The translations under genes and the position numbers were made by a program. Under the pieces are notes generated by a model. That model saw only the letters and a program-made list of their open reading frames with translations. It did not search any database and had not been told where the DNA came from. Shown here piece after piece: positions 1 through 54,457 of a stretch of 54,457 nt of DNA. Source of the stretch: a virus; IMG/VR virus record IMGVR_UViG_3300030294_000047, positions 1 through 54,457 of that record, one strand, 5' to 3'. The stretch's first letter is position 1, and each line of letters begins with the position of its first letter.

Positions 1-180
1 GAATGAACCAGCACGACATGTGTTCCAAGCCGGCAGTGTGAGTGCAGCAGTATCATTTAGCGAGTAATACTTGTTGATGCCTGAAGCATCCAGAGCCAGT
101 GCACCAGTCACTACTACTGCACCAGTGCTGATACCTCCCATGTTGACGGCAAAGCCGTGCAATAGCAGATCAGGATTCAT
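1..180 (-). CDS. Probable virion protein, N-terminal part (cut by the left window edge)
   Basis: The reading frame starts with ATG at 180-178 and stays open to base 1, giving 60 residues. It begins MNPDLLLHGFAV and contains DASGINKYYSL. A GGAG sits just upstream of the ATG. It is the third of three minus-strand genes in a row, after the genes at 686-1183 and 208-552, which look like small structural proteins. The composition (Gly, Ala, Thr, Ser and hydrophobics, no clear charge clusters) suits a virion or fibre component. No family is recognised and the C-terminus is missing. Confidence 0.7.
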   Translation of the reverse strand, partial: MNPDLLLHGFAVNMGGISTGAVVVTGALALDASGINKYYSLNDTAALTLPAWNTCRAGSF

Positions 181-207
181 CTCTTACTCCTTCTTTTTTT
201 TGTTTCA

Positions 208-552
208 TCAATTCAAAGTTTCAGAAATGAGCAAACCATTGCTGTATGCGAGCGTGTGCGTAAATACTTTCTTGATAGTGGTTCCATTGGCTGCATAGTA
301 GGTGGTTGTCCTGGTGGTGTACTGAGGGGTAGTGCCACCGGAGAGCACACTGGTCTTATAGACCGTGCCATCAGAGCGTTTCCATGTCAGCGTGGTAAAG
401 AGGTTATTCGCATCCACTCCAGAGCGAACCACAGTGAGATTCTGTTCAACCTCAGCCTCAACTACCGTCATCTCATTGGTTAGACTCTGAACATCAGTGC
501 CCACCTGTTGAACCAATGCTGCCAGCTTTTGCTGCAAAGTTACATTTGTCAT
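208..552 (-). CDS. Small fibre-like or virion protein, 114 aa
   Basis: ATG at 552 is preceded by AGGAAAAAGAAA, a usable ribosome binding site. The first ~45 residues (LQQKLAALVQQVGTDVQSL onward) form an amphipathic helix or short coiled coil. The rest is Thr/Gly/Tyr-rich and beta-like. The N-terminus resembles that of the neighbour at 686-1183 in layout: MTxxxLQxxLAAxxxxVGxD followed by a spacer. The two are probably distant paralogues with a shared oligomerisation helix. A role as a short fibre or decoration protein is inferred only from composition and neighbours. Confidence 0.7.
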   Translation of the reverse strand: MTNVTLQQKLAALVQQVGTDVQSLTNEMTVVEAEVEQNLTVVRSGVDANNLFTTLTWKRSDGTVYKTSVLSGGTTPQYTTRTTTYYAANGTTIKKVFTHTLAYSNGLLISETLN

Positions 553-627
553 TTTCTTTTTCCTGATAAGTTACTCTTTAATAAGAGCTTAGGACTCAGA
601 ACATTTGCGCATAAACACCCCACACCC

Positions 628-649
628 CAGACTACCCGAAAGTAGTCTG
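628..649 (-). terminator. Hairpin between two small virion genes
   Basis: A perfect 8-bp stem (CAGACTAC / GTAGTCTG) with a six-base loop lies just after the stop of the 686-1183 gene and before the start of the 208-552 gene. Weaker G-T pairs can extend it. On the minus strand it is followed by a G/T-rich stretch rather than a pure T run, so it may be a partial terminator or an RNA-processing site. Confidence 0.5.
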
Positions 650-685
650 AAGTGCGGAGTGCCGTGAGGCTATTGCAGGCGGCGA

Positions 686-1183
686 TCAGGGAGCAGTCAC
701 GCCGGTCTTGGCGGTGGTGTAGGCGGCAACCAGGTCAACGGTCGGATCACCGATACCGATGTTCGTGCAAGCCTGGAGCTGCTGGGCGGCGGTCAGGGTC
801 TGATCGGCATCGAAGCGAACGCGGTTCGACAGGGCCGTGGTGATCGCCGAAGTGGCGGTCTGGTCAGCAGCGATGTAGTCGGCGATCTCTTTCAGCGTGT
901 CCCACGCCGACGGCGCGCCGCCGATGATGTCGTTCTTGACCTGGGCCAGCAGGGCCGTCAGCTTGTCGGACGAGTAGGTGGTGGTGGTGCCGACCTTCGT
1001 GTCGTCGATGATGGTCTTGGCAGCTTGCGTGGCCAGGCCGGCTTGCAGTTCGTTGATCGAAGCGACGAGGTTGGTCTTGTCGGTGGTGGTCAGGGTCGAC
1101 AGGACACCTTGGTTCTTGACCAGGGTCCCGATGTCGCCACCGACGGCGGCGGCAAATGCCGCCAGGTTGGCTTGCAGAGTCAT
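686..1183 (-). CDS. Probable abundant fibre-like virion protein, 165 aa
   Basis: ATG at 1183 has TTGAGGA upstream. The protein starts MTLQANLAAFAAAVGGD, then has a TTDKTNLVASINEL segment typical of phage tail-fibre and short-fibre proteins, and ends in Ala/Thr-rich helical and beta sequence. Codon use is strongly biased to G or C in third position (for example long runs of GCC, GTC, GAC, ACC). This is unlike its minus-strand neighbours but like the major capsid gene at 4639-6897, which suggests very high expression. The family is not certain. Confidence 0.75.
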   Translation of the reverse strand: MTLQANLAAFAAAVGGDIGTLVKNQGVLSTLTTTDKTNLVASINELQAGLATQAAKTIIDDTKVGTTTTYSSDKLTALLAQVKNDIIGGAPSAWDTLKEIADYIAADQTATSAITTALSNRVRFDADQTLTAAQQLQACTNIGIGDPTVDLVAAYTTAKTGVTAP

Positions 1184-1288
1184 GTTACATTCCTCAAGGA
1201 TTGAAAAAGTACAATTGTTTCATTCACCTAAATGCCACACGTGAGGGCACATAGGATAGGAGTAAAAAAGATACTGGATACTAATACG

Positions 1289-1328
1289 GACAAAACCCTC
1301 TCCCGGCCGCCAGGCACGAGGAGAGGGT
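1289..1328 (-). terminator. Rho-independent terminator (minus strand)
   Basis: A perfect 9-bp stem (ACCCTCTCC / GGAGAGGGT, 1295-1303 with 1320-1328) encloses a 16-base GC-rich loop. On the minus strand it is followed by TTTTGT. It lies 36 bases past the stop of the 1364-1870 gene, so it should end the transcript that carries the helicase and that gene. Confidence 0.75.
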
Positions 1329-1363
1329 GGAGTTGTTACACTCACTTCACAATATGAGGGTAT

Positions 1364-1870
1364 TTATCCGGCTAAAGCCGCCGCTTGCGCTTCTTTGATC
1401 TTGATGGAGAGGCTGTAGACGTCACGTCGAGCAGTGGCGTAATACATACCCTGCCGCTCTTCATTGTTCTCCATCAGCAGCTTTTCGATGTTAATAACGA
1501 AGTTCGAAACCTCCTGCAGCAGATCCTGGAAAACAGCACTATTGTCCTTTTCCATTTGCTCCTGCACATACTCCTTCAGAGGGATGAGGATGTACGTCTC
1601 AGGCAACTCCATTCCCTTGAAGAGACCGGACTGCACGAGAAGAGCCTTCACTTCCCAAATAACGTCAGTGATGAAACTGACGAACTCGGTCTTGTTCTCC
1701 ATAGCGATGCGTACAGGGTCAGGCGGTTTGTAGCCGGACTGCATCTTTATGTTCCTGACCTCCTCTCCGAGATTGTCAAAGAACTGCTTGGAGTCGATTG
1801 CTTTCTCAGCAGAGTCGTCGGGTTCCTCTACTGTCCACTGGTTCTGATACCCGCGTTCATTTTCGTTCAT
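1364..1870 (-). CDS. Unknown acidic helical protein, 168 aa
   Basis: The start ATG directly follows the TAA stop of helicase exon 2 with no spacer, so the two genes are likely translationally coupled. The protein is mostly charged and helical. The N-terminal ~35 residues look disordered and acidic (NENERGYQNQWTVEEPDD). The middle is amphipathic, and the C-terminus is basic then Ala-rich. No catalytic motif or membrane segment is visible. Coupling to the replicative helicase suggests a helicase accessory or loader role, but that is only an inference from position. Confidence 0.75.
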   Translation of the reverse strand: MNENERGYQNQWTVEEPDDSAEKAIDSKQFFDNLGEEVRNIKMQSGYKPPDPVRIAMENKTEFVSFITDVIWEVKALLVQSGLFKGMELPETYILIPLKEYVQEQMEKDNSAVFQDLLQEVSNFVINIEKLLMENNEERQGMYYATARRDVYSLSIKIKEAQAAALAG

Positions 1871-2245
1871 TTATGCCATTTCCCAAAAAGGAGCTTTCTC
1901 TTGACCGCCCAATGGAGCCCCGCCGGGTTTGCGTCTGGTAGAGTCCGGTCCATTGACATCATCCAAGATACAGCCATCAGGTAGAAACTCTAGAGCGCAA
2001 TACAGATCCTGAGCAGGGGTCTGTCCATTCAACCTATGCTTACCACGCTGGATGGTCAGATATGCTCGACCATTGACGTACTCGATGTGAATGAAGATCT
2101 CAATGTCGACTTCGTTATCAACTGTCTTACACTTATCGTAATAACCCTTGCCAGGCAATTGGGTCACGAATGCATCGCATCCTTCACGCGTGAGCATCTT
2201 CGCATCGGTAGAAAGTTGATGTGGGGTAATTAAAGTAATTCTTCT
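1871..2245 (-). CDS. DnaB-like helicase, exon 2 (C-terminal 124 residues)
   Basis: This is the 3' exon of the gene interrupted by the intron at 2246-2612. Read without needing its own start codon, it begins RRITLITPHQLSTDAK and continues into AFVTQLPGKGYYDKC. These correspond to the H3 region (with a conserved His-Gln) and H4 region of RecA-fold replicative helicases. An ATG at 2197 gives a 108-residue frame, but that would start in the middle of the conserved region and drop ITPHQ, so it is not the true start. Joined to exon 1 it gives a 510-residue protein. The exon is followed at once by the 1364-1870 gene. Confidence 0.85.
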   Translation of the reverse strand, partial: RRITLITPHQLSTDAKMLTREGCDAFVTQLPGKGYYDKCKTVDNEVDIEIFIHIEYVNGRAYLTIQRGKHRLNGQTPAQDLYCALEFLPDGCILDDVNGPDSTRRKPGGAPLGGQEKAPFWEMA

Positions 2246-2612
2246 CTTACTGTCCAGTATGTTCGCTACACATACCCGGTGCGATTCCTGGCACCCGCCT
2301 GTACTCTCATACAGGAACAGACTATATCTTCATCCTCCTGAAAACCAGGTAGGAGCTCTTCGTTTGGAGCCCGCTTGGGCTCTACTCGCATTTCAGCGAT
2401 AGTCGTTGGCCACACTCCATGCCTTTGCAGGTTTAGGAGCTTCGGTGCTAAAGGAGTCCTTAGGACTCACGGTTGCCCATTGTAACAACCGATCCGTTTT
2501 CAAACCTTCATAGCTCACTTTCGCGACTATTGTGGTGGATCAGTTTAGGGTTTTCCAGCAATTAGAAGAGTTTCGTTAGAACATTACTGTTCTAAAGCCC
2601 TTGAATAAATTA
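2246..2612 (-). ncRNA. Group I self-splicing intron in the helicase gene
   Basis: On the minus strand this 367-nt stretch carries the ordered core elements of a group I intron. These are a P-like element AATTGCTGGAAA (2563-2552), a Q-like element AATGGGCAACC (2481-2471), a P7 5' strand GACTAT (2404-2399), and the hallmark AAGATATAGTCT with P7 3' strand ATAGTC (2325-2320). The 5' exon ends ...AATCCT and its last U can form the usual U-G wobble with GGG in a guide sequence ~16 nt into the intron. Taking the intron to end in G at 2246 restores the frame as NP-RR-ITLITPH. There is no room for a homing endonuclease. The exact 3' boundary is inferred from the frame and the terminal G. Confidence 0.9.
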
Positions 2613-3770
2613 AGGATTCGTGAAGTTACGCATGCGGCGATACATGTCACGGATATCTGTGCCCGTCGGGCCTTCTGTACAGCCGATGGTCGGCACCTGA
2701 GCCAGATAGTCCAGCATCACTGCATGGACTTCATAACCCAGTGCTTCCAGACGCAGGATCTCATTGCAGATGTCGCGATAGCCCCATTGAGATGGGTCCA
2801 CACGCATCATCCGGAATTCGTATCCATTGGACTCCATGGACGTCTTGACATAAGCCGCGCGCGCGTCCTTATCCTCCTCCATCACCCAGCCAGACGCTGA
2901 ACCATATTCGTTTTGTTTGATGGATCTGTACAGATAATCCACGTTCATGTCGAGACTGTCTTCGAAGCTGATGCGCAGCATCATGGGCTTCTTAGTAGGA
3001 TCGAGCATGTATGGTTTATTGTACGTCAGCATCTGACGGAAGATGGATAGGGAGAAACCCGTCTTGTAGTTGTGCTGCAGAGCACCAATGACTACCTCGT
3101 CCCCGCGACGGAAACCTCCCCGCAACATCCGGTTGACACCTTGCCAGCCTGTTCGAAGAATGCTTTCTCCCGACTCCATCTTTTCGATGACATCAAACTG
3201 CGTCGTGATGGAATCGAGATCGTTAGAATCAAGGCTGCTAACAATAGCAGGGTCAACGTTTGTTTCCGCATTTGCTTGGTATGGTTCTATTGAGCTATAG
3301 AGCTCAGCTGCAAAGTGACGAATGTTTTCAATCTTATCACGTTCAAAGCTGAGTTTATAGGCTGATTTTCGGACTAGCTCACTGAAGTTGCGTTCCCTGT
3401 TGTATTCATTGAGCTGCTGGACGATCTTGAGACAGCGTTCCTTGTAGTACAGAGGTTCTTGATCTGCGATGATGCCTCGTTCAATCGCAGAATAGAGTTC
3501 GTTATCGCCCAGCGTATCCAGACGCAGGCGTTGCAGCAATTCGTTAGCCTCGTGCTTATAGCGCACACCTTCAGTAGCCATCCAAAGGCCAGTCTGCCTC
3601 AAACTGCCGGTGACTTTCGCTGTGGTGTTGGTAGCTGAGTCAACTTCAGGCAATTTTATGTCTGACAGAACTTCTCTTGCAAGACTACGAAAGTTTTCGT
3701 TATCTTCGTCAAGCTGACTGCACGAGAATAGCAGCGTGATGCAGTTGACCAACAAATGTTTCTCATTCAT
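2613..3770 (-). CDS. DnaB-like replicative helicase, exon 1 (N-terminal 386 residues)
   Basis: A RecA-fold helicase that should unwind the phage DNA at the fork. Residues 1-200 form a helical N-terminal part. The ATPase core follows: a P-loop at ~229-237 reading GALQHNYKT (Tyr in place of the usual Gly before Lys), a probable catalytic Glu at ~270 (LRISFED), and Walker B at ~352-355 (VMLDYL). The frame ends RRMRNFTNP and the next codon is TAA, the first bases of the intron, so only spliced RNA makes full-length protein. The chosen ATG at 3770 has AGAG upstream. A TTG at 3854 would add 28 residues with no good ribosome binding site. The upstream gap to 3967 is divergent and must hold promoters, but none is clear. 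Confidence 0.88.
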
Positions 3771-3967
3771 ATTTTTCTCTGAGTCGACTGATGCTATTCG
3801 GTAGTTAATCCTACTAGACAAACTATAGCTTTGACTTGTATTTTTTGTGGTCAAGCACTATCGGGTAGGGTCTTGTTCTAGACGAAAAAGAATGATCTTC
3901 TTTGCTTCTATCCCGATATCTATTGATAGAGGTGAATTCAAATAACCACCCGATATGGAAACTTGCT

Positions 3968-4555
3968 ATGAAAACTGAATTTATCATGGTGCCTGATTAC
4001 GTGGCACGTGCGTTCAGGAAAAACAACACTCCGTTTACGGATATCCTGAACTTCAAAGCAGTATCCAAGATCCTTTCCACGAATGATGTGGTACATCTTC
4101 TGAGCTTTCAGAAGACATGGGATCTGCTTTTGAAAGACTTTACCGGTTGTACTGGTGGTGATTGTGATTACCCAGTCCTCAGAGCGGTTTGGGATGTAAC
4201 GACTGAGGATTCCGAAGACCTCAGGGATCAGCTCAATTCAGTGTACTCTCTTGAGGGTAGACTCGAGCAAGTAGAACGTGACAATGCCGATTGGTATTTC
4301 ACCAATAAGTATCAAGTAAGTGAGACACCAGACGTCGATTTGGTTGACATCGGAAACATTCATCGTGATCATGGTCATGCAACTGCAGCCAATACTGTGG
4401 TTTGTATTGCCGAGAAGGGATGCTTTGCCACTTCCGATCTCAGGTCTGCTTTCATAACCAAGTGTGTTAAACGCGCATATGGATATGAGGACCTCTCCGA
4501 CATCGCGCAGTCAGATTTGTTCTTTGCATTTCTGCGCTGCCTCAAAAAGCAGTAA
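3968..4555 (+). CDS. Unknown protein, 195 aa
   Basis: The frame could start upstream at 3902. ATG at 3968 (MKTEFIMVPDYVARAF) is preferred because it has GGAAA eight bases upstream and gives a more protein-like N-terminus. The protein is soluble and mixed alpha/beta in look. It has several Cys residues (CTGGDCDYP in the middle, further Cys near the C-terminus) and a His/Asp-rich stretch NIHRDHGHAT, which could bind a metal, but no known motif is matched. It is transcribed divergently from the helicase and lies ahead of the major capsid gene. Confidence 0.7.
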   Translation: MKTEFIMVPDYVARAFRKNNTPFTDILNFKAVSKILSTNDVVHLLSFQKTWDLLLKDFTGCTGGDCDYPVLRAVWDVTTEDSEDLRDQLNSVYSLEGRLEQVERDNADWYFTNKYQVSETPDVDLVDIGNIHRDHGHATAANTVVCIAEKGCFATSDLRSAFITKCVKRAYGYEDLSDIAQSDLFFAFLRCLKKQ

Positions 4556-4638
4556 CAAAAACTTGTTCCTAGTTTCGTCTCTCAACTCATATCAGACAGG
4601 AGAATGCATCTGAGCTCTTTCAGGTGCAAAAAGAGTAT

Positions 4639-6897
4639 ATGTCCATTTTCAAGTACCAGAAGAAAGATGTCCAGTCGCCCACCGACGCGAGCGGACTCAG
4701 CAAGATCGTCGATCAAGTCGCTACCAGCATCGCCTCGATCGTTCACGGCCGTAAGGACCTGGGTGGCCATGCGATGGCCATGGAATCGATCGGTGTTCAG
4801 GAACTGAACACGCTGAACGAAACCGCTGAAGGCATCCTCAATGCCGTTCACTCGATCGCTTCCGATGCCAAACAGACCGCTGCTGCTCTGGAATCGCTGC
4901 GCGTTGAAGGCCAGGATCTGAGCGTGCCGATCGGCTTCGCGCAAGAAGTTGCTGCGACCGACGCCGCCCTGGTCTCGACCAACCCGATGCAGTTCCTGAA
5001 GCGCAATGTTCGTACCGGCATTCCTTCGACCGAGAACTTCCGCGTGTTCGACGCTCCTGTTGGCGCCGAAGGCGACCACATGTTCGAACGTGCCACGTAT
5101 ACCGACGACAAGAAGCCGGCGCTCGAAGCCTACGACGAACGCGACAACAAGACCGTCACGCAGTACTCGGTGGCCTACAACCTGCTCGCTCCGCGCCAGT
5201 CCGTCTTCGCCGAAGCCTACTACCCGACTATCGTCGTCACGAATGACCAGGTCGGATTCACGATCTCGATTCGCCTGATCGAAGTCTACAACGAATTCAA
5301 GCGCCAGATCTCTGGCGCGCTGAACAACGTGCGTCTGCGCAACATCATCGAGGCCGTCATCGACCCCGAAATCCTGCGCAACGACCAGACCAAGCTGGTG
5401 CCCGTCTATCGTGACGAGTCCAAGGACAAGTTCGTCGACGCGACCCTGGTGGCTCCCGAAGAAGTCGATCTGTGCGGCGAAGCCGTCATGACCGCTCCGC
5501 TCGCCTTCAACAAGAAGCTCGAACTGGTGGCGCTGTCGCAGACTGACAGTCTGCTGCAGACCGGCCTGATGGATACTTCCGACGCCATCGATTCCGCTGT
5601 CCGTCTGGAAAAGGTCTACCTGAAGCTCGTCGATGCCACCGGTGCGAATCCGGAAGTCGTTTCGTTCCTGACCGGTCGTCTTCAGACCGCTACCGCGAAC
5701 GCTGCTCCGCAGGGTAACTACCGTGCGCTGCAGATCAACTTCCGCACGGACTACCTGCCGGTTACTGCCGACACCAAGCTCGTGGACGGAACGGCCTCCA
5801 AGCTGCTCGCGACCTATGTCGACTACACCATCAGCCTGAGCTTCGAAGTGCATGGTTCGATCAACCAGCAGTTCGGTGACACGAACTTCATGTGCTCGCC
5901 GGTCTCGGTTACGACCGTGTGCGACAAGGATGGCGTGGCTCTGCCGGTTGACGGTGCGGTCTTCAAGGCGATCTCGGCGATCTTCGATCGTGCTACTGGT
6001 CTGGGCTTCGAACTCTACGGCTTCCGTACGAACTCGAACCGTCGTCAGCGCGGCAAGCTGTTGAACACGAACTACTTCACGCACCTCTATGCGGTGCCGC
6101 TGCGTTCGCCGTTCACCATCCCGCGTCCTGTCAATACCGGCGATGCGAACGACTCGTCCGACCTGGCTGGCCTGATCACTGCGACCAACATCCAGACCTC
6201 GAACGATGCGATCGACGAGCTGCTGTACCACTTCCAGGTTCTGGAAGCGTACACGAAGCGTCCGGACAAACAGAACATCTCGTACCGTCCGGAATTCGGT
6301 ATCGGCAACTACCTGCTGACCCCGTTCTTCGCACATGAGGCGATCGACATGACGAAGCAACTCGCTTCGCTCACTTCGGCTGACCGCATGTCGGATGTGT
6401 CTGCGCTGCTGCTCAACGTCATTCGTGACGTCGTCTACCGTGCATATGTCCAGTCCGGCTTCCAGGCTGCGAACGAAGCGATCAGCGGCGGTGCTCCGTC
6501 GATGCCGCAGGTCATCATCGGCTGTGACCCGTACGTCTACGGCTACCTCATGATGAATGGAGATACCCGTACGCTGGGCAATGGTTTCGGGTGCAAGGTT
6601 GTTCACACCCTGAACAAGAACATGCGTGACAAGATCACCATCGGCTTCACGGTCGAAGGCGCTGGCGAAGGCGTTCCGCATCCTCTGGGCCACGGCAACA
6701 TGGCTTGGAAGCCCGAGCTGACGATGGTCATGCCGCAGACCCGCAACGGCAGTGTCTCCAAGGAACTGACGGTTCAGCCGTCGTACCTGCACGTGAGCCA
6801 CAGCCCGATCGGTGCTGTCATCGATGTCACGGGTATCCGTGAGGTCGTCGGTGCGCGTACTGCTCTCAGTGTCGAGAACAAGGTTGTGACGCCGTAA
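4639..6897 (+). CDS. Major capsid protein (phiKZ gp120 class), 752 aa
   Basis: The length matches the ~750-residue precursor of the major capsid protein of phiKZ-like jumbo phages, and so do its place at the head of the assembly genes and its composition. The first ~150 residues are helical, Ala/Glu/Ser-rich and largely lack the beta content of the rest. This fits a scaffold-like propeptide removed by a head protease, as known for this family. ATG at 4639 (MSIFKYQKKDV) has AAAGAG just upstream; a GTG at 4624 in frame is less likely. Third-position G/C bias is extreme (CTG, GTC, TCG, AAC and similar codons), as expected for the most abundant virion protein. The bias also leaves a long stop-free antisense frame that is not a gene. 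A strong hairpin follows the stop. Confidence 0.88.
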   Translation: MSIFKYQKKDVQSPTDASGLSKIVDQVATSIASIVHGRKDLGGHAMAMESIGVQELNTLNETAEGILNAVHSIASDAKQTAAALESLRVEGQDLSVPIGFAQEVAATDAALVSTNPMQFLKRNVRTGIPSTENFRVFDAPVGAEGDHMFERATYTDDKKPALEAYDERDNKTVTQYSVAYNLLAPRQSVFAEAYYPTIVVTNDQVGFTISIRLIEVYNEFKRQISGALNNVRLRNIIEAVIDPEILRNDQTKLVPVYRDESKDKFVDATLVAPEEVDLCGEAVMTAPLAFNKKLELVALSQTDSLLQTGLMDTSDAIDSAVRLEKVYLKLVDATGANPEVVSFLTGRLQTATANAAPQGNYRALQINFRTDYLPVTADTKLVDGTASKLLATYVDYTISLSFEVHGSINQQFGDTNFMCSPVSVTTVCDKDGVALPVDGAVFKAISAIFDRATGLGFELYGFRTNSNRRQRGKLLNTNYFTHLYAVPLRSPFTIPRPVNTGDANDSSDLAGLITATNIQTSNDAIDELLYHFQVLEAYTKRPDKQNISYRPEFGIGNYLLTPFFAHEAIDMTKQLASLTSADRMSDVSALLLNVIRDVVYRAYVQSGFQAANEAISGGAPSMPQVIIGCDPYVYGYLMMNGDTRTLGNGFGCKVVHTLNKNMRDKITIGFTVEGAGEGVPHPLGHGNMAWKPELTMVMPQTRNGSVSKELTVQPSYLHVSHSPIGAVIDVTGIREVVGARTALSVENKVVTP

Positions 6898-6901
6898 TCC
6901 A

Positions 6902-6914
6902 GGCCTTCGGGCTT
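6902..6914 (+). terminator. Small TTCG-loop hairpin after the capsid gene
   Basis: GGCC-TTCG-GGCT forms a short stem with a stable UUCG tetraloop only a few bases past the capsid stop codon. It sits just before the larger terminator at 6920-6968. It may protect the 3' end of the capsid mRNA. Confidence 0.45.
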
Positions 6915-6919
6915 GTGAT

Positions 6920-6968
6920 GGCATACCCCTACTACTTCCTGCAATGGGAAGTAGTAGGGGTTTATGCC
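6920..6968 (+). terminator. Strong hairpin terminator after the capsid gene
   Basis: A long inverted repeat, CCCCTACTACTTCC paired with GGGAAGTAGTAGGGG, has a short loop. It is flanked by GGCATA on the left and TTTATGCC on the right, so the flanks also pair. It belongs to a set of similar hairpins found between genes across the window. Confidence 0.8.
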
Positions 6969-7003
6969 GTGTTGTTGAAACTCAAAATCTGTATTCAAAA
7001 GAG

Positions 7004-7022
7004 TTTCAGACACTCATTACTT
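7004..7022 (+). repeat. Copy 1 of a 19-base intergenic repeat (candidate promoter element)
   Basis: TTTCAGACACTCATTACTT lies in the gap before the 7173 operon. The same 19 bases with one change (A for G) occur at 48696-48714, just before the plus-strand operon that starts at 48732. Both lie upstream of a plus-strand operon after a strand or transcript break, so a shared promoter or regulatory role is plausible. The distance to the gene differs (about 150 versus 17 bases). Confidence 0.45.
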
Positions 7023-7172
7023 ATTAGAGTTGTTGTAGCAAACGGAATTAAATATTGTATTTTCATCCTTAAATTTTAGATTGGAGCTTTCGTGTATTTA
7101 CTCAGCCTTACTCGAGAAGAGGAGGATATTTTCAGTTAGTCTATAAACCCGAATTAGAAAGCATCAAAGAAC

Positions 7173-8330
7173 ATGATCTATCATGAACTCTCTCACGACG
7201 AAATTATCTCGTCGCATCTTGGCGTTACCGAATCTTTTTCATGTGCTGCATGGGATAAAGGTCCTGCTGCTGCTGCGTCCATGTCTGTGGGCATCATAAA
7301 CCGGAGCGGTCATCCGATTTATATTGCCTTTCGGCAAGGTCCTGTTATGAAAGTGGAACCACTTTGCCTGGGTGAGATCACCGGCGACATCGAGATCATT
7401 GAAGATCTCCGTGGAAACAATTCATTCCTAGGCACGACAAATGACCTAGGTGTCACAAGTGACAACCTGGAGTTTAAGACTCCTATGTTGCAGGAGATCA
7501 GAAAGAAGTACAATGGGTATTCTGAGGCTGGAGACGACGCCAGTAAACTCAAGCAAATCCAATCTCTGCACATGGACTTCTTCAGGTTGCGAACCCGGTA
7601 TAAAGTAAACTCGATCTTTCCAGCAGGTAAAAAGACCGCCTATCTGGAAGCGCATGACGTTTATCTGATCAAGACGGATAAGCCTCATGAGATCGTAGCG
7701 CACCCATTCGTCAACGATGGTACAAGTCGTCAGATGAGGAACTATCTATCATCTAGTGCTTGTGAAAATTTTACAGGACTGATTTATAGTCTGTACGTTG
7801 ATAAACCATCTCTTGATGAAAAGTTCTACTTTCTTGATGGATGTGTGGTTCGCCTGAAGCCTAAGTGTGATCCAAGTCGAAGACCAGGACTCTACATCTA
7901 TGCCAGTGTTGAGGATGAGGGAGTTGGTAAAGAGCCTGTAGGCTATTGTCCACCAGACAACTTAGCTGAGAAAGGTGTGTTTTCGACTGAGAATGAGGCC
8001 CGTACGTATGGCGAAGATCCATCCAAGTATCAGATATCCGTAAAGCAACATGAAAGAGAGATTCTTGAAGCTAAGCGGGCCTGGGAACTGGATAAGCTGG
8101 AGTGGGAGAAGGAAAGAGCCGAAGCTGACCGCAGACTTCAAAAGCTCAAAGATAAGCTCGATGCCAAGAGCGCTGAGAGAAAGGATCGTTCCGAGGATCG
8201 TAAAGAGCGGGGCGATGATAGACGTGAGAAGGGCGAAGTGAGAAAGGAAGAGAACGAAGCGTATAAGCAGTTGCCATTTATCATTGGTGCAATTGGTGCA
8301 GTAGTGATGGCAGCAAAGGCATTCCTATAG
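7173..8330 (+). CDS. Tail-anchored coiled-coil protein of unknown function, 385 aa
   Basis: The N-terminal ~285 residues look globular, with beta-rich segments (VGIINRSGHPIYIAF and following). Residues ~286-360 are an extremely charged helix with repeated KDR/EDRKERGDDRREK units, probably a coiled coil. The last ~19 residues are a hydrophobic helix rich in Ile, Gly, Ala and Val (LPFIIGAIGAVVMAAKAFL). That is the layout of a tail-anchored membrane protein. Only a weak AAAGA precedes the ATG at 7173. It is first in a plus-strand operon with the RNA polymerase fragment at 8348. A virion role is possible, but the tail anchor could also place it at a host membrane. Confidence 0.8.
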   Translation: MIYHELSHDEIISSHLGVTESFSCAAWDKGPAAAASMSVGIINRSGHPIYIAFRQGPVMKVEPLCLGEITGDIEIIEDLRGNNSFLGTTNDLGVTSDNLEFKTPMLQEIRKKYNGYSEAGDDASKLKQIQSLHMDFFRLRTRYKVNSIFPAGKKTAYLEAHDVYLIKTDKPHEIVAHPFVNDGTSRQMRNYLSSSACENFTGLIYSLYVDKPSLDEKFYFLDGCVVRLKPKCDPSRRPGLYIYASVEDEGVGKEPVGYCPPDNLAEKGVFSTENEARTYGEDPSKYQISVKQHEREILEAKRAWELDKLEWEKERAEADRRLQKLKDKLDAKSAERKDRSEDRKERGDDRREKGEVRKEENEAYKQLPFIIGAIGAVVMAAKAFL

Positions 8331-8347
8331 TTTTAGAAAGGGTAGCA

Positions 8348-9964
8348 ATGAGCCCCGATTTGATAGCATTGATCGACAGTGATACTCCGAAAATCAATCC
8401 ACTGATTGCGGAGGGTGTAGCGTTCCATGAACTCAAGCAAGTGGATAGCTATATCGATCAAATCTTCAAATTGATAAGTGCGGATTTTCCCGAGAGTCTG
8501 TCGTACATAGGCTACCGTAGGTGCACACCTATGGAGGAATACCGCCACAAAACAAAGTCTGGAGTCTACGATTTCGCCAGAAGCGACGTCTATCTGAACG
8601 AGTATCAATTCAGTTACGTGGAAAAGAATGGTGTGGAGCACGAACTCAAAGTTCCGTTGTATCTGCCGTTCTGCGCTATTGGTGGTGTGATGCATATCTC
8701 AGGATCGCGTCACGTGATATCTCCTGTTCTGACGGACCAGGTGATTTCTCTTGGACTCAATTCCGTATTCGTTGGTGTGATTCGCGGGAAGGTAACTTTC
8801 AAGCGCATCTCCCACACTTTTGTCTGTAACGGCGTCGACGAGCCAGTACAAGTGTGTTGGGCTTCGGCCTACAACAGATCGGAAAGACAGAAAAAAGACT
8901 CAGCAACTACACGCGCTCTTGCATCACTGGCGCACTACTTGTTCTGCAAGTATGGGTTGTTTGAAGCCTTCGAAAAGTTTGCCAAAATTACGCCTATTGT
9001 CGGTGAACGGGAAATCACTCATGAAGTGTATCCTGAATCCGAATGGGTAATATGCGAATCGCTCAAAAGAGCTCCGAGTACCTGCTTAGGGCGTTTGTAC
9101 ACACCCACGCTGATCCGGATAGCGATTCGCAAGTCTGACTTTAACGCCATGGCTCGGAACCTGGTCGCGGGTTTCTTCTATGTCGTAGACCATTTCCCGG
9201 ACAGAATGCGGGTGGAAGACGTATCGTCACGAGCCAACTGGCTGGTGCTGCTCGGTGAGATCAATGTCACTGGCAATCGTCCCACGGGCTATCTGCTCGA
9301 TGAAATGAAAAAGCACATTGCATCACTGGATGGTTATCTCGACAAACCTATTGAGCTCTCACTTCGCGACATCGGAATTCATGTCAAGAACTTTTTTGAG
9401 CTGATGGCCGTCATCATCGATCGCTATAATGACTGGATGCTCACTGATCCGGATCGTGCGTACTCGATGTATGACAAGAGGGTGACGGTTCTTCCGCACC
9501 TGATGTTCGATGTGACCAAAGCGATCGTGTACACTCTGTATGACTTGCAGGACCCGCGTAAGAGCGCGACATTTCGTGATGTCGAGGCTGTCTTCAAGCG
9601 GCATCTCAAGCCCGGCAGGATTTACAAGATCACTAAGAACCACAGGGAGCTCTCAGCCCTGTCGTACTCTGGTGACAACATGGCCCTCAAATTCACCTCT
9701 ATCTTGATCCCGCAGGCAAAACTGCAAACTGGCCCCAGTGGCAAGGGACACGCTGGAGGTGGTGAATCACAGAAGCTGCATGCCTCAGTGGCTGAGGTGG
9801 GTGGTTATCTCAATATCCCGAAAGCTGAACCTAGCGGACGGTCGCGTATCAATCCCCTGGTTCGCCTCAACGAGAAAGGAGTGGTGGTGAGGAATCCGGA
9901 ATTGGTTGAATTGCTCGACAGTGTGCAGGCTATGATTCGTGTCAATGGAAAGGAAAGTGCTTAA
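8348..9964 (+). CDS. RNA polymerase beta subunit, N-terminal fragment (split multisubunit RNAP), 538 aa
   Basis: Residues ~102-130 read VPLYLPFCAIGGVMHISGSRHVISPVL. This matches the beta-subunit N-terminal region in which a 'plm...G.fvInGterViVsQl' segment is conserved in bacterial RNAP. phiKZ-like phages encode two RNA polymerases whose beta and beta' subunits are each split into separate genes. In phiKZ the beta N-terminal piece of the non-virion enzyme (gp123) lies just after the capsid gene (gp120), as here. The catalytic centre would lie in partner proteins. The start has AAAGGG upstream, and the stop overlaps the next ATG (TAATG). Assignment to the non-virion rather than the virion enzyme rests on gene order and is tentative. 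Confidence 0.65.
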   Translation: MSPDLIALIDSDTPKINPLIAEGVAFHELKQVDSYIDQIFKLISADFPESLSYIGYRRCTPMEEYRHKTKSGVYDFARSDVYLNEYQFSYVEKNGVEHELKVPLYLPFCAIGGVMHISGSRHVISPVLTDQVISLGLNSVFVGVIRGKVTFKRISHTFVCNGVDEPVQVCWASAYNRSERQKKDSATTRALASLAHYLFCKYGLFEAFEKFAKITPIVGEREITHEVYPESEWVICESLKRAPSTCLGRLYTPTLIRIAIRKSDFNAMARNLVAGFFYVVDHFPDRMRVEDVSSRANWLVLLGEINVTGNRPTGYLLDEMKKHIASLDGYLDKPIELSLRDIGIHVKNFFELMAVIIDRYNDWMLTDPDRAYSMYDKRVTVLPHLMFDVTKAIVYTLYDLQDPRKSATFRDVEAVFKRHLKPGRIYKITKNHRELSALSYSGDNMALKFTSILIPQAKLQTGPSGKGHAGGGESQKLHASVAEVGGYLNIPKAEPSGRSRINPLVRLNEKGVVVRNPELVELLDSVQAMIRVNGKESA

Positions 9965-11820
9965 TGGCAAGAGATCAGCAACTTATGCAGACCACTTCCG
10001 ATATCATCGGAGATCTGCTTGATGCCAGTGTGAGAGGGGGAGTATCCGTACCCCGAGAGGAGTTTGCCAGGGAAGCCTCAGTTAGTGGCTTCCGCAACCA
10101 GCTCTTCGACAAGCTGGTTCAGAACTCGGCAGACATCTTCCTGCTGTGCGTTCACACCGGAAAGGTGAGTAACGATGCTCGTGCTCTTGAACAAGTGTGC
10201 AGCAACGTTCTCGAAGCAACCATCGGTGCCTGGGCCAACGAAATGCGCGTTCGGATGAGTCGCGCCGAAGAAGATTCGTGCTATGAGCTCAAGGAGACCT
10301 ACGCCGGAATGATGGATGATCTGGCTGAGTGGCGAGCCGGGCGTATTCCTCGCAGTTATGAGGATCGGCGTGGCGGTTATGGTGGTCGCGATCGTGAACG
10401 TGACTATCGGGATGACCGTCGCAGTGGTGAATCGGACCCCTTCTTCAATTCGCGTCGTTCCGGTGGTGGTAGTCGAGCCGGCAATGGCGGTAGCTCCTTT
10501 ACCGAAGCGCGTGCCGGTATGCAGCAGTTTGGCTCTGCACCAGTCGCTGAAAAACAAGTAGCTCCAGTCATGCGCCGCGGCAGCGATATCGGGTTTACTG
10601 ACCCGGTGTACAGGGACATGACGGTTGTTCCTGGTTCAGCTGCTGAAAGTGTGACATCCGACTGCAACGCTGAATTGCGCAACCTGCCGGTCTCCGAGGC
10701 CATGAAGTACCCGCCCCAAGATCCGGATAATCCCCACCCCACGGCATTCGACCCGTTTGTTGAAACGATTGTGCCGGTTGTGGTGTTGGGGAACGATAAC
10801 AAGAAAGTACGTTACTTCAAGTTCGAAAGCATTAAGGAAGGTGACATGGAACAAGCTCGGCATAACCTGGCCGCAACCTTCGGCACAGACCATCTCAGTC
10901 GCGAATTGCCTGCTGGCAGCATTCAGGCAATCCGCAAGGCAATCAATGACAACCAAGAGCGGATCATCGACGTCGTCGAAGAATCCAATGGCGGCCGTCC
11001 TCGTGAGCCTGAGAAACCTCGTTTCCTCGAGAACTTCAATGAGCCTACCCAGGCTTTGGAGTTTGGTCTGGATTCGGTCTGGGGTTATCGGCGCGCTGAA
11101 TATGAACAGAAGCGTCTGCTGGTGCCGACGCTCGACGTTTATGTTCGGTCGAGCCTGCTGCTTGAGCTGGTCAAGTTCACCAGCATCGATCAGGTCGAGT
11201 TGCTCAACGCCATGGCTGAGTCCACCACTCTCGAGCGTCTGGGTTTCTACTACAAGAAGCTCATGAGCAAGGAAGTGGGACTGCCGATGCTCTCCCGCAC
11301 CATCATCAACAAGCGCCTCACTGATATCACCAATCTGGCGCTTCGGGTGAACGTGGGCCTGCCCAAGATGCGCATCGAGTACTTCGAGAGTGATTTCGAA
11401 GAGGTCGAAGCACACATCTGCGCGAGCTACGGCCTGTCGATCGGCAATGCCTTCCTCAAGTACTTCAACCGCAAGGTCGCTCAAGCAGTGACGGTGTTCG
11501 GTACGGACAATCGTTCGGTCTTTCTCGATGCACTGGGCTATGAATCGGACAATGTTCCGGAACTCAACGCCCTGTGTACTGAAGTCCGCACGGCGGTCAT
11601 CAGTCTCAACTCCAACGAGCTCGGCTTCGCGTTTCAGGCCGGTACTCCGACTCTGGTCATTCGCGAGAAGACTCCGCTGTTGTTCAATCTGGCCATCACC
11701 ATCATGAAGAACTACCGCGAGAACGTGCGGTATGTGCTTGAGACGGCTGACGGCTATCGCTTCGAGCTCTCCAAGAGCTGGCTCAACCCGCATGAGCAAG
11801 TCCTCATCGTCGACATCTGA
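9964..11820 (+). CDS. Probable virion protein with an Arg/Gly-rich linker, 618 aa
   Basis: It starts inside the stop codon of the RNAP fragment (TAATG). Residues ~1-115 are helical. Residues ~115-185 form a low-complexity stretch dense in Arg, Gly, Asp and Ser (RRGGYGGRDRERDYRDD and repeats), like RGG-type RNA-binding or disordered linkers. Residues ~240-618 look folded, with alpha/beta content and G/C-biased codons suggesting good expression. Position between the RNAP fragment and the portal suits a head or inner-capsid protein. The family is not recognised. A bidirectional hairpin follows. Confidence 0.75.
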   Translation: MARDQQLMQTTSDIIGDLLDASVRGGVSVPREEFAREASVSGFRNQLFDKLVQNSADIFLLCVHTGKVSNDARALEQVCSNVLEATIGAWANEMRVRMSRAEEDSCYELKETYAGMMDDLAEWRAGRIPRSYEDRRGGYGGRDRERDYRDDRRSGESDPFFNSRRSGGGSRAGNGGSSFTEARAGMQQFGSAPVAEKQVAPVMRRGSDIGFTDPVYRDMTVVPGSAAESVTSDCNAELRNLPVSEAMKYPPQDPDNPHPTAFDPFVETIVPVVVLGNDNKKVRYFKFESIKEGDMEQARHNLAATFGTDHLSRELPAGSIQAIRKAINDNQERIIDVVEESNGGRPREPEKPRFLENFNEPTQALEFGLDSVWGYRRAEYEQKRLLVPTLDVYVRSSLLLELVKFTSIDQVELLNAMAESTTLERLGFYYKKLMSKEVGLPMLSRTIINKRLTDITNLALRVNVGLPKMRIEYFESDFEEVEAHICASYGLSIGNAFLKYFNRKVAQAVTVFGTDNRSVFLDALGYESDNVPELNALCTEVRTAVISLNSNELGFAFQAGTPTLVIREKTPLLFNLAITIMKNYRENVRYVLETADGYRFELSKSWLNPHEQVLIVDI

Positions 11821-11834
11821 CGCCTTTCCGGCAT

Positions 11835-11872
11835 ATGCACTGCTACTACCCTCACGGGTAGTAGCAGTGCAT
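11835..11872. terminator. Bidirectional terminator between convergent genes
   Basis: A perfect 17-bp stem (11835-11851 with 11856-11872, containing CACTGCTACTACCC) has a four-base loop. It is followed by TTTCTTTC on the plus strand. It lies between the plus-strand gene ending at 11820 and the minus-strand gene ending at 11898, so it can stop both transcripts. Confidence 0.85.
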
Positions 11873-11897
11873 TTCTTTCACTTACTTCTTTTTTTGC

Positions 11898-14800
11898 TTA
11901 AACCAATCCACTTTTGTCTTCATCTCCACCTTCGGGCTTTTCATTGTCCTCAGGTTTCTTTTCAGATTCAGGTTCGGAGTCGTCAGGAGCGGTCTCATCG
12001 GGAGCAGGTTCTTCATTCGGTTCGCCTTCGGGTTCTTCAGGCTCACCACTACCACCTCTGAAATCATCTCCACCCTCACCACCAAAGCCAAACTCATCGC
12101 CACCGCCCTCACCACCAGTCTCATCACTGCTGGGTTCAGACGATGTATTTTCAGCAGGTTCAGTGACTTCCAGATCAGCAGCCATCACCTTATTGACATC
12201 ATCCTTGAACTTCTTGGCATCCTTAGCGGCAGCCACAAAGTGTTTGACGATATCCTGCACGTGGGTCTGTTGTTCGGAATAGACATCATTGATGAGCGCG
12301 CCCTTGGAGTCTGTTGCCGTAATGCTGGAGAGCTCAGGCAGCATTCCATTCTGGTTGAAGAACTTCCTCATGAAGTAAGCGCGAAGCATCTTCTTGTAAG
12401 GATCAACCAAACTGGAAGCATTACCTACAAACTCTTCAGTCATGAACTCGCTGCTGATGATGTTATCGAGCATCGGGTCCAGTACCTTGACAAAGGTATC
12501 GATAGCAGTTGCCTGGTTCTCGATAGTGACGTTGTCGGGCGAAGGCAGCGTGGCATCCAAGCCATTGATGAAGTCGTATGCCACCCTATAAACCAACTTG
12601 CGTTCCAGGTTGAGCTGCTCATCGGACTTCTCAGCAGGATCACTACTGACGGTCACATTGATGTCCTTCTCATCAATGCGGATGGTGCCGACGTTGTTCA
12701 TGATGATCTCATGAATTTTGTGCATCAGCGTTTGGTTATTGAGCACGATCTTCTTCATGTGCTCAGCCATCTGCGGCATGATCTCATCCTGGATCTTCTT
12801 GACGCGCTTGGCGAACATGATGTTACTGTTCACGATGGATGTCGCAAACTCCGGACCTCCCAATCCTAGATCAACCATTTCAGGAGTCAGATAGGCTCCC
12901 ATGATCGAGCGCTTACGCAGCATCTCTTCGAGATCGGTGTCGGGCTTCGTATAGTTCGTAGCCTTCTCACCAATGTCGATGTTGACGTCAGGAATCTCAG
13001 GGTGGCCTTCGAATGTGAATTCCATACCCGCACGCTGAACCCAGTCAGCCACTTCAGTCGGAGCATTGATGCCCAGAGGGAAGTACTGCTGGCGAGACTT
13101 GATGAGCTCATGGATCGTGACTTCGATCGTCTTGTAGGGATCAGGGTCAGTTTCCTCGAGCTTGATCTTCACATCAGTGCGACCAATGGAGTTCTTAATC
13201 GATGCCATAACGTTGGCAAACATCACCATCACGCGGAACGAGAGCAAGATCCGCATATCATCGAGCAAAGACCTACCGGTGCCATTGCGGTTATAGTTCA
13301 GCGCAAAGTACGTCATAAGCTCAATCGGGATGAACAAGAGCTGAGTCGATTGCTTGGCCAGAGTGCGTGCCAGCATGATTCGATAGAGTTCATCGTTACG
13401 ACCCAGCGCTACGCCATTGTTGAACACACCATTGCGCAGTCGCTCGAGCAGGTCCTTTTCAACCATGTCTCCATAAGCACGAATGCTGTAGTCAACACGC
13501 ATCCGATCCCTGAAGTTCATGGTCTCACCCGTGACCATGCTATCAACCTTGTTGAGCATTGCGGATGGGAAGTTATCCGTATTACCCGTCAGGCGAGAAC
13601 TCATGTCCCTGATATAGTCATCCTGCAACTCAATGTTGAGAGGATAGCCGTTTCCATCGAGCAGGACATAATAGCCGATGTGCTGGCTAGGGGCACCAGG
13701 GATGTGAACAGGAATCACCGATTCAGATGGCAGATCCAGAATAAGCGGGCAGCCAATCGACTTACGACCCAGTTGCTCTTGAGTCTTCAGGAATGCAATA
13801 GGCTTGTGCGATGTTGCCGTATCACGATAGACTTTGTTCGTGAGCTTCTGATCGGTGAGCTTATCGCTCCCTGCTTGCTTGGCTGCTTCCTTAGCATCCT
13901 GTCTGACATCATCACCCGATGCAGCCTTGAGCTTGTTCAGCTCAGCATCGGTCAAACGGAATGCTTCAGTGGAAATGCCATCGATGCGATCTGCCACAAA
14001 CTGCTGCCGAATACGCTCATTGATCAGTGGCACCTTCATCACATTGAAGTTGTCGGTGACGGAGAGATACGTCGACAATTCCGCCTCATCGACTTTCGCC
14101 CTATCTGCACGAATGGCTTCAAGTGCTGAGCGACCCGCTTCGGTCTTGGAAAGCCGGTGCTTGAGTGATTCAACAACTTGCTTATCAATTGCTTCCAGAT
14201 TCTTCTGGAAGCCTTCCATGCTGATGTTCGTTCCAGCATCGATGGCACCAGTGTTGATCTGGCTATTGTACATCTGCATTGTTTCAAATGCGATGCCAAC
14301 GTTGTTCTTGCGCAGAGCAGCATTGATTTTCTTTTGCTGCTTTTTGTTCGGTCCAAGAATGCCCAGAGGTGCAAAGTTGCCATTCTCAGTCACGAATCCG
14401 GAAAGTGACTCAGTACTCACTCGTCCAGCTGAGTTGATCACTTCATCGAGTGAATTTTCAGGAATCACCGCAATAGGATGTGACCCACGATCGAACAAGA
14501 CATTGCCGAGGATTTCTGCGAGCTTCGGTTTAATCTTGTAGTCCTGATCGAAGAATGTTTTGATTACATCGATGACGGCAGCGGAAGCGGAAGTCGGCAG
14601 AATGCCTTCAGGCCCAGAGATGGTGATCTCACCACTGCTCATGTCTCGCGGTGACTGTACAGATGCAATCAAAATCTGCTTCGATAGAGCAATGTCGGGG
14701 AGCAGTTGCAAGACCGTTTCAGAATCACGGATGTTGTCAACCTGCTTCTTGGAAATATCTTTGAAGATGTTGACATCCGGCATCGGAATCTTACGATTGC

Positions 14801-14957
14801 CGGCATTGTCATACATTGGCTGCTCACGTCCAGTAACTGTCTTCGAGAGCACAGCAGCCAGTCCTGGATCATTACCTATCAAGCTCAAAGCGTGGACGCT
14901 TTTTCCCTGACCCATCTGGTTAACCAGTGATGGGACGGACGGAGTTTTCCCTGCCAT
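11898..14957 (-). CDS. Probable portal protein, 1019 aa
   Basis: A very large protein of the head region. Its size and place a few genes after the capsid match the portal of phiKZ-like phages (gp129 class). The N-terminal part has SVQSPRDMSSGEITI and NVLFDRGSHPIAVIPENS. A long alpha/beta body follows, then an acidic low-complexity tail of ~90 residues (runs of EP, DE, GGE). The ATG at 14957 (MAGKTPSVPS) has AAGAGGA upstream. A frame start at 14987 lacks one and would overlap the divergent gene's leader. Only 31 bases separate it from the GTG of the divergent gene at 14989. The portal call is from size and synteny, not from a motif. Confidence 0.55.
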   Translation of the reverse strand: MAGKTPSVPSLVNQMGQGKSVHALSLIGNDPGLAAVLSKTVTGREQPMYDNAGNRKIPMPDVNIFKDISKKQVDNIRDSETVLQLLPDIALSKQILIASVQSPRDMSSGEITISGPEGILPTSASAAVIDVIKTFFDQDYKIKPKLAEILGNVLFDRGSHPIAVIPENSLDEVINSAGRVSTESLSGFVTENGNFAPLGILGPNKKQQKKINAALRKNNVGIAFETMQMYNSQINTGAIDAGTNISMEGFQKNLEAIDKQVVESLKHRLSKTEAGRSALEAIRADRAKVDEAELSTYLSVTDNFNVMKVPLINERIRQQFVADRIDGISTEAFRLTDAELNKLKAASGDDVRQDAKEAAKQAGSDKLTDQKLTNKVYRDTATSHKPIAFLKTQEQLGRKSIGCPLILDLPSESVIPVHIPGAPSQHIGYYVLLDGNGYPLNIELQDDYIRDMSSRLTGNTDNFPSAMLNKVDSMVTGETMNFRDRMRVDYSIRAYGDMVEKDLLERLRNGVFNNGVALGRNDELYRIMLARTLAKQSTQLLFIPIELMTYFALNYNRNGTGRSLLDDMRILLSFRVMVMFANVMASIKNSIGRTDVKIKLEETDPDPYKTIEVTIHELIKSRQQYFPLGINAPTEVADWVQRAGMEFTFEGHPEIPDVNIDIGEKATNYTKPDTDLEEMLRKRSIMGAYLTPEMVDLGLGGPEFATSIVNSNIMFAKRVKKIQDEIMPQMAEHMKKIVLNNQTLMHKIHEIIMNNVGTIRIDEKDINVTVSSDPAEKSDEQLNLERKLVYRVAYDFINGLDATLPSPDNVTIENQATAIDTFVKVLDPMLDNIISSEFMTEEFVGNASSLVDPYKKMLRAYFMRKFFNQNGMLPELSSITATDSKGALINDVYSEQQTHVQDIVKHFVAAAKDAKKFKDDVNKVMAADLEVTEPAENTSSEPSSDETGGEGGGDEFGFGGEGGDDFRGGSGEPEEPEGEPNEEPAPDETAPDDSEPESEKKPEDNEKPEGGDEDKSGLV

Positions 14958-14988
14958 TTTTTGTATTCCTCTTGTATTGGAGATCAAC

Positions 14989-17085
14989 GTGAATAACGAC
15001 TATCAGCTCTATGTGCAGAGTGCGATCACTCTTGCAAAAACGATAGTCATCAAGTCAGTTGATGCATGTGAAGCAATTAACGCTTATCTCATTGCTGAAA
15101 ACGGCGAACGTGCAGTCGACAAAACTGACGAGACCACATGGAAGTACTACATGAATCTCGCAGGACAGTATCACTCGACTGACACGATGATGACTGTTGT
15201 CTCATGGGATACCGGGGAGACGATAAATTTTACTGTGGCTAACTTGGCTGTGCATAAGGCAACAAAGGTGGCCTATGCATACGGAACCAAACGCTACAAG
15301 GCTCTGCTGACGCAATACCCGGCTCAAGAGCCTTTGATTCTCGGAATTCTCAACCCGGTAGACATCGATACGGCCATCGCAGCTACCGATGGTCTTATTC
15401 TGGCCTATCCAGATGATTTGATTGAATCTAACGAGTATTCGCTGATATCCAAGCTCAATACTTGGGTGGCAAACTATAAGACTCGCTGGGTCAATTCTCA
15501 GTTCTCAATTACGGATGAACTATATACTCCTGCTCATTTGGGCATCATGTATATGTGTCTATCCATGGCCATCGTGACGTTTCGTGATGAGATGTCCAAT
15601 ACCAATGAAGCACACAGTTTTCACATCAGGCAGCACTTGCTGAGCCATGGTGTGCCTTCCACGGTGATTCGTTACCTCACAAAAAAGCAGGCATTGTTCT
15701 TCTACAGGAACATTGCTTATATTCAGAGAAATCTGGGTAGACAAGAGGTCTTCAAGTGGTTGGTGGATCACATCCTGACAGAGCGTCAGTTTCCTCTGGC
15801 TTCATACAGGATGCGTCACAGTGACAAGAGCCTGACAACAGCACTGGCACCCACAATCTATTTCAAGAAGGAAGCAGCCAATAGCATCTATGATGCTGAC
15901 GTGGGAGACCACATTAGTCTGGACACCCTGCTGTCCAAGGAAATAGCTCTGGCTCGTAACAATACCTCATACATCGGCGACAACACTGAGAAGATGAGAG
16001 CTGTATTCGAGCACTCCCTGTCAAACGTGGTTGAGACGAAGGTGCTGGAATCTTCTCTTATCAATTACGAGGATGCGGGTCAGTACAGCATTGAGAGCAT
16101 TTCAGTCAATCACTGGATCTATATGGCGTACCTTGGTTATTACAATGTGTATGTTCACATTGAGAATAACAAGACCAGTGATGAGATGGCGCTGACGATG
16201 AAGGAGGCGTACATTCTTTATATGTACGTTTATGCAAAGAGCCTGGGACTGACCCTCAAGGAAATCCCGGACTTTCCTGCTACCTTTGTGCAGCGTATTC
16301 CCTTGCCCTCGGTGAGCGAGATGATGGTGGGTGTGAGTACTGGTAAGGTCGGAACAGACACAGCCGAATACGCTCTGTCTTTGTCACCCAAGATCACACC
16401 AGTTAAGTCTGTGTATGACTTCATTGCTCTATGCCGCGCTATCAAGGTTGCAGCGAAGTACCAAAGGCGGATTCCTTCGTACTATCAGGACTATCAGGCC
16501 CGTGGTCAGGCTCAGGATATGTGTTCGCGTATCTATTGCGACATGCTCTGCTCTCTGTCTACAGGCACCAAGTATTCCGACTGGCTCTCGGATATGAAGA
16601 TTGACCTGACCAACTTCAGTAAGAGCGATTACTCGCTCATGGCACAGAACCTTTTGGTAGGTGCTACAGGTATCGACCTGGCAGATGTGAACAGCATTGG
16701 CAACGTCTACAACGCCATGATGACACTCATCAAGAAGCTCAGCAGCTATTCTATCCAGTACGTCACTGATCCTTCCAGTGGATCTTTGATAGACCTCGGA
16801 ATTCCTATGGTTAGAATGTGCGCTGGTGGCTTCAAAGGCGGGGATTTCGAGAGAGTAGATGTGGATGGCGTGGATGTTTTGTCTTGCCTTGGGAAAGGTA
16901 AGGACTCCCGTCACGTCAATTCCGATGTGAACCTGGATCGCAAAGCAATGCGTATCAAGATTCACATCAACATCAATGTCGGACTCGATGTCAAAGTACG
17001 CATACCGGCCAATTCGTACAAGATCCATAGCAAGGTTTTTGGTGCCAGCATCAGACCTTTGTCAACAACTATCACCAAGAAATAA
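14989..17085 (+). CDS. Probable large virion structural protein, 698 aa
   Basis: The start is GTG at 14989 with GGAG six bases upstream; a TTG at 14977 lies in frame. The protein is mostly helical and rich in Tyr, Ala and Asp, with many surface-like segments and no enzyme motif. Two stretches (VPSTVIRYLTKKQALFFYRNIAYIQ and the C-terminal KIHININVGLDVKVRIP) are distinctive. It lies between the probable portal and another structural gene, with only ten bases to the next start. A head-tail junction or baseplate role is a guess from neighbours. Confidence 0.75.
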   Translation: MNNDYQLYVQSAITLAKTIVIKSVDACEAINAYLIAENGERAVDKTDETTWKYYMNLAGQYHSTDTMMTVVSWDTGETINFTVANLAVHKATKVAYAYGTKRYKALLTQYPAQEPLILGILNPVDIDTAIAATDGLILAYPDDLIESNEYSLISKLNTWVANYKTRWVNSQFSITDELYTPAHLGIMYMCLSMAIVTFRDEMSNTNEAHSFHIRQHLLSHGVPSTVIRYLTKKQALFFYRNIAYIQRNLGRQEVFKWLVDHILTERQFPLASYRMRHSDKSLTTALAPTIYFKKEAANSIYDADVGDHISLDTLLSKEIALARNNTSYIGDNTEKMRAVFEHSLSNVVETKVLESSLINYEDAGQYSIESISVNHWIYMAYLGYYNVYVHIENNKTSDEMALTMKEAYILYMYVYAKSLGLTLKEIPDFPATFVQRIPLPSVSEMMVGVSTGKVGTDTAEYALSLSPKITPVKSVYDFIALCRAIKVAAKYQRRIPSYYQDYQARGQAQDMCSRIYCDMLCSLSTGTKYSDWLSDMKIDLTNFSKSDYSLMAQNLLVGATGIDLADVNSIGNVYNAMMTLIKKLSSYSIQYVTDPSSGSLIDLGIPMVRMCAGGFKGGDFERVDVDGVDVLSCLGKGKDSRHVNSDVNLDRKAMRIKIHININVGLDVKVRIPANSYKIHSKVFGASIRPLSTTITKK

Positions 17086-17094
17086 GGATTGAAG

Positions 17095-17955
17095 ATGTCT
17101 ACTGCTCAATCTTCTTCGGATAAGACTGTCCGAACCATTTACGGCTCCTATGTGCAGAACACTCTGCTCATGAAGACCGAGTTCAACATGGCTGCCAATA
17201 CCACCATGAATGAGTACTTTGATGTGCTCTCTGGTGTGGCTCCTGATGCGGGCGCTTATCCTTCAGCCAGGTACATTGCGATTGGTCGTGGCGGCCATAC
17301 GCTCAAGACTGGTGCTGATGGTGAAGTGCTGGTGGATTACCTCAAGCACAGGGCAAGTGATGCGATGCTCTACAAGCCACTGCCTTTCGTGCTTCGCACC
17401 ACCGACAACGACCTCACGGCAACTGAGCGTGCGAACTACGCGATACGCAAGTCAGTGGTCTATGGTGGCGTGAGCTACTATGCGTACTACCTGCGCAGGT
17501 TCGATGTCACGGCTCTGAAGACCAACATGCAGTACAATACCGTGCTCAATGGTGATACCACGGTTACGTCGTTCATCCCGACAACCGACAACCTGCATCC
17601 GACGGCTTCGAACCTGTCCCCCACCGGGGTGACCTCCACCAGTGGCGACTATCTGAATACATCCACCATTCTGGATCTCATACTCGATGAAGCTAGCGTC
17701 TCCGAGATCCTCAATGCTGCCAAGGTCATCTACGGAAATGAAGCCTATGCATTCATTTCCGAAATGGCAATCGTGACAGGTGTCGACAAGGTCACTCAGG
17801 GTTCTTTGCCTGCTGGTGCTACCTTCAACTACACTGAAGCCATTGCGGCGCAGGTACACACCTTCACCAGTGTCTCGGCCGACCTGCAAGGCCTGTCTGA
17901 AGGTTTCGAGGTGACGGTTGATGTCGGTTCCACTGAACCTCTGGGTGTGAACTGA
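17095..17955 (+). CDS. Probable virion structural protein, 286 aa
   Basis: ATG at 17095 has AAGGA upstream. The body has beta-rich sequence with ARYIAIGRGGHTLKTG, VVYGGVSYYAYYLRR and a Thr/Ser-rich loop region. The C-terminal third contains ILDLILDEASVSEILNAAK and AFISEMAIVTGVDKVTQG. It follows the 698-aa gene in one operon. The pattern of exposed loops and beta strands fits a baseplate or tail component, but no family is identified. Confidence 0.75.
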   Translation: MSTAQSSSDKTVRTIYGSYVQNTLLMKTEFNMAANTTMNEYFDVLSGVAPDAGAYPSARYIAIGRGGHTLKTGADGEVLVDYLKHRASDAMLYKPLPFVLRTTDNDLTATERANYAIRKSVVYGGVSYYAYYLRRFDVTALKTNMQYNTVLNGDTTVTSFIPTTDNLHPTASNLSPTGVTSTSGDYLNTSTILDLILDEASVSEILNAAKVIYGNEAYAFISEMAIVTGVDKVTQGSLPAGATFNYTEAIAAQVHTFTSVSADLQGLSEGFEVTVDVGSTEPLGVN

Positions 17956-17967
17956 ACGTGGAGTAAT

Positions 17968-17998
17968 CCCCCGTGATACGTATCTCAAATGACGGGGG
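17968..17998 (+). promoter_or_regulatory. Hairpin covering the start of the resolvase gene
   Basis: CCCCCGT (17968-17974) pairs with ACGGGGG (17992-17998) around a 17-base loop. The GTG taken as the start of the RuvC-like gene (17973) lies in the left arm. The hairpin may end the upstream structural transcript, hide the start codon, or both. Confidence 0.5.
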
Positions 17999-18545
17999 TT
18001 CCATTGCTCGGATATTGGGTATTGACCCAGGTACAGCTCACTTTGGTATTTCATGTGTTAGCGTGGATATCAGATCTCTGGAGATAATCCAGACAGATGC
18101 TATTACATTGAGAGGGGATAAGTGTCCCTTGGATCAGTGGAAAGGCGAGATGTACGGGGATCGATACCCACGAATGGTTGGCATTAGCCGGATGTTCATG
18201 CGCGCATTAACTCAGTTGCAACCCAACTGTGTTGTGATGGAATCCGGCTTTTTCCACAGTCTTCATCCAGGCGCTTTTTTACCACTGACTGAAGTTCGTG
18301 TGATGGTTCAAGATACATTGCATGAGTTTGATCCGTGGTTGGAACTCCACACCATAGACCCATCATCGATCAAGAACGCAGTAGGTGCTCATGGAGCAGC
18401 GAAGAAGAATCCCGTTAAGGATTCAGTCGCAAAGATCTCTGAGCTCAACCTCAAACGCGGTATTGACCACTATGATGAACACTCCATTGATGCAATCGCT
18501 GTAGCGTACACTCACCTGTGCAGAATGCGGTTGTCGAGGATTTGA
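17973..18545 (+). CDS. RuvC-like Holliday junction resolvase, 190 aa
   Basis: An RNase H-fold nuclease that cuts branched DNA, here probably clearing recombination and replication junctions before packaging. The key acidic residues are visible: D18 in LGIDPGT, E90 in VVMESGFF and D173 in DEHSIDAIAVAYTH, the order seen in RuvC and phage RuvC-like enzymes. The length is normal for RuvC. The GTG start lies inside a hairpin and has a poor ribosome binding site, so the true start could be slightly downstream, but little sequence precedes D18. The stop is followed two bases later by the ATG of the spanin-like gene. Confidence 0.85.
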   Translation: MIRISNDGGSIARILGIDPGTAHFGISCVSVDIRSLEIIQTDAITLRGDKCPLDQWKGEMYGDRYPRMVGISRMFMRALTQLQPNCVVMESGFFHSLHPGAFLPLTEVRVMVQDTLHEFDPWLELHTIDPSSIKNAVGAHGAAKKNPVKDSVAKISELNLKRGIDHYDEHSIDAIAVAYTHLCRMRLSRI

Positions 18546-18547
18546 TC

Positions 18548-19105
18548 ATGACAGCAATTTTCACTTTTTTGTTCACGATAGGTAGAGCTATTGTGAAGTT
18601 CTTCTCCGATCTCACATTGGGAGAGAGGGTCGCCATTGTTATCTCGTTGGTTTTGATCTGCATGTCCTTGGTGACACACCACTACTACGAGAAAACGCTC
18701 GAGTTGCAAAAGTCAGTGGATGAGCTGACAACCAAGAAGCAAGAACTCGAACGTGACAATAAGCAACTTGCCCAAAGCATCGAGCTTTTGAAACAGTCTT
18801 CCAAGATCGATGATCGCGCCTGCAAGTTCGTTGCGCAAGAGCACGCCAAGATCGACTCCAAAGTCGACACCATCAAGAGTGCAGGTGAAGTTACCGAAAC
18901 GAAGATCAGAGCCAAGTACACCAAAACAGTAATAAAGAAAGTCTCTCCTCAATCGAGCGACATTGTCGCTGTTCAGGAAGAAGCTCCATCGGATGTAGTC
19001 AGTCCGAAAGATAAGGAAATCAGTGCAGTTCGAATAAAGACAGCCTGGAATGTCTATTGCTCCATGGATGGAGCATCAGCTTCTGCCTGTAAGAGCACGA
19101 ACTGA
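18548..19105 (+). CDS. Inner-membrane spanin-like protein (i-spanin candidate), 185 aa
   Basis: ATG at 18548 has GAGGAT upstream. Residues ~2-18 are hydrophobic, and ~28-47 form a clear membrane helix (VAIVISLVLICMSLVTHH). Residues ~48-85 are a charged coiled coil, and the remainder is periplasmic. This N-terminal anchor plus coil is the layout of Rz-type i-spanins. The next gene is a small Pro-containing lipoprotein of the Rz1 type. Together they would join inner and outer membranes in the last step of lysis. The two Cys residues near the C-terminus could form disulphides. Confidence 0.65.
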   Translation: MTAIFTFLFTIGRAIVKFFSDLTLGERVAIVISLVLICMSLVTHHYYEKTLELQKSVDELTTKKQELERDNKQLAQSIELLKQSSKIDDRACKFVAQEHAKIDSKVDTIKSAGEVTETKIRAKYTKTVIKKVSPQSSDIVAVQEEAPSDVVSPKDKEISAVRIKTAWNVYCSMDGASASACKSTN

Positions 19106-19144
19106 AACATCAGCACTCGTAACTAATCAAGGGAAAAAAGTATC

Positions 19145-19477
19145 ATGAAAACGTTCTACGTCAAGTTTACTTCTTTGTTTCTCATCAGTCTTGCTACACT
19201 GGTGCTCACGGGCTGTCAGACCGCCATTACCAAAACGGCTGAGGTCGATACGTCTTGGTATGTGCCCGAGGCATTGCTGATACCTTGCGTCACTCCCCAG
19301 CCACCGAACCAGGATGTCTACAACGGCCTCCCTCAGTGGGTGGACAAAGAAAAGATGTGGCTTGATACTTATTCCGAAGCAGTCAAGGCCATTGCCAATT
19401 GCAATGCTGACAAGAAAGCAATTGCGCAAGACCAGACACAACAAAAAGCTCTGCGGGATAAAGCCCGCAAGGACTGA
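19145..19477 (+). CDS. Outer-membrane lipoprotein, o-spanin candidate, 110 aa
   Basis: A lipoprotein signal is plain: a basic start, a hydrophobic stretch (FLISLATLVL) and lipobox LTGC with lipidated Cys at residue 24. The mature part is ~87 residues with a short Pro-rich stretch (CVTPQPPNQ) and a charged helical C-terminus. It follows directly after the i-spanin candidate, as Rz1 follows Rz. It is larger than classical Rz1 but within the range of separate-gene o-spanins. Two base pairs separate it from the next gene. Confidence 0.65.
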   Translation: MKTFYVKFTSLFLISLATLVLTGCQTAITKTAEVDTSWYVPEALLIPCVTPQPPNQDVYNGLPQWVDKEKMWLDTYSEAVKAIANCNADKKAIAQDQTQQKALRDKARKD

Positions 19478-19479
19478 AT

Positions 19480-19965
19480 ATGATTGTCAAACACTTCTTC
19501 GAAAGTTTTGAAAGAGATGACGTAATTGCCAAGAGTAAAGAAAACTGGCTAGCGGCATTCATGCTGGCCATCAATCACGCCATAACGGATCAGGAGCTGG
19601 ATCTGCCTCGTGTGACCGCAGCTACTAGCGGAATGGATCTGGAAGGTACATTCCGCAGTCTGCCTGAAGCCACGCAGGTTCGCATTCTATATGAAGTGAT
19701 TGTCAACCCGAAGAATCGCAGGCTAGGTGTTCGTAGTAAGGATGCAAAAGAAGATGCAATCCTGAGACGAGAAACCAGACAGTTTAAGCTGTTTCAGTTT
19801 CGGTTCATCAAGACAATCCTCTGGAGCTTATTTGCAGGATTCATTCTGCTAATAAGCATGAGTGTCTATTTGGCTATCTCGAGTGCCAAGGCACCCGATT
19901 CTGATCTGATCAGCAGCATCCTGAAAACAATCACGGAGTTGCTGAAGATAATCTTCTCAACATAA
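19480..19965 (+). CDS. Single-TM protein beside the spanin pair, 161 aa
   Basis: The first ~110 residues are soluble and charged. Residues ~113-134 are a membrane helix (ILWSLFAGFILLISMSVYLA), and the last ~27 residues carry a second amphipathic helix (ISSILKTITELLKIIF). It starts right after the lipoprotein stop. A holin or lysis-regulator role is possible from position, but the long soluble N-terminus is unlike common holins and no family is recognised. Confidence 0.7.
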   Translation: MIVKHFFESFERDDVIAKSKENWLAAFMLAINHAITDQELDLPRVTAATSGMDLEGTFRSLPEATQVRILYEVIVNPKNRRLGVRSKDAKEDAILRRETRQFKLFQFRFIKTILWSLFAGFILLISMSVYLAISSAKAPDSDLISSILKTITELLKIIFST

Positions 19966-19975
19966 GGAGCCACCC

Positions 19976-20758
19976 ATGCGTGGTATCAGACAACTGCTTC
20001 GCCCCTCTTTGGAGAGCGATGATAAGACCATCGAACACGAAGACGAGCGAGTTTTCTACGGCCGCATGAAGGATGTGAGTCAGCTTCAAGGTGCTTCTTC
20101 GATGGAACAGCAAGAGCAATATGAGGTGAAGGTTGAAAAGTCCGAACACAACCTCATCGGCGGACGAATGCGTGTTCGTAAAGCTGTTGCCAAGGGTAGC
20201 ACCGAACCCACATTCACCTTTACCATCAAGACTGCTTCCCCCAAGGGTGGTGACAATGAAACCAATGCGCCTTCCACTGAGCAGATGTTCACTCAGTTCA
20301 AGGGCATGTGCGAAGCTGGGATGATGAAGGATCGCTACACGTTCAAGGTGGGTGATAGCGATGCCTTGAAGTGGGAAGTGGATGTTTATCCGGGTCCCAA
20401 TGGTCAATACCAGCCCTGGGTACGCATCGAGCTGGAAGTGCAGGATTTCCAAGGTGAGATTCCTGAACTCCCGATCGATCTTGAAGAAGCTATCGTGGCT
20501 CCTGCTGAACAGCAGACTCCTGAAGAGAAAGCCAAGATCAAGACGCTCTTCGAGACGGTCTTCCTTCGTCCGAATCCGTATCTGGGTCTCAAAGGCGTGG
20601 AGAATCCCGATATCGAGGACAATGAACCCAGGCCTGATCCTCAGTCCAGCACTGAACCGGAACCTGATTCCAACAAGGATGACGATGAAGGTGATGACAA
20701 GGACAAGGGCGAGAACAAGCCTGATGACGATGGTGAAGGCGAAGACAAGTCTGAATAA
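19976..20758 (+). CDS. CYTH-like (triphosphate tunnel) domain protein with acidic tail, 260 aa
   Basis: Residues ~47-160 have the CYTH pattern of alternating charged residues on beta strands: YEVKVEK near 49, RMRVRKA near 64-70, FTFTIKT near 80-86, KDRYTF near 118, KWEVDVYPG at 132-140 and WVRIELEV at 148-155. CYTH proteins bind triphosphates or nucleotides in a tunnel. The first strand has EVKVEK rather than the standard ExExK, so catalysis is uncertain. The last ~55 residues are a highly acidic disordered tail (DDDEGDDKDKGENK). AAGGAG precedes the ATG. Confidence 0.6.
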   Translation: MRGIRQLLRPSLESDDKTIEHEDERVFYGRMKDVSQLQGASSMEQQEQYEVKVEKSEHNLIGGRMRVRKAVAKGSTEPTFTFTIKTASPKGGDNETNAPSTEQMFTQFKGMCEAGMMKDRYTFKVGDSDALKWEVDVYPGPNGQYQPWVRIELEVQDFQGEIPELPIDLEEAIVAPAEQQTPEEKAKIKTLFETVFLRPNPYLGLKGVENPDIEDNEPRPDPQSSTEPEPDSNKDDDEGDDKDKGENKPDDDGEGEDKSE

Positions 20759-20768
20759 GACAGCATAT

Positions 20769-20805
20769 CCCTACTACCGGATGCTCGAAGCATCCGGTAG
20801 TAGGG
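20769..20805. terminator. Bidirectional terminator between convergent genes
   Basis: A perfect 16-bp stem (CCCTACTACCGGATGC with its complement) has a five-base loop. GCATAT on the left and TATTTGCCG on the right give the flanking pattern seen at 6920-6968. It separates the CYTH-like gene (plus) from the transglycosylase (minus) with 10-12 bases to spare on each side. Confidence 0.85.
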
Positions 20806-20816
20806 TATTTGCCGTA

Positions 20817-21824
20817 TCAGATTTCGTGCAGGTATCTGGCATACTTGGGTCGACGAATCAATCGAACATTCCGCACATGTTCAAGATTAATGTCGTAAGC
20901 AGAACGAGTTCCATAAATGGGAGTCTTCGACTTAACGAGATAATTCGCGACATTGCCGAACCAGACATCGGGATTGCATCCTTTCTTGAGTGCACAGACC
21001 CTCCTGGATTTGATCACGTCATTGGGACCACCGTTGTAGGCACTGTCAGCAAAGTCCAGACCATTCACGCCCAATTTGCGAAAGGGGCGATAGGCGTCTT
21101 TGGACAATATGACGAGAGAACGAATCTGAAGATCGGGACGTTCGTAGATGTTGCTCCACGTCATCTCACCCAGAGCTTCCTTATGCTGCTGCCGCAAGGT
21201 AGCGAGCATATCCATTCGCAGACTGCCATCCTTACGGTAAGCACGAGTGATCTGACCGATGCCGGCGCCTTCTTCACGAGAAGTTTTCAGACGAGCCTTC
21301 GGATTCATGCACTTCGGTGACTTGAGAGAGACACATGATTCCTGTTCAGCCAGAGCGCGAAGAGTGGAAGGTTGAGGGTGATCGCTCCACCAGCGCTGCT
21401 GTTCGGCCTTGATGGTGGGTTCGATCTTGTAGAAGTTCGGCGGGAACTGATCCGCCGCCATCGTGACCCTGGCAAACAGACCAATGAAGAAGATCGTGGC
21501 CAGAGTCTTGGCTAGAACAACCAGACCAGAGCCGACGTTCTTATCATTCAGAGCCGAGTCCATGTGGGTGCGGGTATCCGCTTCCTTATAGTCATAGACC
21601 ATCTTGACTGCAAGCACACCCAGAGCAATTGCCCAGAAGGTCTGAAGGATCGAAACACCCGAAGCAAGCATCGAGTCACCGGTCTTGTCGAAGAAATGTT
21701 TCGTGACATAGATACCGACCAGACACGCGACAGTCAGACTGATGGTGCGGTATCGTTTCACACTGGAAGATGCTCTGACGAAGAAGCTCTTCAGAGAGTC
21801 ATTGATTGATGCAAGAAAACTCAT
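20817..21824 (-). CDS. Membrane-anchored lytic transglycosylase, 335 aa
   Basis: Three hydrophobic segments at ~29-44, ~56-77 and ~100-121 precede a lysozyme-like SLT domain from ~135. The catalytic Glu is E162 in AEQESC, the usual ES motif. The supporting motifs GAGIGQIT (~186-193) and SAYNGGPNDV are present. It cleaves peptidoglycan glycan strands. Membrane segments plus SLT suggest either a membrane-held endolysin or a virion enzyme used during DNA entry. ATG at 21824 has AAAGAGGA upstream; the frame can be extended 16 residues further, but without a good site. It lies close to the spanin-like genes on the opposite strand, which favours a lysis role. Confidence 0.8.
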   Translation of the reverse strand: MSFLASINDSLKSFFVRASSSVKRYRTISLTVACLVGIYVTKHFFDKTGDSMLASGVSILQTFWAIALGVLAVKMVYDYKEADTRTHMDSALNDKNVGSGLVVLAKTLATIFFIGLFARVTMAADQFPPNFYKIEPTIKAEQQRWWSDHPQPSTLRALAEQESCVSLKSPKCMNPKARLKTSREEGAGIGQITRAYRKDGSLRMDMLATLRQQHKEALGEMTWSNIYERPDLQIRSLVILSKDAYRPFRKLGVNGLDFADSAYNGGPNDVIKSRRVCALKKGCNPDVWFGNVANYLVKSKTPIYGTRSAYDINLEHVRNVRLIRRPKYARYLHEI

Positions 21825-21879
21825 TTGTGGTTCCTCTTTCTGTTGTATAACACTTTTTAGTGACCGATACAAGCCCTAG

Positions 21880-21935
21880 GAGACGTTTAAATGTCTAAGA
21901 CCACTAAGTGTGTATCTAAAACATAAAAACGTCTC
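21880..21935. other. Inverted repeat in the gap before the transglycosylase gene
   Basis: GAGACGTTT (21880-21888) and AAACGTCTC (21927-21935) are perfect inverted copies separated by 38 bases. The gap lies between the start of the minus-strand transglycosylase and the end of the minus-strand fibre gene. It could be a weak terminator or an operator for the transglycosylase. Confidence 0.35.
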
Positions 21936-21950
21936 TAAGAGCTCATATTG

Positions 21951-24269
21951 TTAGTAATAGGAATAATTACCAACAGGCCAGTATTGCTTCTTGAGTTGAA
22001 CTTTGAGTTTGGCTGTGAATGAGCCACCCGATGGTTCAAACATGCGGCAACTGCCAATGTTCACCAGCCTATTACCAGATCCAAACTGCAGACTGATATC
22101 GGCGATGGTCTTATCCACACCATCACCACAGACTGTCGGATTGCTGTCCGCAAAGAACGTGCCCGATCCACTCCCACCATCTGTTTCACTCTGATAGAAC
22201 GAGTTCACATACACGTCCTTGGTGAAAGACCTGAATGCGTTGTACGCCACACCATTGATGGTCACTGTGCCTGCCACCAATGAAGATGTGGCAATCGCCG
22301 AGCTCTGGGTATTGTCGTATGTGCCGGACTCATACACATACGTACTGGGATTACTTGCTGCGGTGAAACTATCCCAGGCACTACTGTTGGGATCAACGAT
22401 GTTGAACGAATACCCGCTACTGTCCCCACCAAACCAATGGTCGATGTTGTACTTGATCCCGTACGTCATACTTCGGAAAGTAGTGTCGCCACTGAAGCCC
22501 GTCACATCAAACTGACTGGCTGAAAACCCAGCAATATTCAAATAGTACATCACCAGATACTTGTAGTGATTCTCATTTGTATATTTGATGTATGAGACAT
22601 CAGGTGAGATTTCGAAGTTCACTTGATAGGGAACAGGGGTGTAGTCAGCCAGTGTGGTAAACTGCACCTCATCAGACCAATCGCTCGTATAGCCATCAGA
22701 CGACTTGTACTGAATGGCTGCCTTATACGTCTTACCAGCGGAGACACTCAAGTCAAAGGTCGGGCCTTTGCTACCATGGGTGCTTGACCAGTTATCAGCA
22801 CCACTGACAAAAACTACAGCAGTGGGATTACTGACATCGTAATACTTCGCCACATACTGCTTGAAAGTGCCGGTGGTGTCATTGGTCATAGCAAAATCAC
22901 TACCAGAGCAATGAGCAGTCGGAGTGTAGATGTCCTGGGTCAGAGACAACACGGGTTTGTTAACCGAAATGACCGGCACGGGAGTAGGATCAGGTGTAGG
23001 GTCAGGTGGTGGCGTCACTACGTATGTAACCTTGGTTTTGACAGACACCACTGCCGACCACTGAGTCCAGCCATATTGAACACCACGATACCTCACCTTA
23101 GCATCAAACTGGGTATCAAGTGCCAGATTCGTTAACGTGGTAGATGGCAGTGTTCCATTAACCAATGAGACAGTCTGGTCATAAATCACTACGCCTGTCG
23201 CTGTATTGGTCACCATCAACTCAGCCTGGTCACCGGTGTCACTACCGTTTGTCACAGCGAATGCTGAACCCGAATACGTGACCGTAGGTTCAGTATCGAA
23301 CAGATTGGCATAGACGGTAGGCGTAGCCAGTGCACCGCCCTTCACTTTCAAAGGCAGAGTCCTTGATGCAGAATCGCAGATGATGGTGTATTGATAATCA
23401 CCAGCAGGCATGGATGCAGGAATGTTGATAGCAAAACCATCATTGCCATAGTTGTCTTCATTCCAGGAGAACCAAGACACCGTAGCACCATCCATCGAGA
23501 CCGAATAGACGCTTCGATTATCGAAGTTGGTGATCTGGAACTTGGCAGCGGTTCCTTGATACACCTCCACAGCACCTGAGACAGAGGTCGTATTACTGGC
23601 AGAGAGTTTGTTGAGAAACCGCTCTTCCATTTCAGGACGCGTGTATTCCTGATACTTTTCATAGTACAGGTCACTGTGATCGTGGCTGAGGACGTGCTTC
23701 GACAGATAATCCTGCATGCGTTTCTTCAGCAGATCCAGAGTAGGATCGATGCCAATCACAGTAGCATCTGCGATACCCCTGAGCACAGACACAATGTACT
23801 CCATCCCATACACATCCAGGCCACCATCGTGTAGGTGATGCACCGGTTGATAGGCGAGAGGCTTGTTAACCACACTGGTATTCCAGTTAGCCGCCTGGTG
23901 CCCTATCTTTTCGTTTGCGACTTGTTGGCGAAGAAGCTTCTGGTTGACATTGACAGGTCCACCTACTGCCTGATAGCTAATGATCGCCTTTGTTTCTTGT
24001 GTAAATGCAGTAATGACAATGCCCGTGAGCACTTCCTTACCAGTTCTTTTCGATAGGTAGGAGTCAATACCAGCAGGCACATAATCGACGCCACGCACCA
24101 GTCTAACACCACCAACCACCACATCAATTGGCTTTCCATAAAACGGTCCCCAGTCAGCACCGACCAAATAACTGCCGCTGCCAACAAGTTCTTGCTCTTC
24201 ATCCTTGATCAGGTTAGTCGCTGCTTTCCCGGTATAGTCAAGAGGCAAGACAATGCTTGTTTGTGACAT
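21951..24269 (-). CDS. Fibre/adhesin protein with Ig/FN3-like domains, 772 aa
   Basis: The N-terminal ~180 residues share a pattern with the proteins at 24370 and 28467 (LPLDYTGKAATNLIKDEE, DWGPFYGKPI, HHLHDGG), probably the virion-attachment domain. A second shared domain ends CDSASRTLPLKV. FN3/Ig-like repeats follow (QFDAKVRYRGVQYGWTQW), then a Pro/Asp/Thr hinge (PPDPTPDPTPVP), another FN3-like unit and a C-terminal beta-rich domain. ATG at 24269 (MSQTS) has GAAGGAA upstream. A host-surface binding role is inferred from this modular build. The final domain differs from the neighbours and could set receptor choice. Confidence 0.75.
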   Translation of the reverse strand: MSQTSIVLPLDYTGKAATNLIKDEEQELVGSGSYLVGADWGPFYGKPIDVVVGGVRLVRGVDYVPAGIDSYLSKRTGKEVLTGIVITAFTQETKAIISYQAVGGPVNVNQKLLRQQVANEKIGHQAANWNTSVVNKPLAYQPVHHLHDGGLDVYGMEYIVSVLRGIADATVIGIDPTLDLLKKRMQDYLSKHVLSHDHSDLYYEKYQEYTRPEMEERFLNKLSASNTTSVSGAVEVYQGTAAKFQITNFDNRSVYSVSMDGATVSWFSWNEDNYGNDGFAINIPASMPAGDYQYTIICDSASRTLPLKVKGGALATPTVYANLFDTEPTVTYSGSAFAVTNGSDTGDQAELMVTNTATGVVIYDQTVSLVNGTLPSTTLTNLALDTQFDAKVRYRGVQYGWTQWSAVVSVKTKVTYVVTPPPDPTPDPTPVPVISVNKPVLSLTQDIYTPTAHCSGSDFAMTNDTTGTFKQYVAKYYDVSNPTAVVFVSGADNWSSTHGSKGPTFDLSVSAGKTYKAAIQYKSSDGYTSDWSDEVQFTTLADYTPVPYQVNFEISPDVSYIKYTNENHYKYLVMYYLNIAGFSASQFDVTGFSGDTTFRSMTYGIKYNIDHWFGGDSSGYSFNIVDPNSSAWDSFTAASNPSTYVYESGTYDNTQSSAIATSSLVAGTVTINGVAYNAFRSFTKDVYVNSFYQSETDGGSGSGTFFADSNPTVCGDGVDKTIADISLQFGSGNRLVNIGSCRMFEPSGGSFTAKLKVQLKKQYWPVGNYSYY

Positions 24270-24323
24270 GTTCATTCCTTCATTCATTCGTGAACTCAGA
24301 TGATTTGAAATGAAGCATAAAAG

Positions 24324-24357
24324 ACTACACTGGGAGGTATTATCCTCCCAGTGTAGT
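24324..24357 (-). terminator. Terminator after the second fibre gene
   Basis: A perfect 14-bp stem (ACTACACTGGGAGG with CCTCCCAGTGTAGT) has a six-base loop. On the minus strand it is followed by CTTTTATG. It lies 13 bases past the stop of the gene at 24370. Confidence 0.8.
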
Positions 24358-24369
24358 ATGTATTACTTC

Positions 24370-27054
24370 TTAACTGTTATTGGAGATAGAGGCAGTCACA
24401 CCCATACTGAAAGTTTCAGTCAGAGTGCTTCCAGTGCCATTAACTCGATTGATGCTCACCGTAACGGTGTCGTTAAAGGTCTCTTCCGTCGCAGAGTTGC
24501 TGGTGGTGTTGATGCTGAACGACGCAGACCCCAAAGAAGTCCAGTTGACAGCATTGTTGAGCACCGTGGTGTTGGATGGCACGAATGCCCCACCGCGAGA
24601 GATCTTCACCTGGAACTCATCAGCATTGGGCGTACCACCAGTACACCACGTACCAGTCGCAATAATGCCACCACCCTTGCTAACTGACCACGTCCCGTTC
24701 ACACTGATGTAGAACTCCACTGACGGGTCCATGTCATCCAGTCTGTATGGACCACTTGTACCCAGGCTAGACTTCAGAACAGCAGAGGAGCTGTTTCCAG
24801 CAGTCGTCGTAAAGATCACATTCAACCAGCCGGTGTAATACGACACACCACCTTGAGTAATCTTGCAGCGATAAGAACCCGTGACTGTTGCATCATCACC
24901 ATACTTCCAGTTATACGTAAACGTGGTCGCTTGCGATGTCTGGTTGTTGATGGTGAACTGAGTACCACCGCCGTATTCCCACGTGTAACTGCACGAGTCA
25001 GCGTTGTAGGGTCCAGGGATGGCTCTGATGCTACCGCTCTGAATAGCCATCGAACTACCAGGAGTAGCCGATACCACTGCCGCGGTTGTGATGGGTGTCT
25101 TCTCGATCGTCGCACTCAGAAGAGGGTACTGGAATGTGCCGACCACTGCGCTACCAGAACCAGACACCACCTTAACAGACGGAGTCTCCCAATAAACAGG
25201 AGAACCTGCCGCATTGATCTCCATGATCGTGCAAGCCCAATATGCAGTGGCATTCCCACTTCCAGAGAAGTAAGCCGCAGCAGTGTTCGGGGAATTACAC
25301 GCGATGCTGGAGTCACCCGAGACATAATGCCAATGATACGTCTGGGCGCCCGATGCATTGGATGGCGCAGGAGAAGCTGTTACGGTAGGAGGCTGACCAC
25401 CACCCGAAGTTGCCACATTGACCGTTCCGATGTCGGTAGTGGCACCCGTCATCGCCACAAAGGCCGCTCTGGTTTTGAATACGGCATAATCGGACCAATC
25501 AGAATACTCACCAGAGGCACCCTTGAAGCGTGCCGAAATTCGATAACTGGTATCGAGCTTGAGGGTCTCGCTGAAAGACGGTGCGGTAGAGCCATTGCAC
25601 AGTCTGTCATAGGCAGTGATCTGAGGCAGCCACGAGTCAGCCAGTGCGACTATGTAGTCGTAGCTGTATGGCGTATCCGATCCAGAGCTCAGTTTGAACT
25701 GACTCATCTGGAATGCAACCGATGCATCAACGGTCGAAGGAGTGGCCGTGATAGTAGGTTTCTCAATCGTCGCAGACACCACAATTACATACGTGTCCTT
25801 GGTAGTGACACTGATCGGATCAGACCAGTCACTCCAGCCCAGAGTTGCTCCCTTATAGCGCACCTTTGCAGAGAACGTCGTAGAGACAGGCAGACCAGTG
25901 AGCGTGATGGTGCCACCATTAGTGCCAGCGATGGTCTGATGATAGTACTCGGCACCGGTGCTGGTATTGGTAACTACCCACTCACCTGCAGCCAGCGTAT
26001 CGGTGTTACCAGCCTTCACGCTGAAGTTTGAGCCAGCAATTACCCAGGTCGGATCACTGTCGTACAACGTGCCAGAGAGTGCAGGTTTGTTTATGCCAGT
26101 ATCAGTGATCATCAGCGGGATAACTCGACTGGACGAATTACACTTGATTGTCAAGTTCTGGGAACCCAACGGCATGTTGTCCGGGATGGTCAGCATGAAT
26201 GCGCTGTTACCCTTGGTCTGATCAGTTGGCCAAGAGTAAAAAGACACTGCTCCGCCATCGAGTACAGCGCTGTAGCTGCTGTAAATGTCGTAGTTGGTGA
26301 TGTGAAAACTACCCGTAGCCCCACGGGGCAAACTGGTCGGTCCATCGATCGTAATGGCATTGGAGTAGTCGGTGCGCTTCAGATATCGATCATCGGCTTC
26401 CTGCTTTGTCCAAACTTCACCCTTGGTGTAATACAGCCAATCGTGATCGTGACTGACCTTGTGAGTCGCCATCAGGTTGTCGATGTAGTTGCGCAAAGCA
26501 TCGAGCGCATTCACATTGCCATTGAGAATGGCCTGACGGATGTCTTCGAGCACATATACCAGATACTCAAAGCCATAGCTATCACCGATATCGTGCAAGT
26601 GATGCCCGACAGGAAAGAGGTTGGGTTTACCAACAATCTCTCCATAGTTGAAGACACGAGTATCCACATCCACTGTGGCAATCATGTCAATCAAAGCTTG
26701 CACCATCAGGATGTACGGTCCACCGGTCATCTGACCAGAGAACTGAATGTTATTGGAGACAGCCGGATCAATGATCGCAACTGCACCACAAACATCCTGA
26801 CCTGACCTGGCAGTAGCCGATGCCACGGACTGGATGGGCAGATACTGAACTCGAGGAGTCAGAGTTTTTCCAGTGCTCGCATCAACCAAAGTGATCGTAT
26901 CGCCAAAGAAGGGACCGTAGTCAGGAACGAACACTCGGTTGGTGTGCGGCACGAGTGTATGGGGCTCTCCACTGACAAAGTTGTCAGCGCTCTTCCCCGT
27001 CAAGTCAAGCGGATAGCGCAAGATCTTTTTGCCCACGTAATCATCGTCGGACAT
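24370..27054 (-). CDS. Fibre/adhesin protein with Ig/FN3-like domains, 894 aa
   Basis: A close relative in layout of the protein at 21951. Its N-terminal attachment segment has YPLDLTGKSADNFVSGE, DYGPFFGDTI and HHLHDIGDSYGFEYL. A second domain ends CNSSSRVIPLMI. FN3-like repeats contain FSAKVRYKGATLGWSDW, and further FN3/Ig units follow (YRISARFKGASGEYSDW). The C-terminal third is Ser/Thr/Gly-rich beta sequence. GGAG precedes the ATG at 27054. The pair looks like a gene duplication followed by divergence of the outer domains, as expected for host-recognition proteins. Confidence 0.75.
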   Translation of the reverse strand: MSDDDYVGKKILRYPLDLTGKSADNFVSGEPHTLVPHTNRVFVPDYGPFFGDTITLVDASTGKTLTPRVQYLPIQSVASATARSGQDVCGAVAIIDPAVSNNIQFSGQMTGGPYILMVQALIDMIATVDVDTRVFNYGEIVGKPNLFPVGHHLHDIGDSYGFEYLVYVLEDIRQAILNGNVNALDALRNYIDNLMATHKVSHDHDWLYYTKGEVWTKQEADDRYLKRTDYSNAITIDGPTSLPRGATGSFHITNYDIYSSYSAVLDGGAVSFYSWPTDQTKGNSAFMLTIPDNMPLGSQNLTIKCNSSSRVIPLMITDTGINKPALSGTLYDSDPTWVIAGSNFSVKAGNTDTLAAGEWVVTNTSTGAEYYHQTIAGTNGGTITLTGLPVSTTFSAKVRYKGATLGWSDWSDPISVTTKDTYVIVVSATIEKPTITATPSTVDASVAFQMSQFKLSSGSDTPYSYDYIVALADSWLPQITAYDRLCNGSTAPSFSETLKLDTSYRISARFKGASGEYSDWSDYAVFKTRAAFVAMTGATTDIGTVNVATSGGGQPPTVTASPAPSNASGAQTYHWHYVSGDSSIACNSPNTAAAYFSGSGNATAYWACTIMEINAAGSPVYWETPSVKVVSGSGSAVVGTFQYPLLSATIEKTPITTAAVVSATPGSSMAIQSGSIRAIPGPYNADSCSYTWEYGGGTQFTINNQTSQATTFTYNWKYGDDATVTGSYRCKITQGGVSYYTGWLNVIFTTTAGNSSSAVLKSSLGTSGPYRLDDMDPSVEFYISVNGTWSVSKGGGIIATGTWCTGGTPNADEFQVKISRGGAFVPSNTTVLNNAVNWTSLGSASFSINTTSNSATEETFNDTVTVSINRVNGTGSTLTETFSMGVTASISNNS

Positions 27055-27106
27055 ATGCTACTCCGTTAAAAAGTTTGAGATAACCAGATGATTTCCGATA
27101 CCTGGT

Positions 27107-27757
27107 TTAGCCGTTGTTATTTACCATAGCCTCAAGATCGAATATGACTTGAGTGGTGTGGACATTCAAACTATCGTTGCTACTTATCAATTTCACATTG
27201 AAGATATTTCTGTCAGTCAAACTAAGGTTGGAGCTACTCGCGAGTGAAACTGTATAAAGCACGTAGGCATTGGAACTACTCCCCAACAACATCCAGTCAG
27301 GAGCACCATTTGTGATAGTGACGTTATTGTTTCCATTCAGAGAGTCTGAAACCATCTCAAACATGACTTCAAACTGACCATCTGTAGGAGCAGCTCCTTC
27401 AACCCATGTTCCTGAGTAAACATAACCACCATAGTTGTTTTGAATGTCCAATGCACCTTGTGTGATGTAGATTTTCCAGTTACCTGTATCTTCGATCATG
27501 AACGTCATGTGAACGTCCACAGTTGTTCCGCTAGCATACCCAGTACTGATTGTACCAATGTCGGACTTGATCACTGCTATGGGGGCTTTCCCATAGAAGT
27601 CACTAAGAGATATAGGTCCTGAGGGTATTCCAGCCAGATTCCTGACCGCAACATCATTTAAACTGATGGCGTCGGTGGAGCTCATTCCAAGAATCTTGCG
27701 AATATCGGACATTGATATTGCGCCTGATGATGGTAGCACTGGTTTTAGACCTGCCAT
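27107..27757 (-). CDS. Small fibre-associated protein with SLSDFYGK motif, 216 aa
   Basis: The first ~55 residues have two helix-like units (SGAISMSDIRKILG, SLNDVAVRNLAG) and then GPISLSDFYGKAP, a short N-terminal module common in phage tail and fibre proteins. The rest is a beta-sandwich-like domain rich in Asn, Ser, Thr and Tyr. It is paralogous to the next gene at 27790. GAGG lies upstream of the ATG. It probably sits in or on the tail fibre network with the large proteins on either side. Confidence 0.75.
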   Translation of the reverse strand: MAGLKPVLPSSGAISMSDIRKILGMSSTDAISLNDVAVRNLAGIPSGPISLSDFYGKAPIAVIKSDIGTISTGYASGTTVDVHMTFMIEDTGNWKIYITQGALDIQNNYGGYVYSGTWVEGAAPTDGQFEVMFEMVSDSLNGNNNVTITNGAPDWMLLGSSSNAYVLYTVSLASSSNLSLTDRNIFNVKLISSNDSLNVHTTQVIFDLEAMVNNNG

Positions 27758-27789
27758 TTCAATGCCTCACTTTGTTCTATCTTTTATTG

Positions 27790-28395
27790 CTATCCGACAT
27801 TTATCGGAGATGCTGTTGCTGTGAATTTCAGTGTTTGAGATATCAGCGGTGTAGTTGATCCGACAGCCCTGATTTCCACAAGGAAAGTAGCCGTACAGTC
27901 AACGGACTGTGTCGAAGTAGTGCTTGCCAAATGAGCGCGAACTTCGAATACGATACTGCCTGCATTGGACGTTATTGCTGTCCAGTTAGATGCACCATTA
28001 TAAATCGTTCTGGTGACACCTAGAGTGCTGCTCGAGATCACGGTATACCTGACCTCATATGCAGAGTCATTGACTGTGCCAGTGGCCCAGCTACCATCTA
28101 CTAAGGTATCGGAAGAGATGTGGTCATGCCCACTTACTTCTAAGTAAAACTGACAAGCGGCAGAACTTTGAAATATGTTGGTATAAGCTGTTTCTGATAA
28201 CCCGAGCGATGAATTGACTACGCCAGCGACTATTTTACTCTTACCGTAGAAATCGGATAATGAGATAGCACCACTGGTTTTGCCAGCCAAGGCCCTCACA
28301 TCAGCATCATTCAAACTGATACTGGTTCCGGCAACTTTGCCGAGTTCGGTTCTGATGTCCGTTAAAGAAATACGTCCTGATGCAGGTAGCGTCAT
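27790..28395 (-). CDS. Small fibre-associated protein, paralogue of the 27107 gene, 201 aa
   Basis: It has the same N-terminal module as its neighbour (SGRISLTDIRTELG, SLNDADVRALAGK, GAISLSDFYGKSK) followed by a diverged beta-rich domain. AGAGGA precedes the ATG. Tandem duplication inside the fibre array suggests either a hetero-oligomer or alternative decorations. No enzyme motif is seen. Confidence 0.75.
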   Translation of the reverse strand: MTLPASGRISLTDIRTELGKVAGTSISLNDADVRALAGKTSGAISLSDFYGKSKIVAGVVNSSLGLSETAYTNIFQSSAACQFYLEVSGHDHISSDTLVDGSWATGTVNDSAYEVRYTVISSSTLGVTRTIYNGASNWTAITSNAGSIVFEVRAHLASTTSTQSVDCTATFLVEIRAVGSTTPLISQTLKFTATASPINVG

Positions 28396-28414
28396 GGTTT
28401 TCCTCTGAAGAAAT

Positions 28415-28454
28415 AGATTAGACCTCTGAGCAAATGAGCTCAGAGGTCTAATCT
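28415..28454 (-). terminator. Terminator between the S74 fibre and the small fibre genes
   Basis: A 17-bp perfect stem (AGATTAGACCTCTGAGC with GCTCAGAGGTCTAATCT) has a six-base loop. On the minus strand it is followed by ATTTCTTC. It lies 13 bases after the stop of the 28467 gene. Confidence 0.8.
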
Positions 28455-28466
28455 CAACCTAAGTCA

Positions 28467-31400
28467 TCACCGTTTCTCAAGTGCCTCGATGCGGGCAATA
28501 AGCTGGTGAATAAGTTCATCCTGCTTAACAGCCAACTTGGCAAGCTTCACTGCCGAATACAAAGCAGCATTGCCATAGTTCACGCCCAGATACCCATTCT
28601 CATCCATCTGAACTGCTTCGGGCAACACATCCTGAAGCGACTGAGCACCCACACCCACATTGGTCTGTTTGATGTCTGTACGATCATAGACACCAGCCAG
28701 AACAGATGACAGCCGCCACACGTAGTCATCACCCTTATCACGCCAGTTGGTCTTCAAACGTTCATCCGAAGTCAGCGTGAGGTTGGTATTGGCAAACAGC
28801 GTGCCCGTAATAGTGACGTCACCATTCACTGTGGCGCCTGCAAGCAAAGACGCAACCAGTGTTTGAGTAACATCGGCTGCATTCATGGGCGCATATCCCA
28901 AGGCCGAAGCTACCATTGCTGCTGAGAGCCCACCGAGCGGAGTGAAACCAAGAGCGCTCGTTACCATGGAGCTATTGATTCCACTCAATGGAGTGTATCC
29001 TAGAGCCGAAGTGACCATGGAACTGGTGATGCCGGTCAGATAGGTGCTGTTGTCCAGTGTCCAGGAGTTTGTTCCGGTCTTCTTGAGCAAACCTACCGAA
29101 GAATCACTGAGTCCAGCAATAGCCGTCAAGTCAGCATCCGCCGTCTGGTAACTGGTCTGATCGAATGTAAACCCGCCACTGCCATTCGCGCGAATCAGAC
29201 CAGTAGTGCTCGCAGACATCCCCGCCAAAGCCGTCAGCAACGCAGACTTCACCTGATAGTTATTCAGTGCGGAGTTGATGTTGCCAATATTGGTTTCAGC
29301 GGCACCCATTCTGGTCGCAAGACCGCTAATGGCGGTAGTGTTACCCGAGACATTGCTGTTGGTGGTTCCAATAGCGCTGCTGTTCGAATCCACAGCTGAC
29401 TTCAAAGAGTTGATGGCATTAACCACCGTATCTTTCGAAGAGGTAGTGAGATTCCCCATTGTGCCCACTTCAGCATTGATGCCGGACACCGTAGACTGCA
29501 GCGTGCTCAAACCGGATTGCAGGTTTGAGATATTGGTCTCATCAGTGGCCTGCTTACCCTGAATACTGGAAATCGATGTAATGATTCCAGAGATCGAGGA
29601 AGTATGACCCGATACTGTCGATTGCAGTGAACTGATGGCTTGTTCATCAGAAGTGCGGCTCGCCTTCAAGCTGGACACATCAGTCTGGATTGCACTGATG
29701 ACAGAGTTGGTATTAGTACCGTTTGTACCCACACTCTGCGAGAGGCTGGTAATCTGCTGCTGAAGACTGGTATCTTCAGCCTGCATCTGGGTCAGGGTGG
29801 TGTTGATGCCGCTGACACCAGACTGAAGAGTGCTGATTGCTTGCTCGTCAGATGTCCTGGAAGTCTTGAGACTGCTGACGTCGGACTGAAGGGATGAGAT
29901 GGAGCTATCCGTCGCAGCCTTATTGTCACTGACCGTCTTCTGCACACCCGTCACAGTAGTCTGAAGGCTACTGATGGCGTCAGTATTCTTCGAGACATTC
30001 GTATTGGTGGTGCTCAGTCCAGATTGCAGGTTACTGATGTTGGTCTCGTCAGTCGTTCGCGAACTATCAAGGCTACCGAGCTTGCCCCAAACCGAAGTCA
30101 GGGTATTCTTGATGTTGGTGATGTCGCTTTGCGACTGTGCGATGTTCAGGTTGGCCGATTGCAGTTCCGACAGATACGCGAACTTGACTTCACTCGCATA
30201 GACAATACCAGCGGGCTCGTCGGTATAGTTGTTGTCAGTCGTAATCAGACCAAGTGCTTTCGACAAGGACGTATTAACAATCCTCGATCGATCCGTAGCA
30301 GTGCGCACATACAGCGACAGATACGTATCCACTCCGTTGACCTGAGACACGGCATAGCCGAACTCAACAGCACCGTTGTCACGAGTCAGGTTCAGAACAT
30401 TCAGGTCATACTTGGCAGAGCCACTGAGATTGTATCCCAGAGAGACCATGTATGTAGCTGGGTGGTGTGCGTGATCCGTTGCGACAGTAGTGATTACAGA
30501 AGCAGCAGAATCAGCAGCCGTATAGTTCGACATATCAATCATGCCGATGTACGACCACCTGCTCGCGTACCCACCAATTGCTGCGAGATCAGAGAACTCA
30601 GTCTGGCTCGCATTGAGATCTCCCACTTCCTGCGCTGTCATCTGAATACTGGCGAGTACTTCAGCCAGTGTCTTGCCACCGAGCTTGCTGGCATTGGCAA
30701 CAGTGCTTGCCAAAATGTCAGACAGACTCTTACCTTGAAGAGTCGTAGCGTTATTCGCCACAGATGTCGAGAGATTGGAGATCACCTGGTCATAGGTCAT
30801 GCCATTGAACTTCTCGGCATTTGCTGCAGTCCCGCCCAGAATGTACGTCATCAGCTCAGTCAGATGCATGCCGTCAATTGCATCGGATGTCGCTGCGGAA
30901 ACAGCCTTACCCGTCGCATCGAGTTTCTTGGCAAGCAGATCATTGATCTGACTGATGGTGTAGGTAGCGAGCTGGGCATTGCCGCTCTTGAGCAGCAGCG
31001 CCTCGTAGATGTTCACCAACTCAGCCACCACCTGAGACAACCCCACCATATCCACCAGATCCCACTGGTGATCAATCACCGGGAAAGTAGCAGGCAGCTC
31101 AGCCACGGCATCCCAGCTCGTGATGCGAGGGTTGGAAGTAGCAGTGGTGAGCAGGTAGTTGATGTCATTCGTGGATATGGTCCAAACGCCGCCAATCGTC
31201 TGGTAGGAATTGAAAGTAACCACGCCTTCAAGATCGGTATCGATGAAAGAAATCGAGCCGTAGATAGGCTTTGCGCAAGAACGAGTGGCTGCAAGGAATT
31301 CGTGTGTCAGAACGTAATCTTGCCCTTCAACGAGGGTTCTTGTCGTTCCGTCAGTCTTATTGGTAAAGGACAGGTTAAGACCTGCCCTGAAAAATGGAGC

Positions 31401-31526
31401 TTGTGCGGGAATGATGAACTGAAAGTCGCGATAGTTGACTTTCGTGAGGATTTGCTGCTCTCCGGTGATCTTGTTTGCGGTGCTAACACCGGTAGGATCA
31501 AACGGATACGCGTTGGTGGGAGTCAT
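28467..31526 (-). CDS. Trimeric tail fibre with C-terminal self-cleaving S74 chaperone, 1019 aa
   Basis: The N-terminal attachment segment resembles the two other large fibre proteins (YPFDPTGVSTANKITGE, QAPFFRAGL). A long coiled-coil region built from repeats such as TSDEQAISSLQSxVSG and TDETNISNLQSGLST follows. ALGYTP/ALGFTP repeats typical of fibre shafts come next. The last ~100 residues are a peptidase S74 intramolecular chaperone: SDERLKTNW with probable catalytic Ser920 and Lys925, then GVGAQSLQDVLPEAV and YLGVNYGNAALYSAV. This domain trimerises the fibre and then cuts itself off. AGGAT precedes the ATG. Confidence 0.88.
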   Translation of the reverse strand: MTPTNAYPFDPTGVSTANKITGEQQILTKVNYRDFQFIIPAQAPFFRAGLNLSFTNKTDGTTRTLVEGQDYVLTHEFLAATRSCAKPIYGSISFIDTDLEGVVTFNSYQTIGGVWTISTNDINYLLTTATSNPRITSWDAVAELPATFPVIDHQWDLVDMVGLSQVVAELVNIYEALLLKSGNAQLATYTISQINDLLAKKLDATGKAVSAATSDAIDGMHLTELMTYILGGTAANAEKFNGMTYDQVISNLSTSVANNATTLQGKSLSDILASTVANASKLGGKTLAEVLASIQMTAQEVGDLNASQTEFSDLAAIGGYASRWSYIGMIDMSNYTAADSAASVITTVATDHAHHPATYMVSLGYNLSGSAKYDLNVLNLTRDNGAVEFGYAVSQVNGVDTYLSLYVRTATDRSRIVNTSLSKALGLITTDNNYTDEPAGIVYASEVKFAYLSELQSANLNIAQSQSDITNIKNTLTSVWGKLGSLDSSRTTDETNISNLQSGLSTTNTNVSKNTDAISSLQTTVTGVQKTVSDNKAATDSSISSLQSDVSSLKTSRTSDEQAISTLQSGVSGINTTLTQMQAEDTSLQQQITSLSQSVGTNGTNTNSVISAIQTDVSSLKASRTSDEQAISSLQSTVSGHTSSISGIITSISSIQGKQATDETNISNLQSGLSTLQSTVSGINAEVGTMGNLTTSSKDTVVNAINSLKSAVDSNSSAIGTTNSNVSGNTTAISGLATRMGAAETNIGNINSALNNYQVKSALLTALAGMSASTTGLIRANGSGGFTFDQTSYQTADADLTAIAGLSDSSVGLLKKTGTNSWTLDNSTYLTGITSSMVTSALGYTPLSGINSSMVTSALGFTPLGGLSAAMVASALGYAPMNAADVTQTLVASLLAGATVNGDVTITGTLFANTNLTLTSDERLKTNWRDKGDDYVWRLSSVLAGVYDRTDIKQTNVGVGAQSLQDVLPEAVQMDENGYLGVNYGNAALYSAVKLAKLAVKQDELIHQLIARIEALEKR

Positions 31527-31615
31527 AGTTGCGATCCTAGGGTTGCAATTTATTACGATCTCGTCGAGATTCGATTCTTACTCAAACTATTTGCTATTAG
31601 CGTCCGAGGTATAAA

Positions 31616-32860
31616 ATGTACAAACTGGTTTCGGCAGTGGGCAAGTACGCCGACCAAAAGTCACGCTGGGAGAAGGTCGATGTCTCAGCAATGTCTCTTG
31701 CCACAATCTATCAAACATTCGACAAACTCTTTGCAATTGTCTATAACGATGTGCTCGAGCAGAACATCAATTTCGACTTCGATAGCATCAAGGCAACCTG
31801 CTATTACTCGACTCTGACACCTGATCAGTACTTCGCATCTATCGGTGCTAAGGCATTAGTTGGTACTGATCAATACCCGTCTTTGAAGTTTGGCTATGTG
31901 AAATACAACGATGTATTTCAAGCCGGCTTTGACGTAACGCCCATTTATCCTGATGCATCGGCTACGGCACAGCTACCTGGTTCGGAGAAGACAGCAATTG
32001 TCCTGACCAAGAGTGGAGTCGACTATGCCAGCATCTATAACAACTGTTTGTTCAGCGTGAATGGGTATTTGCATCTGTCTGACTATGATACTAACGGTGT
32101 CTATGTCATGGATGCCAATAAGACTCGCAGAACTTCGAGTATGAATGCCTTGGGTATCTACAGCTTCAAGGATGTGGGTACTATCAAGCAGATTCCCATT
32201 ACTGAGAATATGGTGCAAAAGCAAGATGCCAATGTACCCTACTCCACCAGAGCTTACATCGCTCTGAGTGAAGACATCGGTGACAGGACAGTGGCAGTCA
32301 GTATCGGTGGATATCTGCATCTGTGTGACAGCAATACCATCAGGCAGGTAAGCGAACGACTCATCTCTTTTGAATTCCTCAACATCCCTTTGTATGAGCG
32401 GATTCTGGAATCCATCGGTAAGCTTGATATCTTGAGTCTGGGTCTGACCGATTACACGTACAAGAATCCTGCACTGGTTGATCGTGCTGAAGTGCTATCC
32501 GACGATGTGCTCAAGAAGTACATGACACTCTCCCAAAGCTTTGTCATTCTCATCGACAATGCCGACATCTATACCGGGAAAGAGTTTGTGGAGATCACTC
32601 CATTCTCTGGCAACTACTTTACTGTAGGCAAGCCCAATAAGCCTTTGGTAGGGGATCGTGGCAAGATGCTGGAGTACTGGGCTCAGTATGAAGATGGGAT
32701 CTATTGCCTCTCCACCAGAAGCTGTGCGCGTAACAACTTCCTGTTCAGAACTGGCATGGCAAACTCCATGAAGGGTCTGAGCGATCAGCGTGTACCGACT
32801 GATGAGCAACAAAAGCCTGGCGCACACTTTCTTCTTATTGCAACCGATATTGCTGCATAA
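31616..32860 (+). CDS. Probable virion structural protein, 414 aa
   Basis: GAGG precedes the ATG; the gene is divergent from the fibre array across an 89-base gap. The protein is alpha/beta with many aromatic residues. An internal repeat is visible: SVNGYLHLSDYDTNGVYVMD and VSIGGYLHLCDSNTIRQVSE share a GYLHLxD unit. No enzyme motif or membrane segment is seen. Its neighbours are fibres and a spike candidate, so a baseplate role is likely but unproven. Confidence 0.7.
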   Translation: MYKLVSAVGKYADQKSRWEKVDVSAMSLATIYQTFDKLFAIVYNDVLEQNINFDFDSIKATCYYSTLTPDQYFASIGAKALVGTDQYPSLKFGYVKYNDVFQAGFDVTPIYPDASATAQLPGSEKTAIVLTKSGVDYASIYNNCLFSVNGYLHLSDYDTNGVYVMDANKTRRTSSMNALGIYSFKDVGTIKQIPITENMVQKQDANVPYSTRAYIALSEDIGDRTVAVSIGGYLHLCDSNTIRQVSERLISFEFLNIPLYERILESIGKLDILSLGLTDYTYKNPALVDRAEVLSDDVLKKYMTLSQSFVILIDNADIYTGKEFVEITPFSGNYFTVGKPNKPLVGDRGKMLEYWAQYEDGIYCLSTRSCARNNFLFRTGMANSMKGLSDQRVPTDEQQKPGAHFLLIATDIAA

Positions 32861-32871
32861 CGGCATAAAGC

Positions 32872-32907
32872 ACACTACTAAACGGGAGTGACCCCGTTTA
32901 GTAGTGT
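32872..32907. terminator. Bidirectional terminator between convergent genes
   Basis: A perfect 15-bp stem (ACACTACTAAACGGG with CCCGTTTAGTAGTGT) has a six-base loop. It is flanked by CGGCATAAAG and TTTACCGCATT. It lies between the structural gene (plus) and the SbcC-like gene (minus). Confidence 0.85.
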
Positions 32908-32923
32908 TTACCGCATTTGCTGC

Positions 32924-35425
32924 TCAGGTGAAGGAAACGTGTTCGTTATACTTCGGAGGTAAAACAATGTTGTCTTCTGTCAATGCACAAACTTCCACAT
33001 CTGACAAAGCACCATACTGCGAAAAATCATGACTCACCATAAACATCTGGCTAAAGGACATCTGAGTCATCATCATCTTGATCAGATCCACACTGGATCT
33101 GCGATGGGAGCTATCTAACGCTGAGGCAAATTCATCAAGGTAGAGCGGAACATCCGCCAAGCCAAGATATTGCAATGCAACAACCCTGAAAACGAGATTG
33201 ACGATCTCTTTCATTCCGCGACTACCGACAACTACGTCAGGAACGGGTCTATTGCTGGCTTCTGAAATAAGCGGAAACTTGTAATCAAGATCCACACTAC
33301 CTTCACTGTTCAATCCACATGGTACTACCTCAAGCGGATAACTCCATGTCTTTCCTATAAGATGGTTCATCTTTGCTACAAAAACTTTTATGAACCCCAA
33401 CATCCCTTCAGCGATCAAACCTTCTGTGGGAGAAAGAGCCGCCAGCACGGCTTTGAACTCTTCGACTTTGCTGGTGAGACCTTCAATCTGTCTCTGAAGA
33501 TCTCTGACAATACCAGCTTGCATTCTGATATCGTTGAGCTCTTTCTCTTTCATACCCAGAGTGATCTGGTGACGCTTAATACAGCCCTCAATGATCGTCT
33601 GACGTATCGAGTGGATAGTTTCATCCACATTCTTCTCACGTTCAGTACAGATCGCTACAGCTTCCTCCAAAGCCTTTTGAGTTCCATACCAACTTTCGAT
33701 ATAGAACTTGTAACGCTTGAGCTTATCCTGAACAGCAACCAAATCCTGAGTGAGGTTGGAGATGCGGTCTTCAAGTTCATCATGCTTCTTGATAACCTGC
33801 GTCGTGTTTTGCAGGTCGGAGTTAGCAATGATAGCCAGCTCAGCGCTGATTTTCTCAAGATGAATCTCATGCTCTCTTGCTTCACATTCGAGCCAGAGGT
33901 CATGCCTCAAATGCTGCAGTTCAGATCCGATAGATTGAGGATCGTTGCGATACACATTCTTGGCCGACAGATACTTCCAGAACGGCCCGAAGTTAGGCCA
34001 TGCCTGCATGTACCTATTGATCTCACTTTGAGCGAACAGGATGGCTGTAACGCGATTATGCTCAGTGCGGATAGAGTTGATCTCAGTTCCAATCTTCTCT
34101 TTTGCAGCAAGGATTGAAGAGAGCTTGATCTTGGCATCCTCGTATGTCTTGGCAGAATAGCCAGGAATCCATCTGTGTGCACATTTCGGGCATTCAGTCT
34201 CACCACCATCTTTTTGATGTTCCATATGCAGGATCTGATCTTTGACTTTTCGTTCATCGTCAAGGATCATCTTGCTCGTGAGGTCTCGAGCAGCCATCTT
34301 CTCGACAAGAGCACGCTCAACCTCGGATGTAGCTGTCCGGTCAGGGTCAGCAATCAATCGAGAAGAGTATTCCAAGAAGCCATCGTGCATCTGGTCAAAT
34401 GCATCCAGTCTTTGCTTGGCATCAGCAATACCGGAATCAAATGGGATACTGATTACCCGTGAGCTCAGAGTGGAAGCGATCAACTTCTTAAGTGCTTCAC
34501 TGCGGGTTTGCAAATCCCCCACATTTGTAGCCGATGCACTCATTGCCCTACGGTGTTCAGAACGCATCTCTTCAATACGCTCAACTGCTTCCTTGATCTT
34601 CGTCTTGAGAATAACCTGCGCTTCTTCAAGCCTGGCGTACATTTGCTCAGCTTCACCAATGTTAGTAAACAACCTGGTTTTAGCAAAGCTCGCAGCAGTG
34701 TCTGCAATGTATGCGATGATCTTTTCGATCTTCTCACTGAGAGTAGCTTCTGCACCAAGCAACTCATTGTAATCGCCGTGGTCGATACTCTTGTTCTCAT
34801 AGAGCAGTCGAAGCTCGTTGTTGATGCTGACGACTTCAGCTTCGAGCTTTTCGATATCCTCCGGCTTAGCAGTCTTGTTGGTTTCAGCCACCAGCCTGTT
34901 CTTTGCAATCTTCAATGCACCCAGTGTGTCCCTGTGAGAATCCTTAATGCGATTGTAAAGAGTGACTGCGTATGTGTAGTCAGCCACAGATAGCTTGGTA
35001 AACCACTCACGACGCTTACCCGTATCCATCTCCGTGAACGGATCAAGGCCTGATAGCAGTTTGTGGATCTCAGGCGTGATACCAAAGTGCTGCTTCACCA
35101 ACTCACGCTGAACCGTGACAGTGCCGCCTTCATTGAGGTTCTCTTCATCCTCAGTAATAAAGAAGTGCTTGATATCTTTACCAAACCTGCTCTCCAGTCG
35201 ATACGTCTTGCCGCGATGTTCAATCACAACAATTTTGTATCCGCCTTTCGAATAGTTTGACTGGTGAGCAGGAAGCGGTGAGAGCTCTTCCAGAAGAGAC
35301 GACTTACCAGAACCATTTTTACCCAGGATGAGTTGGTAGGGTTGACTGAAATCAATCTTGATCTTAGTCGAACCACTGATTGCCATTCTCTCGTATCCTG
35401 AGAGTTCGATACTCAATAATTTCAT
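32924..35425 (-). CDS. SbcC/Rad50-like SMC-type ATPase, 833 aa
   Basis: The ATP-binding half of an SbcCD-type nuclease that processes DNA ends and hairpins. Walker A is at 35-42 (GKNGSGKS), long coiled-coil arms follow, a zinc-hook CPKC is at residues 412-415, and the C-terminal Walker B has Asp764-Glu765 (LYLDEFASALD) followed by a VSHD switch-like segment. Size and order match SbcC, though the arms are shorter than in bacterial SbcC. ATG at 35425 (MKLLSIELSGYE) has GGGGAG upstream. The SbcD-like nuclease partner is not in this window. A role in replication-linked recombination or DNA maturation is likely. Confidence 0.88.
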   Translation of the reverse strand: MKLLSIELSGYERMAISGSTKIKIDFSQPYQLILGKNGSGKSSLLEELSPLPAHQSNYSKGGYKIVVIEHRGKTYRLESRFGKDIKHFFITEDEENLNEGGTVTVQRELVKQHFGITPEIHKLLSGLDPFTEMDTGKRREWFTKLSVADYTYAVTLYNRIKDSHRDTLGALKIAKNRLVAETNKTAKPEDIEKLEAEVVSINNELRLLYENKSIDHGDYNELLGAEATLSEKIEKIIAYIADTAASFAKTRLFTNIGEAEQMYARLEEAQVILKTKIKEAVERIEEMRSEHRRAMSASATNVGDLQTRSEALKKLIASTLSSRVISIPFDSGIADAKQRLDAFDQMHDGFLEYSSRLIADPDRTATSEVERALVEKMAARDLTSKMILDDERKVKDQILHMEHQKDGGETECPKCAHRWIPGYSAKTYEDAKIKLSSILAAKEKIGTEINSIRTEHNRVTAILFAQSEINRYMQAWPNFGPFWKYLSAKNVYRNDPQSIGSELQHLRHDLWLECEAREHEIHLEKISAELAIIANSDLQNTTQVIKKHDELEDRISNLTQDLVAVQDKLKRYKFYIESWYGTQKALEEAVAICTEREKNVDETIHSIRQTIIEGCIKRHQITLGMKEKELNDIRMQAGIVRDLQRQIEGLTSKVEEFKAVLAALSPTEGLIAEGMLGFIKVFVAKMNHLIGKTWSYPLEVVPCGLNSEGSVDLDYKFPLISEASNRPVPDVVVGSRGMKEIVNLVFRVVALQYLGLADVPLYLDEFASALDSSHRRSSVDLIKMMMTQMSFSQMFMVSHDFSQYGALSDVEVCALTEDNIVLPPKYNEHVSFT

Positions 35426-35479
35426 GATGCTCCCCAATACCTCTAATGTCCTATCATAAAGAATAGGTGGATATATAAA

Positions 35480-36463
35480 ATGCCTAAAATGAGTCAGTTG
35501 ACGCCGGTCTCCATCGGTATCGTGGCTGCCAACAAGCCTCTTGATTCCATGGAGATCGAGGTAACATTGACGGAACAGTTCCCCATGATGGATGGCGAAA
35601 TCACCGACAATGCAGAAACCAAGATCAATTCATCGCAGGATGCCGATGGCAAGGCCTATCAAACGAGCACCACGACGTCTTTGAGCGTCAAAGCTAAGTG
35701 GTTACCTATCGGCGACTCTCAACGTCTCACAGCCCCTGACGTACGCCGTGGTGAGAAAGTAGACGTCTATCAGTTTGCTGATACCGATAAGTACTACTGG
35801 ACTACCAGAGGAATAGGTTCTAAGCTTCGTAAGCTGGAGACAGTTATCTGGGGTTTCAGTGGTACTAAGGATGAGAGCGCTAATGTGGATGATGATAACT
35901 TCTACTACATAGAAGTGTCAACCCACAAAAAGCACATCCACATCCATACCACAGTAGCGAATGGTGAACCATTTGGCTACGATATCCAGCTCAATACGGA
36001 TCAAGGCTTTCTTCAGATCCAGGATGATATCGGTAACTTCATCAATATGAACTCTCAAACACACGAGTTCACATTGCAGAACATGGATGGATCGTTTGCC
36101 AATATCAAGGCTGAGAATGTTCATGTTCATGCTGTGCAAGATATGAAGTTCACAGCAGGAGGTAACATCAGTTTTGAAGCAGGTAGCAACTTTGATTCTA
36201 AGGCCGGTGGTTCTACCAGCATAGTCTCTGGTAGCAGCAATACCGTTACTGGAAGTAGTAACACCATCAATGGTCCTACAACCATTAATGGGACTGCTAC
36301 AGTTAGTGGAGCTGCTGCAATGATGGCTGGGCTGTCTGTGACAGGTATGTCCAACATGGGCGGTGGTGGTAAATTCACTGGTACTCTTACTGGTAATGGC
36401 AACATTATCACGACGGGTAACATTGTGGCTACTGGTACAGTCTCTGGTACGAATATCAACTAA
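35480..36463 (+). CDS. Central baseplate spike candidate (gp5/VgrG-like beta-helix), 327 aa
   Basis: The N-terminal ~150 residues are beta-rich, with PVSIGIVAANKPLDSMEIEV and a WLPIGDSQRLTAPDVRRGEKV segment like the OB-fold of gp5/gpV spikes. From ~200 the sequence has the gp5/VgrG-type repetitive beta-helix pattern (HVHAVQDMKFTAGGNISFEAG, then SGSSNTVTGSSNTINGPTTING). This would form a trimeric needle that pierces the outer membrane. No lysozyme domain is fused. ATG at 35480 has AGGTGG upstream; ATG at 35489 is an alternative. Confidence 0.75.
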   Translation: MPKMSQLTPVSIGIVAANKPLDSMEIEVTLTEQFPMMDGEITDNAETKINSSQDADGKAYQTSTTTSLSVKAKWLPIGDSQRLTAPDVRRGEKVDVYQFADTDKYYWTTRGIGSKLRKLETVIWGFSGTKDESANVDDDNFYYIEVSTHKKHIHIHTTVANGEPFGYDIQLNTDQGFLQIQDDIGNFINMNSQTHEFTLQNMDGSFANIKAENVHVHAVQDMKFTAGGNISFEAGSNFDSKAGGSTSIVSGSSNTVTGSSNTINGPTTINGTATVSGAAAMMAGLSVTGMSNMGGGGKFTGTLTGNGNIITTGNIVATGTVSGTNIN

Positions 36464-36470
36464 GCGACAT

Positions 36471-36507
36471 ATATCCCACACACTGGTTTGTCCAGTGTGT
36501 GGGATAT
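36471..36507. terminator. Bidirectional terminator between convergent genes
   Basis: A perfect 16-bp stem (ATATCCCACACACTGG with CCAGTGTGTGGGATAT) has a five-base loop. It is flanked by GACAT and GCCATT. It fills almost the whole gap between the spike gene (plus) and the 36512 gene (minus). Confidence 0.85.
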
Positions 36508-36511
36508 GCCA

Positions 36512-37168
36512 TTACTTCACTTTGATGGTTCCATCTTGCAACACCAAGCTAGCATTGCTGGTGATGAACTTCTCCAAGGCAGCCAGTCGCTCAGCCAACC
36601 TATCGCGCTCTGCTTCAGCGGCAATACGCTTGCTATACTCGGTCTGGCTCTGAGTGCGAGCCAGGTCTCTTTGTGCTTGCAAAGACTTATGAGTCTCGTA
36701 TGCCACACAAGTAGTTTCCGAATAGGTCACAGTCCGAACACTTGCCGAGATACCAGCAGCATCCATAACCGCAGCAACCAATTCACCCTTGAGGTATGTC
36801 AGATCCATGTTCTGGGGCACCTGACCCAGCAACACTGAAAGAGCGACGGCGTTATAAGGAACACCCGAGGTGTCCGGATAACTGGAGATGTAGCTGCTCG
36901 GAACATAAAGCAGATCTCCCTTGGAAGATTGCAATGTGATGATACAGACGCCATTGTCGTAGTCTGTATTGTAGTCGCTCTCTTGCAAACCATTCGCTGT
37001 GTAGTAATCCGCCACCACATCAACGCCAGAAGCCAAAAGCTCCTTGAACGTACGCACGGCATTGCACGTGTACCTGAGACCCGATACGACTTTAGTGTCG
37101 AATGGAGTAACAAGTGCGTAAACACCAGAAGCGTTGATGGGAGGGATCATGCTCACGCCTGTTCCCAT
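36512..37168 (-). CDS. Probable baseplate/virion protein, 218 aa
   Basis: GGGAGG precedes the ATG. The first ~150 residues are alpha/beta with exposed polar loops (DYNTDYDNGVCIITLQ, PDTSGVPYNAVAL). Residues ~155-205 form a charged coiled coil (QAQRDLARTQSQTEYSKRIAAEAERDR and LAERLAALEKF). It lies 20 bases downstream of the 37189 gene in a two-gene unit beside the spike candidate, so both may be baseplate parts. No family is recognised. Confidence 0.7.
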   Translation of the reverse strand: MGTGVSMIPPINASGVYALVTPFDTKVVSGLRYTCNAVRTFKELLASGVDVVADYYTANGLQESDYNTDYDNGVCIITLQSSKGDLLYVPSSYISSYPDTSGVPYNAVALSVLLGQVPQNMDLTYLKGELVAAVMDAAGISASVRTVTYSETTCVAYETHKSLQAQRDLARTQSQTEYSKRIAAEAERDRLAERLAALEKFITSNASLVLQDGTIKVK

Positions 37169-37188
37169 GACTTATCCCTCCCTGTAGT

Positions 37189-38493
37189 TTAGATCTTCAG
37201 CGTGTTGCCAAAGTTGAACTTGGCCAGAGCCAGGTATTGGATCTTGTTGATGTTCATGGCAAGGAACACCATCTTGTTTCTGACCACCCGCGTGAAGCCA
37301 GCCGGAACTTGAGAGACTGCCGTCAGGTCTTCAGCTCTCTGCAAAAGTGTAGCCAGTGCAACAGCCCATTCCTGGGTGGTGGCACTCATCCGGTTGAAGT
37401 CAGTGCTGGATGTCGGCACAGCGATGTAGTCAGGATAGTAATCCGTGACGTAGAACTTGCTGTTGCGGTTATCCGGACCACCACAAATCGCCAGGATCAA
37501 CGACTTGTAGTTATGCGACATCATTTCCAGGTAGGAGGAAATGTGGGTATCGCCATAGTCCGAACACACAGCTTCTACAGCACTGAAAACTTTCTTAACT
37601 TGCACGACCGGGGAATAGATTCCCGATTGCAGCGTTTTGTCAGGGATGGCCATTGTGTCATAGAACGGGACGATGACGAACTCAGTTCTTTTGAAGAGGT
37701 CCGGGAGAATCTTGACCCACTCATCCCTTGTATGGCTAGAGTTAGCCAGAATGTAGTCAACGATGGCATCGCGAATCGAGTCATCATTGTTACCATATGT
37801 TCCATAGATCACCACTCCGAATTGCGCGGCTATGTAGTCGCTGGTTTTGTTGGGGTTGTGGTAGTCATAAGACTCCACTTGCAGGTAGGTTTCTGGATGA
37901 CCGTTCTTGACGGACTGCATCTGGTTCACCATCCAGGTCGGTGTCACGGCTTCAAGAGCCGCATCGACCTTGTCACCGGCCAGGAAGAAATTGTCGACAG
38001 GTGTGAATGGAGGCACAACGATGATGCTGTATTCATCGTACTGGGCCTGGAAGCTATCGTCCGAGAACCAGATTTTGAAGAAATCATCTGAGCCTGCAGG
38101 ATTCCACGAAACCCACTCGGGAGCCCAGTGCTCGCCTTGTTGCACCATCTCGCCGCAATCTACATTTTCGTAGGAGCTGCCGACAAGTGCAACAAGTGTA
38201 TTGAGGAAAAGCGCCCTATCTGATGTATTGGAGAGGTCGTTTATTCCGGTGTATACTGCACCTGCTACAGCAAAGGTGCTCTTTTGATTGGCATCAGAGA
38301 CCGGGACCATCGATCCATCCGACAAACTCGAGAAGGTGAGCAGCTGGATGTTCGGGTACGAGGCTGAGATGTATGCGCCTTGTTCTTTTGTGAAAGTGGC
38401 AGAAAAGGTAGACAGCTCTCCGATGGCGGACTTCACGCCTACGGTATTGTCCACCAGACCCGACACCACTATAAACCCCTTGAGAGAGTACAT
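37189..38493 (-). CDS. Probable virion structural protein, 434 aa
   Basis: AGGGA precedes the ATG. The protein is beta-rich with many Tyr, Asp and Val residues and long polar loops (NPAGSDDFFKIWFSDDSFQAQYDEYS). No enzyme motif or membrane helix is seen. It starts with a hydrophobic strand (LKGFIVVSGLVDNTVGVKSA). First gene of a minus-strand pair. The position opposite the spike gene favours a tail or baseplate part. Confidence 0.7.
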   Translation of the reverse strand: MYSLKGFIVVSGLVDNTVGVKSAIGELSTFSATFTKEQGAYISASYPNIQLLTFSSLSDGSMVPVSDANQKSTFAVAGAVYTGINDLSNTSDRALFLNTLVALVGSSYENVDCGEMVQQGEHWAPEWVSWNPAGSDDFFKIWFSDDSFQAQYDEYSIIVVPPFTPVDNFFLAGDKVDAALEAVTPTWMVNQMQSVKNGHPETYLQVESYDYHNPNKTSDYIAAQFGVVIYGTYGNNDDSIRDAIVDYILANSSHTRDEWVKILPDLFKRTEFVIVPFYDTMAIPDKTLQSGIYSPVVQVKKVFSAVEAVCSDYGDTHISSYLEMMSHNYKSLILAICGGPDNRNSKFYVTDYYPDYIAVPTSSTDFNRMSATTQEWAVALATLLQRAEDLTAVSQVPAGFTRVVRNKMVFLAMNINKIQYLALAKFNFGNTLKI

Positions 38494-38580
38494 GGTAGAT
38501 GTCCCTATTGCAATTTGTCTGATTGAGGAGATAATGCTGGATTAGACATACGATTTATCATTCACACGGGAGAGAACCAG

Positions 38581-38991
38581 ATGTATCAGCCCTTTTTGCT
38601 CCGCTTGATCTATCCTTTTCTGAAGGAAGCAATCATCGGAAAGAGGAGTCTGAAGTCGGCACTGGCTAATAACAAAAAGAAAGTCATTGTCCTTGGCTTG
38701 GTAATGGCCTCACTCACCATCAATCTGTTTAGCGTCCCGAAAATCATTTCCCTGTCTCTTCTGCAGTTGCACAATCAGAAACTCATTCAAGAGTACACCA
38801 AGACGAAAGCAGACGTAGATCGCCTTGAGAGAGAGAACAAAGAATTGAAGAAGCACTTCGAAGATGCCTCTCAGAGCCATAATCCGACTCCAGAGCAGTC
38901 CGTACCAACGAATCCGAACACACCCCTACCACCGTTCAACAACGGAGCACTCAATGCCCTGGATAATGAAGCCAGGCGTAAAACTCCATAA
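38581..38991 (+). CDS. Single-TM coiled-coil protein, second i-spanin-like candidate, 136 aa
   Basis: GGGAGAG precedes the ATG. A basic N-terminus leads to a membrane helix at ~35-52 (VIVLGLVMASLTINLF), then a coiled coil at ~60-95 (ADVDRLERENKELKKHFED), then a Pro/Asn/Thr-rich tail. The membrane-coil order repeats that of the i-spanin candidate at 18548. The next gene is a lipoprotein, again as in spanin pairs. It could also be an unrelated small envelope protein. Confidence 0.6.
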   Translation: MYQPFLLRLIYPFLKEAIIGKRSLKSALANNKKKVIVLGLVMASLTINLFSVPKIISLSLLQLHNQKLIQEYTKTKADVDRLERENKELKKHFEDASQSHNPTPEQSVPTNPNTPLPPFNNGALNALDNEARRKTP

Positions 38992-39007
38992 CGCGATGGT
39001 CCTAACC

Positions 39008-39406
39008 ATGAAACGATTGTTTTTCTGTAGCGTGTTCTGTGCTTTTGGATGTACGACTACCACGATCGTGACGTCGAACTCCATTAGCGCAGAACGCTTT
39101 ATTCTCACTGGTTCAACTCATGAAACAGTTGAGCCTCCCACCAAACCCAGCATCATCACTCCTGAGCCTGCACATTCCTCAGAAGTAAAGAGGGTAATTG
39201 TAAAAAAAGGATGTGATTCATTTCATACTCCAGTCTTTGGTCCCGAACCACATCTTCCTATCAACATAAAGGAAGTCATGGTTAAGAACCCGAGTCGCGG
39301 ATTGGAGATACTGGCAGCACACATACATGATCAATCTACCTACATTGCTGACATGAAGGCAAAGATTTCTGTGGGAGTTAAGGTGCAACAGAAAAGCTGT
39401 AAATAG
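39008..39406 (+). CDS. Small lipoprotein, second o-spanin-like candidate, 132 aa
   Basis: Basic start (MKRLFF), short hydrophobic stretch and a lipobox AFGC with Cys15 before a Thr run. The mature part contains Pro-rich segments (EPPTKPSIITPEPAH, GPEPHLPI) and a C-terminal helix. It follows the single-TM coiled-coil gene. An ATG at 38996 (MVLTMKR) is an alternative start. The pair mirrors the spanin-like pair at 18548-19477. Other outer-membrane roles, such as superinfection exclusion, are also possible. Confidence 0.6.
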   Translation: MKRLFFCSVFCAFGCTTTTIVTSNSISAERFILTGSTHETVEPPTKPSIITPEPAHSSEVKRVIVKKGCDSFHTPVFGPEPHLPINIKEVMVKNPSRGLEILAAHIHDQSTYIADMKAKISVGVKVQQKSCK

Positions 39407-39454
39407 TTACTCTTTACAGCAATCTCATGTACTGGTGCAACCTAAAGGAATGCG

Positions 39455-40978
39455 ATGTCGGAAGAATTCATACAAGGTGCAGTGATCTACACCGATGGCG
39501 GTTGTCGGGATGGTAATCCCGGCAATGCGGGATGGGGATTGCACGGATACATCTACACGACCGAGGCTCAGAAACAGGGCACGGGTCTGGACACGCACGT
39601 GACCACGTCCAGTGGGTATGTGCAAAAGACCATGTTTGCAAATGGTGAATCGGGAATTGATGGAGGTGAGCCTATCAATTTGTTGAACAAGGAAGATCTG
39701 AGCGCTGTCGAGAATCAAAAGGTTTTCCCTATCAGCTACATCGATGGGTGGGGATCGTTTGGTATCCCGGCTACCAACAATGCAGCTGAGCTCATGGCTG
39801 CTATCTCAGGCATCACACATCTCGAGCAGTACGATGTCAAGATAGTCTATCTGCTCACCGATAGCATGTATGTGGTCAATGGGATGACCAAGTATATTGG
39901 CAGGATGCGTGAGAACAACTTCATTCGTCCTGACATGTCTGGCCCTATCCCGAATGCTGATCTGTGGAAAGAGCTCGATCACGTCACCACCGCCTTGCAA
40001 AATAGGGGTGTGGTCGTAACCTTCAACTACATCGAAGCTCACGTCGGCCATCTGGGTAACACCATTGCAGATAAGCACGCTACTGCTGGTGTGATGATGG
40101 CTCGGGATAACAAGACCGAGAACACCATTGAAGTCTCCAAGGCTCAAGGTTACTGGAAGCAGGATATCGATAAGCATCCGTTCATTGGCAGTCGTCGTCT
40201 GTATTTCAATAGCGACCCTACCACGTTCGATGCTGGCAAGTACTATCTGGGTTCGACTGGCAAGGACGATGACTCTCTTGGCACTCGTATCGCTGATGGT
40301 GCATTTGCATATATCGAACTCAAGAATCCTGACTCTGTTCTGGAATCTGTTCGTGATGCTCAGTCCAAGGCAGCTGAGGGAATTGACTCTGTGATCATGG
40401 CGAGGTTGGATTACATCTACTCCCCCATGAACTACGAGGACTTCATCACCTTTGGTCAGTATGCACTGGTTCGTAAGAACCTGTACAGCTTCGATATGTA
40501 CGGCCTGGATGATCAGCCTGTGACTCGTCAGTACCGGCCTGCTCTTCTGGCATACCGTGCACTGGAAGAGCTGGCAGGTCTGGAGGATCGTCTTCAGCAG
40601 TTCAAGGACAAAGATCCGCTTCTTACCATCACGGATATCACTGGAGAAATCTACGAGTCTGTTGAGTCGGTGAAAAAGAAGCAGCCCGTGATCAGCAACA
40701 AGATCAAGGACAAGTTCATCGTTGGATTTACAGCGTTGGAATTGCCTGTGAAGTACAACGTGACCGGGGAAGTGAAAGAAGCGTCAGTGACTTTGACGCT
40801 GGGGATGGATCTGCTTGCACGAAACCCGTTGAAGAAACTCGAGTCCCTCAATCCTTCTATCTTCGTAATCACGTGGAAGGAGTCGGACACGGCTTTCAGA
40901 TTTGCGACTGTAGTTGTCGCTGGTGAGGATATTGGCATCTGGGCCGGTTCTTACTCGAATCTGAGGCTGATCAAATAA
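39455..40978 (+). CDS. RNase H-like protein with an extra C-terminal domain, 507 aa
   Basis: Residues ~5-215 form an RNase H type I fold with the acidic set D14 (IYTDGGCRDG), E112 (NNAAELMAA), D136 (LLTDSMYV) and D206 (NTIADKHA). His196 (EAHVGHLGN) is also present. It probably removes RNA primers or RNA-DNA hybrids during replication. Two inserts between the first strand and E112 make the fold longer than bacterial RNase HI. Residues ~220-507 form a second domain with no recognised family, perhaps for substrate binding. AAAGGA precedes the ATG. Confidence 0.82.
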   Translation: MSEEFIQGAVIYTDGGCRDGNPGNAGWGLHGYIYTTEAQKQGTGLDTHVTTSSGYVQKTMFANGESGIDGGEPINLLNKEDLSAVENQKVFPISYIDGWGSFGIPATNNAAELMAAISGITHLEQYDVKIVYLLTDSMYVVNGMTKYIGRMRENNFIRPDMSGPIPNADLWKELDHVTTALQNRGVVVTFNYIEAHVGHLGNTIADKHATAGVMMARDNKTENTIEVSKAQGYWKQDIDKHPFIGSRRLYFNSDPTTFDAGKYYLGSTGKDDDSLGTRIADGAFAYIELKNPDSVLESVRDAQSKAAEGIDSVIMARLDYIYSPMNYEDFITFGQYALVRKNLYSFDMYGLDDQPVTRQYRPALLAYRALEELAGLEDRLQQFKDKDPLLTITDITGEIYESVESVKKKQPVISNKIKDKFIVGFTALELPVKYNVTGEVKEASVTLTLGMDLLARNPLKKLESLNPSIFVITWKESDTAFRFATVVVAGEDIGIWAGSYSNLRLIK

Positions 40979-40996
40979 CCCTCTGGAGAACTCATC

Positions 40997-41401
40997 ATGT
41001 TCATTTATGCATGTGTGAGACAGGTGGGGAAACGACTGATGTCGAACAGGATCAAGAAGCTGATGTTGATTGGCTCCCTTTTCGGATTCTTCGAAAATAA
41101 GGAGCAGGTCGACAAGGTGCTGTTATCAGCACTCAATGCACAGCTCTCTTTGGCCTATCGACCTGAAGCTGTTGAATTACCCATTGCACTGCGCCAATAC
41201 TTCTTGCCGGAAAGTGATCTGAAGAAGATTCGCGCTGAGATGGGTGATATCCCCGCCGAACCTGAGCGACGCAGGACTTTTGCTCAGCGTATCGTGGATG
41301 TGTTACCGGACTGGCTCAAGTATGCTGACAACAATGACATGGTCAATGATGTCAGTGAAACCATCGAGTTCGTGCAGTACAGTAGTGCGCATGGAGCATA
41401 A
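40997..41401 (+). CDS. Unknown basic/helical protein, 134 aa
   Basis: GGAG precedes the ATG. The N-terminal ~30 residues are basic and hydrophobic in turn (VRQVGKRLMSNRIKKLMLIGSLFGFF), perhaps membrane-associating. The rest is helical and charged. It is the last gene of the plus-strand RNase H unit, ahead of a strong hairpin. No family is recognised. Confidence 0.65.
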   Translation: MFIYACVRQVGKRLMSNRIKKLMLIGSLFGFFENKEQVDKVLLSALNAQLSLAYRPEAVELPIALRQYFLPESDLKKIRAEMGDIPAEPERRRTFAQRIVDVLPDWLKYADNNDMVNDVSETIEFVQYSSAHGA

Positions 41402-41410
41402 CTCCGAATG

Positions 41411-41452
41411 TATATCAGCGTAGAGGCCCATAAGGCTCTCTACGCTGATATA
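41411..41452. terminator. Bidirectional terminator between convergent genes
   Basis: A perfect 15-bp stem (TATATCAGCGTAGAG with CTCTACGCTGATATA) encloses a 12-base loop that can form three more G-C pairs. TGCCGG follows on the right, close to the flanking pattern of the other hairpins. It separates the 40997 gene from the 41460 gene. Confidence 0.85.
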
Positions 41453-41459
41453 TGCCGGA

Positions 41460-42329
41460 TTACCGGTTGAGGATGTCAGTCACGCGATCGACTGTCTTAT
41501 CCAGACAGTTGGTGAACACTTCAAAAGAGAACTGCACCAGCGAGTAGCGCTCGAGGGCTTTGGCCATTACGAAGGTGTAATGGGTCAGGCCGTTGTAGAC
41601 TTCAGGACTGATGTTGTCGAGCTTCTTACTCGATTGCTTCTTGAGTAGGATGGTGAGCAGCTTGGAAGCCTCATCAAGTTTGGCTTTGACCTTGCTGTTT
41701 GCCATACCTCTGTAACGAGGAGTGACCTTGTTGAGGCGATCGAAAACACCAGCCCATTCGCTGTTGTTGCTCACCACATCTTTGTATTCGACAGTGGGAG
41801 ACTTCTGACCAAGATCTTCAACCTGAGCACGAACCTTGGAGATCTCGTCGAGCTGGACCTCAATCATCCGAGGCTTTTCGGTCACGTATGCACCAGAGGA
41901 CACGAAGTTCTCATCGGTCACGATCCTGGAGAGCAGCACTGTGTACTCTTGCAGATACTCGAGCAGGTCCTCACAGAACTGAGCTTCGTGCAGGAAGACT
42001 TCCAGATATGCCAGGTAGTTCGGCTTGACTCCGATCGGCGCATAAACCTTCATGATCTTCAGATCGAGATAGTTATGCGAGCGAGTCAGAGCCAGGAACT
42101 TCTCTTGCTTGCCAGAGAGCTTGACATTGCTGTGACCATCGGTGAAGCTGGCTGAGCCGGAGAAGACCGAGCCGATGATGCGTTGTGCTTCAGAAATGAG
42201 TTTGGGGAATGTCCGATGAACCAAGTCGGCCATGTTACCGATGGAAAAAGATTCCATGGCGACTAGCTTGTTAACTCGTTCAAGGGAAGCCGTGGTGGAG
42301 GTCGGAGCCTCCAGTTCATCGATAACCAT
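41460..42329 (-). CDS. Unknown helical protein, 289 aa
   Basis: The protein is almost entirely helical with long amphipathic stretches (LVHRTFPKLISEAQRIIGSVF, LEVFLHEAQFCEDLLEYLQEY, KLDEASKLLTILLKKQSSKKL). No enzyme motif or membrane segment is seen. A helical, moderately charged protein of this size in a virion region could be an internal head protein, but it is also divergent from the UvsX-like gene and may act with it. Confidence 0.7.
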   Translation of the reverse strand: MVIDELEAPTSTTASLERVNKLVAMESFSIGNMADLVHRTFPKLISEAQRIIGSVFSGSASFTDGHSNVKLSGKQEKFLALTRSHNYLDLKIMKVYAPIGVKPNYLAYLEVFLHEAQFCEDLLEYLQEYTVLLSRIVTDENFVSSGAYVTEKPRMIEVQLDEISKVRAQVEDLGQKSPTVEYKDVVSNNSEWAGVFDRLNKVTPRYRGMANSKVKAKLDEASKLLTILLKKQSSKKLDNISPEVYNGLTHYTFVMAKALERYSLVQFSFEVFTNCLDKTVDRVTDILNR

Positions 42330-42441
42330 AGAATCCTCTTACATGTGGAAAGTGGGTATTATTAACCAGACTATTTCAATGGTCAATTTTTACTATTCAG
42401 GTGGATTCTATGCATAGATACATTACACCATCGAGGTAATC

Positions 42442-43980
42442 ATGAACAGACCTGCTCTTCAACCAGCACCTGAGGTGAAGATCTATATCAATGTGGGCTC
42501 CTGCCTAGACATTCCTAACGGCAAGTATCTCACCGGCATCCATGGAGAATCTGTTCTCAATGGCGGTGTGGGGATGTTCAATGGCTTCACCGGCATTGGT
42601 AACAACTTCAAATCCACAGTGATGTGGTTTATGAAGCTCAAAGCTGCTGCGCGTGTCAAAGCGCCTTATGTCGGTAATTACGACACTGAGATCAACCTTG
42701 ATCTCGAACGCGTGCTCGATATGGCACACCGCATTCCTGAGTTCGGCACGACCGACATCGATGATGTCGATAACCCCATCCTGCTTATCAATGACAAGCG
42801 TCAGTACTACGCCAATGAATGGTTCGATGAGTTCAAGAACTATTGCAGGGCTCAGCGCAAGGATGCCAAGAAACTGATGATCAAGACTCCGTTCTTTGAT
42901 CGTCGCAAGAATGCTCCATTCGAATACATCCAGCCCTCCATGCAGAGTGTGGATTCTCTGACTGAATTCCAGACTGAGGATGTGAGCACTCAGATGGATG
43001 AGAATGACCTGGGTGACAGTGGTCGCAATACGCTCTTCATGCGTCAAGGCAAGTCCAAGTCTGAATTCATCATGGAACTGCCTGCATTGGCTCATGGTGC
43101 GTCCTGCTACATGTTCATCACAGCGCAGCTTGGCAAGGTCATTGCAATGGATGCAAGGGCTCCTGCTGAGAAGAAGCTTCAGTACCTGAAGAACGGTGAC
43201 AAGATGAAGGGAGTGACGGATAAGTTCACCTTCCTCACAACCGATCTCTACCACATGTACAACGCAGCACCTTTGCTCTCCAAGAAAAAGGCACCGGAGT
43301 ATCCGCACCGTGGCATCGAGAATGAAGGTGACAATGATCTGTGTAGCGTTCTGATTCGCAATCTGCGAAGTAAGACGGGGCGTACAGGTCAGGCGATGGA
43401 GATCCTGATATCCCAATCTGAAGGCGTTTTGCCGGAATTGACGGAGTTCCACAACATCAAGTCCTGCGATCGTTTCGGTCTGGTCGGGAATGATCAGCGA
43501 TATGCTCTGGCCATCTATCCTGATCGACAGATCACCCGTACCACTATTCGCGATCTAATTGATGAAGACCCTCTTCTCGCACGAGGTCTGAACATCACAA
43601 GTGAACTGTGCCAGATGAGGTATTTCTGGCCGTATCAGCAATATGACTCGAGGTACGGGAAGCAGAACTTCATCTGTACAGCAGAAGAACTCTACGAGGA
43701 CATCAAGAAAGCTGGTTACGACTGGAACATGATCCTCACCCATACTCGTGGCTGGTGGTGTCCGCTTGGCCTGTTCGAGGATAGTCTTTTCCTGTCCACG
43801 ATGGATCTGCTCAAGATGCGTGCTGGTCTCTACCATCCGTACTGGTTGGAAGATGACAAGAAGACCATCAAGAAGGAATATGCCGTCAAGCTGCCTGCGT
43901 TCAGCAAGGATCTCGACAAGGTGAGAGCCATCGTCGCTGATGCTACTCCTGTTGCTGAGGAAGAGATGGCTGAGGCATAA
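42442..43980 (+). CDS. UvsX/RecA-like recombinase, 512 aa
   Basis: A RecA-fold ATPase. The P-loop at ~48-59 reads GFTGIGNNFKST, where Phe replaces Gly before Lys-Ser as in T4 UvsX (SFKS). The sequence around it (VLNGGVGMFNGF) fits the strand and loop before a RecA Walker A. Downstream segments LPALAHGASCYMFITAQLGKV and KFTFLTTDLYHMY fit the core strands, with the Gln of FITAQ a possible nucleotide sensor. It should pair strands in recombination-dependent replication with the SbcC-like and RuvC-like proteins. GAGG precedes the ATG. A helicase of the same superfamily is the main alternative. Confidence 0.7.
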   Translation: MNRPALQPAPEVKIYINVGSCLDIPNGKYLTGIHGESVLNGGVGMFNGFTGIGNNFKSTVMWFMKLKAAARVKAPYVGNYDTEINLDLERVLDMAHRIPEFGTTDIDDVDNPILLINDKRQYYANEWFDEFKNYCRAQRKDAKKLMIKTPFFDRRKNAPFEYIQPSMQSVDSLTEFQTEDVSTQMDENDLGDSGRNTLFMRQGKSKSEFIMELPALAHGASCYMFITAQLGKVIAMDARAPAEKKLQYLKNGDKMKGVTDKFTFLTTDLYHMYNAAPLLSKKKAPEYPHRGIENEGDNDLCSVLIRNLRSKTGRTGQAMEILISQSEGVLPELTEFHNIKSCDRFGLVGNDQRYALAIYPDRQITRTTIRDLIDEDPLLARGLNITSELCQMRYFWPYQQYDSRYGKQNFICTAEELYEDIKKAGYDWNMILTHTRGWWCPLGLFEDSLFLSTMDLLKMRAGLYHPYWLEDDKKTIKKEYAVKLPAFSKDLDKVRAIVADATPVAEEEMAEA

Positions 43981-43982
43981 GC

Positions 43983-44011
43983 ACCCATACAGGGGAGTCC
44001 CCTGTATGGGT
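43983..44011 (+). terminator. Hairpin after the UvsX-like gene
   Basis: ACCCATACAGGGG pairs perfectly with CCCCTGTATGGGT around a three-base loop. It lies between two plus-strand genes 47 bases apart, so it may lower rather than fully stop downstream transcription, or serve as a processing site. Confidence 0.75.
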
Positions 44012-44027
44012 ATAATGGAGAATCCAC

Positions 44028-44417
44028 ATGCTCGATTCAATACCTATTGTTCGAGACTGCATTGTCACGCTCTTTGATGGATCGACGTATTACGTTCCTC
44101 AAGAGAACCAGGTGTTCATCATTTCACTGATGCATCCTGGCCTGGTGACGCACAAGTATGTCCCCGATGAAGAGCTTGTTTCTCGTGTTCTGATCCAGAA
44201 ACTCGTGCAGAGGAGCATCCCTATCAAGGATGGTGCTGTACCTTTCACCATTACGGACACTGGTAAAGACTTTTATGAAGCAATTCATGAAAGAGCTATC
44301 CAGCGAAGAATACGGACCGACTGGCTCAAGCAACATCCTGAACATGACATCAATGTCATGAAAAACTGCACCATTTATGATTTTGATAAAGAAGGGAACC
44401 AAAAGAAATGCCGCTGA
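44028..44417 (+). CDS. Unknown small protein, 129 aa
   Basis: GGAG precedes the ATG. The protein is alpha/beta: an N-terminal beta segment (CIVTLFDGSTYYVPQENQVF), a middle helix (EELVSRVLIQKLVQRS) and a charged helical C-terminus with several His. No motif is recognised. It overlaps the next gene by ten bases, which implies translational coupling. Confidence 0.7.
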   Translation: MLDSIPIVRDCIVTLFDGSTYYVPQENQVFIISLMHPGLVTHKYVPDEELVSRVLIQKLVQRSIPIKDGAVPFTITDTGKDFYEAIHERAIQRRIRTDWLKQHPEHDINVMKNCTIYDFDKEGNQKKCR

Positions 44418-44734
44418 CCACCTACAACCCCGATGTCCCCCTGCACACGCAGCTCACCAACATTCTCAAGGAAGCTGGTCATGTTGAACCTGCCGACTGG
44501 GAAGAGTACGCCGAGAACTTCGTTCCCCAAGCGATCGATGAATCGCTCTCGCACCCCGAACAGCGCTTCTATATCAACCGGACATTCCGGATGTACATGT
44601 GCGAGTCATCCGTGGATAGCTCGGATGCGCGCACGCACCTGATTGATGATGGTCGTCTCATCGACTGGCTTCGTCACTTTGAACAAGGGGTTGTGCCGTG
44701 GTTGCTGAAAAATACCCAGATCAAGATCAGCTGA
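44408..44734 (+). CDS. Unknown small acidic protein, 108 aa
   Basis: It starts inside the previous gene, with AAGGGAACC upstream. The protein is acidic and helical (EAGHVEPADWEEYAENFVPQA) with no motif. Its last 37 bases overlap the SLOG-DUF488 gene in another frame, so the three genes from 44028 form a tightly packed unit. Confidence 0.65.
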   Translation: MPLTTYNPDVPLHTQLTNILKEAGHVEPADWEEYAENFVPQAIDESLSHPEQRFYINRTFRMYMCESSVDSSDARTHLIDDGRLIDWLRHFEQGVVPWLLKNTQIKIS

Positions 44735-45525
44735 ACACCGACATCGTCGAAGATTTGTATGAGATCTTCCCGGTTCGCTTAATTGTGGCCGGGTCAAGAA
44801 CATACGACAATTATGAAGAGTTTGTGCAGGTGCTCGAAGAGTTCATCAAGCAATTCGAAGGCCAGCGCATTCTCTTCTACTCAGGTATGGCAAAGCGCGG
44901 TGCCGACGCCATGGTGGTGCAGTATTGTCAAGAACGACCTGAGCTCAGATACCTGCCGCATCCTGCTGATTGGGATACGTATGGTAAGGGTGCTGGGTTC
45001 ATTCGAAATGAACAGATGGCAGACACAGCCACGCACCTGATCGCATTCTGGGACGATATCTCCCGTGGCACCAAGCACATGATCGACTGCATGCAAAAGC
45101 TGGGTAAGACATTCAGTGTCGTTCACACTAACCAGCCCGAGCACTTCGATCATGTTGTCGGAACCATGCAGCTCGCTAGTTGGAGAGATTGGAAGAAAGA
45201 AGGCTTCAAGGTAGTCGATACCACTGCTAAAAGCGGCATAGAAGCCTTCTCTCCACCTTATGAGTTGGTGGGTGCATGGAAGCGAGGAGAACTCACTGAG
45301 GGTGAATATGAGGCAGCCTATCGAAAGGTCGTCGATGAAAAGAAGATCCAGTTTGCTAAGTACTGGGATCACCTTTTGTCTTTGCCTAAGTTTACTCTTG
45401 GGTGTTACTGTCCTACTGCTGACTTTTGTCATCGTCACATACTGCTCGGTATTGTTGTTCAGTATCTGGAAGACCATGGCAAGTCTGTCAAGGTGCTCAA
45501 CGAGCGTGAAAGGATGAAAAAGTGA
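44698..45525 (+). CDS. SLOG (YspA-type) and DUF488-like fusion protein, 275 aa
   Basis: Residues ~26-142 match the SLOG/DprA-like Rossmann fold: RLIVAGSRTY (27-36), SGMAKRGAD (62-70) and GKGAGFIRNEQMAD (96-109). Residues ~180-262 look like a DUF488-type domain, with GCYCPTADFCHRH (235-247) giving a Cys/His cluster (C236, C238, C244, H245, H247). SLOG domains bind or cut nucleotide-derived ligands; the DUF488 role is not established. Two such domains in one phage protein suggest handling of a nucleotide or NAD-derived metabolite. The start is GTG at 44698 with AAGGGG ten bases upstream, overlapping the previous gene. The stop overlaps the next start (GTGA). Confidence 0.7.
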   Translation: MVAEKYPDQDQLNTDIVEDLYEIFPVRLIVAGSRTYDNYEEFVQVLEEFIKQFEGQRILFYSGMAKRGADAMVVQYCQERPELRYLPHPADWDTYGKGAGFIRNEQMADTATHLIAFWDDISRGTKHMIDCMQKLGKTFSVVHTNQPEHFDHVVGTMQLASWRDWKKEGFKVVDTTAKSGIEAFSPPYELVGAWKRGELTEGEYEAAYRKVVDEKKIQFAKYWDHLLSLPKFTLGCYCPTADFCHRHILLGIVVQYLEDHGKSVKVLNERERMKK

Positions 45526-45761
45526 AGCCCAGAACAAAAGAATTCAGGAATAAAAAGGGACATCATCACACCATCCGAGGACAAGGTCACTGCGATAGGA
45601 TGTCTGAGCTCGGTGTAGTAAGGCTCTTCCACATGTCTCCCAGACAGATGCGCAGGTACTTCGGAGACCTGAACAGACCACTCTATGGCCCGACTTGTTC
45701 TGCATCCAGATGGGTCTTTTATAGAACCGCCCGTGCCTGGACAAGGCCTAAAAGGATTTAG
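45522..45761 (+). CDS. Small Arg-rich basic protein, 79 aa
   Basis: The GTG start overlaps the TGA of the previous gene, and AAAGGA lies upstream. The protein is strongly basic (Arg, Lys, His) and contains a possible metal-binding GHHHTIRGQGHCD. No known domain is matched. It could be a nucleic-acid-binding protein, but its shortness keeps the call uncertain. Confidence 0.55.
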   Translation: MKPRTKEFRNKKGHHHTIRGQGHCDRMSELGVVRLFHMSPRQMRRYFGDLNRPLYGPTCSASRWVFYRTARAWTRPKRI

Positions 45762-45763
45762 TC

Positions 45764-46237
45764 ATGTCACACGTTTCGGATGATGGGGTATCACATATCA
45801 ACATCTATAGCCATGGTAAGACTGAATTGGGTCGAGCATTATCCCACTTCTCTCACTATGGCTTCAATCATCCTCACTATGGTCATTTTGCGAGCCTGGA
45901 AGCATTTTGGTATTACGTTCGCAGTGGTTGTAAGCATGAGGAACTCAAAGACCTTGTGGGACTCACAGCGAAGCGCGTTGGCCGCACCTTCGCTCGAGTG
46001 GAACGTTCAGACTTTCTGCGTCTGATCCACGATGCAGCTAAGATGAAGATTGAACAAAACCCTCGTCTTCTGAAACTGACCATCAAATCCCATCTGCCTT
46101 TCGAGCACTACTACGTTGACAGACAAGGTCCCACACCGAAACCCTTTCATCCGAAAGGCATTGATTGGCTCTCTCCGATGTATGTGCAGATCAGAGAAGA
46201 ACTTAAAGAAAAATACGGAAGCATTGACTATGTCTAA
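45764..46237 (+). CDS. NADAR/YbiA-like protein, copy 1, 157 aa
   Basis: The sequence follows the NADAR/YbiA pattern: THG-type start (DGVSHINIYSHGKTELG), ALSHFSHYGF, then YGHFASLEAFW with Glu46 in the place of the SEHYFQ Glu, GLTAKRVGR with Arg74, and AAKMKIEQNP with Lys95 and Gln98. YbiA/NADAR proteins are N-glycosidases acting on ADP-ribose-like or riboflavin-precursor substrates, and some reverse ADP-ribosylation of DNA. AAAGGA precedes the ATG. A paralogue lies at 49688. It overlaps the next gene by eight bases. Activity is inferred from the conserved residues only. Confidence 0.6.
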   Translation: MSHVSDDGVSHINIYSHGKTELGRALSHFSHYGFNHPHYGHFASLEAFWYYVRSGCKHEELKDLVGLTAKRVGRTFARVERSDFLRLIHDAAKMKIEQNPRLLKLTIKSHLPFEHYYVDRQGPTPKPFHPKGIDWLSPMYVQIREELKEKYGSIDYV

Positions 46238-46622
46238 AATGAAAGAGGTGCTTGATACTCAGGTGCGTTTTTACGATCTGTGCAGGGATGGTTTTGCTGA
46301 GTGTGTCGATATCGATGCCAAGCTATCTGCTCTGTCAAGATGTTTCAAGAGCATGCCTCTAGATATCCAGCTCGTTTACAATGGTGTGATGAATCTAGCA
46401 GAGTACGGATCGCATAAAAGGTATTTGGCACTGTACATAGTGCACGATATCCTCTTCAGGGATCGAGCTGAAGCATCTGCCAAGGATCGAGACGATGGTT
46501 ACTTTGGTGACTTCGTTCGAAAAGAACTCATCGGTCTGGTAGCTATCTTGGAACGCAATCCTTGTTCCTTGGCGGTTGACCACGGATTAAAGCGCCTGCA
46601 CCACAGACGTCCTGAGGCGTGA
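46230..46622 (+). CDS. Unknown small protein, 130 aa
   Basis: ATG at 46230 overlaps the end of the NADAR-like gene, so the two are probably coupled. The protein is helical with a charged surface and several Cys and His residues (LCRDGFAECVD, DHGLKRLHHRRPEA at the C-terminus). No motif is recognised. Confidence 0.65.
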   Translation: MSKMKEVLDTQVRFYDLCRDGFAECVDIDAKLSALSRCFKSMPLDIQLVYNGVMNLAEYGSHKRYLALYIVHDILFRDRAEASAKDRDDGYFGDFVRKELIGLVAILERNPCSLAVDHGLKRLHHRRPEA

Positions 46623-46684
46623 AGCGATCATTCTATGAATGGTTAGCCGGATTTTTGTATCTGGCAATTACACGGGAGATACAA

Positions 46685-47359
46685 ATGCCAGGGAATCGAA
46701 AAGCTGCAGAGGCCGTAGTGTTGACATGGATAGCCAAGATCGTTCCAGGTGACAAATTCAATGTCGACATGTATAAGCAAATGTTTGCTAGCATGTCTGA
46801 CAAGGAGTTTGAAGTCTGGATTCGTGAGTTGGAAGCCAATGATGGAGAAGGTTTATCCTACCAGATGCCCAACATGGGAGAGAAAGCTCTTTCAGTGGAA
46901 CGCAACCTCGCTCTTGCAAAAGAGATGGGGCATGACTTCTTCGAACATCTGTGGATTGTCAACCCTGCATCAGGTGTGCGGTACAAGACACCTGAGAAAT
47001 ACATGATTCTGGATCTGCCGATCAGACGCCAGGCTCAGCTTCTTGTCAAGAAGATCTCAATCCCTTCGGACAACAAATCCATCGACAATCTCTCTGGTCA
47101 GCCTACGGGCAATTCCAAGGGAGCGAAGATCTCGTACCCTGAAGTCCAGGTGATGCAAGCTTTGGGTCTTTCCAAAGCACTGGTGGAGTTCATGAAGTAT
47201 CGGGGTGGGGATCTGGAAGGATTCAACGCCATGAACAACTCCATCAGCAATACTGGTGGTGTTCGTCTGGATGCACTTGATCAATTGGGTACTGAAACCA
47301 CAAGCACGGTTACTTTGAAAACTGTGCTCACGGGTATGCATCTGAAGAGTACCCTGTAA
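46685..47359 (+). CDS. RNA polymerase beta subunit, C-terminal fragment (split multisubunit RNAP), 224 aa
   Basis: The stretch from ~105 to 180 lines up with the bacterial beta C-terminal region: EKYMILDLPIRRQAQLLVKK for 'yMYMLKLhHLVdDK', NLSGQPTGNSKGAKISYPEVQV for 'tgQPlgGKaqfGGQRfGEMEV', then a helix and a closing LKTVLTGMHL. This is the part of beta that meets the clamp and beta'. phiKZ-like phages split beta in this way; gp149 of the virion enzyme is the likely counterpart, which is an inference. ATG at 46685 has GGGAG upstream. A GTG at 46619 would add 22 residues but has a poorly spaced site. Confidence 0.65.
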   Translation: MPGNRKAAEAVVLTWIAKIVPGDKFNVDMYKQMFASMSDKEFEVWIRELEANDGEGLSYQMPNMGEKALSVERNLALAKEMGHDFFEHLWIVNPASGVRYKTPEKYMILDLPIRRQAQLLVKKISIPSDNKSIDNLSGQPTGNSKGAKISYPEVQVMQALGLSKALVEFMKYRGGDLEGFNAMNNSISNTGGVRLDALDQLGTETTSTVTLKTVLTGMHLKSTL

Positions 47360-47375
47360 TAGCGAGGATTAGGCA

Positions 47376-48299
47376 ATGAAAGAACCAAAAGCTCTGAGCA
47401 TCTATGTTGACATCGATGCACTACTTGACTTTCGCATTGCCACCATCGCCAGCATTTCCGAAGAAGCCGCTGTTCGTATCCTCAAGAATGGATACCACGA
47501 ACGTATCACGGATGTGTTCGACGGCATAGACGAGTCTCAATACCACGACCTCTATAAAAGGCGTGGTATTGAGACTGTCGGTCAATCGAGAATGACTTCG
47601 ATGGTGTTTATCCTGAAGTCTTTCATTGCTGAGATAGCCAATGAGAGTATCAACGGGATGGGAGTGCGAGCAAAGCTTACGATCAATACCTACCCTGTCG
47701 AGTTCGATGAGGAGGTTCAGATCGCTTATGCTGGAGCCATGAACTACTGGCTCGGCGACGAGGTCGATATTCAGTTTGTGAGTCATTCTCCTGAGGAGTT
47801 CGATCACGACAAGCTGATTGAGTACGTCGCAGTGGTCAAGTACGAGTACGGTGAGTGGCTCAACAATGTCATTCCTGACTTGATCACCAAGCCCTGTCGC
47901 AACACCATTTTGATAGTGCCTTCGATCTTCTTCGAGAAAAAGCTCTCTGTAGAGGAATGGAAAGAAGAATCCAAGAAATCCTTCAATCCATTCGAAGCAC
48001 TGCAACAGCAACTGATGCTTTTGATTCAGCTCAACGTGGTCGATACCAAGTTCTACTCCATCATCAGGCCTGAAGATCTGACCTGGTTGGACGATGGAGC
48101 TGCGCAGAAGGTGAGAGCTGCTCTGAATGGGGAGATGACTAATCCTCATCCGCAATCGCAGGACGAGTCTCCGAAGCCTCCTTCTCCGTCGGAAAGAAGT
48201 CCTGAGAATCAAGAACATCCGCGTGAAACTGAGCTTCCCCAGGAACCACATCAGGATCAGGAAATTCCTCCGGAAGAACCGGAATTTCTCGCTCTATAG
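47376..48299 (+). CDS. Unknown protein with a Pro/Glu-rich tail, 307 aa
   Basis: GAGG precedes the ATG. The first ~250 residues look folded, with alternating strands and helices (SIYVDIDALLDFRIATIAS, KLTINTYPVEFDEEVQIAYAG). The last ~55 residues are a low-complexity Pro/Glu/Ser tail (SPKPPSPSERSPENQEHPRE). That tail is encoded antisense to the C-terminal part of the minus-strand gene at 48139, a 161-base overlap. No family is recognised. It follows the RNAP fragment by 16 bases, in one operon. Confidence 0.75.
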   Translation: MKEPKALSIYVDIDALLDFRIATIASISEEAAVRILKNGYHERITDVFDGIDESQYHDLYKRRGIETVGQSRMTSMVFILKSFIAEIANESINGMGVRAKLTINTYPVEFDEEVQIAYAGAMNYWLGDEVDIQFVSHSPEEFDHDKLIEYVAVVKYEYGEWLNNVIPDLITKPCRNTILIVPSIFFEKKLSVEEWKEESKKSFNPFEALQQQLMLLIQLNVVDTKFYSIIRPEDLTWLDDGAAQKVRAALNGEMTNPHPQSQDESPKPPSPSERSPENQEHPRETELPQEPHQDQEIPPEEPEFLAL

Positions 48300-48666
48300 G
48301 AGCAATGGCTCTGCGAGCTGCTGCGAGAACCGGGTCTTTAAGAAGCTTGGCAATCATGGCAGCAGCTTGAACGCCAGCATCCCCGGCTTTCTTGTCGGCC
48401 TTGATACGCATGTTGCCCAGAGCCGCTCTATCCATATCACCCAGGGCTTGCAGAAAGAATGATCTGTCAACCTTGTCATCACTGACCTTACCGTCTTTAT
48501 TGATGAGACTATTGACAAATTGACGACGCAGGCCTTGGGTATATTTCAGAACTTCTTGATCCTCATCCTGAACATTCTGAGATTCTTCAGGTTTGACTTC
48601 TGCATCCAGAACTTCAGCAGTTGGGAGCTCTTGAGGCTCATCTGCCGGGAAAACTTCGACTGTCAT
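48139..48666 (-). CDS. Unknown acidic protein, 175 aa, overlapping the 47376 gene antisense
   Basis: ATG at 48666 (MTVEVFPADEP) has GGAG upstream. The N-terminal ~55 residues are acidic and disordered. The middle is a helical folded part (DRSFFLQALGDMDRAALGNMRIKADKKAGDAGVQAAAMIAKLL), and the C-terminus is acidic and Pro-rich. Its last 161 bases run antisense to the plus-strand 47376 gene. Both frames look real because each has a good ribosome binding site and a folded N-terminal part. The middle segment resembles small helical DNA-packaging proteins, but this is not enough for a call. Confidence 0.65.
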   Translation of the reverse strand: MTVEVFPADEPQELPTAEVLDAEVKPEESQNVQDEDQEVLKYTQGLRRQFVNSLINKDGKVSDDKVDRSFFLQALGDMDRAALGNMRIKADKKAGDAGVQAAAMIAKLLKDPVLAAARRAIAPIEREIPVLPEEFPDPDVVPGEAQFHADVLDSQDFFPTEKEASETRPAIADED

Positions 48667-48695
48667 GATTGACTCCAATTGTATGCTCTAAGTTT

Positions 48696-48714
48696 TTTCA
48701 AACACTCATTACTT
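48696..48714 (+). repeat. Copy 2 of the 19-base intergenic repeat
   Basis: TTTCAAACACTCATTACTT matches 7004-7022 at 18 of 19 bases. It lies in the 65-base divergent gap between the 48139 and 48732 genes, 17 bases before the GTG start at 48732. A promoter or regulator-site role is plausible. Confidence 0.45.
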
Positions 48715-48731
48715 TACAGTGGAGGTAAAGA

Positions 48732-49262
48732 GTGAAAGGATTTTTCTATGCTGTTAGACGGTTTCTTTATCGCGCAAACTTGCGCTCGATACTGAGACGC
48801 GTCAGCTCACATGATATATCGCTCACATCCCAGAGAGATTTCGAAATCCTGATGGATTCTGCTCTGGAAATCTGTCGTGCGATAGATCCACAATACATAA
48901 TTGAAAAGGAGGACTTTCTCAAATCTCAATACGAATTTGAAGCAGTCGCATCATCCATAGATTCTGTGATCAATCATCTGAATGACTTCAGGCACTTGAT
49001 GAGGAAAGGAGATGCTGTAAATACTGATCGGTATCGCGAGACACAGCATACCGACCTGATAAAGTTCTTTGTGTCACATAAAGGTGCTTACCTGGATGTT
49101 ACAGTTCAGTGGACAGCCCTACAAAAAGCTATTTTTCAATTCATTGAAGAATACCAAAAACTCAGTGATAAAGCACTTGAGAGCTATTATCACAGACAAG
49201 GCTTGCGTTTGGTAGACCATCTTTGCCAGACGTTGACAAGGATTGCCTATTTCCTCGTATAG
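48732..49262 (+). CDS. Unknown helical protein, 176 aa
   Basis: GTG start with GAGG upstream. The N-terminal ~25 residues are very basic (KGFFYAVRRFLYRANLRSILRR), perhaps binding nucleic acid or a membrane surface. The remainder is amphipathic helix (FEAVASSIDSVINHLNDFRHLM, WTALQKAIFQFIEEYQKL). No known domain is found. First gene of a plus-strand run that leads to the second NADAR-like gene. Confidence 0.65.
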   Translation: MKGFFYAVRRFLYRANLRSILRRVSSHDISLTSQRDFEILMDSALEICRAIDPQYIIEKEDFLKSQYEFEAVASSIDSVINHLNDFRHLMRKGDAVNTDRYRETQHTDLIKFFVSHKGAYLDVTVQWTALQKAIFQFIEEYQKLSDKALESYYHRQGLRLVDHLCQTLTRIAYFLV

Positions 49263-49270
49263 GAGTAAGC

Positions 49271-49678
49271 ATGAGTATAAATGACGAGATTGATCCAATA
49301 GAGAAGATCATCTCAGATGGCGACAATCTAGTCGGGAACTGTTTGGGTATTGGAGGAATACTCAGTCGGTTATTCCGAATGATGATTGGACGGATTGTTC
49401 CGAAAACTAGCATCTGGACTTCTTTGGTTTACCAGTATTTGGTAAACCCCAGTCACGGTATTCCGGATAACCGTAAGGACAGAGGTTCCAATAAAGGGAA
49501 TCTCAATAAGGAGTTTGGACGTAGAAAGATGACCTGGAAGGTACTCTGTAAAGGGTTCCGAATTCTCCAGATCACTGATGTGGAATTTAGCGTCAGGTGG
49601 AAGCGTAGGGATTGCCCGGAGTGGGAACATCTGAGTATTCCTGTGATCCTCGAAGACATGCCTGATGATGAACAATAA
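49271..49678 (+). CDS. Unknown small protein, 135 aa
   Basis: ATG at 49271 has AGGAG upstream, eight bases after the previous stop. The sequence is mixed: an acidic N-terminus, a hydrophobic central part (LGIGGILSRLFRMMIGRIV) and a basic middle with many Lys and Arg (DNRKDRGSNKGNLNKEFGRRK). Not a recognised family. Confidence 0.65.
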   Translation: MSINDEIDPIEKIISDGDNLVGNCLGIGGILSRLFRMMIGRIVPKTSIWTSLVYQYLVNPSHGIPDNRKDRGSNKGNLNKEFGRRKMTWKVLCKGFRILQITDVEFSVRWKRRDCPEWEHLSIPVILEDMPDDEQ

Positions 49679-49687
49679 GAGAAAATT

Positions 49688-50257
49688 ATGTCCGGAAAAC
49701 AACTTGCAAAACCAAGAAATCCATCAGCACCTGTCGAAGAGATCTCGCTCGTCGAAGACATGGCAAACTTCAGTTTGAGCGAAGTTGAAAATGACGGAGT
49801 GACCCACATCAACATCGATGATGCTTCCCGTACGGAACTCGGACAGTTGCTTGGCACTCTGGCTGAAACTCCTTTCACACACCCTATCTACGGACCTTTC
49901 CGGACGCTTGAAGGATTCTGGCGTTGGGTATGTGCGGAGAATCGCCAACAGCATGACCAACTTCGCAGCATCTCCGGTCTGTCAGCTCACCAGTATGGTA
50001 AGCAAAAGACCAAGCAAGTCAAGATTGCAAACTTCCGTCGTGAAATCATTCTGGCCAGCTACTACAAAATCACCCAAAACCCCAATCTCGAATACCTGCT
50101 GGTATCGTCGTCTCTGCCTTTCAAGTCGTACTACCTGCATGGCCCCAACAGGATTCTGGTTCACAGCACTCACTGCAATTGGTTGATCGAAGGCCTGACT
50201 CACATCCGCGAATACCTGCAAGGTGATCGCAAGAAAGAGTTTGATCCGAAGAAGTAA
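49688..50257 (+). CDS. NADAR/YbiA-like protein, copy 2, 189 aa
   Basis: A paralogue of the 45764 gene. Shared units are DGVTHINIDDASRTELG, PFTHPIYGPFRTLEGFW (Glu75 kept), ISGLSAHQYGKQ and YYKITQNPNLEYLL (Lys127, Gln130 kept). The GR of copy 1 is changed to GK here (Lys105), which may alter substrate or abolish activity. It has an extra N-terminal ~30 residues. The two copies lie 3.5 kb apart in the same strand run. A strong hairpin ends the unit. Confidence 0.6.
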   Translation: MSGKQLAKPRNPSAPVEEISLVEDMANFSLSEVENDGVTHINIDDASRTELGQLLGTLAETPFTHPIYGPFRTLEGFWRWVCAENRQQHDQLRSISGLSAHQYGKQKTKQVKIANFRREIILASYYKITQNPNLEYLLVSSSLPFKSYYLHGPNRILVHSTHCNWLIEGLTHIREYLQGDRKKEFDPKK

Positions 50258-50266
50258 GTACCCATT

Positions 50267-50304
50267 CCATACCACCTAGAGACATGTGTCTCTAGGTGGT
50301 ATGG
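50267..50304 (+). terminator. Terminator after the second NADAR-like gene
   Basis: An 18-bp perfect stem (CCATACCACCTAGAGACA with TGTCTCTAGGTGGTATGG) has a two-base nominal loop. A T-rich run (TTATTTCTTTTTTT) follows some 9 bases later. This is the longest stem in the window. Confidence 0.85.
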
Positions 50305-50377
50305 GTATGAGCTTATTTCTTTTTTTGCCCTTTGGGTCAATCATTTGACTAAATCATTGATCCCAGAGAGGTTCATA

Positions 50378-51466
50378 ATGGCAATCCCTCGCCTTGCAAC
50401 TACCGTATTCTCAACAGGTGCAGATGACAGCACTGCCACTGTTGACGTTTATAACGCCAGCGGTAATAATGCTGTTGTTTCATCCGTTGAGTCAGTTACC
50501 ACCAAGCCATCCGCGGATGTCTTGGACACCATTAAGAGCAGCAACACCAAGATCACTGGTTCCAATCTGACTGATGTAATTGCACTGGCTAAGACGGCAG
50601 CGTCAACAAAATCAGTCTCTCAAGTATTGCAAAGGCTGGCAAGCAATTCCACCACTTCGAACTTGCTCACTGGTCTTACCAAGTCAGCGAGCACATCTGT
50701 AGCATCAGCGTGTGCTGCACTGGGCATGTCAGACAAGCTCAGCACTAACATCGGTGGTGTGGTATCCAATATCAATGTAGGTAATCTGACGAGTGTAACG
50801 TCATTGCAGTCAATGGCGAAAAATATCACTGGCGTCAATACATTGAAGATCACGGACACCAGCGCAGCAATTACGGCAGGGGCAGCTTTGCTCAACACTG
50901 CTAGCAAGCTCGGTGTTCAGGGTTTGTCTGGAACAGTGCTCAATGCATCCAGTGAGAAGGGCGTCATCGACTCTATCACGAAGATGGCTGCTAACTCAGC
51001 TGCTAAGTACGCTAACAGCATTGATCTCAAGTCCATGGTGGGTTTGAGTACCAAGGGTGCTGCTGAGTGTGCCAGTCCTTCACTAGTGAGTACGTACGCC
51101 ACCAGTTTCCAGACCACGGATGCTGCCTCTATCTCTGATAAGGTGTCGTCCTATACGAGTTCATTCTCCACGTTCACAGCGGTCGATCCTACGTGGAATG
51201 TGGCAACACGTAACCCTCTGAGTACTACTCCTGAAGTGTGCACGGATATTTCATCTCTGCTCACGAGTAGCTCGGACCCCACATCTGGTTTTAAGTCTGT
51301 GATAGCGGCAGGTGCAACAGGATCGAAAGATGATAAGTCTGTCGATTACTTGCTTGCAACGCAATTGACAACCGATGATGTAACATCGAGTATTTCGGAT
51401 GCATCCAGTAAAAATGGTCTTAATCTGTCGAGCAGTGTGTCGAGTCAGATCACGACCTTCTTTTAA
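50378..51466 (+). CDS. Probable virion protein rich in Ser, Thr and Ala, 362 aa
   Basis: ATG at 50378 (MAIPRLATTVFSTG) has GAGAGG upstream; the frame can extend 11 residues further without a site. Composition is dominated by Ser, Thr, Ala, Val and Asn with few charges, and repeated SVxSxxx/ITxTxA runs suggest extended beta or a fibrous structure. No enzyme motif is seen. It lies beside other virion-like genes. An extended fibre-like or tail component is the best guess. Confidence 0.7.
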   Translation: MAIPRLATTVFSTGADDSTATVDVYNASGNNAVVSSVESVTTKPSADVLDTIKSSNTKITGSNLTDVIALAKTAASTKSVSQVLQRLASNSTTSNLLTGLTKSASTSVASACAALGMSDKLSTNIGGVVSNINVGNLTSVTSLQSMAKNITGVNTLKITDTSAAITAGAALLNTASKLGVQGLSGTVLNASSEKGVIDSITKMAANSAAKYANSIDLKSMVGLSTKGAAECASPSLVSTYATSFQTTDAASISDKVSSYTSSFSTFTAVDPTWNVATRNPLSTTPEVCTDISSLLTSSSDPTSGFKSVIAAGATGSKDDKSVDYLLATQLTTDDVTSSISDASSKNGLNLSSSVSSQITTFF

Positions 51467-51476
51467 GGAAGGAATG

Positions 51477-51881
51477 ATGTCAGCCAGGGCTTTGTTTGAA
51501 CACTATTTTGATGCTTGCACGGATGTCTATACGGGCCGTATTTATCACCCTGACCAGCTCGATGGATTGATGAGCGATGAACATCCTGAGATTGCAGCCA
51601 GTCGTGTTTGTAAGTACGAGTACTATGCCGAGAGTCGGTTTGGCACCTGTTCTTACAAGATCCTGATCATCGGAACGGTCTTGGGACCCGTCTACATTGT
51701 CAAGGCTCCTGATGAGTTTGGTGGGCAGTTAACCTACAAGTGCTCAAAAGAGCTGGACATGATCATGTCTTTTCCTGACATGACTGTGACGCATGAAGTT
51801 ATGAATCGCTTCTTCTCCCCATATGGCAACATCAATGACTGGCTGGTTTCTGTTTATCAATCACTTGACAAAGTGATGTGA
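51477..51881 (+). CDS. Unknown small protein, 134 aa
   Basis: ATG at 51477 has AAGGAAGGA just upstream; ATG at 51474 is adjacent and also possible. The protein is alpha/beta, with several Cys and Tyr residues and a central hydrophobic strand (YKILIIGTVLGPVYIV). It closely follows the 50378 gene. No family is recognised. Confidence 0.65.
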   Translation: MSARALFEHYFDACTDVYTGRIYHPDQLDGLMSDEHPEIAASRVCKYEYYAESRFGTCSYKILIIGTVLGPVYIVKAPDEFGGQLTYKCSKELDMIMSFPDMTVTHEVMNRFFSPYGNINDWLVSVYQSLDKVM

Positions 51882-51889
51882 TTGCTGCT

Positions 51890-51928
51890 CTCTCTATCCT
51901 ACTCCCGTGAAAGGAGTAGGATAGAGAG
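51890..51928. terminator. Bidirectional terminator between convergent genes
   Basis: A perfect 16-bp stem (CTCTCTATCCTACTCC with GGAGTAGGATAGAGAG) has a seven-base loop. It lies between the plus-strand gene ending at 51881 and the minus-strand gene ending at 51936. Confidence 0.85.
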
Positions 51929-51935
51929 TATGCAG

Positions 51936-53846
51936 TTATCTGCCTGTGCCGCGATACCAAGCGGACATCAACTTCGAAGGAGGAATGAAAGAGTTGTCAC
52001 CCATCCAGTTAGCAAAGTGAGACACGCTAAAGAATGTGTTCCATTGAGCCATCTGGCGAGTCAGGTTGAGTTTCAATTTACGCAGAGCATAGATCTGATC
52101 TGCTAGACCCATGCCTGCCAGAACAGCCATATAGTCCGTGAAGGTATTGTCGTCACTAAAAGTGGTATCAACCAGGTTCATGGTAAAGCCTTCAGTGATA
52201 GGCATCGCAATCACGCTGGAAAGATCGGCAATAGTAAAGCTGACATCCACAGCCATTGCTTTCCATTCTGAGCTGAATGGTAGGTTAGCCGTACCGCGAG
52301 TGAATGACAGACTATCAATCATTCCCAGTCGTGTCTGGCAGTGTCCCTTGTCGTAGAGTTCAAGCAGGAATGGACTCGTGTACGACTGAGGACCAGTTGA
52401 CATCGGCAATGCCGCAGCCAAGAGCATAGCCATCGGCAAGTCGATATAGATCAGCTGACACAGTGGATTGTTGTACGGACAGATAAGCTTGAAGGAATAA
52501 CTCGTTCTGTTGAATGATGCAGACGACTGATCCCAGTGTTCGGGAATATCAGCAAAAGCACCACCGCCCAGTACCACCAATCCTTGCAAGCCGACACTAT
52601 CAGCCAGTTCAGCTGTGAAGTCTTTGATCCCGCCAATTGCAGAAGTAATAGCTGATGCAATATTGCCGCCAGCCAGTGAGAAATTTGTGCTTCTGGATGA
52701 TGCAGACATACCGTTGATTGACTGAGCAATCTCGGATGGTGTGTGGGTATTGCTGAAACTCTCACTGGCAGGACCTGACGCATCGACTCGGAACGTTGCA
52801 AAAGCCGAACCGTCATCGAGTTCGGCAGTATAGAAGCTAGCCAGTCTTTCCCAAACTGACTCATCTCCTTGTTTGGGAACTTGCTCATCCGAGGTAGTCT
52901 TGCTGGCAGTACCATCCGGAGAAGTAGGCATTTCACCCGGACCACTTGACCACCATGCGCTCACATAGTCAGGCAGGTTTTTGTGTGGACCAGCACCATC
53001 CAATCCTTGCTTGCTAACAGAATCCACCAGCTTATCGAGCGTGATAGTGTCGGAAGACTCAGCTGCTGCCTGCATGGCCTTTTGCTGACGCCTAGCGAGT
53101 CTCTGAGCCCTGTTTGCAATGGCATAGACGTCGATACCGCCAGACTCCAAGAAAACATCGCCCTTGAGCATTTTCTTGTAGAGTTTGTATTGGTCGGGTG
53201 AGAAGTTCAAGTCGGAGCGCCCCATTGCCTGTTGAACTGTATTGTCACCAAACACACGAGGCAAGATACCTCGGTTCACCGCCATGATGTTAACCATGGT
53301 GGTCACGGCGTTCCAGTACAGTGGCATGGTGGGTTTCAAGTAGTAGTACTTACTACTCGGTTTACCAGCCAGAAACCGAATGATGTAGAACGTGGTCATG
53401 ATGATGGTCAGAGGCAGAGTAATCAGGTTAACCACATAACCCGCTACTTTACCCAATAGACCCATGACGCTGAAACCACGACCTGTACGAGCCAGCCTAC
53501 CTGCACTGGCTTTATAGAATCCAGTAAAGAAGGTCGTCAGTGAATTGAACTGAGGAACACCATAGCGCATGTTGACCAGCTGCTGATTGTCATCAATCGC
53601 TTCACTGTAGCATCTTCCCATGCCAGTTGAAGAAGTATAGCGACCCTTAACAGGGATGTCAGCCGTTCTTGTGAACTGGGGGAGGGGGTTGATTGCAAAG
53701 TTACCACCAGGGGTGGTATCGGTAAATTTGAAGAGGACAGTAGAGAAGGTGCGACGTGCTTTTGTGGTAGCATTGTCGTAAGCATTCTTATTCAGGAAAA
53801 ATGCTTTCTGAATCCACTCTCTGTCGGCAAGTAGAGGACCGGCCAT
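51936..53846 (-). CDS. Probable virion structural protein with a membrane-like segment, 636 aa
   Basis: The N-terminal ~120 residues are polar. A hydrophobic helix pair at ~128-160 (VAGYVVNLITLPLTIIMTTFYIIRF) is followed by a long Ser/Gly/Asp-rich linker, and the C-terminal ~250 residues are beta-rich (LVVLGGGAFADIPEHW, ICPYNNPLCQLIYIDLPMAM). No catalytic motif is seen. The hydrophobic segment could be a membrane insertion device used during DNA entry, which would suit a tail or internal virion protein. No family is assigned. Confidence 0.7.
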   Translation of the reverse strand: MAGPLLADREWIQKAFFLNKNAYDNATTKARRTFSTVLFKFTDTTPGGNFAINPLPQFTRTADIPVKGRYTSSTGMGRCYSEAIDDNQQLVNMRYGVPQFNSLTTFFTGFYKASAGRLARTGRGFSVMGLLGKVAGYVVNLITLPLTIIMTTFYIIRFLAGKPSSKYYYLKPTMPLYWNAVTTMVNIMAVNRGILPRVFGDNTVQQAMGRSDLNFSPDQYKLYKKMLKGDVFLESGGIDVYAIANRAQRLARRQQKAMQAAAESSDTITLDKLVDSVSKQGLDGAGPHKNLPDYVSAWWSSGPGEMPTSPDGTASKTTSDEQVPKQGDESVWERLASFYTAELDDGSAFATFRVDASGPASESFSNTHTPSEIAQSINGMSASSRSTNFSLAGGNIASAITSAIGGIKDFTAELADSVGLQGLVVLGGGAFADIPEHWDQSSASFNRTSYSFKLICPYNNPLCQLIYIDLPMAMLLAAALPMSTGPQSYTSPFLLELYDKGHCQTRLGMIDSLSFTRGTANLPFSSEWKAMAVDVSFTIADLSSVIAMPITEGFTMNLVDTTFSDDNTFTDYMAVLAGMGLADQIYALRKLKLNLTRQMAQWNTFFSVSHFANWMGDNSFIPPSKLMSAWYRGTGR

Positions 53847-53905
53847 TTCGATAGTCCCTTGTTAGTTAAAGTCTTTAGATGTGTGGAGAATCATAGAAAA
53901 CTGCT

Positions 53906-53940
53906 CCATACTCCCTCAGATATTATCCGAAGGAGTATGG
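53906..53940 (-). terminator. Terminator after the gene at the right edge
   Basis: CCATACTCC pairs with GGAGTATGG, and the 17-base loop can form further GAT/ATC pairs. On the minus strand it is followed by AGCAGTTTTC. It lies 12 bases past the stop of the 53952 gene. Confidence 0.7.
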
Positions 53941-53951
53941 TTTACAGTAGG

Positions 53952-54457
53952 TTATGCCGTCTTCTTCATTGAAACGGGTATTGCTCTACGAGAACGATTC
54001 GTCGACGCCTGTGGATTGTCCCCACTGATGTCAGCCGAAGTAGTCGGTGTAGATGTGTCAGATGATGCAACACTACCCTGTGAGGAGTTAGGCATTGAAT
54101 CAACAGATGCCACCCTAATACCATTCTTCGAGAGTGCATCCCGGATGTCTTTGAGGATATCCGTTTGCGCTTGAAGAACCTTGACAACATCGCTGTTGCT
54201 ACCATTGTCAAGCCCGCTATTGGTGTAGGATGATGTGCGAGCAGCAGTTTGCATTGCCACCGCATTACTCGACATCGCAGATGCCACAGACGACGTGCTA
54301 TCGACAGACTTGCGTTTGCCAATAACAGTAATCTTGGCCACTTCACCACTACTGCCACCATTACCGGTAACAGCAGCCGTTACCGATGTTTTGGCAGCGA
54401 CAGGTGCTACGGCGGGAGTGACGGGTTTTGTAGGAGCAGGAACTCCAGGAGCCGTAC
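53952..54457 (-). CDS. Low-complexity protein, 5' end cut by the right window edge
   Basis: The open frame continues upstream of the GTG at 54341 without a stop to the last base of the window, through Pro/Ala/Thr/Val-rich sequence (TAPGVPAPTKPVTPAVAPV). So GTG 54341 is probably not the start. The visible ~168 residues are Ser/Thr/Asn-rich. A short helix (VVKVLQAQTDILKDIRDAL) lies in the middle, and the end is basic (NRSRRAIPVSMKKTA). Likely a virion or linker protein. Function is not known. Confidence 0.7.
   Translation of the reverse strand, partial: TAPGVPAPTKPVTPAVAPVAAKTSVTAAVTGNGGSSGEVAKITVIGKRKSVDSTSSVASAMSSNAVAMQTAARTSSYTNSGLDNGSNSDVVKVLQAQTDILKDIRDALSKNGIRVASVDSMPNSSQGSVASSDTSTPTTSADISGDNPQASTNRSRRAIPVSMKKTA

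Follow-up and report, generated by a model that had tools for sequence, protein, structure and literature searches.

A probably active group I intron without an open reading frame, splitting a helicase gene in a phiKZ-like jumbo phage at a codon boundary that bears introns in two other phages

An intron endonuclease has been demonstrated to serve phiKZ-like phages as a weapon in competition, and the intron in the vRNAP gene of PhiPA3 encodes gp210, an HNH nicking endonuclease that has been tested experimentally (PMC11620839). RNA polymerase genes of Escherichia phage EC001, Xanthomonas phage LucasX, and PhiPA3 have introns of this kind, either within them or next to them. The intron described here lies in a 54,457-nt stretch of viral DNA (IMG/VR record IMGVR_UViG_3300030294_000047), which was analysed as a whole and is called the window. 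It resembles the PhiPA3 vRNAP intron in being of group I, in occupying a conserved site in an important gene of a phiKZ-like phage, and in its P3 and P7, but it is found in another gene and does not carry an HNH nicking endonuclease. The RNA polymerase introns of EC001 and LucasX have related cores (69.4 and 54.7 bits with the Rfam family RF00028) and are among the best DNA matches to the window intron, although their gene and site are different. In the open literature outside the PhiPA3 genome paper, no account of an intron in a phiKZ-type helicase was found. Of interest is the shared, apparently repeatedly used site in the helicase gene rather than the type of element, the group I splicing that it would undergo being ordinary.

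The interrupted gene consists of the following parts.

2613..3770, minus strand: helicase exon 1, 386 codons from the ATG at 3770 to ...RNFTNP, supported by the profile match of the joined exons and by uninterrupted homologues
2246..2612, minus strand: group I intron of 367 nt without an ORF, supported by RF00028, its junction set by homologues
1871..2245, minus strand: helicase exon 2, 124 codons plus stop, beginning RRITLITPHQ..., supported by tblastn and by alignment with FLC9, LucasX, and others

When joined, the exons encode a protein of 510 amino acids that matches PF20307 (divergent DnaB-like ATPase) with 412 bits and phrog_3213 (DnaB-like replicative helicase) with 533 bits, and the interrupted gene is that of a divergent DnaB-like helicase of the phiKZ gp118 type. 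The adjacent capsid gene matches PhiKZ_MCP with 596 bits, and the gene order capsid, structural protein, helicase is common to the window, Noxifer, 201phi2-1, and PhiPA3. A search of the 93-kb contig holding the locus, a fragment of a genome, did not find the nuclear-shell protein ChmA, which has homologues in FLC9 (29%) and LucasX (30%). Relatives of the helicase occur in 276 phage records, and the closest of them, from Burkholderia phage FLC9 (50%), is uninterrupted and reads NFTNPRKITFITPHQLST where the window has NFTN-P-RRITLITPHQLST.

Exon 1 ends with ...CGT AAC TTC ACG AAT CCT (last base 2613), the intron opens with TAA (2612) and ends with ...CAGTAAG, and exon 2 restarts with AGA AGA ATT ACT at 2245. 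With the intron taken out, the protein shows no gap at the junction when aligned to five uninterrupted homologues, both flanking exons being well conserved, so that the boundaries 2246-2612 and the in-frame resumption at RRITLITPHQ, as proposed in the initial annotation, are right. The insertion point is situated between P386 and R387, both invariant in an alignment of seven helicases, after DYL of the Walker B region and before ITPHQ (H3), which is also where it had been placed at the outset. A helicase of this type is expected to be essential in a phage, and the gene would therefore have to be expressed whole; as the intron length of 367 is not divisible by 3, unspliced RNA cannot be read through. 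An intron of 370 nt with exon 1 ending at AAT was also considered and dropped, since homologues have one further residue (P).

The initial annotation had recognised a group I intron from core-like elements and had proposed a covariance search of the minus strand, and such a search bears it out: run over the whole window, Rfam cmscan yields a single match, to RF00028 at 2298-2623 (minus strand), with 59.3 bits and an E value of 1.4e-12, above the gathering cut-off of 50 bits and aligned over the whole model (1-253). No second Rfam family exceeds its cut-off in the window. The folding energy of the intron is below that of 100/100 dinucleotide shuffles (z -3.67), and its elements are as follows.

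2594..2618, minus strand: P1, exon AATCCT (2618-2613) opposite the internal guide AAGGGCTTT (2602-2594), read from the sequence
2565..2570, minus strand: P3 5' strand CTCTTC, partner of GAAGAG at 2361-2356, by sequence pairing that is kept in relatives
2450..2470, minus strand: hairpin GTGAGTCCTAAGGACTCCTTT of about 21 nt at the J5/4-P4 3' strand, placed to within a few bases, present in the window only and absent from eleven related introns
2399..2404, minus strand: P7 5' strand GACTAT (R element), by sequence pairing
2356..2361, minus strand: P3 3' strand GAAGAG, by sequence pairing
2320..2325, minus strand: P7 3' strand ATAGTC (S element AAGATATAGTCT), by sequence pairing and the RF00028 alignment
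2257..2315, minus strand: P9, P9.1, and P9.2 hairpins, read from the sequence, P9 lying within the RF00028 alignment

A U.G pair is present at the 5' splice site, with ...CCU opposite the guide AAGGG and one mismatch on the exon side of P1, and the register of P1 is the same in the PhiPA3 helicase intron, where CCU, followed across the splice site by UAAA, pairs with UUUAGGG. The last intron base, G 2246, is the terminal G that group I introns require. All six positions of P3 (CTCTTC/GAAGAG) are paired, and the helix covaries, eight related introns keeping the pairing with other bases. P7, the guanosine-site helix (GACTA/TAGTC), is likewise paired at 6/6 positions (2404-2399 with 2325-2320) and keeps its pairing in relatives too, and GACTAT is indeed the partner strand, as had been suggested. 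The hairpins between P7 and P3 (2398-2367) are presumably similar to P7.1/P7.2 of subgroup IA. A second IMG/VR contig, which is maybe not an independent sample, contains the initial 7770 nt of the window, including the intron, at 100% identity.

In the EC001 intron, P5, J5/4, and P4 read GGG-UAA-UCAGCA-GCGAAG, and the counterpart in the window reads GGG-CAA-CC-[GUGAGUCCUAAGGACUCCUUU]-AGCA-CCGAAG, both flanks supporting a hairpin at or in the 3' strand of P4. When the P4-P5 segment is folded freely, a contiguous P4 (-37.7 kcal/mol) comes out ahead of P5 CCC/GGG plus the inserted hairpin (-33.8 kcal/mol, 3.9 apart), and the exact point of insertion is therefore uncertain. The hairpin is not repeated elsewhere in the window.

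The identical codon boundary of the helicase bears an intron in three phages, namely the window phage, PhiPA3, and a phage-like contig from Paraburkholderia sp. BCC1886. In PhiPA3 (HQ630627), the helicase is annotated as two pieces, gp134 and gp131, on either side of an interruption at 116555-118344 (1790 nt, RF00028 83.1 bits); exon 1 ends with ...AACTATACCACTCCT, followed by TAAATT, and the interruption ends with ...CATCG, followed by AGAGGTATC. Gene, codon boundary, and TAA start are as in the window, but the PhiPA3 intron contains, in its P1 loop, a 492-codon frame with HNH_3 and NUMOD1 matches, is devoid of the P4 hairpin, and has a core that tends to fall with other PhiPA3 introns and not with the window intron. 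The BCC1886 intron, in a 286-kb contig of the GTDB collection (NZ_CAAJGK010000011.1), measures 380 nt (3207-3586 of our locus L123; RF00028 80.7 bits), and its junctions read ...TTCATGTCGGCT before TAAAG... and ...CAACAGG before AAGAAGATC. With a longest frame of 65 codons it is ORF-less like the window intron and sits at the same boundary of the same gene, but it differs in length and has no extra hairpin. It is because of this hairpin in the P5/P4 region that the window intron scores lower with RF00028 than those of PhiPA3 and BCC1886. The helicase is uninterrupted in 79/79 other IMG/VR homologues, in seven of the eight GTDB homologues checked, and, among the matches listed, in other phage records as well; in 270 of 272 phage records one place covers at least 80% of the query, although a short intron is possible in a record outside those listed. 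The helicase of the window and gp134/gp131 of PhiPA3 should each be annotated as one spliced gene.

Some observations on other phages and contigs deserve mention. The PhiPA3 “putative endonuclease” gp133 (HQ630627, 116563-116865; 1391-1693 of locus L010) is a 101-codon frame running over the ribozyme core (...GEDIVW...), and the real HNH frame (116868-118343) is without annotation. Serratia phage 2050HW (MF285618, 34068-34500) also has a two-piece helicase annotation, but there 433 nt correspond to about 139 residues, which suits a frameshift and not an intron. In assemblies of Burkholderiaceae isolates (GTDB Caballeronia and Paraburkholderia; loci L117, L118, and L123), contigs of 144-286 kb encode the jumbo-phage helicase, and jumbo phages with such a helicase may thus be carried by, or have been co-sequenced with, these bacteria.

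The endonuclease of its own by which a homing intron is recognised is missing from the window intron, as the initial annotation had stated: there is no ORF inside, and the frames contained entirely in it on its own strand do not exceed 49 aa. Five queries (PhiPA3-type endonuclease, HNH_3, HNH, GIY-YIG, and LAGLIDADG_1) found no endonuclease in the window or in its 93-kb contig, a genome fragment; a NUMOD1 search matched no control and was set aside as evidence. Close relatives of the PhiPA3 helicase-intron endonuclease are limited in IMG/VR to PhiPA3 itself, and the intron DNA has no match in plasmids. The BCC1886 contig has two HNH_3 frames at a distance from its helicase intron, and next to one of the two is another intron-like match. 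This match (NZ_CAAJGK010000011.1, 135510-136569; loci L126 and L127), which at 42.6 bits is below the RF00028 threshold and adjoins the HNH_3 frame, is probably a further intron with its own endonuclease.

With RNA family membership, junction, conserved core pairs, and same-site introns in two other phages established, the sequence makes it very probable that the helicase gene of this phiKZ-like jumbo phage is interrupted by an active group I intron without an ORF. The helicase transcript would fold into a group I ribozyme, a guanosine would attack after exon ...CCU, the freed exon U would attack after the terminal intron G (2246), and the ligated mRNA would encode an intact helicase. That the helicase frame is broken through faulty sequencing or assembly has practically no probability left. 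Unbroken relatives, which had been named as a possible sign of a frameshift error, do exist, yet the interruption is a 367-nt insert with a significant RF00028 match, it is identical in the second contig, and the protein is restored exactly once it is taken out; such an error is thereby refuted.

It is also improbable that the intron is a splicing-dead relic, with a ribozyme core decayed at the P4-region hairpin and a helicase that is made as two fragments or not made from this gene. The presence of a J5/4-P4 hairpin of about 21 nt that relatives do not have, and the endonuclease not found in the window and the 93-kb contig, would be consistent with decay, but the P3 and P7 helices are preserved, conservation is good in both exons, and exon 2 has no start codon ahead of the H3 motif. 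Its first listed ATG, at 2197, is past H3, so that a separate fragment would be without this motif. Still less credence can be given to regulated splicing, raised in the initial annotation merely as something that could occur, in which the supply of helicase would be set by folding of the intron, perhaps via the extra hairpin. One point, the unique hairpin in the core, speaks for it, whereas the window revealed no conserved sensor, all other Rfam families being below cut-off, and both other same-site introns are without the hairpin. That the hairpin is an acquired control element making helicase splicing conditional during infection is just as hard to credit.

Phylogenetic trees of the cores, comprising 11-12 introns, are poorly resolved, being based on a short alignment and having low branch support. 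In these trees, a single clade of the three same-site introns is rejected (p-AU 0.001), a clade of the window and BCC1886 introns (p-AU 0.41) is neither shown nor rejected, and a clade of the window and PhiPA3 helicase introns (p-AU 0.16) is neither rejected nor supported. For the PhiPA3 helicase intron, the core falls preferentially with that of the PhiPA3 vRNAP intron. Because an origin of the three introns from a single clade is rejected, the comparison of cores suggests, with moderate confidence, that one conserved site has been colonised repeatedly by introns, although core exchange between introns would give a similar tree pattern. On this reading the site, with its invariant Pro-Arg codons just before H3, would be a conserved homing target into which related introns have moved repeatedly, and the copy in the window would either have lost its endonuclease or have been moved by an endonuclease in trans. 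Three jumbo phages that are distant from one another have introns at one codon boundary of a phiKZ-type helicase, one with an endonuclease frame and two without; the cores do not form one clade, and the site is a natural test of the re-invasion of a conserved target by introns and of their persistence without an endonuclease. In Aeromonas phage PS1 (MN032614), two RF00028 matches at 48240-48595 and 48610-48924 (loci L015 and L020) lie about 15 nt apart on the same strand and are possibly tandem or nested introns.
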